Shown one piece after another: positions 1-35,999 of a stretch of DNA of 35,999 nt. The DNA comes from Chloroflexota bacterium (GTDB taxonomy: Bacteria; Chloroflexota; Dehalococcoidia; Lucifugimonadales; UBA3495). A program made the position numbers and the translations under genes. The stretch spans positions 12,302 through 48,300 of the forward strand of contig PAJQ01000022.1 in assembly GCA_002710215.1 (NCBI GenBank), given 5' to 3'. Within the stretch, counting starts at the first letter, position 1. Each line of letters begins with the position of its first letter. Under the pieces are notes generated by a model. That model did not search any database. It was not told the DNA's origin and saw only the letters and a program-made list of their open reading frames with translations.

Positions 1-444
1 CACTTTGCCCGCCCGGTGGTCGCCCTCACTTACGCCGCCGCCTACCTGGGAATCGCCTCGGGCGCTTACGAGTTGGCGATGGAGGAGATGGTCCGCCGCC
101 ACCCCAGCGGCGCCCGGCGGCTGGACAGCGCCATCAACCAGCGGCGCATGGCTGAGATGGGCACCCAGATCGAAGCGGCGCGGGCCCTGCTATTGTCGGC
201 TTCGTCGTCCTTCGACCAGGACCGGGCGTCCTCCCATCTACTTTACATGCAGGCCAAGGTCGCTTGTTCCGAAGCGGGAGTGAGGGTGACCCAGGACTTG
301 ATGACGTCGTTCGGGGGCACAGCTTTTGCCGGACGGATGCCCTTCGAGCGGTATTTCCGGGACGCCCGGGCCGGCATGGTCATGGGCATGGCCAACGACC
401 TGGCCTACCAAAACATGATTCCCCTCATGTTTCAGGAGAATTAA
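1..444 (+). CDS. Acyl-CoA dehydrogenase, C-terminal part (cut by window start)
   Basis: The reading frame is open from the first base (frame 1) and ends at TAA 442-444, so only the last ~147 residues are present. The segment is the all-helical C-terminal domain of acyl-CoA dehydrogenases: a long helical stretch followed by the family ending FERYFRDARAG, which lies near the FAD/substrate site in this family. The expected role is FAD-dependent alpha,beta-dehydrogenation of an acyl-CoA, passing electrons to ETF; the substrate cannot be told. The GTG at 16 is an internal valine, not a start. The next gene is 76 bases downstream with its own promoter-like sequence, so co-transcription is unclear. 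Confidence 0.85.
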   Translation, partial: HFARPVVALTYAAAYLGIASGAYELAMEEMVRRHPSGARRLDSAINQRRMAEMGTQIEAARALLLSASSSFDQDRASSHLLYMQAKVACSEAGVRVTQDLMTSFGGTAFAGRMPFERYFRDARAGMVMGMANDLAYQNMIPLMFQEN

Positions 445-474
445 GCCCGGCCTTCACGTATAAGAAAACCGTAG

Positions 475-480
475 TACAAT
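475..480 (+). promoter_or_regulatory. Candidate -10 box (TACAAT) for the cupin/sulfite oxidase genes
   Basis: TACAAT lies 40 bases before the cupin ATG, in the gap after the acyl-CoA dehydrogenase. No convincing -35 hexamer sits 16-18 bases upstream and there is no TGN extension, so this is a weak call. Confidence 0.3.
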
Positions 481-520
481 GAGGCGAGTATCGTCGTGAC
501 AACCCATACTAGGAAGCACC

Positions 521-871
521 ATGCCACTAATTGAGCACAGCGAGATACCGATGCCCGCGGCGGTGGACAACCGCCGGGAGCGGGAGATTGTCTCCCAGAA
601 ACAAGGCGCGGTTTCGCTTACCATCAAAGAGATCGAGATCCACCCCGGCTATGAAGGGCGCCTGCACACCCACCCGACGGACATCGCCATCATGGTAACG
701 GCCGGTGCCGTGCAGCTTGTTCTCGGAGACGAAGTCTCCACCATCAGAGCGGGCACGACCATGCTGGCCCCGCCCGGCGTGCCTCACAAGCTGGTTAACC
801 AACTATGGATCCCGGTTCGGATGCTGGTGACCTATCCCGCCGCCTACCTGGACACCAACTATCTCGAGTAA
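521..871 (+). CDS. Small cupin-domain protein
   Basis: A 116-residue single-domain cupin. The metal-binding motif is partly visible as LHTHP near residues 49-53, followed by the glycine-rich strand region (VTAGAVQLVLGDE) and APPGVPH, whose His would complete the second cupin motif. Such proteins bind a divalent metal and act as dioxygenases, isomerases or sensors; the substrate is not predictable. ATG is preceded by AGGA. The sulfite-oxidase-like gene starts 22 bases after the stop, so the two probably form one transcript. No signal peptide is seen, so it should be cytoplasmic. Confidence 0.8.
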   Translation: MPLIEHSEIPMPAAVDNRREREIVSQKQGAVSLTIKEIEIHPGYEGRLHTHPTDIAIMVTAGAVQLVLGDEVSTIRAGTTMLAPPGVPHKLVNQLWIPVRMLVTYPAAYLDTNYLE

Positions 872-893
872 AACTAAGCCCAGGAGTCTAAAC

Positions 894-2000
894 ATGGCCG
901 CCCAAATCACCCAAACCACGTTAAAGCCACAGATTATTCCCACCAACGCGGGACTACGCACCTTCGCCGCGCCACCAACGGCGTTGCAAGAAGATATTGT
1001 GCCCAATGACTTGTTCTACATCCGCAATCATTGGACGGATTGCCCGGAGATCGACCAGGCCACCTACCGGATGGCGGTTGACGGCCAAGTAAGCACACCC
1101 TTAAGTTTGAGCTATGAAGACTTGAAACAACTGCCCCAGAAAAGGTTCCAAGTTACCTTCGAGTGCTGCGGAAACAGTCCCGTGCCCGACTACTGGAGCA
1201 AGGCCCTGCGCATCAGCACCGTGATGGAAGGTATCAAGGGACACGGAATCATGGGCAACGCCGAGTGGGCCGGGGTTTCTTTACGGGACGTGCTGGAGAA
1301 AGCCGGGGTTAAGGATTCCGCGGTGGAAGTGATGTTTGAGGGCGCCGACCACGGTCCGGACGAAACCGTGGGGGACCCGCCGGAGGTTACCTACGAGCGC
1401 AGTCTGCCCATCGCCAAAGCGATGCACCCCGATACCCTGCTGGCCTACGAAATGAATGGGGAGCCCCTGCCCCTAAATCACGGCTTCCCGCTTCGTCTGC
1501 TCGTTTCGGGTTGGTACGGCATGAACTCGGTGAAGTGGCTGGTGGGCATCCACGTGCTGGACCACGAGTTCAAAGGCTTCTACATGACCGACCGGTACAT
1601 CACCACCAACGAGCCCGGCTCAGAGGTGCCGTATACCTACTACACCAAAATGAAGGTCAAGTCGATAATCACCAACCCCGCTCCTGGGGAAATAGTTCCC
1701 GCATCGGGATACACTCTGGCCGGGGCGGCATGGTCCGGTGAAGACCAAATCACCAAAGTGGAAATCAGCACCGATGCCGGCGCAACTTGGAGCCTGGTAG
1801 ACACCGTCCGGCCTCGCAGCGACTACTCCTGGAACCGGTGGGAGCACCAGTGGAACCCGCCAGGACCGGGCAAATACACCCTGATGTGCCGGGCCACTAA
1901 CGACCAAGGCGATACCCAACCCATGGAGTTTCCCAACAAATGGGACGGCCGGGGTTACGGCAACAACATGGTGTTCCCACACGAGGTTGAGGTACGCTAG
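894..2000 (+). CDS. Sulfite-oxidase-family molybdenum enzyme
   Basis: 368 residues with the two-domain SUOX fold. The N-terminal molybdopterin domain has ECCGNS around residues 90-95; C91 aligns with the Mo-ligating Cys of QCAGN in sulfite oxidases. It is followed by the GADHG and NHGFPLRLL segments. The C-terminal ~100 residues look like the Mo-co oxidoreductase dimerisation domain (GAAWSGEDQITKVEIS). There is no heme b5 domain and no Sec or Tat signal, unlike periplasmic SorA or YedY. It probably oxidises sulfite or a related oxo-substrate with an unknown electron acceptor. AGGAG precedes the ATG at normal spacing. It follows a cupin and precedes a small membrane-anchored protein. No cytochrome c gene is adjacent. 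Confidence 0.85.
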   Translation: MAAQITQTTLKPQIIPTNAGLRTFAAPPTALQEDIVPNDLFYIRNHWTDCPEIDQATYRMAVDGQVSTPLSLSYEDLKQLPQKRFQVTFECCGNSPVPDYWSKALRISTVMEGIKGHGIMGNAEWAGVSLRDVLEKAGVKDSAVEVMFEGADHGPDETVGDPPEVTYERSLPIAKAMHPDTLLAYEMNGEPLPLNHGFPLRLLVSGWYGMNSVKWLVGIHVLDHEFKGFYMTDRYITTNEPGSEVPYTYYTKMKVKSIITNPAPGEIVPASGYTLAGAAWSGEDQITKVEISTDAGATWSLVDTVRPRSDYSWNRWEHQWNPPGPGKYTLMCRATNDQGDTQPMEFPNKWDGRGYGNNMVFPHEVEVR

Positions 2001-2001
2001 C

Positions 2002-2280
2002 ATGAAAGCTATTCCCCTTCCCGTTTCCTTTATTCTGGTACTTTGCCTGACGATTGCCCTGATGATTTTCTTCGGGGCTTGGGCGGTTTCGGCCGACGTA
2101 GGTGAACGGGATAGGGTGTTTGCCTTCGCCGTACCCGGCGGTACGGCTGCCTTGACCTCAAATGCCAACGCCACCGGACCACTGGCACTGGGAGAGAGTA
2201 GCGCCGTCGAGGGCGGACACACCGCCGCCTCGGAGACATGGTGGGGCAACGGCCTGCTCAGAGCGTGCCCGCTGCACTAG
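2002..2280 (+). CDS. Small membrane-anchored or secreted protein of unknown function
   Basis: About 92 residues. ATG 2002 is preferred over an upstream TTG (1987) because GAGG lies nine bases before it and it begins just after the sulfite oxidase stop (1998-2000). The N-terminus is a strong hydrophobic segment (about residues 6-29) ending AVSA-D, which could be a signal peptide or a membrane anchor. The rest is rich in Ala, Gly and Ser with no recognised domain. The position suggests a link to the sulfite-oxidase-like enzyme, for example anchoring, but it has no CxxCH heme motif, so it is not a SorB-type cytochrome. The C-terminal 25 residues are atypical, and a frameshift cannot be excluded. 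Confidence 0.5.
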   Translation: MKAIPLPVSFILVLCLTIALMIFFGAWAVSADVGERDRVFAFAVPGGTAALTSNANATGPLALGESSAVEGGHTAASETWWGNGLLRACPLH

Positions 2281-2367
2281 CCCTGGGCCCGTCTTCTCTC
2301 GAAGCTGCCATCCTTGGAGAACTAGGTCATTTCGTTGGCCAGCCCCATCGCTGAGTATTATTGATTC

Positions 2368-3756
2368 ATGCTTAACCTAAGCGCCTCCAGGATGCCCTGG
2401 GGGCTCCATTACTGTTGGATCATAGTGGCCGTCTTGGCCACGGTGCAGATTCTCGCCACCTCCATCAGCATGGCTGCCGGTATTCTTTTGCCGCCCTTAA
2501 CCGACCCAGATGGCCGCTTCGGCTGGAGTGTCGGTACTATCGTCATGGGGCTGGCGGCCTACTACCTGGTGGGAGCAATTTTCGCCCCAGTCAGCGGTTG
2601 GCTGGGCGACCGGTACGGTGCCCGGCGCATGATGTTCGCCGGCGCCATTTTGTACGGCGTTAGCATGGTGTTGCTGGGATTTGTCCGCGAGCTATGGCAG
2701 TTCTTCATCGTCTTCGGATTTTTGCTGTCACTGACCCAATCCATCGCCATGGTGCCTTTGATGGCGTCGGTCAGCGGCTGGTTTCGGCGGCGGTTGGGAT
2801 TGGGAACCGGAATTCTGTGGGCTGCGGGCGGAGTAGGCACGGCCATCATAGCACCGCTTACCGGCTACTTATTGGAGAATTACGGTTGGCAGATGACGTT
2901 CTGGAGCATCGGCGTCATCGGCGGCGGGATCTTGGTCCTTCTCAACATCCTGCTCCGCAATAGGCCGGAGGACATCGGTGTCAAGCCTTACGGGGCCACC
3001 AGCGACGACCCACCTCCAACTCTCCGTAGCGCCACATCGGATAAACTGCGCCTAAAAGTGTTCAACCAGCATGTCCGGCGGACCAGAGCATTCTGGAACC
3101 TTCCAGCCATCCACGGCCTAGGGTGCGCCGGACATGGCATAGTGCTGATCTTCTCCATTCCGTTCGCCGTTGAGCAGGGTATCGGACTGACACAGGCGGC
3201 GGTGATCCTTACGATAATTTCTCTGGTCAGCATCTCCAGCAGACTTCTGACTCCGGTGCTGGCGGAACGGTACGGCTCCAAACGTATCATGGCCAGTTGC
3301 CTGTTCGTTCAGGGGATCACCGTGCTTATCCTCTTCTGGGCTCATGACCTCTGGGCTTTCTATTTGTTCGCCGCCCTGTTCGGCATAGGGTTCGGCGGCG
3401 AGTGGACCGGATACCTGGTGATAAACCGGCAATACTTCGGCAACGGACCCATGGGAACCCTCTACGGGTCACAGATGACCGGAGCACTGATGGGACACGC
3501 GATAACCACTGCCCTTGGCGGCGTGGTGTTTGAGATATTCCGGTCTTCCGGCATCATCGATCCTTACACAGTCATATTCGCATTGTCAGTCGCCTTCAGC
3601 CTGGCGGGAGCGGCGGTCATCCTGACCTTGGAACCAACTTCCAAGACGTTGATTCCCGACTGGGAGATGTCGTTACCCGAAGAGGCCCGCTCCGGAGGCG
3701 CTGGGATTCCCGGTGCTCCATCTCTAACGCCTGAGCCGGCCGCCGGAGACGGCTAA
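2368..3756 (+). CDS. Major facilitator superfamily transporter
   Basis: 462 residues with about 12 hydrophobic segments in two halves joined by a polar loop (about residues 205-245). The loop between TM2 and TM3 carries the MFS signature-like GWLGDRYGARR (about residues 78-88), and the equivalent point in the second half has LAERYGSKR. The overall look is that of the oxalate/formate-antiporter-like or monocarboxylate-like branch, but the substrate is not determinable. ATG 2368 is used; ATG 2395 (MPWGLHYCW) is an alternative closer to TM1. The cytoplasmic tail is Pro/Gly/Glu-rich. The cyclase gene starts 31 bases downstream on the same strand, so this may be uptake of a compound the cyclase processes. 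Confidence 0.85.
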   Translation: MLNLSASRMPWGLHYCWIIVAVLATVQILATSISMAAGILLPPLTDPDGRFGWSVGTIVMGLAAYYLVGAIFAPVSGWLGDRYGARRMMFAGAILYGVSMVLLGFVRELWQFFIVFGFLLSLTQSIAMVPLMASVSGWFRRRLGLGTGILWAAGGVGTAIIAPLTGYLLENYGWQMTFWSIGVIGGGILVLLNILLRNRPEDIGVKPYGATSDDPPPTLRSATSDKLRLKVFNQHVRRTRAFWNLPAIHGLGCAGHGIVLIFSIPFAVEQGIGLTQAAVILTIISLVSISSRLLTPVLAERYGSKRIMASCLFVQGITVLILFWAHDLWAFYLFAALFGIGFGGEWTGYLVINRQYFGNGPMGTLYGSQMTGALMGHAITTALGGVVFEIFRSSGIIDPYTVIFALSVAFSLAGAAVILTLEPTSKTLIPDWEMSLPEEARSGGAGIPGAPSLTPEPAAGDG

Positions 3757-3787
3757 CGCCACCGAAGCCGAGGAAAGAAATACAACC

Positions 3788-4462
3788 ATGCCCAAACTTA
3801 TCGACCTGACCCTAACCCTGGGAAGCTCGCGGGTTTCCGCCGTTCCTGGCTTGATGGGCGTGACCATGTCGCCGTTGCAGACCCACGAGTCCCACACCCG
3901 TTCCAACACCAAACTGACCCTGGCCACCCACATCGGCACCCACGTCGACGCTCCCTACCACTTTCATCCCGATGGGACCACAGTAGACAACATGCCCTTG
4001 GAGCGGTACATGGGACCGGCGCTGCTCTTGGACCTGCGCCAGTCGGCCCAGAGCAAGACGCCAATCTCCGTAGCGGACCTGGAGCAGGCCGGGGCCGCGC
4101 CCGACGCCGTAAAGGACAACATCGTAGTTCTGTTCACGGGCTGGGCGCATAATGAGTCGGGAAACGAGGGATTCTACTCCGACGGGCCTTACCTCAGCAC
4201 GGAGGGCGCAGGTTACCTGGCAAGGCATGAAGTCAACGCCGTGGCGGTCGACTTTCCCATCGACAAACATCCGCCGACTCCCCAGTCCACCATGAGCGAT
4301 TTCCCGGTGCACCGGCTTCTGTTGGGCCTCGGCATCCCACTCATCGAAAACCTGATTAACCTAGACCAACTGGTGGGCCTCAATTTCGAGCTTTGGGCGT
4401 TGCCTTTGAAGCTGAAAGGCGGTGACGGGGCCGCCGCCCGCGCCGTAGCGCGCATTCTCTAA
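3788..4462 (+). CDS. Cyclase / kynurenine-formamidase-like metal hydrolase
   Basis: 224 residues of the cyclase family (PF04199). The metal-binding motif HIGTHVDAPYHF spans residues 48-59 with ligand candidates H48, H52, D54 and H58. The start LIDLTLTLG is typical of the family. Members are Mn/Zn-dependent hydrolases, including arylformamidases, isatin hydrolases and polyketide-cyclase-like proteins, so the exact reaction is open. AGGAAAG precedes the ATG. It lies between an MFS transporter and a Ham1-like gene (21-base gap) on the same strand and probably belongs to one operon. Confidence 0.85.
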   Translation: MPKLIDLTLTLGSSRVSAVPGLMGVTMSPLQTHESHTRSNTKLTLATHIGTHVDAPYHFHPDGTTVDNMPLERYMGPALLLDLRQSAQSKTPISVADLEQAGAAPDAVKDNIVVLFTGWAHNESGNEGFYSDGPYLSTEGAGYLARHEVNAVAVDFPIDKHPPTPQSTMSDFPVHRLLLGLGIPLIENLINLDQLVGLNFELWALPLKLKGGDGAAARAVARIL

Positions 4463-4483
4463 ACTCAATCCGGAAGTACCCCC

Positions 4484-5137
4484 ATGATCGGCCAAACCAC
4501 CGGCAAGAGCGCCACCTCCATACTCCTGGCCACCGGAAATCCGGCCAAGCAGCAGAAACTCGCCTGGCTGGTTGAAGCCATTAACTTGTCTCCCACTACT
4601 CCCCAACAGTTAGGCCTATCCGGAGTCCCTGAAGAGGAAGGCGGCACTCACCACGAGATTGCCCGGGCCAAAGCGCGAGAGTGGTCGCTGGCGGGATCAA
4701 CATTGGCCATCGCCTCCGACGGCGGCTTGGTCCTTCCGGCGCTGGGCGATAGCTGGGAAAGTCTCTACACCCACCGGTTCGCCGGATCGGCGGCCAACGA
4801 CCAAGAGAGAACCCGCCGGTTATTGGAGTTGATGGAACCCTACCAGGGCGGCGAACGCGAAGCTTCTTGGGTGGAAGGTTTATGCGTTGCCGACCGGGGC
4901 CGGATATTGGCCTCCTGGGAACTTCGGGGAGGCACCGGAATCATCTCCGAAGCGCCGGACAGCGCCCCAGCCATTCCCGGCTTCTGGGCTTTTTCGGTCT
5001 GGTATTTCCCTCAATTCGGCCGGACCTACAATCAACTCACGCCGGTAGAGCTCGAGTCTCTCGATGACCATTGGACCAGCCTGCGCCGGTTGGTACGTCG
5101 ATACTTCCAATCTCACTTCGTGTCCACCAAACGCTGA
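4484..5137 (+). CDS. Ham1/RdgB-like non-canonical purine NTP pyrophosphatase
   Basis: 217 residues. The N-terminus LLATGNPAKQQKL fits the Ham1 phosphate-binding start ([ST]xNxxK). ASDGGLVLPALG corresponds to the catalytic DDSGL segment, and THRFAG to the family SARFAG. The classical enzyme hydrolyses ITP, dITP and XTP to monophosphates, cleaning the nucleotide pool. This copy is divergent: the second Asp of DDSGL is shifted to ASDGG, and the usual C-terminal SHR-type segment is not evident, so specificity may differ. It is the last gene of the 521-5137 same-strand run; a new promoter-like sequence follows. Confidence 0.7.
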   Translation: MIGQTTGKSATSILLATGNPAKQQKLAWLVEAINLSPTTPQQLGLSGVPEEEGGTHHEIARAKAREWSLAGSTLAIASDGGLVLPALGDSWESLYTHRFAGSAANDQERTRRLLELMEPYQGGEREASWVEGLCVADRGRILASWELRGGTGIISEAPDSAPAIPGFWAFSVWYFPQFGRTYNQLTPVELESLDDHWTSLRRLVRRYFQSHFVSTKR

Positions 5138-5194
5138 GGCATCGTGTTCGGTGACTTGCACGCGCCTTCATGGTACCCAAGCTCTCCGATAGGC

Positions 5195-5200
5195 TACAAT
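5195..5200 (+). promoter_or_regulatory. Candidate -10 box (TACAAT) before the MoxR/VWA genes
   Basis: TACAAT lies about 50 bases before the likely TTG start of the MoxR gene, in a 109-base gap after the Ham1-like gene. No good -35 is visible at standard spacing. It resembles the TAYAAT boxes before several other genes in this window. Confidence 0.35.
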
Positions 5201-5246
5201 AGTCTCGCTTATTTCCCCACCCCGACTAGTTGATTGGAGTTTGCCA

Positions 5247-6197
5247 TTGACTTCCACCATTGAAATGCCCGCCACCATCGACGACGTGCAGAAGATCCTC
5301 CGCGAGCAACATTACATCAGCGACCGCAGCCTGGCGGTGCCCATATTCTTGAGCTTAAAGCTGCAACGGCCCCTGTTCCTAGAGGGTGAGGCCGGTGTCG
5401 GCAAAACAGAGATCTCCCGGGCCCTGGCCGCCGCGCTGGATACCGAGTTGATTCACCTCCAGTGCTATGAAGGCCTGGACATCAACCACGCCGTCTACGA
5501 ATGGAATCACACCCGCCAAATTCTGGAAATACGCCTGATGGAATCGTCCGGCCAGGTCGACCGGGAGAGCGCCACCGCCGACCTGTTCAGCGAGCGGTTC
5601 TTGATCAAACGCCCCCTTATGCAGGCCATCGACGAAAGCCGCGAGAAGTCTCCGGTCCTACTCATCGACGAGTTGGACCGGGCCGATGAGGAGTTCGAGG
5701 GATTCCTGCTGGAGATGCTGGGTAACTTCCAGATCACGATTCCAGAGTTGGGTACTTACAAAGCAGTCCACCCACCCATCGTTATAATCACCTCCAACCG
5801 GACTCGGGAAGTTCACGACGCGCTGAAGCGCCGCTGCCTGTATTACTGGATAGAATACCCGGACTTCCAAAAAGAGTTCCAAATCATCACGGACAAGATC
5901 CCCGAAGCTCCCCGCCAGTTGGCGCAACAGGTAACCGGATTCATTCAGGAATTGCGGGAGACCGAGCTTTATAAGATTCCGGGAGTGTCGGAAACCCTGG
6001 ACTGGACGTCGGCTCTCTTGGCTTTGAATCAGTCCGAGTTGGACCCCCAGGTTATCGACGACACCATGGGGATCGTGCTCAAGTACCAGGACGACATCGA
6101 AATGGTGCGAGGCGAGTCGGTGCGGGCCATGTTGGAGCGGTCCAAAAACCGAGGCCCCCGCCGGGGAAGACGGGGTGGCGGCGGTGGCGGTCCGTGA
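5247..6197 (+). CDS. MoxR-family AAA+ ATPase
   Basis: About 316 residues. Walker A GEAGVGKT lies near residues 47-54 and Walker B LLIDELDRAD near 138-147, with ITSNRTREVHDALKRRC as the sensor/arginine-finger region. The TTG at 5247 is chosen because GGAG (5236-5239) lies seven bases before it, whereas the TTG at 5241 is too close; ATG 5265 is another option. MoxR ATPases act as chaperone-like remodellers that insert cofactors or mature metalloenzymes, usually with a VWA partner. Here the VWA gene overlaps by four bases (GTGA), which strongly implies translational coupling. The C-terminal tail is Arg/Gly-rich (GRRGGGGGGP), possibly a nucleic-acid or partner-binding tail. Confidence 0.9.
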   Translation: MTSTIEMPATIDDVQKILREQHYISDRSLAVPIFLSLKLQRPLFLEGEAGVGKTEISRALAAALDTELIHLQCYEGLDINHAVYEWNHTRQILEIRLMESSGQVDRESATADLFSERFLIKRPLMQAIDESREKSPVLLIDELDRADEEFEGFLLEMLGNFQITIPELGTYKAVHPPIVIITSNRTREVHDALKRRCLYYWIEYPDFQKEFQIITDKIPEAPRQLAQQVTGFIQELRETELYKIPGVSETLDWTSALLALNQSELDPQVIDDTMGIVLKYQDDIEMVRGESVRAMLERSKNRGPRRGRRGGGGGGP

Positions 6198-7507
6198 CCG
6201 CGCCTGCCAACGGCACCCATCAGGACAACGGGCACATCCTACACAACCTGATGATGTTCGGCGAGACTTTGCGCAAAATTGGGTTGGACGTGGGATCGGG
6301 CAACATGCTGGACCTGGTTCGGGCGTTGGAGTACACCCCCATTGGCCGCAAACAGGACTTCCAACAAGCGGCGCGCTCAATACTGGTCCACCGGAAACAG
6401 GACATTGCCCTGTTCGACGAAGCCTTTCAGGTGTTCTGGCGGCGTCCGGCCAGCGGCCAAACCACCCGTGACCTGCGCTCATTGGGAGAGCAACGCCGTT
6501 ACCGGAACCCTCAAGTCGCACCACCTAGGGGTGGTGACGACGGTCACGGTTCAGCCACCGAAGGAGATGAAGATGATGCCGGTGACCGGGTGGACCTGAC
6601 CAGGACCTACAGCGCCAGGGAAGTGCTGCGGCAGAAAGATTTCTCAGACTTCGATGGCTTGGAGATTGCCGAAGCCAAACGTGTGATGTCGGACCTGTCT
6701 TGGGACCTGGGAAACCGGCGAACGCGCCGGACCGCGCCGGGAGATGGCTCTTGGATAGACCTGCGCCGCACCCTAAGGCAGAATCTCAAGTACGGCGGCG
6801 AACTGTTGGAGTTGCCGCGAAGGGTGCGCAAAGACAAGCCCCGGCCCCTGATTTTGATATGCGACGTCAGCGGTTCGATGGAGCGGTACACTCGAATGCT
6901 GCTGCACTTCATCCACGCCATTGCCAAAGGCCAACAGCAGGCGGAGGCCTTTCTATTCGCCACCCGGCTAACCCGGATCACCCGCTACCTGAACTACCGC
7001 AGCATCGATCAGGCGGTCACCGAAGTGTCCCGGGCGGTCCCCGACTGGGCCGGGGGCACTCGCATCGGGCAAGCACTCAAGACGTTCAATTTCCAGTGGT
7101 TGCGGCGCGTCCGGGGCAGTGGAGCCGTGGTGCTGGTGATTTCCGACGGGTGGGACCGGGGAGAGCCGGAATTGCTGTCCCAGGAGATTTCCCGCCTACA
7201 GCGCAGTTGCCACCGCCTTATCTGGCTCAACCCGCTGCTGGGGTCCGCCGATTACCAACCGTTGACCCGGGGAATCCAAGCCGCGCTACCCTACATAGAC
7301 GACTTTTTACCGGTCAACAACCTGAATAGCCTGGATGCCCTCGCTCAACACTTGAGCAACCTGAATCCCAAACGCAGTTTTGGACCCCGTTACCGGCCTC
7401 CACCACCCGATGAACCGGAACCAGAGGTGCCGCCGGTCGAACGCCGGGAGATCAATCCGGCCCTGGGTCCTACGTTCCGGCATCCGATGTGGGGCCGCAA
7501 TCCCTAA
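6194..7507 (+). CDS. VWA-domain protein, CoxE-like partner of MoxR
   Basis: 437 residues. The GTG start overlaps the MoxR stop. The N-terminal half is helical and charged. The C-terminal half is a von Willebrand factor A domain with a full MIDAS motif DVSGS at residues 224-228 (D224, S226, S228), a following GGTRIGQAL threonine loop and VISDGWDRG. This organisation matches CoxE / CO-dehydrogenase-maturation-like VWA proteins that pair with MoxR ATPases. No CO dehydrogenase or other obvious client is encoded nearby, so the target complex is unknown. The tail is proline-rich (PPPPDEPEPEVPP). Confidence 0.88.
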   Translation: MTAPANGTHQDNGHILHNLMMFGETLRKIGLDVGSGNMLDLVRALEYTPIGRKQDFQQAARSILVHRKQDIALFDEAFQVFWRRPASGQTTRDLRSLGEQRRYRNPQVAPPRGGDDGHGSATEGDEDDAGDRVDLTRTYSAREVLRQKDFSDFDGLEIAEAKRVMSDLSWDLGNRRTRRTAPGDGSWIDLRRTLRQNLKYGGELLELPRRVRKDKPRPLILICDVSGSMERYTRMLLHFIHAIAKGQQQAEAFLFATRLTRITRYLNYRSIDQAVTEVSRAVPDWAGGTRIGQALKTFNFQWLRRVRGSGAVVLVISDGWDRGEPELLSQEISRLQRSCHRLIWLNPLLGSADYQPLTRGIQAALPYIDDFLPVNNLNSLDALAQHLSNLNPKRSFGPRYRPPPPDEPEPEVPPVERREINPALGPTFRHPMWGRNP

Positions 7508-7540
7508 CTTATGCACCGCCGGACGAATCAAGAGGTTTAG

Positions 7541-8068
7541 ATGCCCGTCTGTCCTTACTGCGCTCATCAAGTCGAATCGGCTCACATTTTCTGCGGCGGT
7601 TGCGGCAAGGCCCTCCCTGCGGAATCTACTGCGGATCCCGAAGAGGCGTTGACCGGGCAGCCACCGCGCACCTTGGCCTACGGGATCTCGCCAACCCGTA
7701 TCCTGGTGATGACGTTGCTGTCCGACGGGCTCTATCTGTTCTATTGGTTCTACATCACGTGGCAACAATATCGAGACCACACCGGAAACCAAGTGTTTCC
7801 CATGTGGCACACTTTGACCCTTACTGTTCCGATCTATGGACTATTTCGTACCCATGCCCACATGCGCGCCTTGAAGCAGCTGATGCTCGACGCCGGCGTT
7901 CTCTGCTCTTTCAGCATTGGGTGGGCGGTAGCTCTAGTGCTCATACCTATATCATGGCGTTACACAAAACTTTTCTTAAATGGAGGATTCTTCAACTCCG
8001 CTGAGGTATCCTTTGGATCTGCCGTAATCAACGCCATGCTAGATTTGGCATCTATTGCTGTGTATTAG
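7541..8068 (+). CDS. Zinc-ribbon DUF4234-like membrane protein, truncated by frameshift
   Basis: 175 residues to the first stop. The N-terminus is a zinc ribbon (CPYC ... CGGCG, residues 4-7 and 18-22). After a linker come hydrophobic segments (ILVMTLLSDGLYLFYWFYITW and later ones) typical of DUF4234-like membrane proteins. The frame stops at TAG 8066-8068 in the middle of a hydrophobic helix, but the -1 frame continues it naturally to 8244 (see next entry). The gene is probably intact in an ancestor or in the true genome. It sits 33 bases after the VWA gene, possibly in the same operon. AT content rises towards its 3' end. Confidence 0.65.
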   Translation: MPVCPYCAHQVESAHIFCGGCGKALPAESTADPEEALTGQPPRTLAYGISPTRILVMTLLSDGLYLFYWFYITWQQYRDHTGNQVFPMWHTLTLTVPIYGLFRTHAHMRALKQLMLDAGVLCSFSIGWAVALVLIPISWRYTKLFLNGGFFNSAEVSFGSAVINAMLDLASIAVY

Positions 8069-8244
8069 GACTTCTTCTGAACGTTCAGCCGAACCTGAGT
8101 CGGTACTGGGCCAGCCTGGACAACGTTACTCTAGTTGACTTGAATGTTGGCGCGGGGGAAATCATCCTAGCGGTCATTGGAGTCCTAACCTGGATAATCA
8201 CCTTGGCAGCCATCATCAGCCCCGCCTTTCGGGCTAACCTTTAA
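8062..8244 (+). pseudogene. Frameshifted C-terminal part of the zinc-ribbon membrane protein
   Basis: From about 8062, frame 1 reads VLGLLLNVQPNLSRYW and then a last hydrophobic helix (EIILAVIGVLTWIITLAAI), ending at TAA 8242-8244. It joins the preceding frame at IAV with one base missing: adding one base near 8060-8062 restores a ~234-residue protein. The sequence shows a lesion; whether it is real or an assembly error cannot be told here. Confidence 0.7.
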
Positions 8245-8296
8245 ACCGCCCGTCGATCATCGCTAGAAAATTACACGAGCCGCCGTTACCCGCACG

Positions 8297-9034
8297 TCAC
8301 CGGCTCAAGCTAAACCGCTCCCGCAAGCCCCACTCCACGATGGCAAACGCCACTCCCGCCAACAGACCTCCGGCAACCGCGTCCAGGATGAAATGATTGC
8401 CGGTGATGGTGATCGCCAAGAAGGTAACTCCCGGATACAGAATCCCTAAATATTTCGCCCTCCCCGGCAAACTCCGCAGGCACAGAACACCCAAGATAAC
8501 CGTCCAGCAGAAGTGAAGGCTGGGCATGGCGGCGTTGGTGTTGTAGAACACCCCCATCTCCGGACTGCCATACAGAGCGGGCCCTAAGGTCTGGATGGTA
8601 TCCACGAAGTGGGCAGTCATCTCGAAAGGTGGAGAAACGGGGAAAACCGCGAAAATCGTTAAGGCGAAAACCAGGCTAAGCGCCACAACGGTACGGTAGT
8701 AGTAAAACCTCGACCGATTCTTGATGTACAGAACCAGGCCCACTCCTAGAACGATGGGCCAATACGTGACGACGTAAACCCAATTCAGGACCGCCACCAC
8801 GAATTCAGCGTATTCAAGAGTCCAGGCCTGCCAAGCCGGTTCCCAGAATACCCAGATCCCCATTTCTACAGAAACGACCCGATGGGCGTTGTGCAGCCCG
8901 GTTTGGTCCAGTTGGGAAAAGATCAATCCCCGGGTAAGCAGGTATAGGACGTAGAACCCAATGATCAGGCCCAATTCAACGAGGTGAGGTTTCCACTCCC
9001 GCAATAGCTGCTCCGCAGGATTAGGCGTCATCAT
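8297..9034 (-). CDS. PAP2-superfamily membrane phosphatase / inositol-phosphorylceramide-synthase-like
   Basis: 245 residues with about six membrane helices. The PAP2_3-like catalytic motifs are visible: AAMPSLHFCWTV (the phosphatase SxxH motif) and GNHFILDAVAGG (the final histidine-aspartate motif). The start of the first conserved region is near FPVSPPF. Family members dephosphorylate or transfer lipid head groups at the membrane; the lipid substrate is unknown. The gene is convergent with the zinc-ribbon membrane gene and divergent from the next gene across 239 bases. Confidence 0.82.
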   Translation of the reverse strand: MMTPNPAEQLLREWKPHLVELGLIIGFYVLYLLTRGLIFSQLDQTGLHNAHRVVSVEMGIWVFWEPAWQAWTLEYAEFVVAVLNWVYVVTYWPIVLGVGLVLYIKNRSRFYYYRTVVALSLVFALTIFAVFPVSPPFEMTAHFVDTIQTLGPALYGSPEMGVFYNTNAAMPSLHFCWTVILGVLCLRSLPGRAKYLGILYPGVTFLAITITGNHFILDAVAGGLLAGVAFAIVEWGLRERFSLSR

Positions 9035-9273
9035 TAGAACCAGCCCTTACGTTCTGTGTGACGGCCATTTGGAAGCGTGACGTTACCACACCATGCTACC
9101 TCGCTGGGACCACCGCTTCAACCGGCGTCCCTCTCGGTTTAGGCTTTATCTTTCCCGTGGCGCCGGTTCTTGTCAGGCGTGTTTGACTAGCTACGGAACG
9201 GATAGTATCCTTGGGCTGCTTTGGTCAGTGGGGCGATTTACCAATCTTAGACAATCTGGAGGGAACGGGCCAC

Positions 9274-9738
9274 ATGGCTTCCAGGAACCGCGTGTTCACC
9301 GATAATCAGAGAGACTTGCTCTCCAGCGTCCTAAACCGGCTCATCCCGCCGGAAGGCGAGCTGCCCGGCGCGGGCGATCTGGGTTTAGCCGCTTTTCTGG
9401 AGGGAGTGGTTGAAGGGGAAGCCCGAACAAATAGGATGTTCAATGAGGGTCTGGCGCAGATAGAGATCGCCGCCGTGATCAGGGAACCGTCCGGCTTCCA
9501 AGCCCTCAACGACGAAGGAAAAGACGCGGCTCTCCACGAGGTTGAGGCATCACATCCGGAGTTCTTCGACGAGTTGGTGCGGCAGACCTACAACGGGTAT
9601 TACACCAACTCCAGCATATTCCAGCTCATCGGTTACCCGGAACGACTCGCTCAAGGGACCAGCGGCAGCCTGGACTTACTGGACGAGAGTCTTCTGGAAC
9701 AACAACGGCAGAGGGCGCCATTTTGGCGGCGTTCCTAA
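9274..9738 (+). CDS. Gluconate 2-dehydrogenase subunit 3 family protein
   Basis: About 154 residues. It has the start typical of the family (FTDNQRDLLSSVLNRLIPPEG) and the later helical region (FFDELVRQTYNGYYT ... IGYP). ATG 9274 is preferred because GGAGGG lies ten bases upstream; an upstream in-frame start at 9211 lacks such a site. In known operons this subunit accompanies a membrane-associated FAD GMC dehydrogenase and cytochrome subunit. Here no GMC partner is adjacent and no Tat signal is visible, so the partner must lie elsewhere. Confidence 0.75.
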   Translation: MASRNRVFTDNQRDLLSSVLNRLIPPEGELPGAGDLGLAAFLEGVVEGEARTNRMFNEGLAQIEIAAVIREPSGFQALNDEGKDAALHEVEASHPEFFDELVRQTYNGYYTNSSIFQLIGYPERLAQGTSGSLDLLDESLLEQQRQRAPFWRRS

Positions 9739-9855
9739 CTGTAGCCGTAAATCGTCCGGACGTCCTCATTCGACTGGCAAGCATCAACTTACGGGAAATC
9801 TCCGCCGTTGCCAGCCTGGCTCCCATTGCACAATCCTCCGGTTTCTAAGCCAACA

Positions 9856-10761
9856 TCAGGCTGTTAAAGCCAACTCTAGCTGGCGCTGCTGTCCCCGCAG
9901 ATCTTTCGTCGGCTCCATTACCGGCAGACCCCATTCCCACCGGGCCTTGTCCACCGCTTTTAGCACCATGCTGGTGTACTCCTTTGGAGCGTAGGTCTTG
10001 CGATACATCTTGTCGTACGCCGTGGTCAGGTGCGGGTAGGTTTCTCGAAGCATCGGCATGAACCACTCTTTAGAGCCAGGCTTCAAGAACAATACGTTGG
10101 CTCCCAAGAATTGAGCCTTATGCTCGGCAGCGGCGCCGGCCACCTCGTTTATGCTTTCTTCACTGTCCGAGATGCCGGGAAGCAGGGGAGCCATCATAAC
10201 CCCGGCGGTTATCCCGTTCTCCACCAGGAACTGCATGGCCTCCATGCGGGCCATCGGTCCGGGGGCCCCTGGTTCATTGGTCTTCCACACCTGTTCGTCC
10301 ATGCTGCCGATACTGAAGTTGATCCTCACGTCGGCGACTTCATTCAGTTCTTGCAAAACGTCCAGGTCCCGGCGCACCAGAACGCCTTTGGTGGTCAAGG
10401 ATGCCGGGTTACCGAACTCGGCGAGCACTTGCAGGATTCGCCTGGTCAACCCGTACTCTGCTTCGGCGGGTTCGTAAGGGTCCGACGCAGTGCCGATGGC
10501 AATAGCCTCTCCCATCCACCTGGGACGCCTTAGCTCCTCCCGGAGAACCTCCGGGGCGTTAACCTTGGCGAAAACCCGCTGCTCGAACTCCAACCCGGAG
10601 TCCATTCCCCAGTATTCGTGGGTAGGCCGGGCGTAACAGTAAGTGCAGGCGTGGCGGCAGCCGCGGTAGGGATTCAACGTCCACCGGAAGGGAAACCCTG
10701 GGACGTCCAACCGGTTGAGCATAGACTTGCAGTGGATTTCCTGTACGTCAGCGCCTGCCAT
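9856..10761 (-). CDS. SplB-like radical SAM protein (COG1533 type)
   Basis: 301 residues. The radical SAM cluster motif is CRHACTYC (C35, C39, C42), preceded by LNPYRGC as in the Rv2578c/SplB-like family. IGTASDPYEPAEAEYGLTR and SLTTKGVLVRRDLDVL are also family-typical. The 4Fe-4S cluster should cleave S-adenosylmethionine to start a radical reaction. These proteins are related to spore photoproduct lyase but mostly uncharacterised, and the SPL substrate Cys is not evident. AAGGAG (complement of 10767-10772) precedes the ATG. It is convergent with the preceding gene. Confidence 0.85.
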   Translation of the reverse strand: MAGADVQEIHCKSMLNRLDVPGFPFRWTLNPYRGCRHACTYCYARPTHEYWGMDSGLEFEQRVFAKVNAPEVLREELRRPRWMGEAIAIGTASDPYEPAEAEYGLTRRILQVLAEFGNPASLTTKGVLVRRDLDVLQELNEVADVRINFSIGSMDEQVWKTNEPGAPGPMARMEAMQFLVENGITAGVMMAPLLPGISDSEESINEVAGAAAEHKAQFLGANVLFLKPGSKEWFMPMLRETYPHLTTAYDKMYRKTYAPKEYTSMVLKAVDKARWEWGLPVMEPTKDLRGQQRQLELALTA

Positions 10762-10840
10762 GGAGACTCCTTAAGTAGGGCAACAAATTAACTCATTTGT
10801 TCTAATAATAAGGGACGCCACACTCAAGGTCAAGGGAAGG

Positions 10841-10864
10841 TTGTCACATTTGTCGTGGTACAAT
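10841..10864 (+). promoter_or_regulatory. Promoter-like sequence with extended -10 (TGGTACAAT)
   Basis: TTGTCA (10841-10846), twelve bases, then TACAAT (10859-10864) preceded by TGG, an extended -10. It points rightward into 10870-10950 and the 3' end of the ChlI-like gene, where no + strand gene is seen. The same TTGTCA-12-TAYAAT arrangement occurs before the nucleoside hydrolase (29591-29614). It may drive a short antisense or noncoding RNA. Confidence 0.35.
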
Positions 10865-10923
10865 CGGCCCAGGTTTTTGGGGCCGGGCCGTCGTAGAGGC
10901 ACGGTTAAGTGCGGGGTGAAAGA

Positions 10924-10944
10924 CCCGGAAACAAGGTTTCCGGG
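10924..10944 (-). terminator. Hairpin after the ChlI-like ATPase gene
   Basis: A perfect 9-base inverted repeat (CCCGGAAAC / GTTTCCGGG) with a 3-base loop lies 12 bases beyond the stop of the minus-strand gene. On the minus strand it is followed by TCTTTC, a poor U-tract, so termination is plausible but not certain. Confidence 0.45.
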
Positions 10945-10956
10945 ATCAGAGGAAAC

Positions 10957-12363
10957 CTACCGGCGGTAGAGGTATCCAGCGGAGGAGCGCTCGCAGTTCA
11001 GACGCCGGTTCAGGTGCAAGCCTTCCAGGATAAACTCCACCGCTGAGGCTACTACCTCGGCTCTCTCGTCGCTGGTCAACTGCTTCACGGCATCGGCTAA
11101 TCCGTCAACTTCGGCCAGCAAGGCAGTATACCCCGAGGCCGACTTTTCGCTACTCGTCTCCGCCGTATGCCCCATATCGAAAGCCGTAACGATCCTCTCC
11201 AACTGGTCCACGTCAAACCGTCCGCCGAAGATACGCAGCACAGCGCGGCGCGTCAGATCGTCGGTAACCCGGCTTTCGCGGCCTTCCTCAAATGTTTCCA
11301 GTTCTATCTTGCCGGAAAACGAGGCCACGATATACGGCAGGTCGCTGGTTCTGGGACAAACCCATTGTTCGCCTTGGATGATTGACCGGCGCAGCGCGTT
11401 CCCCAGCAACGTTTCGTAGTTGGAGATGGATACTCGAACACTCACTCCGGAGCGCTGATTGATCTCGCTACTCTCCCTTGCCTGACTGGTAATCTCCGCC
11501 AGAATCTCTTTCATGTAGTCCGGAATCACCAGGCTGTCCTCATCGGGGAACCGGGTCCGCTCCTGATCCATAATGATGATTTCTTCTTCGATGGTCTTGG
11601 GGTAGTGGGTGTGAATCTGAGAGCCGTAGCGGTCTTTCAGCGGCGTCACGATGCGTCCGCGGTTGGTGTAGTCCTCCGGGTTAGCGGTGGAAACCACGTA
11701 AACGTCCAAGGGCAGCCGGATGCGGTAACCTTTGATCTGCACGTCACGCTCTTCCATGAGATTGAACAAGCCCACCTGGATGCGCTCGGCTAGATCGGGC
11801 AGCTCATTGATACAGAAGATTCCCCGGTTGGTGCGCGGCACCAAACCGTAGTGGATAACCAACTCATCCGAAAGGTAATGCCCTTCGGCAACCTTGATCG
11901 GGTCGATCTCTCCGATAAGGTCGGCGATGGAGATGTCCGGAGTGGCTAGTTTCTCCGAATAACGCTCGTCTCTGGAAAGCCATTGAATCCCGGTTTCGTC
12001 TCCGTCGGCGGCAATTTTATCGCGGCAGGCCCGGCAGACCGGGGCGTAGGGGTTATCGTTTATCTCGCAGTCCGCGATCTTAGGAATCGATTCGTCCAAC
12101 AGTGTGACCAGACTGCGGATCACCCGGGACTTGGCCTGTCCTCGCTCCCCAAGAAGGATCACGTCCTGGCCTGCCAAGATGGCGTTCTCCAGTTGAGGTA
12201 TCACCGTATGTTCAAAGCCAATTATGCCGGGGAAAACGATTTCTTCCGCTTTGATCTTGGCTATAAGATTCTTGCGCATTTCTTCGCGTACCGGCAGCAC
12301 CTGATAACCGCTGCCACGCAGTTCTCCGATGGTTCCGGGCAAGATCGTTGAGGTCATCGTCAA
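10957..12363 (-). CDS. ChlI-like (magnesium-chelatase subunit I family) AAA+ ATPase, orphan
   Basis: 468 residues. Walker A is GERGQAKS (residues 72-79). Walker B is GIFCINELPDL near 181-191, followed by STANPEDYTNRG and the LKDRYGSQI arginine-finger region, all as in COG1239 ChlI/BchI-like proteins. Between Walker A and B is an insert with three cysteines (C99, C110, C113), a possible metal site. Chelatase-like ATPases usually work with a VWA subunit; none is adjacent, although the MoxR-VWA pair lies 3.5 kb away. No ChlD/ChlH or chlorophyll gene is present, so a chelatase role is not claimed. A TATACT -10-like box on the minus strand lies at 12386-12391. Confidence 0.8.
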   Translation of the reverse strand: MTMTSTILPGTIGELRGSGYQVLPVREEMRKNLIAKIKAEEIVFPGIIGFEHTVIPQLENAILAGQDVILLGERGQAKSRVIRSLVTLLDESIPKIADCEINDNPYAPVCRACRDKIAADGDETGIQWLSRDERYSEKLATPDISIADLIGEIDPIKVAEGHYLSDELVIHYGLVPRTNRGIFCINELPDLAERIQVGLFNLMEERDVQIKGYRIRLPLDVYVVSTANPEDYTNRGRIVTPLKDRYGSQIHTHYPKTIEEEIIIMDQERTRFPDEDSLVIPDYMKEILAEITSQARESSEINQRSGVSVRVSISNYETLLGNALRRSIIQGEQWVCPRTSDLPYIVASFSGKIELETFEEGRESRVTDDLTRRAVLRIFGGRFDVDQLERIVTAFDMGHTAETSSEKSASGYTALLAEVDGLADAVKQLTSDERAEVVASAVEFILEGLHLNRRLNCERSSAGYLYRR

Positions 12364-12582
12364 AGCTCCGCTTCAGAGTCGTATCAGTATAGCCCATGCA
12401 GGCTGGAGGCGATAGAGAATGCCATAATCATCGGTCAATTTGTTCAGATGCCACAGCCTGTATTACAAATGTTACGTTCGGGAGGAAGTAATAAGTTTCA
12501 CGAACCAAGCTTTCAGCCTCGCAGGGCGGCCCCGCAAGGTAGACTTGGCTAGAGATAATTTCCAAGCAGCGGCGCCTTAGTC

Positions 12583-12588
12583 TATAAT
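12583..12588 (+). promoter_or_regulatory. Candidate -10 box (TATAAT) for the YkvA gene
   Basis: A perfect TATAAT lies 45 bases before the YkvA start, with TTCCAA (12560-12565) at 17-base spacing as a weak -35. The rest of the 12364-12629 gap holds no other recognisable feature. Confidence 0.45.
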
Positions 12589-12632
12589 TACTATTAAGAA
12601 AACATCAAGAACCGTCCATCTGGAGCAGCGTG

Positions 12633-13004
12633 ATGTTCCATCGACTTGCCCTTCCATTAATATTCTTCCTGATCCCCCGCGTGGGGCCGCCTATTTTCCG
12701 GTTCGTCAGGCTCATTTGGCGGCTGAACTTCGACAAGCGCGTACATCTGGCGCTGCGGACCTTGGTGCCGCTGTCCATCCTTTATTTTCTGCTTCCCATC
12801 GATTTGATACCGGACACGCTCGGTTATTTGGGCAAATTCGATGACTTTATAATCCTGGCGATGGCGGTGTTGCTCCTAACGAAGCTGGCGCCGCGACAAG
12901 TGGTAGACGAGCACAGTGGCAACAGGCGGAAAGATGACCGGCCACAAGAAAAGGACCCCGACAAGATTGTGGAAGGGTCCTCGCACATCGTCGACGATGA
13001 GTAA
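12633..13004 (+). CDS. YkvA / DUF1232 family small membrane protein
   Basis: About 123 residues. The DUF1232 core LYFLLPIDLIPDTLGYLGKFDD lies near residues 50-70, followed by a hydrophobic helix (ILAMAVLLL) and a charged tail. ATG 12633 is preferred to GTG 12630 because GGAG lies seven bases upstream. The family has no established biochemical function. It shares its strand with hemW 70 bases downstream, but a common transcript is not certain. Confidence 0.78.
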   Translation: MFHRLALPLIFFLIPRVGPPIFRFVRLIWRLNFDKRVHLALRTLVPLSILYFLLPIDLIPDTLGYLGKFDDFIILAMAVLLLTKLAPRQVVDEHSGNRRKDDRPQEKDPDKIVEGSSHIVDDE

Positions 13005-13073
13005 TCCTCAAGAATCCCGGCGAACATCCGGATTTTAATCCCATTTTCAAGCCGCCTGGATACACGCCGATAA

Positions 13074-14303
13074 ATGCTAGCTGATCCCACTTCCCCGACG
13101 TCCATCGTCCCGCCATCCGGCATGGCCCTCTACATCCATGTCCCCTTTTGTAAGACCAAGTGCCCCTACTGCGACTTCAATACCTACCAGGGCATCGAAC
13201 GGATGATGGATCCCTATATGGGCGCCGTGACTCAGGAAATCACCCAGTGGGGGCGGGTGCTGGAGGGGGCGGCCGTAAACTCGGTGTTTTTCGGTGGGGG
13301 TACGCCATCCTATCTCAATGAAGGTTCCATCGACCGCATATTGGAGTCGGCTCGCTCCTCTTTCCAGCTTAAGGATGGCGCGGAAATCACGATAGAAGCC
13401 AACCCCGGCGACCTGGACCTGCCGGCCTGTCAGCGGCTGATTAACGCCGGGGTTAACCGTCTCAGCATCGGTGTGCAAAGTCTGGACAACGAATTATTGA
13501 GTCTTCTGGGCCGCCGTCACAACGCCGATCAGGCCATGGCGGCTCTGGCAACCGCCCGGAGCGGCGGGTTTTCCAACATCAACCTGGATTTCATGTACGG
13601 ATTGCCACACCAGACGATGCCCCAATGGCAGGACACCATGCAGCGTATGGTGTCCCAGCATCCCGGCCACATTTCCCTATATTGCCTCACCCTGGAAGAA
13701 GGCACTCCGCTACACCGATGGGTTGAAACGGGCAAGCTCCCCCAGGCCGACCAGGACCTGGCCGCCGACATGTATCACTACGCCGCCGATCTGATGGAGC
13801 AAGAAGGCTACCAACACTACGAGATATCCAACTGGTGCCTACCCGGCTTTGAGTGCCGCCACAATCTGTGCTACTGGCTGAACCAGCCGTATCTTGGCGT
13901 TGGCCCCGGAGCTCACTCCAGCCTAGGCTCGTACCGCTTCTGGGACATTTCTTCCCCCGGAACCTACATCACGTCGGTCAACGACTGGGCAACCAAGAAC
14001 CCCCAGCCGGCCATCGGACTAACCGAAGAGGTCTTGAATAGCGTATTGCCTGTGGACCACCAGGAACACATCGATGAGGACACATTTTTGGCGGAGACCA
14101 TGTTTTTGGGACTACGGCTGCTTGAAGGCATGGATCTAGCCGAAGTCTCAGCCCAGGTGGGAATAGACCTGGGCGAGCGTTACCGATCGGAGATCCGGGA
14201 CCTCACCGAATTGGGGCTGCTGGAGCGAGAAGGACCTCTGCTCCGCCTAACCAAACCAGCCCACCTAATCGCCAATCAGGTTTTTACCCGGTTTGTTGGG
14301 TGA
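13074..14303 (+). CDS. hemW: HemW-like radical SAM protein (coproporphyrinogen-oxidase-related)
   Basis: 409 residues. The radical SAM motif CKTKCPYC (C26, C30, C33) sits in the family start LYIHVPFC, with FFGGGTPSYL, SIGVQSLD and the YEISNWCLPG ... CRHNLCYW region typical of HemW. The C-terminal HemN-type domain is present (ETMFLGLRLLEGM). HemW proteins bind heme and are thought to deliver it to targets rather than oxidise coproporphyrinogen. ATG 13074 gives a 16-residue leader; ATG 13122, just before ALYIHVPFC, is an equally plausible start. Neither start has a strong ribosome site. Confidence 0.85.
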   Translation: MLADPTSPTSIVPPSGMALYIHVPFCKTKCPYCDFNTYQGIERMMDPYMGAVTQEITQWGRVLEGAAVNSVFFGGGTPSYLNEGSIDRILESARSSFQLKDGAEITIEANPGDLDLPACQRLINAGVNRLSIGVQSLDNELLSLLGRRHNADQAMAALATARSGGFSNINLDFMYGLPHQTMPQWQDTMQRMVSQHPGHISLYCLTLEEGTPLHRWVETGKLPQADQDLAADMYHYAADLMEQEGYQHYEISNWCLPGFECRHNLCYWLNQPYLGVGPGAHSSLGSYRFWDISSPGTYITSVNDWATKNPQPAIGLTEEVLNSVLPVDHQEHIDEDTFLAETMFLGLRLLEGMDLAEVSAQVGIDLGERYRSEIRDLTELGLLEREGPLLRLTKPAHLIANQVFTRFVG

Positions 14304-14312
14304 GTTTGGAGC

Positions 14313-14597
14313 ATGGTTCTTCCCCATCGCGAGAGCGCGCATATTCCCCAGACAAAATTGACCGGGTACCTACTCTCGGAAACACATCCAGTTGGCAGGT
14401 TTAAGGCTCGGTTGCTCCTTGCTGTCGGGTGCGATACCGCAAATGCCCAAATACTCGAGCAGGGGTTAATCGACATTGCCCGTGAAGAAGAAGTCACTGA
14501 AACAATCTCCACGTCCTACGGTACAATGTATGTCATAGACGGCACTCTTCAAACACCGAGGGGGCCGGCTTACAAATGCGAACAGTGTGGATCATAG
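14313..14597 (+). CDS. DUF6883-like protein, truncated by frameshift
   Basis: 94 residues to the first stop. The sequence KLTGYLLSETHPVGRFKAR, then LEQGLIDIAREEEV and SYGTMYVIDGTLQTPRG, is recognisable to me as the DUF6883 pattern. The last residues after TPRG (PAYKCEQCGS) do not fit the family. Instead the -1 frame continues it correctly to 14644 (next entry). The break maps to a five-G tract at 14560-14564; six Gs would restore the frame. A DUF4926 gene follows, a pairing that suggests a two-gene toxin-antitoxin-like or accessory module; the function is not established. Confidence 0.65.
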   Translation: MVLPHRESAHIPQTKLTGYLLSETHPVGRFKARLLLAVGCDTANAQILEQGLIDIAREEEVTETISTSYGTMYVIDGTLQTPRGPAYKCEQCGS

Positions 14598-14644
14598 CGT
14601 CAGGTGAATCTCGGCCTCAGTTGGTAACCGCCTATCCAACTTGA
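14562..14644 (+). pseudogene. Frameshifted C-terminus of the DUF6883-like gene
   Basis: In the frame starting GCC GGC TTA CAA ATG, the translation is AGLQMRTVWIIASGESRPQ and then LVTAYPT, ending at TGA 14642-14644. This is the expected family ending (a RTVWII ... LVTAYP segment). A complete protein would be ~110 residues and end 22 bases before the DUF4926 gene. Seen directly: coding continuity across a frame change at the G tract. Confidence 0.7.
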
Positions 14645-14666
14645 GCGAACATCTGGGAGAAGTCGT

Positions 14667-14897
14667 ATGGTTAGAGAGCTAGACACTGTCGTTCTGACCC
14701 ATGCCATAAAAGAACATGGGCTGGAGAGTGGCGATATCGGAGCGGTAGTTCATTGCTTTCCTGAAGGAACTGCTTTTGAAGTCGAATTCCTAACCGCCGA
14801 GGGCAAAACCATAGCATTGCTTACCTTGGAAGAGACTGATCTTCGACCATTAGGTGGTAGTGAAATTCTGCATGTTCGGGAATTCACTCCGGTGTAA
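14667..14897 (+). CDS. DUF4926-domain small protein
   Basis: 76 residues. LDTVVLTHAIKEHGLESGDIG, then a beta-rich EVEFLTAEGKTIALLTLEETDLRPL, is the full-length DUF4926 pattern, an SH3-like small beta fold by appearance. GGGAG precedes the ATG. It directly follows the DUF6883-like gene, and the two lie in a slightly AT-richer stretch between hemW and selB, consistent with acquired accessory genes. It may be the small antitoxin or immunity-like member of the pair; this is inference. Confidence 0.72.
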   Translation: MVRELDTVVLTHAIKEHGLESGDIGAVVHCFPEGTAFEVEFLTAEGKTIALLTLEETDLRPLGGSEILHVREFTPV

Positions 14898-15010
14898 CGC
14901 GGTTCCGGGACTTCGGGCAGATGCAATGATTCTTGTCTGAACTCCATCCAGCAATTCAATCTGTTGATAGGCCCAAGGCCCGATCTTAGCTACCCGATTC
15001 TTCCTGCTGG

Positions 15011-15019
15011 TGCTATTCT
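15011..15019 (+). promoter_or_regulatory. Candidate extended -10 (TGC-TATTCT) before selB
   Basis: TATTCT at 15014-15019 is preceded by TGC and lies 33 bases before the selB ATG. No clear -35 is seen, which an extended -10 promoter does not require. Confidence 0.35.
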
Positions 15020-15051
15020 TTAGGGACACCGTGCTCGAGGACTAACCACCC

Positions 15052-16917
15052 ATGTACGTAATCGGCACCGCGGGCCACGTGGATCACGGCAAGTCTACCT
15101 TGGTCAAAGCCCTGACCAACATCGACCCCGACCGGCTCAAAGAGGAAAAAGAGCGGGAGATGACCATTGACCTGGGCTTTGCCTGGCTGACCTTGCCCAG
15201 CGGCCGGGAAGTTTCCATAGTCGACGTGCCCGGACACGAGCGGTTCATCAAGAACATGCTGGCCGGTGTCGGCGGGGGCGACCTGGCCCTGCTGATCGTC
15301 GCGGCCGACGAAAGCGTCATGCCCCAGACCCGGGAACACCTGGCTATCCTCGATATCCTCCAGATCCGCCAGGGGATAGTCGTCATCACCAAGACGGACA
15401 CGGTTGACGAGGAACTGGTGGAGTTGGTCAAGGCCGAAGTGGAAGACTTCCTGGAAGGCACATCCTTCCAAGGATGCCCCATGGTGGGCGTTTCCGCCTA
15501 CACCGGCGACGGCCTTGACGAACTCAAGTCCGTCCTAGATCAGATACTAGATAACACAGAGTCCCGACGGGACCTGGGACGGCCCAGACTGCCCGTGGAC
15601 CGTAGTTTTACCATCTCTGGGTTCGGGACCGTGGTCACCGGAACGCTTATCGACGGAGCGCTTACCGTGGGTCAGGAGGTGGAACTGGCTAACTCGGGCC
15701 GCCACGCCCGGATCCGCGGTCTCCAAAGCCACCAATCCAAAGTGGACCAAGCCCAACCCGGCGTTCGTTTAGCGGTAAATCTATCGGGCCTGTCCCGCAA
15801 CGAAGTGCCCCGTGGTGAAGTGCTGACTTCCGCCGGTTGGCTGCGCCGGACCAATCGCTTGGACGCCAGGGTCAAGATGGTCAAGGGCGCGCCCCACTCT
15901 CTTCGTCACAACGAGGGCGTCACATTCCATCTATTTACCAGCGAGACCACCGCTCGCGTCAGGCTTCTGGACGCCGACCGCTTGGCCGCTGGGGAAGACG
16001 GCTGGGTCCAGATACTCCTCACCGATTCCCTGCCCATGGTCAAGGGGGATTTCTTCGTTATACGCTCCTCCGAAGACACCCTCGGCGGCGGACAAGTGGT
16101 GGACCCAAACCCCCGCCGCAGGCATCGCCGCTTCGTCGCTGAAGTCGTGGACCGGTTGATGACGCTGGACCAGGGTTCCGGCGAAGACGTTCTCCTTAGC
16201 GTGGCCGAGCAGTGGGGCCCCTGCGACGCTTCGGTCCTGTCCCAGCGCTCCAATCTTCCCGTTTCCGAAGTCCTGGAGCGCATCGAAGCGCTGGAGTCTC
16301 AGGGCGATGTGGTAGTCCTGGGCGAATTGGGAACCGACAGCGACGCCGTCGTGTACTCCACTCAAGGCTGGAGCGCCATGACCGGGAAGCTTTTCCAAGC
16401 CTTGCGCGCGTACCACGACCAATATCCTCTGCGCCGGGGGGCTCCCTCCCAAGAGATCCGCAGCCGGTTGGGTCTCTCTCAACCTATTTTCCTTCGGGCG
16501 CAAGCCCGGTTGACTAACCAAGAGTACTTAGTAGAAGAGGGGACGCATCTGCGCCTTCCCGACCATCAAGTTGCCATGACTCCGGAGATGGAGGAAAAAG
16601 TTTCGGCATACATCAAAGCGCTGGAGCAAGACCCCTACTCCCCGCCCAGCGACCGGCCTTTGGACTCTGAGCTACTGGGCGTTCTGGCGGAAGAGGGCAA
16701 GGTTGTCCGTGTGAACGATTCGGTGGTGTTCGCCGCTTCGGCTTACCAGGAGATGACCGACCGTATCACCGAACACCTGAAGTCCAACGGCAGCATTACG
16801 GTGGCCGAAGCCCGGACCATGTTCGACACCAGCCGCAAGTACATTCTTCCCCTTTTAGAGTATTTGGATCAACAGCACGTGACTCGCCGGGTTGGCGACG
16901 AACGGGTGCTGCGGTAA
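15052..16917 (+). CDS. selB: Selenocysteine-specific elongation factor SelB
   Basis: 621 residues. The GTPase domain has GHVDHGKST (residues 8-16), an EKEREMTIDLGFAWL switch region, DVPGHERF and TKTD as the nucleobase motif, the SelB version of NKxD. Beta-barrel domains follow, then ~250 residues of winged-helix repeats (QYPLRRGAPSQEIRSRLGL ... SRKYILPLLEYLD) that would bind the SECIS hairpin. SelB delivers Sec-tRNA to in-frame UGA codons. The length is normal for the family. No selA, selD or tRNA-Sec gene is in the window, and I saw no obvious selenoprotein here. nurA starts six bases after the stop, implying one transcript. Confidence 0.92.
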   Translation: MYVIGTAGHVDHGKSTLVKALTNIDPDRLKEEKEREMTIDLGFAWLTLPSGREVSIVDVPGHERFIKNMLAGVGGGDLALLIVAADESVMPQTREHLAILDILQIRQGIVVITKTDTVDEELVELVKAEVEDFLEGTSFQGCPMVGVSAYTGDGLDELKSVLDQILDNTESRRDLGRPRLPVDRSFTISGFGTVVTGTLIDGALTVGQEVELANSGRHARIRGLQSHQSKVDQAQPGVRLAVNLSGLSRNEVPRGEVLTSAGWLRRTNRLDARVKMVKGAPHSLRHNEGVTFHLFTSETTARVRLLDADRLAAGEDGWVQILLTDSLPMVKGDFFVIRSSEDTLGGGQVVDPNPRRRHRRFVAEVVDRLMTLDQGSGEDVLLSVAEQWGPCDASVLSQRSNLPVSEVLERIEALESQGDVVVLGELGTDSDAVVYSTQGWSAMTGKLFQALRAYHDQYPLRRGAPSQEIRSRLGLSQPIFLRAQARLTNQEYLVEEGTHLRLPDHQVAMTPEMEEKVSAYIKALEQDPYSPPSDRPLDSELLGVLAEEGKVVRVNDSVVFAASAYQEMTDRITEHLKSNGSITVAEARTMFDTSRKYILPLLEYLDQQHVTRRVGDERVLR

Positions 16918-16923
16918 CCGGCC

Positions 16924-18132
16924 ATGCCCCTGGACCTGGGACAAACCATGCTCCAGTTGGACCGGGTGAGCCGGGGTCTGGTCGCCGATAGCGGCCAACG
17001 GGAAGCCCGCCTGACGGCCTTTGTCGACGCCGCATCCAAGGTCGACGCCGCGACGGCCATCGCCAAGACGGGATATGATTCAGAGCGCCCCTTTCTCGCC
17101 GCCCAGGTGTTGGACAGTTTGCTGGGCGCCTACGCGCCGGTAGAACCGCCCATGGACTGGTGCACGGTGGCCGTGGACGGGTCCCACATCGACGTGGACC
17201 GCCACCTACCCGTGGGCTGCTACCTGATTAACATGGGCGGCTGTTCATTGACCTACGGCTCTCTGCCCAACGCCAGTTTCTTCAGCCAGCCTAGTCTTTA
17301 CCACCGGCCGGAAGACTTGTATCTAACCGATCCGTCAAACCCAAACTATGAAGAACCGGTGGCCGGCCCCCTGCTGGGTTTGATCCGCACCGTTCAGGAG
17401 TTGGAGCGCCTAGCCCAAGCCATAGCCGGCGTCCCAGCCGGCCTGCCCACTCTGGCGTTGGTCGACGGCTCCCTGGTTATGTGGGGACTGTCGGGCCGGG
17501 GCTACCCTCCATTCGTCAAAGAAGCCATCATCCAAGACCGGCTGTTGCCGGCCCTGGACCAACTGCGGGAAGAGTCCCAACACCGCCCGCTTTGCCTGGC
17601 AGCCTACGTTTCCCTGCCCCGCAGCGCCGAGGTAGTCAACGCGGCCCGGAGCAGCCTGTGCCCTGAGGAACTTTCCCAGTGCCGGAACCATTGCAACAAT
17701 CGCCGCAGCATCCAGGCGCCCTGCGACCTATCGAACGACTTCATCGACCGTGACCTATTTCAACGAACACTGGATACGGGCTGGCGGTCAGCAACCTATT
17801 TGACCAACTCGTCGGTGCCCAGGGAGAGCTACGGCGAACACCAGATCTGCTTCTTTTACCTGAACTGCGGCGAGGAGATCGGACGGATCGAACTGCCCCA
17901 GTGGGTCGCCCAGGACGAGAGGTTGCTATCCCTTTGCCACAGCCTGGTGCTGGACCAGTGCCGGCGCGGCCAAGGCTACCCGGTGGCAATCTCCGAGGCC
18001 CACGAACAGGCGGTCATCAACGGAGCCGACCGCCAATTTTTCAAGCAGATGCTAGCGGAAGCCCTGGAACGAGAGGGCCTACCGGTCTACACATCGGAAA
18101 AAGACCGCTCCAAACGCACGCCCTGGCTGTGA
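16924..18132 (+). CDS. NurA-domain nuclease-like protein
   Basis: 402 residues. The NurA core is seen as VAVDGSHIDVDR (D85 and D90 as metal-binding candidates), a second LALVDGSLVMWGL (D181), and a late EEIGRIELPQWVA segment typical of the family. In archaea and some bacteria NurA is a 5'-3' nuclease that works with the HerA ATPase in end resection. No herA is visible here. Its tight coupling to selB (six-base gap) is probably a lineage gene-order habit rather than a functional link. Confidence 0.75.
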   Translation: MPLDLGQTMLQLDRVSRGLVADSGQREARLTAFVDAASKVDAATAIAKTGYDSERPFLAAQVLDSLLGAYAPVEPPMDWCTVAVDGSHIDVDRHLPVGCYLINMGGCSLTYGSLPNASFFSQPSLYHRPEDLYLTDPSNPNYEEPVAGPLLGLIRTVQELERLAQAIAGVPAGLPTLALVDGSLVMWGLSGRGYPPFVKEAIIQDRLLPALDQLREESQHRPLCLAAYVSLPRSAEVVNAARSSLCPEELSQCRNHCNNRRSIQAPCDLSNDFIDRDLFQRTLDTGWRSATYLTNSSVPRESYGEHQICFFYLNCGEEIGRIELPQWVAQDERLLSLCHSLVLDQCRRGQGYPVAISEAHEQAVINGADRQFFKQMLAEALEREGLPVYTSEKDRSKRTPWL

Positions 18133-18210
18133 CGCCACGAACTCCCACCATTAATACCGCTTAGATCAAGCCAATCTTGACTCGATTAACAATCGCTGGG
18201 GAGGCGTTAA

Positions 18211-19185
18211 ATGCTACATACGCGCATCTGTGACCTGCTGGGGATAGAGCATCCCATCATCAGCGCTCCCATGGGTTCCGCCGCCGGACCTGAACTGGCC
18301 GCGGCGGTCTCAGAGTCCGGGGGATTTGGCATGATCGGGACCGGTGTCGGTCCAACCGGGACCTGGATGCGAGAGCAAATCAACATAGCCAGAGAGCTGA
18401 CCGACAAGCCTTTTGGCGTCGGTTTTATCTCCAGCGCTCCGGGGCTGGAGGAGGCGATTCAGGTCTGTCTTGATGAGCAGGTTACCGCGATGAGCCATTC
18501 CTTCGCCGACGCCTCCCCGTACATACCGGCAGCCCACGCGGCCGGCGTCAAAGTGTTAGTCCAGGTGCAGTCCGTCGCTCTGGCGGCGGCGGCGGCCCGC
18601 GCCGGAGCCGACATTATCACCGCTCAAGGCACGGAAGCAGGTGGCCATACCGGGTATCTCGGAACGCTTCCCATCGTCCCCGCCGTGATAGAAGTAGCCG
18701 GGGGCATACCCGTGATCGCCGCCGGGGGCATAGCCGACGGCCGAGGAGTCGCCGGCGTGCTGATGCTGGGCGCGGAAGGGGCTTGGATCGGGACCAGATT
18801 CGTGGCCAGCAGGGAATCGGCCGCCGCCGAATGGGGCAAGGCGCGTGTAATAGAGGCCGGCGCCGATGACACGGTCCTAACCCAAGTTTACGATCTCGCG
18901 CTGGAATCGCCTTTCCCAAATTGGATTAGTGACCGGGTGCTGCGCAACGACTATACCAACGTGTGGGATGGCCGAAACGAAGAGGTAATCGCTGCTCGGA
19001 AAGAGCTTCAGCCGCAGCTGAGTGAAGCTATGCAGTCAGGAAACGTTAATCTCGCCCCCATCAGAGCGGGCACCGCTTCCGGCTTAATCTCCGAGATATT
19101 ACCAGCGGGAGACATCGTACGCCGCATTGTGGCCGAGACCGAGGCGATTCTTCGCAGCCGGCCCGGTCAGGTGTTGGGCGGCTAG
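18211..19185 (+). CDS. Nitronate monooxygenase / 2-nitropropane-dioxygenase-like flavoprotein
   Basis: 324 residues with a TIM-barrel NPD pattern: LLGIEHPIISAPMGSAAGPELAAAVS at the start, AQGTEAGGHTG (catalytic His candidate) and VIAAGGIADGRGVAGVLMLGAEGAWIGTRF as the FMN phosphate-binding part. The family oxidises alkyl nitronates or reduces enoyl substrates using FMN, so the substrate is uncertain. GGGAGG gives a good ribosome site eight bases before the ATG. An intrinsic terminator follows the gene. Confidence 0.88.
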   Translation: MLHTRICDLLGIEHPIISAPMGSAAGPELAAAVSESGGFGMIGTGVGPTGTWMREQINIARELTDKPFGVGFISSAPGLEEAIQVCLDEQVTAMSHSFADASPYIPAAHAAGVKVLVQVQSVALAAAAARAGADIITAQGTEAGGHTGYLGTLPIVPAVIEVAGGIPVIAAGGIADGRGVAGVLMLGAEGAWIGTRFVASRESAAAEWGKARVIEAGADDTVLTQVYDLALESPFPNWISDRVLRNDYTNVWDGRNEEVIAARKELQPQLSEAMQSGNVNLAPIRAGTASGLISEILPAGDIVRRIVAETEAILRSRPGQVLGG

Positions 19186-19216
19186 GACCGCGTTCACCGC
19201 GTTTCATCTCTTGGCG

Positions 19217-19240
19217 ACGAACGTCAAGTTCGTATTTTTT
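19217..19240 (+). terminator. Intrinsic terminator after the NPD-like gene
   Basis: ACGAAC (19217-19222), a 5-base loop, GTTCGT (19228-19233), then A and a run of six T. The U-tract exists only in the + direction, so it serves the NPD-like gene and not the convergent protease gene. Confidence 0.8.
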
Positions 19241-19248
19241 CGAAGACT

Positions 19249-20475
19249 CTAGGCTTGATCCAGATAATCCAAAAACTCCTGAATGCTGCTGAACCCGGCG
19301 ACGAGCTTCAGAAAATCCTCCAGGGAATCGGTACGCCGCCTTAATTCTTTCAACTGCCCGTCAATGGGACTGACCGACGCCGGGCTGGCGGCGTAGGAAC
19401 CGTGAAAAGCAAAGAAGGCTTGGTTTATTTTTCGGATCAGCCTGCCATTGGCCGCTAGGAACTGGCGGCGTTCCTCCATGTAAGCTTCGGCCTCCTCAAT
19501 CTTCCCCTGGGCCAAAAGCTCCTCGGCCCCCATCCGGGTCTCCCGCATCGCCTCGTTGAAGTCAAATACCTCTGGGTCAACTTCCGGCGACGAACTCGAG
19601 TCCCGGTTGATAACCTCGCCGGTCATGGCGGTGTAAGCGAGATCGCCGATCTCCTCCCCGCCCAGGGTGGCCGCCGTTTCGTTCAGCGTGGTCATTTCCG
19701 AGCTGTCCCAGAAGTGCTGACCCAGAGGTTGGAAGAAAAACCAATGGTGCAGCCATTCATGGGCGGTGATTACCACGGCGTGGTGCAGGCTGCTTGAATC
19801 GGACACCACGCTGGGGTAAGTGGCAACTCCTCCCGTGTCCTCCACCAACGCCGCCAGGTTTTCTTCCCGCAGAACCATCTCCTCGATTCGGTCCCTCTCC
19901 TCACTCCTGATACCTGGTGCCAGGAGAATTGTTTTTTGGCGGTGGATTCGATCCCTGGGAGACAACACTAAAACGGTTGGGGAACTAGAATACACCGTGT
20001 CCACCGGGGGAAAGATGAGGCCGATGCGAGACTTGAAATTCGCTTCACCGAGAATCGAGCTGATTTCGGCCTCTACAGCCTCTTCCACCTGAGGCCGCAT
20101 CGCCCGGCGCCGCTCCTCGATCGCTTCAATTTGGGCGCGTAAAGACCGCTTTTCCTCTGCCGATAGAGGTTCACGGGTAGCTGCCGGGTACAGCAATCGT
20201 TGCTCCACTTCTCTTTGCTGGCGTCCCAGCTCAAAAAATTCCTGGGCCAGTTGGTTCTTCGCGCTCCTGCCATCTTCAGATGTCCATGGAAGGAGCACAC
20301 CGGCTTGGCGCACCCATTTATCCAGGAAGTTGGACAGTTCCCATTGAAGCAGGCTGTACTTGTATGGCGACACCGCCAGGTCCAATGGGGAGGGCCGGAA
20401 GTCTCCTCCGCCGGCGGCCAGCGCCACCACGGACAAGAAAACAAACGAGACAGCAGTACGGAGGACCTTGGGCAT
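19249..20475 (-). CDS. Putative secreted HExxH zinc metalloprotease, family unknown
   Basis: 408 residues. The N-terminus has a hydrophobic signal-like segment (about residues 6-21). A predicted coiled, charged region spans about 75-140. The key motif is AHEWLHHW with H239, E240 and H243, followed 23 residues later by NETAA with E266, which fits a gluzincin-type zinc site (HExxH ... E). I do not recognise the full-length family. The remaining C-terminus is helical and ends LDYLDQA. It starts eight bases after the FAD oxidoreductase stop on the same strand, so it is probably co-transcribed. Zinc peptidase activity is inferred from the motif only. Confidence 0.65.
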   Translation of the reverse strand: MPKVLRTAVSFVFLSVVALAAGGGDFRPSPLDLAVSPYKYSLLQWELSNFLDKWVRQAGVLLPWTSEDGRSAKNQLAQEFFELGRQQREVEQRLLYPAATREPLSAEEKRSLRAQIEAIEERRRAMRPQVEEAVEAEISSILGEANFKSRIGLIFPPVDTVYSSSPTVLVLSPRDRIHRQKTILLAPGIRSEERDRIEEMVLREENLAALVEDTGGVATYPSVVSDSSSLHHAVVITAHEWLHHWFFFQPLGQHFWDSSEMTTLNETAATLGGEEIGDLAYTAMTGEVINRDSSSSPEVDPEVFDFNEAMRETRMGAEELLAQGKIEEAEAYMEERRQFLAANGRLIRKINQAFFAFHGSYAASPASVSPIDGQLKELRRRTDSLEDFLKLVAGFSSIQEFLDYLDQA

Positions 20476-20483
20476 GAGAACGA

Positions 20484-21647
20484 TCAGGCGAGGACGTGAT
20501 AGCGATAGCTGGAGGTCAGCAGGTCTCCCTCTTCAAAGCGGCTGAACCTTAAGGGATTAATATCGATGGAAGAGGCGCTGCCCTGGGTGATTAACTCGGC
20601 CATGGTCAATCCAATCATCGGCGAAAGCTTGAAGCCGTGGCCGCTGAAACCCACGGCGCAATACAGACCCTCGATACCCGGCACCCGGTCCAGGATAGGA
20701 TGCCAATCCGGAGTGATGGTGAACAGGCCCGACCAACCGCCCCGGAAATAAGAGTCGGCCATGGGCGGCATGCGGCGGGCAATTTTGGCCGAAGCCTCGG
20801 TCACCGCCGGCATGTCAACGCCTTCGTTGTAGCTGCCCACAACAACCTCATCGTCGCCAAAGCCCATCAGGGTCATGTTGGAGCTGTCGGGCCGGAAGGA
20901 GAAGGACTGGGCGATATCTCCGACGATAGGATGCTCCGGTATCCGGTCCAAGGGCCTGGTAAGCATGGCAACCTGATGGCGAACCGTGGACACGGGCAGG
21001 TCGATCCCCACCTTGGCCATTACCTCACGGGACCAGGGGCCGGAAGCCACCACCGCTACATTGGTCTCTCGCCTGCCTTCCGCCGTCAGCACTGCCTGGA
21101 CCTGCCCACCTGAGATCTCGATCCCCACGGCAGGGTTGCGCAATTCGATCCGGGCCCCCATCTCCTTGGCTTTGGTGGCGTAAGAGGTCGTCAGTTGGTA
21201 AGGGTCGGCGTAGCCGGACTCCGGCTCCCAAGCCATGACTTCGGTTTCATCGACCTCCACCATCGGGGCCAATTCCCGAACCTGGGCGGCATCGACCTCG
21301 CTGGTGCTGATGCCCAATTCCTGCTGCATGGCGATGTTTTTTTCCAACCCCGGACGGTCAACGCCCTCCACGATTACCAGGTACCCGGTTTTGACGAAAC
21401 CAGAGGTCCCGCCAACCATCTCGCCGAAATTGCTGAAGTACTTCAGGCTCTCCCAGGCCATGGAGGCGGTCACCGGATTGGAGTAATGCATCCGGCAAAT
21501 GGCCTGGGAGCGGCCCGTGGAACCGGAACCCAGCACGTCCTGTTCCACCAGGACGGAGTTGGTTACTCCAAGTTTGGCCAGGTTGTACAGCATGCTGCAC
21601 CCCATCACCCCGCCGCCAATGATTACCACGTCTGCTGATTGTCGCAT
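20484..21647 (-). CDS. FAD-dependent oxidoreductase (DAO / sarcosine-oxidase-beta-like)
   Basis: 387 residues. The N-terminal dinucleotide-binding motif is VVIIGGGVMGCSMLYNLAKLG, and the C-terminus has the flavin-proximal GLYCAVGFSGHGFKLSPMIG typical of the D-amino-acid oxidase superfamily. SGSTGRSQAICR resembles the segment next to the FAD in sarcosine/dimethylglycine oxidases. It probably oxidises a secondary or tertiary amine; the exact substrate is unknown. It ends eight bases before the metalloprotease gene and follows the Fic gene after 71 bases. Confidence 0.85.
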   Translation of the reverse strand: MRQSADVVIIGGGVMGCSMLYNLAKLGVTNSVLVEQDVLGSGSTGRSQAICRMHYSNPVTASMAWESLKYFSNFGEMVGGTSGFVKTGYLVIVEGVDRPGLEKNIAMQQELGISTSEVDAAQVRELAPMVEVDETEVMAWEPESGYADPYQLTTSYATKAKEMGARIELRNPAVGIEISGGQVQAVLTAEGRRETNVAVVASGPWSREVMAKVGIDLPVSTVRHQVAMLTRPLDRIPEHPIVGDIAQSFSFRPDSSNMTLMGFGDDEVVVGSYNEGVDMPAVTEASAKIARRMPPMADSYFRGGWSGLFTITPDWHPILDRVPGIEGLYCAVGFSGHGFKLSPMIGLTMAELITQGSASSIDINPLRFSRFEEGDLLTSSYRYHVLA

Positions 21648-21718
21648 GTCCGGATGTCTCCAATTCCGCGGGAAGCGTCCCTCTTTCAGTCTACCAATAA
21701 GGGCAACTGTTCCTTGGG

Positions 21719-22798
21719 CTAATCGACGGAACTCACATTCTCCAAGTCTAATGGATAATATACCCTCGTACGGGTTTTACCTTCTACTCTTAGTACGCCC
21801 ACATTCACCATTTCGTTCAGATCCCGGGAGGCCGTCGCCGGGGAGACACCGGTGATTTCCATGTAGTCACCCCTGGTAATTTGCCCGGTCTGGACCGCAA
21901 AGGAGTAAGCATCCATGTGCCTCTCAGGCCAACCATTGTTTGCCCAAAATGATTGCGCTTGTCTCATCATTTGATACCAATTTCCGAGCCTATCTACTAG
22001 CTCTTGTAAATGGCGCAAAAGCGCGACCACAAAGAACTCTAGCCATGATGTTGCATCATAACCAGAGCTGAAACTAGTGACCAATGTATGTTCAATGGCC
22101 GCGACGTAATCCTGACGCACTGAAAAAAGATGGGCTTCCAAGGCCAACAACTTTCGAAAACCATATGGCGACCTCTGCAAGACCAGAGTAGATAGACCCC
22201 GGGCGGTCCTACCGTTTCCGTCCCAGAAAGGATGGATAGCTACGGTATGGATATGTGCTAACCCAGCTTTGATCACCGGGTGCACTTCGATTTGATAAGT
22301 CCGTAGCCAAAGCGCGAAGGAACGCATCAGCTCGGGGACGTCCCCCTGATTTGGAGGAGCATAATCGCCGATCTTGTTTTGTCCTCTCCTGTACACTCCC
22401 GGAGTTAGCAATTCAGCCTCTCCAGTCAGGAAATAACGATTTAATTGTCGAATGACTAACTCGTCAATCGGAATGTCCGGCTGGTCGCTGAGGAAATCGA
22501 CAAACTCGTAAGCTTGAAGTGCATTAATATTGGCCTGCTCATCCTTAGTGTAATTAACCGCAGTGCTCCGGTTTACCAGTCGGCCAACTGCTTCTTCATC
22601 AAGTGCAGCACCTTCGATTCTGGTGGTACCAGATGCCCTCTTGACATTGGCCAAACGCATTTGCCGTTGTAGCCAAACTTCATGCTTCGGCATCATTAAC
22701 ATATTGTCAATTAGCCACCTGTGGCTCTCGACGGTCTCAAGAGTCGTAGTAATCAGACTAGAGTTGGTATATTGCGGCGTAAATATTCTCTCATTCAT
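21719..22798 (-). CDS. Fic-domain AMP-transferase with N-terminal inhibitory helix and C-terminal winged helix
   Basis: 359 residues. The Fic motif is complete: HPFWDGNGRTAR at 189-200 (catalytic H189). The N-terminal region carries an inhibitory motif TTRIEG (E62) of the class II arrangement, predicted to keep adenylylation off by itself. Residues ~300-350 look like a winged helix (ITGVSPATASRDLNEMVNVG, then a wing), suggesting DNA binding and autoregulation. Base composition is clearly AT-richer than the neighbours and the start lies beside a very AT-rich segment with inverted repeats, a sign of acquisition. The target protein is unknown. Confidence 0.88.
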   Translation of the reverse strand: MNERIFTPQYTNSSLITTTLETVESHRWLIDNMLMMPKHEVWLQRQMRLANVKRASGTTRIEGAALDEEAVGRLVNRSTAVNYTKDEQANINALQAYEFVDFLSDQPDIPIDELVIRQLNRYFLTGEAELLTPGVYRRGQNKIGDYAPPNQGDVPELMRSFALWLRTYQIEVHPVIKAGLAHIHTVAIHPFWDGNGRTARGLSTLVLQRSPYGFRKLLALEAHLFSVRQDYVAAIEHTLVTSFSSGYDATSWLEFFVVALLRHLQELVDRLGNWYQMMRQAQSFWANNGWPERHMDAYSFAVQTGQITRGDYMEITGVSPATASRDLNEMVNVGVLRVEGKTRTRVYYPLDLENVSSVD

Positions 22799-22862
22799 TA
22801 TAATTAACGCGAATATTAAGATGATATAAGCTTAATTATAATATCATTATCGCAATATTGCG
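22797..22862. promoter_or_regulatory. AT-rich inverted repeats over the fic start, possible operator
   Basis: Three nested or adjacent dyads are visible. ATTATAATTAA (22797-22807) pairs perfectly with TTAATTATAAT (22832-22842). ATGATAT (22821-22827) pairs with ATATCAT (22841-22847), centre to centre 20 bases. CGCAATATTGCG (22851-22862) is a perfect 12-base palindrome. The first arm overlaps the fic start codon. Several TATAAT-like boxes lie in the same segment. The Fic protein itself carries a winged helix, so autorepression here is a reasonable guess. Confidence 0.5.
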
Positions 22863-22968
22863 GCAACAAACCCCGGAAGCAACTTGCTTCGGGTAAGCGC
22901 ATTGACTTGCACCACCGGGAGCTGGCTCGCACCCCAAACCATCTCACCCATGATAAATGCCACGCCTG

Positions 22969-22997
22969 TTGACAGTTGTTGACCTCTCAGGTAGACT
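22969..22997 (+). promoter_or_regulatory. Sigma70-type promoter of the sulfite reductase operon
   Basis: TTGACA (22969-22974), a 17-base spacer and TAGACT (22992-22997): a perfect -35 with optimal spacing and a 4/6 -10. The start of transcription would fall near 23003-23005, immediately before the leader peptide ATG at 23006, so the leader peptide may be translated leaderless. Confidence 0.65.
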
Positions 22998-23005
22998 TCT
23001 TTCCA

Positions 23006-23068
23006 ATGAGACCCATATCGATTAACTGCTGCATCTGTACCTGTCCCCCCACAGAGGGGGCAGGCTAG
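23006..23068 (+). CDS. Cysteine-rich leader peptide (attenuator)
   Basis: A 20-codon frame from ATG 23006 to TAG 23066-23068. Four of six consecutive codons are Cys (residues 8-13, CCICTC; codons TGC TGC ATC TGT ACC TGT at 23027-23044). The Cys codons run into the 5' arm of the first leader hairpin (23040-23050). It lies between the promoter and the reductase gene. Known polycysteine leader peptides control sulfur and cysteine genes in actinobacteria; a role as a sensor of charged tRNA-Cys is inferred here from composition and position. No Shine-Dalgarno is evident, so leaderless initiation is likely. Confidence 0.7.
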   Translation: MRPISINCCICTCPPTEGAG

Positions 23069-23132
23069 TCGTTCGTTCAGCGACATCGTCTTAATCGACA
23101 CCTGCGCCCACCAAGCACGCCGTTTGGTGGGC
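23040..23132 (+). promoter_or_regulatory. Transcription attenuator: competing hairpins before sulfite reductase
   Basis: Hairpin A: 23040-23050 (CCTG, bulged T, C run) pairs with 23056-23064 (GGGGGCAGG), about nine pairs. Alternative: the same GGGGGCAGG can pair with CCTGCGCCC at 23101-23109, eight of nine pairs. That would block the 5' arm (23106-23114) of the terminator. A small stem GTCG/CGAC lies between (23068-23071 with 23081-23084). A ribosome stalled at the Cys codons should open hairpin A, allow the alternative pairing and let transcription continue. A ribosome moving to the stop codon should mask GGGGGCAGG and allow termination. Folding energies were not computed. Confidence 0.65.
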
Positions 23133-23142
23133 TTTTTATTTT
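23106..23142 (+). terminator. Intrinsic terminator inside the sulfite reductase leader
   Basis: GCCCACCAA (23106-23114) pairs with TTGGTGGGC (23124-23132), nine perfect pairs, followed by TTTTTATTTT (23133-23142). It lies only eleven bases before the AGGAGG of the reductase gene. It has a U-tract only in the + direction. A strong terminator between a promoter and its gene is the mark of attenuation. Confidence 0.85.
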
Positions 23143-23163
23143 GCCAAATCGTAGGAGGCCACG

Positions 23164-25038
23164 TTGACAAGTCCGACCGGAGGAACCCAGGTAGTAAACC
23201 AGGAAAAGATTCACCAAGAGAGCATGGCGCTGGCCCCGTCTGCTCCAGGGATTATCCCTTTCATGGACGAAGAGATCGTCCGCCTGGAAGAGGAGTCCCA
23301 AAAGTTCCAGAGCGGTGAACTGGACAACGCCGAATTCACCCCTTTCCGGCTACGCCAGGGAGTCTACGGCCAGCGCCAAGCCGACGTTCAGATGATACGA
23401 GTCAAACTGCCCGGTGGGATTATCACCGCCGACGGTTTGGATATGTTTGGGGAGATCACCGAGCGGTATTCCCCTCTGCAAAAAGGCCACATCACCACAC
23501 GGGAGAACATCCAGATCCACCACATACCCCTGGACCAATGCCCAGAGGTTTTGCGTTTGCTGGCAGAGGTGGGGTTGAGCACCAGAGAAGCGTGCGGCAA
23601 CACCGTCAGAAATGTCATCAGCTCTCCTGGCGCAGGAATTTGCCCCGACGAAGTCTTCGACCCGACACCCTACCTGGCCGCCTACGTGAGGTTCGGCGTT
23701 CGGCATCCCATCACCCAGAACTTCCCTCGCAAGTTCAAGACGGCCTTCACCGGATGCGACTCCCATGACACCGTGGCCGCCGCCATCCAGGACCTGACCT
23801 TCGTCTCTCAGACCCGGCAGGTTGACGGCGTTACCCAGAGGGGATTCAGAATATTCGTGGGCGGCGGCACATCCATCATGCCCCGGCTGGCCAAACCCTT
23901 GTACGACTTCCTTCCTGAGGAGGACTACTTGCGGCTGAGTTTGGCCATCTGGACGGTCTTTAACAACGCCCAGATGTTGCGCAAGAACCGCATGATGGCC
24001 CGGCTCAAGGTTCTCATAGACCGAATCGGCCTGGATGAGTTCCGCGAGCAGGTTGAGGAAGAGCTGGAGAAGATAGGCCCCATCGACCCCAAACCTTTGA
24101 TGGAAGCCGAAGAGATCCAGAGAGAAACCGCGCCGACTGTGGAGCATCTCTCCTTCCCGGCCCTCAAACTCAACGGGTCCTCTAACAATGGTCACCACGG
24201 AGACGATGAGTTCAATCACTGGACGGAAACAAACGTTTCCGCGCAGAAGCAAGAAGGCTATTACCTGGTCTACGTCAAAATGACCCGTGGCGACATCACC
24301 GCAGCCCAGTTCCACGGTCTGGCGGACATTGTCCGCCGCTACACCGGCGGCCGCGCCCGAACCAACCAGGAACAGAACCTCGCCCTCCGCTGGGTCCCTG
24401 GCCAGTCATTAAAAGAAGTATGGCAAGCATTGAAAGCCATTGGCCTCTCCGATGCCGACGTCCACACCATCGCTGACGTTGTTTCCTGCCCCGGAACCGA
24501 CAGCTGCAAGCTGGGCATCACCTCGTCGATGGGCCTGTCCAAGGCCGTGACGGAGGATATGGCGGGCTGGAACGGTTTGATGGAGGACGAAGGAGTCCGA
24601 AAGATCCGCATCAAGATAAGCGGCTGCCCCAACGGCTGCGGGCTGCACCACATCGCCAATATAGGCTTCCACGGCGCGGCCGTTAAAGGCCCCGACGGCG
24701 ATCAGATCCCGGCCTACGAGCTGTTCCTAGGCGGCAACTACGGCGATAACCGGGTGGAAGACTCCAGCATCGGCACGCGGATTCCCAAGGTGAAAGTCCC
24801 CGCCAAGGCCGTTCCGGGTGTTATCAAAGAGATTACCACCTACTACAAAGAGAACCGCCAGAACCAGGAGAGCTTCAACAACTTCCTGGAAAGGGTGGGC
24901 ATCGCCCAGCTAACCGCCGTCGCCGCCCAAGCCCAGAGTATCACCGAGTCCACCGAAGCGGGTTCCGACCTTTACTTCGATTGGGAGCGGACCAACATCT
25001 ACAAGCTGGAGCGCGGTGAAGGTGAGTGCATGGTCTAG
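23164..25038 (+). CDS. Ferredoxin-type sulfite/nitrite reductase (siroheme, 4Fe-4S)
   Basis: 624 residues. The siroheme/4Fe-4S ligands are C442-x5-C448 (CPGTDSC) and C488-x3-C492 (CPNGC), and both ferredoxin-like half-domains are present. The TTG start at 23164 is chosen because AGGAGG (23153-23158) lies five bases before it; ATG 23224 would discard that site. The enzyme reduces sulfite to sulfide or nitrite to ammonium with six electrons, and sequence alone does not separate the two. The Cys-rich leader peptide favours assimilatory sulfite reduction for cysteine synthesis. A uroporphyrinogen-III synthase gene follows, matching the need for siroheme. Confidence 0.9.
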   Translation: MTSPTGGTQVVNQEKIHQESMALAPSAPGIIPFMDEEIVRLEEESQKFQSGELDNAEFTPFRLRQGVYGQRQADVQMIRVKLPGGIITADGLDMFGEITERYSPLQKGHITTRENIQIHHIPLDQCPEVLRLLAEVGLSTREACGNTVRNVISSPGAGICPDEVFDPTPYLAAYVRFGVRHPITQNFPRKFKTAFTGCDSHDTVAAAIQDLTFVSQTRQVDGVTQRGFRIFVGGGTSIMPRLAKPLYDFLPEEDYLRLSLAIWTVFNNAQMLRKNRMMARLKVLIDRIGLDEFREQVEEELEKIGPIDPKPLMEAEEIQRETAPTVEHLSFPALKLNGSSNNGHHGDDEFNHWTETNVSAQKQEGYYLVYVKMTRGDITAAQFHGLADIVRRYTGGRARTNQEQNLALRWVPGQSLKEVWQALKAIGLSDADVHTIADVVSCPGTDSCKLGITSSMGLSKAVTEDMAGWNGLMEDEGVRKIRIKISGCPNGCGLHHIANIGFHGAAVKGPDGDQIPAYELFLGGNYGDNRVEDSSIGTRIPKVKVPAKAVPGVIKEITTYYKENRQNQESFNNFLERVGIAQLTAVAAQAQSITESTEAGSDLYFDWERTNIYKLERGEGECMV

Positions 25039-25047
25039 GGTACGGGA

Positions 25048-25872
25048 GTGGCAGCCTCGCTAAGCGGCAAAGTCGTCGCCTTTTTGGAATCCCGCATGCA
25101 ATCGGAGATGGCGGGACTGATTGAACGCCATGGAGGCACACCCTACCCGGCCCCGGTCCTTCAGGAAGTCTATCTGAAGGACAGCCCTGAAGTGCGGCAA
25201 TTGATTCAGGATATCTGCGCCGAACTGGTCGATGTGGTGGTCCTGCTCACCGGAGTGGGCACGCAAGCCCTGGTCGAAACCGCTGCAGATATGGGCCTGG
25301 AGCAGGAATTTCTCCGGAGCCTGAACACCCGGACCATCATCGCCCGCAGCCCCAAGCCCGCCAGGGTCCTGCGCCATCACAAGATTCACATCGACGTCAT
25401 GCCCCCGGAACCCTACACCTCACAGGACCTGATCCAGGCCATACAGGATATGGACTTGTCCGAAAAAGAGGTGGCGGTGCAGGCATACGGCGGGCCCAAC
25501 ACCTTCCTCAGCCGTAGTTTGCGAGAAAGCGGCGCTAATGTTCAAGAGGTCACGCTGTATACCTGGGGACTTCCCGAGGATACGACACCGGTGGTGCGGC
25601 TGATCGACGATCTGGCCCTGGGAGCGATTGATGCCATGGCATTCACCAGCCAACCCCAGGTTGAAAACCTGCTGATCGTCGCCGCTCAGATGGGAAAGGA
25701 CGAATCCTTGAGGAAGAGTCTTGACCAGCCGTCGCTAGCGATCGCTTCCATAGGACCGGTATGCAGCCGGAAGCTGAGGGAGAAGAACATCAAGATCGAC
25801 GTGGAGCCGGAGCACGTTCACATGGGCAATTTGATAGTCGCCCTGGCTGAACACTTGGAGCCGGGCGATTAA
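25048..25872 (+). CDS. hemD: Uroporphyrinogen-III synthase (HemD family)
   Basis: 274 residues. GKVVAFLESRMQSEMAGLIERHGG is the N-terminal HEM4 start; FTSQPQVENLL and the following IASIGPVCSRKLRE segment are the C-terminal family motifs. The enzyme closes hydroxymethylbilane to uroporphyrinogen III, the branch point to siroheme and heme. The GTG at 25048 is the likely start, nine bases after the reductase stop. ATG 25096 would remove the first strand of the fold. Pairing with a siroheme reductase is functionally coherent, and it should share the upstream attenuator. Confidence 0.85.
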   Translation: MAASLSGKVVAFLESRMQSEMAGLIERHGGTPYPAPVLQEVYLKDSPEVRQLIQDICAELVDVVVLLTGVGTQALVETAADMGLEQEFLRSLNTRTIIARSPKPARVLRHHKIHIDVMPPEPYTSQDLIQAIQDMDLSEKEVAVQAYGGPNTFLSRSLRESGANVQEVTLYTWGLPEDTTPVVRLIDDLALGAIDAMAFTSQPQVENLLIVAAQMGKDESLRKSLDQPSLAIASIGPVCSRKLREKNIKIDVEPEHVHMGNLIVALAEHLEPGD

Positions 25873-25875
25873 TCG

Positions 25876-25903
25876 CCGCCCGGTTTCACTGGCGGTTATT
25901 TTT
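25876..25903 (+). terminator. Probable terminator after hemD
   Basis: CCGCC (25876-25880) and GGCGG (25891-25895) form a short stem with a 10-base loop, followed by TTATTTTT. It lies just beyond the TAA at 25870-25872. The stem is short, so the call is moderate. Confidence 0.5.
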
Positions 25904-25924
25904 GGAAATAGCCGTTAAAAGTAA

Positions 25925-25993
25925 CCGTTCGCCCTGAGCCCGTCGAAGGGTCCTCCTGTCGAAGGATGGTTCGACAAGCTCACCATGAACGGG
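25925..25993. repeat. Imperfect palindromic intergenic repeat (TTCGACAAGCTCA-type)
   Basis: CCGTTCGCCCTGAGCCCGTC starts the left arm and the right arm ends GACAAGCTCACCATGAACGG, with a central copy of GTCGAAGG. The arms are imperfect reverse complements. It matches a widespread family of short intergenic palindromes I know from many bacterial genomes containing TTCGACAAGCTCAGGGCGAA. It lies between hemD and a minus-strand membrane protein gene, where it can form a long hairpin. Confidence 0.7.
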
Positions 25994-26022
25994 GTTGGTG
26001 ACCGTGATTTTGGAAGGACTCT

Positions 26023-26424
26023 CTAGCCGCTTTTCAGCCAGTTCTTGATCCGGTCCCACGGGGACTGCACCTCATCCACGGACCGTCCCCGCCACTTTTT
26101 CTCATATGATATGGATCTAGGTGTGACAAAAAACAGAAGGTAGGACACCGCAAGTAAAGCAAGGCCTACCCAGATCAATGGCCAAAACCAGATTCCGGTT
26201 ATCAAAACGATCGCGCCGGTCAGCATGACCTTGCCGGGTGAGACTCTGGGCAATGGCCATCGATAGTTGGGCCTTGGCGCCGGGGCTTCGAGGCTGGAGC
26301 GAACCGGATTGGGGCCTCGGTCGACAGCCCTTCTCCGCTCCACTTCCTGGGGAGGTTCGCTGGGAGGCGCCTCACCAGCCCTCTTCAAGATCTCTTCTAT
26401 TTCGTCTTGGTACTTCTCAGGCAT
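26023..26424 (-). CDS. Membrane protein of unknown function
   Basis: 133 residues. The N-terminal ~60 residues are charged and Pro-rich and begin EKYQDEIEEILKRAGEAPP. Two adjacent hydrophobic helices follow near residues 65-100 (MLTGAIVLITGIWFWPLIWVG and neighbours), then a basic C-terminal tail ending WDRIKNWLKSG. The layout is an N-terminal cytoplasmic tail, a hairpin of two helices and a basic tail. I recognise no domain. A minus-strand TATAAT lies at 26571-26576, about 150 bases upstream. Confidence 0.6.
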   Translation of the reverse strand: MPEKYQDEIEEILKRAGEAPPSEPPQEVERRRAVDRGPNPVRSSLEAPAPRPNYRWPLPRVSPGKVMLTGAIVLITGIWFWPLIWVGLALLAVSYLLFFVTPRSISYEKKWRGRSVDEVQSPWDRIKNWLKSG

Positions 26425-26816
26425 ACCGCCTCCAGTCAGGAAACTCCCAGTTGTGCCAGTAAATCTCTCTGGACCAGGCTGAAGGATGGCTCCGATTGGC
26501 TCCGGCTCGATACCACTGTTAGGCTATCGATTCCCAGGCTGCATCTGAGCCTAAATAAATACAGGTGTGAATTATACCGTACCCTGACAGCCGCCGGGAA
26601 GAGGAGAATCCACTGAATTTCCCGTCCGATCCCAATCCCGTCCCAGGACTAGTTGCGAAATCACAACGGCCCGGCCTTCTTGGAGCACCTTCCTATGCAT
26701 TGGAGCCTTATTCTTCACTCTTGTGATTTGGCTCCTCATTGGGGTAGGATGCCGGAAGCAGGAACAATTCTCAACCGGTCCCCATGGAACCCCCGTGGTG
26801 GTAAAAGGATTATCGC
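26425..26816. other. Intergenic region, 392 bases, between divergent genes
   Basis: It holds a minus-strand -10 box TATAAT (complement of 26571-26576, preceded by CGG) that could serve the membrane protein gene. Near its right end AAAGGA provides the ribosome site of the LLM gene. I saw no coding frame with family resemblance, no tRNA and no strong terminator. Confidence 0.5.
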
Positions 26817-27854
26817 GTGGTTGAACAACTGATGTTGAGTGTGGTCGACCAGTCTCCGGTGAGGGACGGCGACTCCGCCGGAGACGCGCTCCGGGATACC
26901 ATCGAATTGGCGGCGGTGGTGGAAAAACTAGGGTACCAACGCTATTGGCTGGCGGAGCATCACAGCATTGCCAACTTCGCGGGGACCAGTCCGGAAGTGC
27001 TTATCGGACAGGTGGCTGCCCGGACCAAGACCATCCGGGTGGGCAGCGGCGGCGTGATGCTTTCCCATTACAGCGCGTTCAAGGTGGCGGAAAATTTCCG
27101 AATGTTGGAGGCACTCTATCCCGGGCGCATCGACCTGGGCATCGGACGCGCCCCTGGCAGCGACCAACTGACCAACGCGGCCCTGTCCTACCCCAAGCGC
27201 CCTGCTGACATCAGCCACTTCCCCCAACAAGTAACCGACGTGATAGGCCACCTAGGGGGCAATCTGGACTCCGGACATGTATTTTCCGGCATCCGCGCCG
27301 GCCCGGTCCCCACGGGCATGCCCCATGTCTGGCTGCTGGGTTCCCGGTACGAAAGCGCCTATATGGCCGCCAGTTTGGGCCTGCCCTTCGCCTACGCCCA
27401 CTTTTTCGGCCTGGGCGTCGAGGAAGGTCCGCAAATAGTGGATGGATACCGTAAAAGCTTTCAGCCGTCGGAATACCTGTCCGAACCCAAGGTCAACATC
27501 GGCGTTCAGGTACTTTGCGCCGACACCGAAGAAGCGGCCCTACGCATAGCCTCGAGCCGCAACCTGGCCCGCCTCAAGTCGGTCACCGGACGGGCGAGGG
27601 GCGTACCCACGATCGAAGAAGCGTTGGCCTACGAGTACGCATCCAACGAGGTAGCCTATACCCAGCAATACACGAGGCTATGCGTCGATGGCGCTCCGGA
27701 GCAGGTGAAAGAACGGCTAGACGAACTGGCCAAGATGTACCAGACCCAAGATCTAAGCATCGTTACGATCTGCTACGCCTTTGCCGACCGGGTCCGGTCT
27801 TACGAGCTGGTGGCGCAGGTCTGCGGGCTGGAGAAGAGACCGGATTGCTGCTAG
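26817..27854 (+). CDS. LLM-class flavin-dependent monooxygenase (MsnO8-like)
   Basis: 345 residues of the bacterial luciferase-like family. LSVVDQSPVRDG, YWLAEHHSIANFAGTSPEVLIGQVA, RVGSGGVMLSHYSAFKVAENFRML, then RIDLGIGRAPGSD, are the motif series of the MsnO8-type subgroup. The enzyme uses reduced flavin and oxygen to oxidise an unknown organic substrate. The start is GTG with AAAGGA upstream. Its stop TAG (27852-27854) shares the palindrome CTAG with the stop of the convergent gene. Confidence 0.88.
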   Translation: MVEQLMLSVVDQSPVRDGDSAGDALRDTIELAAVVEKLGYQRYWLAEHHSIANFAGTSPEVLIGQVAARTKTIRVGSGGVMLSHYSAFKVAENFRMLEALYPGRIDLGIGRAPGSDQLTNAALSYPKRPADISHFPQQVTDVIGHLGGNLDSGHVFSGIRAGPVPTGMPHVWLLGSRYESAYMAASLGLPFAYAHFFGLGVEEGPQIVDGYRKSFQPSEYLSEPKVNIGVQVLCADTEEAALRIASSRNLARLKSVTGRARGVPTIEEALAYEYASNEVAYTQQYTRLCVDGAPEQVKERLDELAKMYQTQDLSIVTICYAFADRVRSYELVAQVCGLEKRPDCC

Positions 27855-28705
27855 ATTCCCTTGAACCATTGGCCGAAATCGGCGGCCATACCGCTATCCC
27901 CCTCCACCGCCAACCGGCCGTTGGTGATGGCCGGAGACGGGGCTAAGCGTCCGTTGATCAGCAGCAGGAAGGTTTCCGTGTCGCATCGAAACGTCACGTC
28001 GGCGCGACCCTCCCCGGCGTCTTCCAATCGGACCTTATCGCCGGACATGGCAATCTCTACGCTGATGGGGACCGGTTTCCTCACGTCGAAGCGATAGCGT
28101 ACCGGAGCCGCCAGGCTGGGACCCGGCCAAAATGCCCAGGGAAGAGACCCGGACGCAATAGAGTTGGCGAGCAGAATCATGATTGAGGGCAAACACTCCT
28201 GGGATAGACCGGCATCCGGCTCCAATGCGGAGCGGATGTCCCACTCGTGCAGAGCTAATTCCTTTAACCTCAAGTCGATGAAATTGCCTGCCGGGACGAT
28301 ACCGCCCGGGTGATAGCAGGGCGTTTCCAGGCGTTCCGGTCCCAACCCCACCAGCACCTCTGCCAACTGCCCGTCCCGCTGTTTGAGGGTCGCTGGCAGT
28401 TGGCCGCCAAGCATCTCGGCGTTAGCGATGGCCCCCAGGGCGATGCGCTCACCGGAGGACGCTCCGGTGGCGGTTCCGGGATCCGGCCGGCCTTCGGGAG
28501 CAGTGGTATCTCCCTGCAATCCCCGGGCAACGGTTGTCGCATAGAACTCCGATACCCCGCTCAGATGGGCCACAACGTGGCGCACCTCCCACAGGTCGCA
28601 GGCGCTTTGATGGGTCCACGCCGTTTCCGGCAGACCGGCCAGATACCCCTGCACCCGCTCCATCTCCGATCGGAGCACCTTCACCCGGTTCTCATGCATG
28701 GTCAT
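27851..28705 (-). CDS. Maleylpyruvate-isomerase / mycothiol-dependent family (MDMPI, DinB-like) protein
   Basis: 284 residues. The N-terminal DinB-like four-helix region carries the metal-ligand histidines in VRHVVAHLSG and later LKELALHEWDIRSAL. The C-terminal ~100 residues resemble an SCP2-like module (DVTFRCDTETFLLLINGRL). Members use a metal and often mycothiol for isomerase or transferase reactions, but the cofactor here cannot be told. Its 3' end overlaps that of the LLM gene by four bases. ATG 28705 or 28699 are both possible. Confidence 0.75.
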   Translation of the reverse strand: MTMHENRVKVLRSEMERVQGYLAGLPETAWTHQSACDLWEVRHVVAHLSGVSEFYATTVARGLQGDTTAPEGRPDPGTATGASSGERIALGAIANAEMLGGQLPATLKQRDGQLAEVLVGLGPERLETPCYHPGGIVPAGNFIDLRLKELALHEWDIRSALEPDAGLSQECLPSIMILLANSIASGSLPWAFWPGPSLAAPVRYRFDVRKPVPISVEIAMSGDKVRLEDAGEGRADVTFRCDTETFLLLINGRLAPSPAITNGRLAVEGDSGMAADFGQWFKGI

Positions 28706-28762
28706 GCTGAATTCCTTTTTGCCGGAGGTGGCTAGCGGTCACCCCGTTGGATCCCTGGCTTC

Positions 28763-29476
28763 TCACGACTCTAGTTGGTCGGCCAGGTCAACGAAGTTGC
28801 TGGCGACGATGTCGAAAGACGGGTCGGGGGTGGGGTCTGGCTTGTTGTTGGGGCCGCGCTCCATGGGGCGGGGGACGAAGGCCGACTTGAGGCCAACCTT
28901 CTGCGCCGACAATAGATCGCCCTGGTGGGCCGCCACCATCATTACCTGATGAGGCTTCACCCCCAGCAGGTCCACCGCCGTCTGGTAGCTCTCCGGGTCC
29001 GGTTTGTAATGTCTGGCCAGCTCCGCACCAAGGATGCAATCCCAGGGCAGGCCAGCGTATTTTCCCATGTTGGTCATCAAAGCAACATTGCCGTTGGACA
29101 TGGGTCCCAGGATGAAACGGCGTTTTAGCCGCCACAGTCCCGGCGCCGAATCGGGCCAGCCGTCCAGTCGGTGCCAGGCCAGGTTGAACTCGGCTTTAGT
29201 CTCCTCGCTGAGGCCATGGATCTCGAACTCGCCCAGCACGTCCTCCAAGGCCATCCGGTGCAGTCCGTCCAGGTTGGTCCAAGGCAACTCCCCGCTACGC
29301 ACTTTATCCATGTAAGGCCGGTATTTGGACCGCCAGGCATCGGCGAAGGCCTCCCAATCGGCCTTCACTTCGTTGGCTTTGCCGAACTCCCGGCCGTGCC
29401 TAGTAATGGAAGTCCGCCAATCAACCACCGTGCCAAAGACATCAAATATCAGGGCCTTCACGTTGGAAGAGTCCAT
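28763..29476 (-). CDS. Haloacid dehalogenase type II family hydrolase
   Basis: About 237 residues from ATG 29476. An in-frame ATG 15 bases earlier (29491) is possible, but the GGAGG inside that extension is correctly spaced for 29476. The HAD motifs are nucleophile D12 in IFDVFGTVVDW, motif II in PMSNGN, and KPDPESY. Compared with L-2-haloacid dehalogenase as I remember it, the Ser-Ser-Asn-x-x-Asp segment is AAHQGD here, so two hydrolytic-site residues are replaced. It may dehalogenate a different substrate or act as another phosphatase-like HAD. Confidence 0.78.
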   Translation of the reverse strand: MDSSNVKALIFDVFGTVVDWRTSITRHGREFGKANEVKADWEAFADAWRSKYRPYMDKVRSGELPWTNLDGLHRMALEDVLGEFEIHGLSEETKAEFNLAWHRLDGWPDSAPGLWRLKRRFILGPMSNGNVALMTNMGKYAGLPWDCILGAELARHYKPDPESYQTAVDLLGVKPHQVMMVAAHQGDLLSAQKVGLKSAFVPRPMERGPNNKPDPTPDPSFDIVASNFVDLADQLES

Positions 29477-29605
29477 CTTCTTTTCCTCCATGTACTGCGA
29501 TCGCTTTTAGGGCATTTCGTTGGGCTATAACCGCTGGTGTCCGAGGCTGTTCAACGCCCAGCATTGGCAAGATACCCACCGATGGACGGCTTGTCAAATG
29601 GCCGG

Positions 29606-29614
29606 TGGTATAAT
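29606..29614 (+). promoter_or_regulatory. Extended -10 promoter (TGG-TATAAT) of the nucleoside hydrolase
   Basis: A perfect TATAAT (29609-29614) preceded by TGG, with TTGTCA twelve bases further upstream (29591-29596). It lies 37 bases before the TTG start at 29651 and inside the longer upstream open frame, which argues that the true start is downstream of it. Confidence 0.6.
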
Positions 29615-29650
29615 CCTGGGCATCTTCCAGGCGCAGGTTCAGGAATCAAA

Positions 29651-30613
29651 TTGCAACGAGTTATTATCGACACCGACCCCGGCATCGACGACGCAGCCGC
29701 CATCCTGATGGCCCTGGCCAGCCCCGAACTGTCGGTGGACGCCATCACTACCGTATTCGGCAACGGCCCGGTCGATAGGTGCACCGCCAACGCCAGGCGA
29801 GTACTGCTGGCTGCCGGACGCACGGATATACCGGTTTATCAGGGAGCAGCCAAACCCTTGGTACGCCCGCCCAATGCCGGATGGGCCCTTCACATTCACG
29901 GCGACGATGCCCTGGGAAACACCGGCTTTCCCCTTCCCGCCGACACATCCCAGCCCGGCGAAAGCCGCCATGCGGCACTGGAGTTAGTCGACCGGGTTAT
30001 GGCTTCCCCGGGGGAGATTACCATCGTGGCGCTGGGCCGGTTGACCAACGTTGCGCTGGCCATGAGCCTTGAGTCTCGGTTTGCCCAAAGCGTGGCTCGT
30101 ATCGTCGTTATGGGGGGAGCAGTATACGTGCCGGGCAACGTCTCCCCAGTGGCGTCGGCCAACCTGTACGAAGACCCGGAGGCGGCGGCCATCGTGTACT
30201 CCTCCGGAGCTCCCCTGGCGCAGGTCGGGCTGGACGTTTGCAACCAGGTAAACATCAGCCGGGCCCAGCTGGAACAGATCCAGCAAGCGGGAAAGGCCAC
30301 CACGAAATTGTTGGCGGCCGCGACACCCTCGCTACACGATTCCTACGTGGAGCGCGGGCTTCTGAAAAAAGAGGAGGGGGTGCGTTACAACGACATGCCG
30401 GCCATCGCCTTCATGGTCGACCCGGACCTGTTTGGCTGCTCGGACATGTTCGTGGAGATCGAAACCCACAGCACCACCGCCCGAGGCCAGACCGTCGCCC
30501 AACGTGCTGGTCCCGGTGTACCCCCACCCAACGCCACCGTCTGCCTGGACGCAGACGGTGGCAGAGTTGCCCGGCTGTTCACGGAGCGTATCGTTGGCTA
30601 CGTCGCACCGTGA
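29651..30613 (+). CDS. Inosine/uridine-preferring nucleoside hydrolase
   Basis: About 320 residues. The calcium-binding N-terminal motif DTDPGIDD is at residues 7-14, and VVMGGAVYVPGN and DPEAAAIVYSSGAPLAQVGLDV are further family motifs. The enzyme cleaves the N-glycosidic bond of ribonucleosides to base and ribose, a purine/pyrimidine salvage step. The TTG at 29651 is chosen because AGGA lies six bases upstream, the catalytic motif then sits at its usual position, and an extended -10 box lies just upstream. The open frame reaches back to 29537 but with non-family residues. Confidence 0.85.
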   Translation: MQRVIIDTDPGIDDAAAILMALASPELSVDAITTVFGNGPVDRCTANARRVLLAAGRTDIPVYQGAAKPLVRPPNAGWALHIHGDDALGNTGFPLPADTSQPGESRHAALELVDRVMASPGEITIVALGRLTNVALAMSLESRFAQSVARIVVMGGAVYVPGNVSPVASANLYEDPEAAAIVYSSGAPLAQVGLDVCNQVNISRAQLEQIQQAGKATTKLLAAATPSLHDSYVERGLLKKEEGVRYNDMPAIAFMVDPDLFGCSDMFVEIETHSTTARGQTVAQRAGPGVPPPNATVCLDADGGRVARLFTERIVGYVAP

Positions 30614-30665
30614 ACACCAGCCAACTGGAACGGCGTCTCAGACAAGCCGTACCGGTACGGGCCGA

Positions 30666-31136
30666 TTAAAGGCCGTCTACCGCCGCTTGGACCTCGTCGT
30701 AATCAGGCTCGACTCCGGGATTGGGGCCGACCCACGCGTAGCGGACCACGCCTTCCTTGTCTACGACAAACACGGCTCTCTTGGCCGCCACGTAGCCTTC
30801 CATCCCCGCGAAATTCTCCAACGCCACGTCGTAATGGTTGACCACCTGACGGGTGAAATCGCTTAAGAGTGGGAAGTTCAGGTTGTTCTGATCGCTGAAG
30901 ACCTTCTGAGAAAACGCCCCGTCTACACTGATGCCCAAGACTTGGCTGTTCAGGGAATTAAACCGTTCCATTCGGTCCCTGAAAGTGCACATCTCTGTGG
31001 TGCAAACCCCGGTAAACGCTCCGGGGTAGAAAGCCAAGACCACGCTTTTGCCCCGAAACTCGGCCAATGAGCGCGCTTGGCGATCAGCATCGTATAGGGT
31101 GAAATCCGGCGCCGGTTGTCCCACTTCCACTGCCAT
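30666..31136 (-). CDS. Peroxiredoxin (AhpE/Bcp-like)
   Basis: 156 residues. The peroxidatic Cys motif is PGAFTGVCTTEMC with C45 and a likely resolving C50 five residues later, as in Bcp-type enzymes. VLAFYPGAFT and LLSDFTRQVVNHYDV are family-typical. It reduces peroxides in the cytoplasm; the thiol donor is not known. AGGAGA lies at normal spacing before the ATG. It is convergent with the nucleoside hydrolase (52-base gap containing the 14-base palindrome CCGTACCGGTACGG at 30647-30660). Confidence 0.9.
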   Translation of the reverse strand: MAVEVGQPAPDFTLYDADRQARSLAEFRGKSVVLAFYPGAFTGVCTTEMCTFRDRMERFNSLNSQVLGISVDGAFSQKVFSDQNNLNFPLLSDFTRQVVNHYDVALENFAGMEGYVAAKRAVFVVDKEGVVRYAWVGPNPGVEPDYDEVQAAVDGL

Positions 31137-31285
31137 AAATATTCTCCTGCACAGCCGCCAGTCAATCGCCGGCCGCTGGAAATTTAAATTTTTAGCCGTA
31201 TCTGTCCGGCTTCAGCCTATATTAACACAGGCTCGGCGATTGGGAGTTCCGGGGGCTACTCGTCAGCTTGGAAACAGCTACATCG

Positions 31286-31294
31286 TGGTACAAT
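31286..31294 (+). promoter_or_regulatory. Extended -10 promoter (TGG-TACAAT) of the gamma-glutamyltransferase-family gene
   Basis: TGG then TACAAT (31289-31294), with TTGGAA at 15-base spacing as a poor -35. It lies ~119 bases before the likely ATG at 31413. The ten bases CGTGGTACAA recur in the candidate promoter near 10855. Confidence 0.5.
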
Positions 31295-31412
31295 GGCCCG
31301 GCTCCGTCAGAAGGGCGGCACAGACCGATCAGAGGGATTCGCAGCCTCGCCATTTGACCGAGAAATCACCGGGGCGGTAGATTTATCGTTAGAGCAATCA
31401 CGGGAGCAAGCA

Positions 31413-33014
31413 ATGTATTTTGATTCAAGGCGTTCCACTGTCCTGGCAACCCACGGTATGGTCGCGACCAGCCAGCCCCTGGCGGCAATGGCCGGTGTAC
31501 GAGTCCTGATGGAAGGGGGCAACGCCGTGGACGCCGCCATCGCCAGCGCCGCGGTGCTTAATGTGGTGGAGCCGGTATCCACCGGCGTGGGCGGCGACAT
31601 GTTCGCTCTGATATGGAACAACGAGGAAAAGAGTGTCCGGGCGATCAACGGCAGCGGCCGGGCCCCCATGGAAGCGACGATCGATGCGCTGAAAGCCGAA
31701 GGACACACCACGATGCCACAGAGAGGCGTCCACTCGGTTACCGTGCCGGGAGCCGTCCATGGATGGGAAACCCTGCTGGAAAGCTGCGGGACCATGCCGC
31801 TGTCCCATCTCCTGCAACCCGCGATAAAGTACGCCGAGGAAGGTTTCCCCGTATCCGACATCATCTCCTTCCAATGGTCCAAAATGGTGGAGATGCTATC
31901 CCGGCTCCCCTCCGGTCAGGAGATGTTGCTGAATGGAAAGGCCCCCAAGCACGGCGAGATGATGCGCATCCCCACGTTGGGCCGTACCCTGAGGGCCGTG
32001 GCCGAGGGAGGGTCGGAAGCCTTCTACAAAGGCGATATCGCGGCGAAGACGGCGGAGTTCATTCAGGAGCAGGGCGGGTGTATGACCACCGCCGACATGG
32101 CCAACCACACTTCCGATTGGCAGGAACCCATCTCCACCGGCTACCGGGGCGTCACCTGCTGGGAATGCCCACCCAGCGACCAGGGTGTCGCCGCTCTGGA
32201 AGCGTTGAACATCATTGAAGGTTACGACATCGCGGCGATGGGTTCCCAGACCGCCGACACTTATCACCATCTGATCGAGGCGATGCGTCTGGCTTTTGCC
32301 GACGCCTTCCAATACGTCGCCGACCCCGACTTCGCCCAAGTGCCTACCGTCGAAATGCTATCCAAAGACTTCGCCAAAAAGCGCCGCGCGCTGATAGATC
32401 CCAAGCGGGCTTTGGAAACCGTCCCTTACGGCAAAGTCCAAGGCGGCAGCGACACCGTCTACATCAGCGCGGTGGACGGTGAAGGCAACGCTTGCTCCTT
32501 CATCTACAGCATCTATTCCAACTTTGGATCTGGCATGGTGGTGCCAGACACCGGCATAGTGCTGCACAATAGGGGCGCCCTCTTCTCCCTGGAACCAGGC
32601 CACGCCAACGCCCTGGTGGGAGGCAAACGGCCCTACCACACCATAATCCCCGGGCTGGCGACCAAGGACAACGAACTGTACCTCTGCTACGGCGTGATGG
32701 GCGCATTCATGCAGCCTCAGGGACACCTCCAAGTAATCAGCAACCTGGTGGACCACGGCATGGACGCTCAAGCTGCCCTTAATGCCCTACGGTTCATCGT
32801 CACGGAAGACGACGTTTCCTTGGAAGAAGGCATCTCTCCCCAGGTGTTAGCCGATCTGGATAGCCGGGGACACAACACCAGGATGATCAGTAGCTACTAC
32901 CGGGGCATGTCCGGAGGGATGGGCGGCGCCCAGCTGATCCAACGAGACCTCGACACCGGCGTCCTACACGGCGCGTCCGAACCCCGTAAAGACGGCTGCG
33001 CCATCGGCTGGTAA
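31413..33014 (+). CDS. Gamma-glutamyltransferase family N-terminal-nucleophile hydrolase
   Basis: 533 residues from ATG 31413, chosen because GGGAG lies six bases upstream and the protein then begins close to the family start. Family features are GNAVDAAIASAAVLNVVEP, GVGGDMFALIW and FGSGMVVPDTGIVLHNRG. Self-cleavage in this family produces a Thr nucleophile; the equivalent here is SDTVYISAVD with T348, differing from the usual TTH[FY]. No signal peptide is obvious, unlike periplasmic enzymes, so it may act on an intracellular gamma-glutamyl or related amide substrate. An in-frame extension to 31293 overlaps the -10 box and is rejected. Confidence 0.82.
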   Translation: MYFDSRRSTVLATHGMVATSQPLAAMAGVRVLMEGGNAVDAAIASAAVLNVVEPVSTGVGGDMFALIWNNEEKSVRAINGSGRAPMEATIDALKAEGHTTMPQRGVHSVTVPGAVHGWETLLESCGTMPLSHLLQPAIKYAEEGFPVSDIISFQWSKMVEMLSRLPSGQEMLLNGKAPKHGEMMRIPTLGRTLRAVAEGGSEAFYKGDIAAKTAEFIQEQGGCMTTADMANHTSDWQEPISTGYRGVTCWECPPSDQGVAALEALNIIEGYDIAAMGSQTADTYHHLIEAMRLAFADAFQYVADPDFAQVPTVEMLSKDFAKKRRALIDPKRALETVPYGKVQGGSDTVYISAVDGEGNACSFIYSIYSNFGSGMVVPDTGIVLHNRGALFSLEPGHANALVGGKRPYHTIIPGLATKDNELYLCYGVMGAFMQPQGHLQVISNLVDHGMDAQAALNALRFIVTEDDVSLEEGISPQVLADLDSRGHNTRMISSYYRGMSGGMGGAQLIQRDLDTGVLHGASEPRKDGCAIGW

Positions 33015-33025
33015 ACCGCAACCAA

Positions 33026-33183
33026 CAATCATCTCCAACCACACCCGGCGTAGCCCCCTTTCGTAAAGGGGTCTGGGGGATTTCCGTCCCCTCCCCCAGA
33101 CCTGCCAACAACCCCCGCAATCATCTCCAACCACACCCGGCGTTGCCCCCCTTTCGTAAAGAGGGTTTGGGGGGATTTCCGTC
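33026..33183. repeat. Two tandem copies of a GC-rich palindromic element
   Basis: Copies at 33026-33088 and 33118-33183 (period 92 bases) share CAATCATCTCCAACCACACC and the following GGCGTxGCCCCC, TTTCGTAAAG and GGGGATTTCCGTC blocks. Each contains a hairpin of the type CCCCTTT-cgt-AAAGGGG. A perfect 10-base stem, GGTCTGGGGG (33070-33079) with CCCCCAGACC (33093-33102), joins copy 1 to the spacer. The rest of the 33015-33347 gap holds no other feature I can support. The hairpins may also end transcription of the gamma-glutamyltransferase-family gene. Confidence 0.75.
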
Positions 33184-33347
33184 TACCTAAAACTCCCTGC
33201 TCCAACTAGGTGTTCCACCTCCGGGTCTATGACGCTGCCCCTCTTCCCCCCGGCAATCTACGACGCTAGCATGTTCAATTGGAAACTCCGCTAGACGCCA
33301 ATGGGTATTTAAAGCGCAGGTTTGTGGTCAATAACCTCTGACCGGCG

Positions 33348-35894
33348 ATGGGAGAGTCGGCAAGTGTCGGCATTGTGAAATCTCGCGAGACTAGGACAGC
33401 GGTGGTGGTGAACGGTGACCAGTCTCAGCTATTACTGCTGTCCGGAATCTTGCGGCAAGATGGTTTGCAGGTCACCCAATACGAGAACGCCGAGGACGCC
33501 TTGGCCCTAATGACCTCCCAGGCGGAGGAGCAGGGCCTGCCGGGAGTGATTATTACCGACCTGTACACGCCGGGACTCGACGGATGGCGGTTTTGCCGAT
33601 TGTTGAGTTCCGTGGAGTATGCGGCATTTAACACAACACCCATTCTCATAACGTCCCCTGCTTTATCCGGCGCCGACCCGCAAGAGATCATCTCTTCCTT
33701 GGGCGCCAACGGTTTCCTTACGGACCCTTATACTCCGGCGGACCTGCGCTCTAAAGTTCGGAAGTTGTTACAACGCCACGATACGCAGGACAGATTGACA
33801 GTTTTAGTCGTTACCAGCGATGAGCAGAGGGGCCTTGGCCTCAAGGACGCATTCCAAAGTCACAACTACCGTGTGGACTTGGCAGGAACGGGCAAGGAAG
33901 TCGAACAAAGGTTGGAGGCTTGCCCGCCAGACCTGGCCGTGATCTTCCCTAATCTGGACGATACGCCCCCAGGCCAACTGTTGGAAAAGATAAAAACCCA
34001 TGACCCCGCCACCATCGTTATCCTGGTCACGACGGACACCGATACTCAAAGGTCTGTCGATCTTGTGAAGAAGGGCGCCGACGGTTTCGTTCGAGAACCC
34101 CTCAACGTCGAGCACCTGATCGATCTCTGCTCCCGCAACACCCGGGAACGCTCCCTCATCCAAGTTGAAGACCTTCTGGGTGAACGGACCAAAGAGTTGC
34201 GACAGAGCGAGGTTAAGCAACAGCTTCTCTTGGACAGCGTCAGCGACCCAATCTTGGCCCTCAGCGGCAATCTGACCGTGCTGTACTGCAACGACTTCTA
34301 CGGGAACCTGGCAGGAAAAACCAGCAAGGAGTTGGTTGGAGCGAATCTGGAAGTCCTGATGCCACAACCGGGCGGCGACTGGATACGCGAGTTGTTTTCC
34401 CAAACCCTCTATGCGGGATCCGTTCAGGAAGGCGAGGGAAGCCTGGGCAACCGTTATTATCACATGCGCGTATTCCCCACTCCCTGGGGCGTGCTATCAG
34501 TGGCCCAAGACATCACCGAACGCAAGGCGGCCCAGGCTGCCGAATCCCTCCACTTGCAAAAGTTGGAGTCCCTGTTCAACATCGCGGGCTTGCTCATCAA
34601 GCCTCGGCCGCTGAATCTAAAATACCGGCAGATACTCGACGAGTTGACGAAGGTCGCCGATGTGGAATTCGCCTCATTGAGAATCCTGGACGAGAATAGC
34701 CAGCGCTTGCGGTTACTAGCCTTTTCCGGACCGGCCGGAGTGGACCCTCCCCAGGACCTTCTACCCCTGAATTCTCCAGCAAGCATGGCCCTGCAAGAGG
34801 ACCGGTTCACTATTGAAGAGGCCGGTTCCCCATTACCCGCGTCTAACGGGTCCTCCCTGGGTAACTCCGGCACTGTATGCACCATACCGCTCATCGGGCA
34901 GAAGCCCTTGGGGATCATTAATGTGGCGTCGGCGCAAGCCGGACACTTTACACCAGACCTGGTTAAGCTTCTTACCGCCATCGGAGAGGGTCTGGGCGCG
35001 CTGATGGAGAACGCTCAACTTAGCGATGAGCGAGAACAATTGGCCCGGCAGTTGGTTCAGTCCCAAAAGTTAGAGACGGCCGGCCGGCTGGCCGCGGGTG
35101 TTGCCCACGACTTCAATAATCTGCTCACGGTGATAATGGGCTATGCCTATTCCGGTCTCGCACACCTACCGCCCCAGAGTCCCGCTGAACCCGACTTAGA
35201 AGAGATCGAAAAGGCTGCGAGCAGGGCGGAAGAACTGACACAGAAGCTGCTGGCTTTCTCCATGCGTGGGGAGATGGACCACCAGGCGGTCGACGTGAAC
35301 CAATTGATCACCGGGCTGGAGTTCGTCCTCAGCCGCCTGATGGGAGAGGATATAGATCTGGTTCTATTGCTAGAGCCGGATCTTAACCATGTCATGGCCG
35401 GCCAGAGCCAACTGGAACAGGTCTTGGTCAACCTGGCTTTGAACGCCCGGGATGCCATGCCTACCGGCGGTAAGTTGACGATAAAAACCAGCGGTATCGA
35501 CTCGAACTCCAAAGACCCTGGCTGGCTCTCGGACACTACTCACGCCGAACATCTAATGATCTCGATGACCGACACCGGCGCCGGGATGAGCCAGGCGGTC
35601 AAAGACCGTGTTTTCGAGCCATTTTTCACCACTAAAACCAACGGCTCCGGACTAGGGCTGTCCACCTCCTACGGCATCATCAAGCAGAGCGGGGGGCACA
35701 TTGGGGTCGAAAGTGAACCGGGGAAGGGTTCTTCGTTCAAGATTTACCTGCCGTCACTGGACCAGCCGGCGGATGCTGCGGAGCGGCCCCAAGCAATGCT
35801 AGAGCTTCCGTTGGGAACGGAAACGGTGTTGCTTGTGGAAGACGAGCATCAGCTACGGCGCCTGCCCGCTTCTACTCTGCGTGAACAGGGATAG
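33348..35894 (+). CDS. Hybrid sensor histidine kinase with two N-terminal receivers, PAS and GAF; interrupted by TAG
   Basis: 848 residues to the TAG. The order is receiver 1 (about 17-130, phospho-acceptor D71 in VIITDLYTPGLDGW), receiver 2 (about 148-265), a PAS-like region (295-395), a GAF-like region (410-560), the HisKA box AGVAHDFNNLL (H587), the HATPase (N box NLALNARDA, G1 DTGAGM, FEPFFTTK, G2 GSGLGLS) and the first ~20 residues of a third receiver (VLLVEDEHQLRRL). Receiver 2 has VIFPNLDD where the Asp is expected, so it is probably inactive. TAG at 35892-35894 interrupts receiver 3, and the frame continues afterwards. The start ATG has a weak ribosome site. Confidence 0.85.
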   Translation: MGESASVGIVKSRETRTAVVVNGDQSQLLLLSGILRQDGLQVTQYENAEDALALMTSQAEEQGLPGVIITDLYTPGLDGWRFCRLLSSVEYAAFNTTPILITSPALSGADPQEIISSLGANGFLTDPYTPADLRSKVRKLLQRHDTQDRLTVLVVTSDEQRGLGLKDAFQSHNYRVDLAGTGKEVEQRLEACPPDLAVIFPNLDDTPPGQLLEKIKTHDPATIVILVTTDTDTQRSVDLVKKGADGFVREPLNVEHLIDLCSRNTRERSLIQVEDLLGERTKELRQSEVKQQLLLDSVSDPILALSGNLTVLYCNDFYGNLAGKTSKELVGANLEVLMPQPGGDWIRELFSQTLYAGSVQEGEGSLGNRYYHMRVFPTPWGVLSVAQDITERKAAQAAESLHLQKLESLFNIAGLLIKPRPLNLKYRQILDELTKVADVEFASLRILDENSQRLRLLAFSGPAGVDPPQDLLPLNSPASMALQEDRFTIEEAGSPLPASNGSSLGNSGTVCTIPLIGQKPLGIINVASAQAGHFTPDLVKLLTAIGEGLGALMENAQLSDEREQLARQLVQSQKLETAGRLAAGVAHDFNNLLTVIMGYAYSGLAHLPPQSPAEPDLEEIEKAASRAEELTQKLLAFSMRGEMDHQAVDVNQLITGLEFVLSRLMGEDIDLVLLLEPDLNHVMAGQSQLEQVLVNLALNARDAMPTGGKLTIKTSGIDSNSKDPGWLSDTTHAEHLMISMTDTGAGMSQAVKDRVFEPFFTTKTNGSGLGLSTSYGIIKQSGGHIGVESEPGKGSSFKIYLPSLDQPADAAERPQAMLELPLGTETVLLVEDEHQLRRLPASTLREQG

Positions 35895-35999
35895 ACCGTG
35901 TTGGAGGCATCCGACGGAAGCGATGCCCTCAATGTGGCCAAGGAGCACGCTCCGGAAGATATCGACCTTCTGTTGACCGACGTCGTTATGCCCCGCATG
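35895..35999 (+). pseudogene. Continuation of the third receiver domain after the in-frame TAG (cut by window end)
   Basis: In the same frame the 35 codons after the TAG read [20 protein letters not shown] and then [11 protein letters not shown], the normal receiver sequence including the phospho-acceptor Asp. Before the TAG the sequence is LREQG, so the stop replaces a position normally Tyr or Phe. One base change (TAT or TAC to TAG) explains it. Confidence 0.8.

What the first reader, a model, noticed from the sequence alone, without database searches (positions are those of the whole stretch)
23006..23068. Cysteine-rich leader peptide before the sulfite reductase operon
Seen: a 20-codon frame with four Cys in six codons (CCICTC) lies directly between a sigma70-like promoter and a siroheme sulfite/nitrite reductase gene. 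Known: polycysteine leader peptides control cysteine and sulfur genes in actinobacteria, and the classical trp/his operons use the same logic. Inferred: the operon senses charged tRNA-Cys. I know of no described case in Chloroflexota-like genomes.
Basis: partly seen in the sequence, partly recalled or inferred. Interest (0 to 1): 0.85.

Follow-up and report, generated by a model that had tools for sequence, protein, structure and literature searches.

The report
Cysteine-sensing attenuator before sulfite reductase
A tiny gene rich in cysteine codons sits at the very start of the message for a sulfite-reducing enzyme in deep-ocean SAR202 bacteria and, together with a conserved RNA stop signal, very probably lets the cell switch that enzyme on when it runs short of cysteine.

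Summary
The leader ORF (23006-23068, MRPISINCCICTCPPTEGAG) has four Cys codons in six and starts 8 nt after TTGACA-17-TAGACT.

The window comes from a SAR202/Dehalococcoidia MAG. A rule blind to Cys (promoter, then a start codon 4-13 nt downstream) was run on 103 distinct orthologous upstream regions, mostly from the same order. It found ORFs in 80; 72 have at least 2 Cys in 6 codons (other frames 6 and 0; opposite strand 1 of 20 ORFs). Terminators follow in 69 of 80 (shuffled 1-3). Pairs 1:2, 2:3 and 3:4 fit better within a genome than when swapped between genomes; the control pair 1:3 does not. A second Cys attenuator precedes a MoeB/ThiF-cysteine synthase operon in the same genome and across its family.

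Best reading: ribosome-mediated, Trp-type transcription attenuation responding to Cys-tRNA shortage, with a leader that probably starts leaderless. It is a new variant of a known kind: Cys attenuators are described or predicted in mycobacteria and Rhodobacterales; I found none for Chloroflexota. No expression evidence exists.

The parts
22969..22997 (+). sigma-70-like promoter TTGACA-17-TAGACT; -10 ends 8 nt before the leader ATG
   Evidence: same architecture in orthologues, 62 of 80 with 8-9 nt between -10 and start codon
23006..23068 (+). leader ORF MRPISINCCICTCPPTEGAG, no Shine-Dalgarno, predicted leaderless
   Evidence: conserved as a Cys-rich short ORF in 72 of 80 promoter-defined orthologous leaders
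23027..23044 (+). Cys codon cluster TGC TGC ATC TGT ACC TGT (codons 8, 9, 11, 13), the proposed sensor
   Evidence: core CxC kept while intervening codons vary
23040..23048 (+). region 1: 5' arm of hairpin 1:2 (CCUGUCCCC)
   Evidence: own-versus-swapped pairing test
23056..23064 (+). region 2: 3' arm of hairpin 1:2 and 5' arm of the antiterminator (GGGGGCAGG)
23101..23109 (+). region 3: antiterminator 3' arm (CCUGC-G-CCC); its last 4 nt belong to the terminator 5' arm
   Evidence: fold of 23054-23121, with the ribosome placed at the last Cys codon, pairs it with region 2
23106..23142 (+). intrinsic terminator: 11-bp stem 23106-23132 plus U-rich tract
   Evidence: terminator at a similar place in 69 of 80 orthologous leaders versus 1-3 in shuffles
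23153..23158 (+). Shine-Dalgarno AGGAGG of the reductase gene
23164..25038 (+). NirA-type siroheme reductase, read here as assimilatory sulfite reductase
25048..25872 (+). uroporphyrinogen-III synthase (HemD), siroheme supply, probably co-transcribed

Best explanation
A ribosome-mediated transcription attenuator that senses cysteine. Transcription starts at or within about 2 nt of the leader AUG (inferred from the spacing), so a ribosome starts on the 5' end without a Shine-Dalgarno site. When Cys-tRNA is plentiful, the ribosome runs through the Cys codons to the stop codon and covers region 2; the antiterminator (2:3) cannot form, the terminator (3:4) folds, and RNA polymerase stops before the sulfite reductase gene. 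When Cys-tRNA is short, the ribosome stalls at the last Cys codons and covers region 1; region 2 pairs with region 3, the base of the terminator is disrupted, and the reductase-hemD operon is transcribed. Without translation, hairpin 1:2 forms and termination is the default. Shown: the ORF, its conservation, the terminator, and co-variation of the three pairings. Inferred: transcription start, translation, stalling and readthrough.
For: Cys-blind rule: 72 of 80 ORFs have clustered Cys versus 6 and 0 in the other frames, mean 5.2 after shuffling their nucleotides and 1 of 20 on the opposite strand. Peptides diverge almost completely in other families of the order (MNAFQTYGGFTINCCCCRP, MTTTHIYKVCVCSNGP, MSINYSFNCCCSL) yet keep Cys codons close to the stop. 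Terminator of -13 kcal/mol or better in 69 of 80 leaders (shuffled 1-3, opposite strand 4), median 34 nt after the stop codon. Own-versus-swapped duplex energies: R1:R2 0/2000 permutations as low in both nirA sets; R2:R3 5/2000 and 55/2000; terminator 0/2000; control pair R1:R3 833/2000 and 162/2000. With the ribosome at the last Cys codon, 23054-23121 folds into GGG.GCAGG paired with CCUGC.CCC (-23.8 kcal/mol, z -2.4); with the ribosome at the stop codon it does not; without a ribosome hairpin 1:2 forms. A second leader (MTPIGYQITNNCTCPQT) with the same parts precedes a MoeB/ThiF-cysteine synthase operon in the same genome; family-wide, 27 of 27 promoter-defined leaders have clustered Cys and 27 of 27 have terminators.
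Against: No RNA-seq, ribosome profiling or reporter data. In the window the antiterminator competes for only the lowest 4 bp of the 11-bp terminator, and at equilibrium, once the full terminator is made, the terminator wins, so the switch must be kinetic. The probability-based stall simulation over 98 leaders did not beat shuffled spacers (mean 0.80 against 0.81 for nirA). Stalling at the first Cys codon would leave hairpin 1:2 free, so only the later Cys codons can be regulatory in the simple model. The last Cys codons lie inside the hairpin, so part of their conservation could be structural. The permutation tests do not correct for relatedness. R2:R3 is uninformative in the cysM set because it does not vary (615/2000).
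Confidence: 0.87

Rival explanations
1. The leader controls translation rather than transcription: slow decoding of Cys codons changes reinitiation or access to the reductase start site, as reported for mycobacterial polycysteine sORFs.
For: Leaderless start and Cys run resemble the mycobacterial case (PMC9031893, PMC4633059).
Against: A strong intrinsic terminator lies between leader and gene in 69 of 80 cases and its arms co-vary; the leader stop is about 95 nt from the reductase start here and up to 250 nt in others; the gene has its own AGGAGG that no predicted structure hides.
Confidence: 0.07
2. The peptide itself is the functional product, for example a small metal- or redox-binding Cys peptide, or a sequence-specific arrest peptide acting through the CTCPP ending.
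For: CxCPP endings recur within the family.
Against: Across the order the peptide varies in length (12-30 residues), Cys number (2-6) and all other residues; CPP is replaced by CRP, CGP, CSL, CMNDR and others. The distance to the terminator is kept better than the peptide.
Confidence: 0.04
3. Cys codons are a by-product of the RNA hairpin (UGU within CCUGUCC), and the conserved thing is only a terminator regulated by some RNA-binding factor or ligand.
For: The last Cys codons sit in the hairpin and use TGT almost exclusively within the family; the MFE is strongly below shuffles (z -3.85).
Against: Upstream Cys codons lie outside the stem; order-level relatives keep Cys with unrelated nucleotide sequences; other frames show no comparable enrichment; no Rfam riboswitch or T-box matches.
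Confidence: 0.02

Closest known systems
Ribosome-mediated transcription attenuators of the trp/his/leu type (enterobacteria)
   Same: leader peptide with codons for the pathway's end product, alternative 1:2, 2:3, 3:4 pairings, intrinsic terminator, biosynthetic operon downstream
   Different: senses Cys; no Shine-Dalgarno, predicted leaderless start; Chloroflexota; the antiterminator overlaps only the base of the terminator in the nirA leader of this window
uORFC-8-2 motif upstream of cysS in Rhodobacterales (PMC8632094)
   Same: short ORF with two Cys codons inside a stem, followed by an intrinsic terminator; same proposed logic
   Different: controls cysteinyl-tRNA synthetase, in Alphaproteobacteria; here sulfite reductase/hemD and cysteine synthase operons; no Rfam family matches the window
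Leaderless polycysteine short ORFs of mycobacteria (Canestrari et al. 2020, doi 10.1111/mmi.14498, paper not held; cited through PMC9031893 and PMC13236596)
   Same: leaderless Cys-rich short ORF upstream of cysteine/sulfur genes; cysteine response
   Different: mycobacterial mechanism is reported as translational attenuation; candidate actinobacterial cys leaders were described without obvious terminators (PMC1262725); here an intrinsic terminator and antiterminator are present
T-box and S-box (SAM) leaders of cysteine and methionine genes in Firmicutes
   Same: transcription attenuation of sulfur amino-acid genes
   Different: no match to any Rfam family in the window at gathering thresholds; in the leader only a chance-level RybB match; sensing here is by translation of codons

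Membership tests
Trp-type ribosome-mediated transcription attenuator | short leader ORF with clustered codons for the end product | tested here: met
Trp-type ribosome-mediated transcription attenuator | intrinsic terminator between leader ORF and first structural gene | tested here: met
Trp-type ribosome-mediated transcription attenuator | mutually exclusive 1:2, 2:3, 3:4 pairings | tested here: met
   co-variation by swap test with negative control 1:3; folds of defined stall states; overlap of 2:3 with 3:4 is only 4 nt in this window, so exclusivity is partial
Trp-type ribosome-mediated transcription attenuator | operon makes the amino acid that is sensed | tested here: met
   siroheme reductase plus hemD; K at the position of tobacco NiR N226 and G at M175, as in mycobacterial NirA/SirA; second leader before cysteine synthase
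Trp-type ribosome-mediated transcription attenuator | readthrough rises when the cognate aminoacyl-tRNA is scarce | not testable with these tools
   needs expression data
Mycobacterial leaderless polycysteine sORF | leaderless translation start | tested here: inconclusive
   8-9 nt from -10 to start codon in 62 of 80 and no SD-like core between them in any of 80; transcription start not mapped
Mycobacterial leaderless polycysteine sORF | no intrinsic terminator, acts on translation | tested here: not met
   terminator in 69 of 80
Rfam families (T-box, SAM, other leaders) | covariance-model match | tested here: not met
uORFC-8-2 (Rhodobacterales cysS) | upstream of cysS with tandem Cys codons | tested here: not met
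   downstream gene is a sulfite reductase; the uORFC-8-2 model itself was not available to search

The most novel reading that the evidence does not exclude
An order-wide, ancient cysteine attenuator of SAR202 and relatives in which leaderless initiation is part of the sensor: the ribosome loads on the 5' AUG as soon as it leaves the polymerase, coupling the two machines without a Shine-Dalgarno site. It would be the first Trp-type attenuator with a leaderless leader peptide, and the main cysteine regulator of a major dark-ocean lineage that appears to take up sulfur at the level of sulfite.
Probability: 0.45. Interest if true: 0.75.

Novelty: new variant of a known kind. Interest (0 to 1): 0.62.

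Why it matters
It gives a regulatory logic for sulfur assimilation in SAR202, a very abundant uncultured deep-ocean lineage for which a 2017 survey reported no sulfite reductase (PMC5864207) and later work lists both cysI and nirA transcripts (PMC9416657). A Cys leader conserved over the order identifies the ambiguously annotated nitrite/sulfite reductase as an assimilatory sulfite reductase. It also extends ribosome-mediated attenuation to a phylum where I found none described, and joins two features, a leaderless start and an intrinsic-terminator switch, not reported together in the papers read. The short-ORF signature is simple enough to be used to predict cysteine-linked genes in other uncultured genomes.

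Tried and rejected
Rfam scan of the window and the leader: nothing above threshold, so T-box and known riboswitches were dropped. Equilibrium stall simulation over 98 leaders: direction as expected for most, but shuffled spacers scored as well, so it is not used as evidence; the own-versus-swapped test replaced it. A long-range pairing of leader codons 5-7 with 23091-23098 seen in the minimum-energy fold does not recur outside the genus and was dropped. Search for further Cys leaders by promoter + CxC pattern in 49 family genomes: in the matches listed, only the nirA and cysM leaders recur clearly; other hits are tRNA promoters or do not read as Cys in frame. The cysM-type leader was looked for outside the family: 2 of 40 regions gave an ORF with clustered Cys, which also serves as a negative control for the rule. 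The nirA leader was looked for outside the order in 20 regions: found clearly only in L152, with a weak candidate in L062.

Full report
Where it is. The window lies in a 3.07-Mb MAG (76 contigs, 86% complete); the nearest named relatives of the reductase locus are SAR202-cluster/Dehalococcoidia MAGs. The reductase (624 aa) has two NIR_SIR repeats. NCBIfam places it between NirA, nitrite and sulfite reductases with no model above cut-off. It is followed 9 nt later by hemD. Upstream, on the other strand, is a Fic-domain gene (21719-22798).

Anatomy. TTGACA-17-TAGACT (22969-22997), 8 nt, then ATG at 23006; Cys codons at 23027, 23030, 23036 and 23042; stop 23066-23068. The whole leader folds far below shuffles (z -3.85, 0 of 200) into a 9-bp hairpin (23040-23048 with 23056-23064) and an 11-bp terminator (23106-23132) followed by UUUUUAUUUU. 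The reductase has AGGAGG 5 nt before its TTG start.

Conservation of the frame. The reductase was used to collect orthologues in the family (50 genomes, all with a match), the order (175 of 250 at E 1e-60), GTDB contigs (35 loci) and the phylum (51 of 400). After removing near-duplicates 103 upstream regions remained. A rule that does not look at Cys was applied: a promoter-like pair of hexamers, then ATG/GTG 4-13 nt after the -10, ORF of 5-50 codons ending before the gene. It returned an ORF in 80 regions (20 on the opposite strand, 16.7 on average in shuffled sequence). Of these 80, 72 have at least two Cys within six codons and 50 at least three; the other two frames give 6 and 0, nucleotide shuffles of the ORFs 5.2 on average (maximum 11 in 200), the opposite strand 1, shuffled upstream regions 0.85. 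Reading against the family numbers, the leaders come from about 20 family-level groups of the order. Outside the order only L152 (MPGPHRTCACTCPQPP...) is clear, with a weak candidate in L062. Within genera the core Cys codons are kept while neighbouring codons change; the last two Cys codons are nearly always TGT and sit in the hairpin, so their third bases are probably fixed by structure as well.

Leaderless start. The -10 to start-codon distance is 8-9 nt in 62 of 80 nirA leaders, and no SD-like core lies between -10 and start in any of 80. This predicts a 5' end within about two bases of the AUG. The transcription start has not been mapped. Leaderless genes have been predicted in some Chloroflexi genomes at about 5% of genes (PMC3160421).

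Terminator and switch. A hairpin directly followed by a T-rich run, -13 kcal/mol or better, is found in 69 of 80 nirA and 27 of 27 cysM leaders, against 1-3 and 0-1 after shuffling and 4 and 2 on the opposite strand, with a median of 34 and 27 nt after the stop codon. Duplex energies between regions of the same genome were compared with swaps between genomes: R1:R2 own -13.3 against -11.8 kcal/mol in the family and -12.9 against -11.0 in the order (0 of 2000 permutations each); R2:R3 -12.1 against -11.1 (5/2000) and -13.1 against -12.2 (55/2000); terminator arms 0/2000; control R1:R3 833/2000 and 162/2000. These tests do not correct for relatedness; the control pair and the divergence of the order limit that concern. 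Alignments show two-sided changes in hairpin 1:2 and in the terminator. One leader of the second operon, L225, has A-U where the others have G-C in the 2:3 helix (my reading of the alignment).

States in the window. Ribosome with the last Cys codon in the A site: free RNA from 23054; up to the terminator loop the fold is GGG.GCAGG paired with CCUGC.CCC, -23.8 kcal/mol, z -2.4. Ribosome at the stop codon: region 2 is covered and only weak pairing remains (-5.8). No ribosome: hairpin 1:2 forms and the 2:3 helix is absent. With the whole terminator made, the terminator wins at equilibrium even in the stalled state, keeping the 5-bp part of 2:3, so the switch has to act during transcription. The overlap of 2:3 with the terminator is only the basal GCCC. 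Losing it would separate the stem from the U tract, which should impair termination (inference). A broader simulation was not discriminating and is not used.

A second leader. A pattern search for leaderless-type promoters in the same genome returned ten sites; two carry Cys leaders. The second, MTPIGYQITNNCTCPQT, precedes a ThiF/MoeB-type adenylyltransferase, with a cysteine synthase (...IGNTPTVELQNM...PTGSVKDR...) further downstream. Across the family, 27 of 30 loci have a promoter-defined leader, all 27 with clustered Cys and all 27 with a terminator whose 5' arm is CCUGCGC or a close variant in most. Outside the family it is essentially absent (2 of 40). The two operons fit one regulon: sulfite to sulfide, sulfide to cysteine.

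Physiology. No PAPS/APS reductase family member (PF01507) was found in the genome, and only 2 of 48 family genomes have a strong match, so sulfur probably enters as sulfite. A 2017 survey reported no sulfite reductases in SAR202 and a single PAPS reductase (PMC5864207); a later study proposed that sulfite from methanesulfonate feeds cysteine synthesis in subcluster II (PMC9416657). In the alignment to solved structures, the query has Lys where the tobacco nitrite reductase rows have Asn and the 3vlx row has Lys, and Gly at the neighbouring variable position, as in mycobacterial NirA/SirA. From memory, these are the N226 and M175 positions that influence nitrite versus sulfite use; that is a lead, not a test. 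Together with the Cys leader it favours sulfite reductase.

Literature. Candidate actinobacterial cys leaders were described without obvious terminators (PMC1262725). Mycobacterial leaderless polycysteine sORFs are reported as cysteine-responsive attenuators of downstream translation (PMC9031893, PMC13236596; the primary paper is not held). A Rhodobacterales cysS motif with two Cys codons and a terminator was predicted in 2021 (PMC8632094). A 2010 survey knew leader-peptide systems only from Proteobacteria and Actinobacteria and added Firmicutes (PMC2965389). Searches for a Chloroflexota case found none, within a library that lacks most subscription journals.

Verdict. It works like a Trp-type attenuator and meets the sequence-testable features of that class. 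It is not a member of the mycobacterial class in mechanism, because it has a terminator.

Noticed in passing
L142 (G000:C6:9425-9467, - strand) and L201: Second Cys-leader attenuator (MTPIGYQITNNCTCPQT) before a ThiF/MoeB-cysteine synthase operon; conserved in the family, absent outside it.
   Followed up: yes
whole genome G000 and 48 family genomes: PAPS/APS reductase family PF01507 is missing in the window's genome and strong in only 2 of 48 family genomes, although the NirA-type reductase is nearly universal there; sulfur seems to be assimilated from sulfite.
   Followed up: partly
23164-25038: The reductase has Lys (residue 192) where tobacco nitrite reductase has Asn226 and Gly at the Met175 position, favouring sulfite over nitrite as substrate.
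   Followed up: partly
L077 and L079 (genus g14): Same attenuator design rebuilt with different sequence: CVCMCC codons, GUCCCU/AGGGAGG hairpin, and a CACCCCCC terminator arm that pairs with GGGAGGUG.
   Followed up: partly
L142, reverse complement, about 923-1385: An Rrf2-family regulator gene (my reading of the translation) lies just upstream of the second Cys leader; CymR, a cysteine regulator, belongs to the same family.
   Followed up: no
21719-22798 (-): Fic/DOC-domain protein with a C-terminal winged-helix-like match, divergent from the attenuator; sequence between 22799 and 22860 is strongly AT-rich.
   Followed up: no
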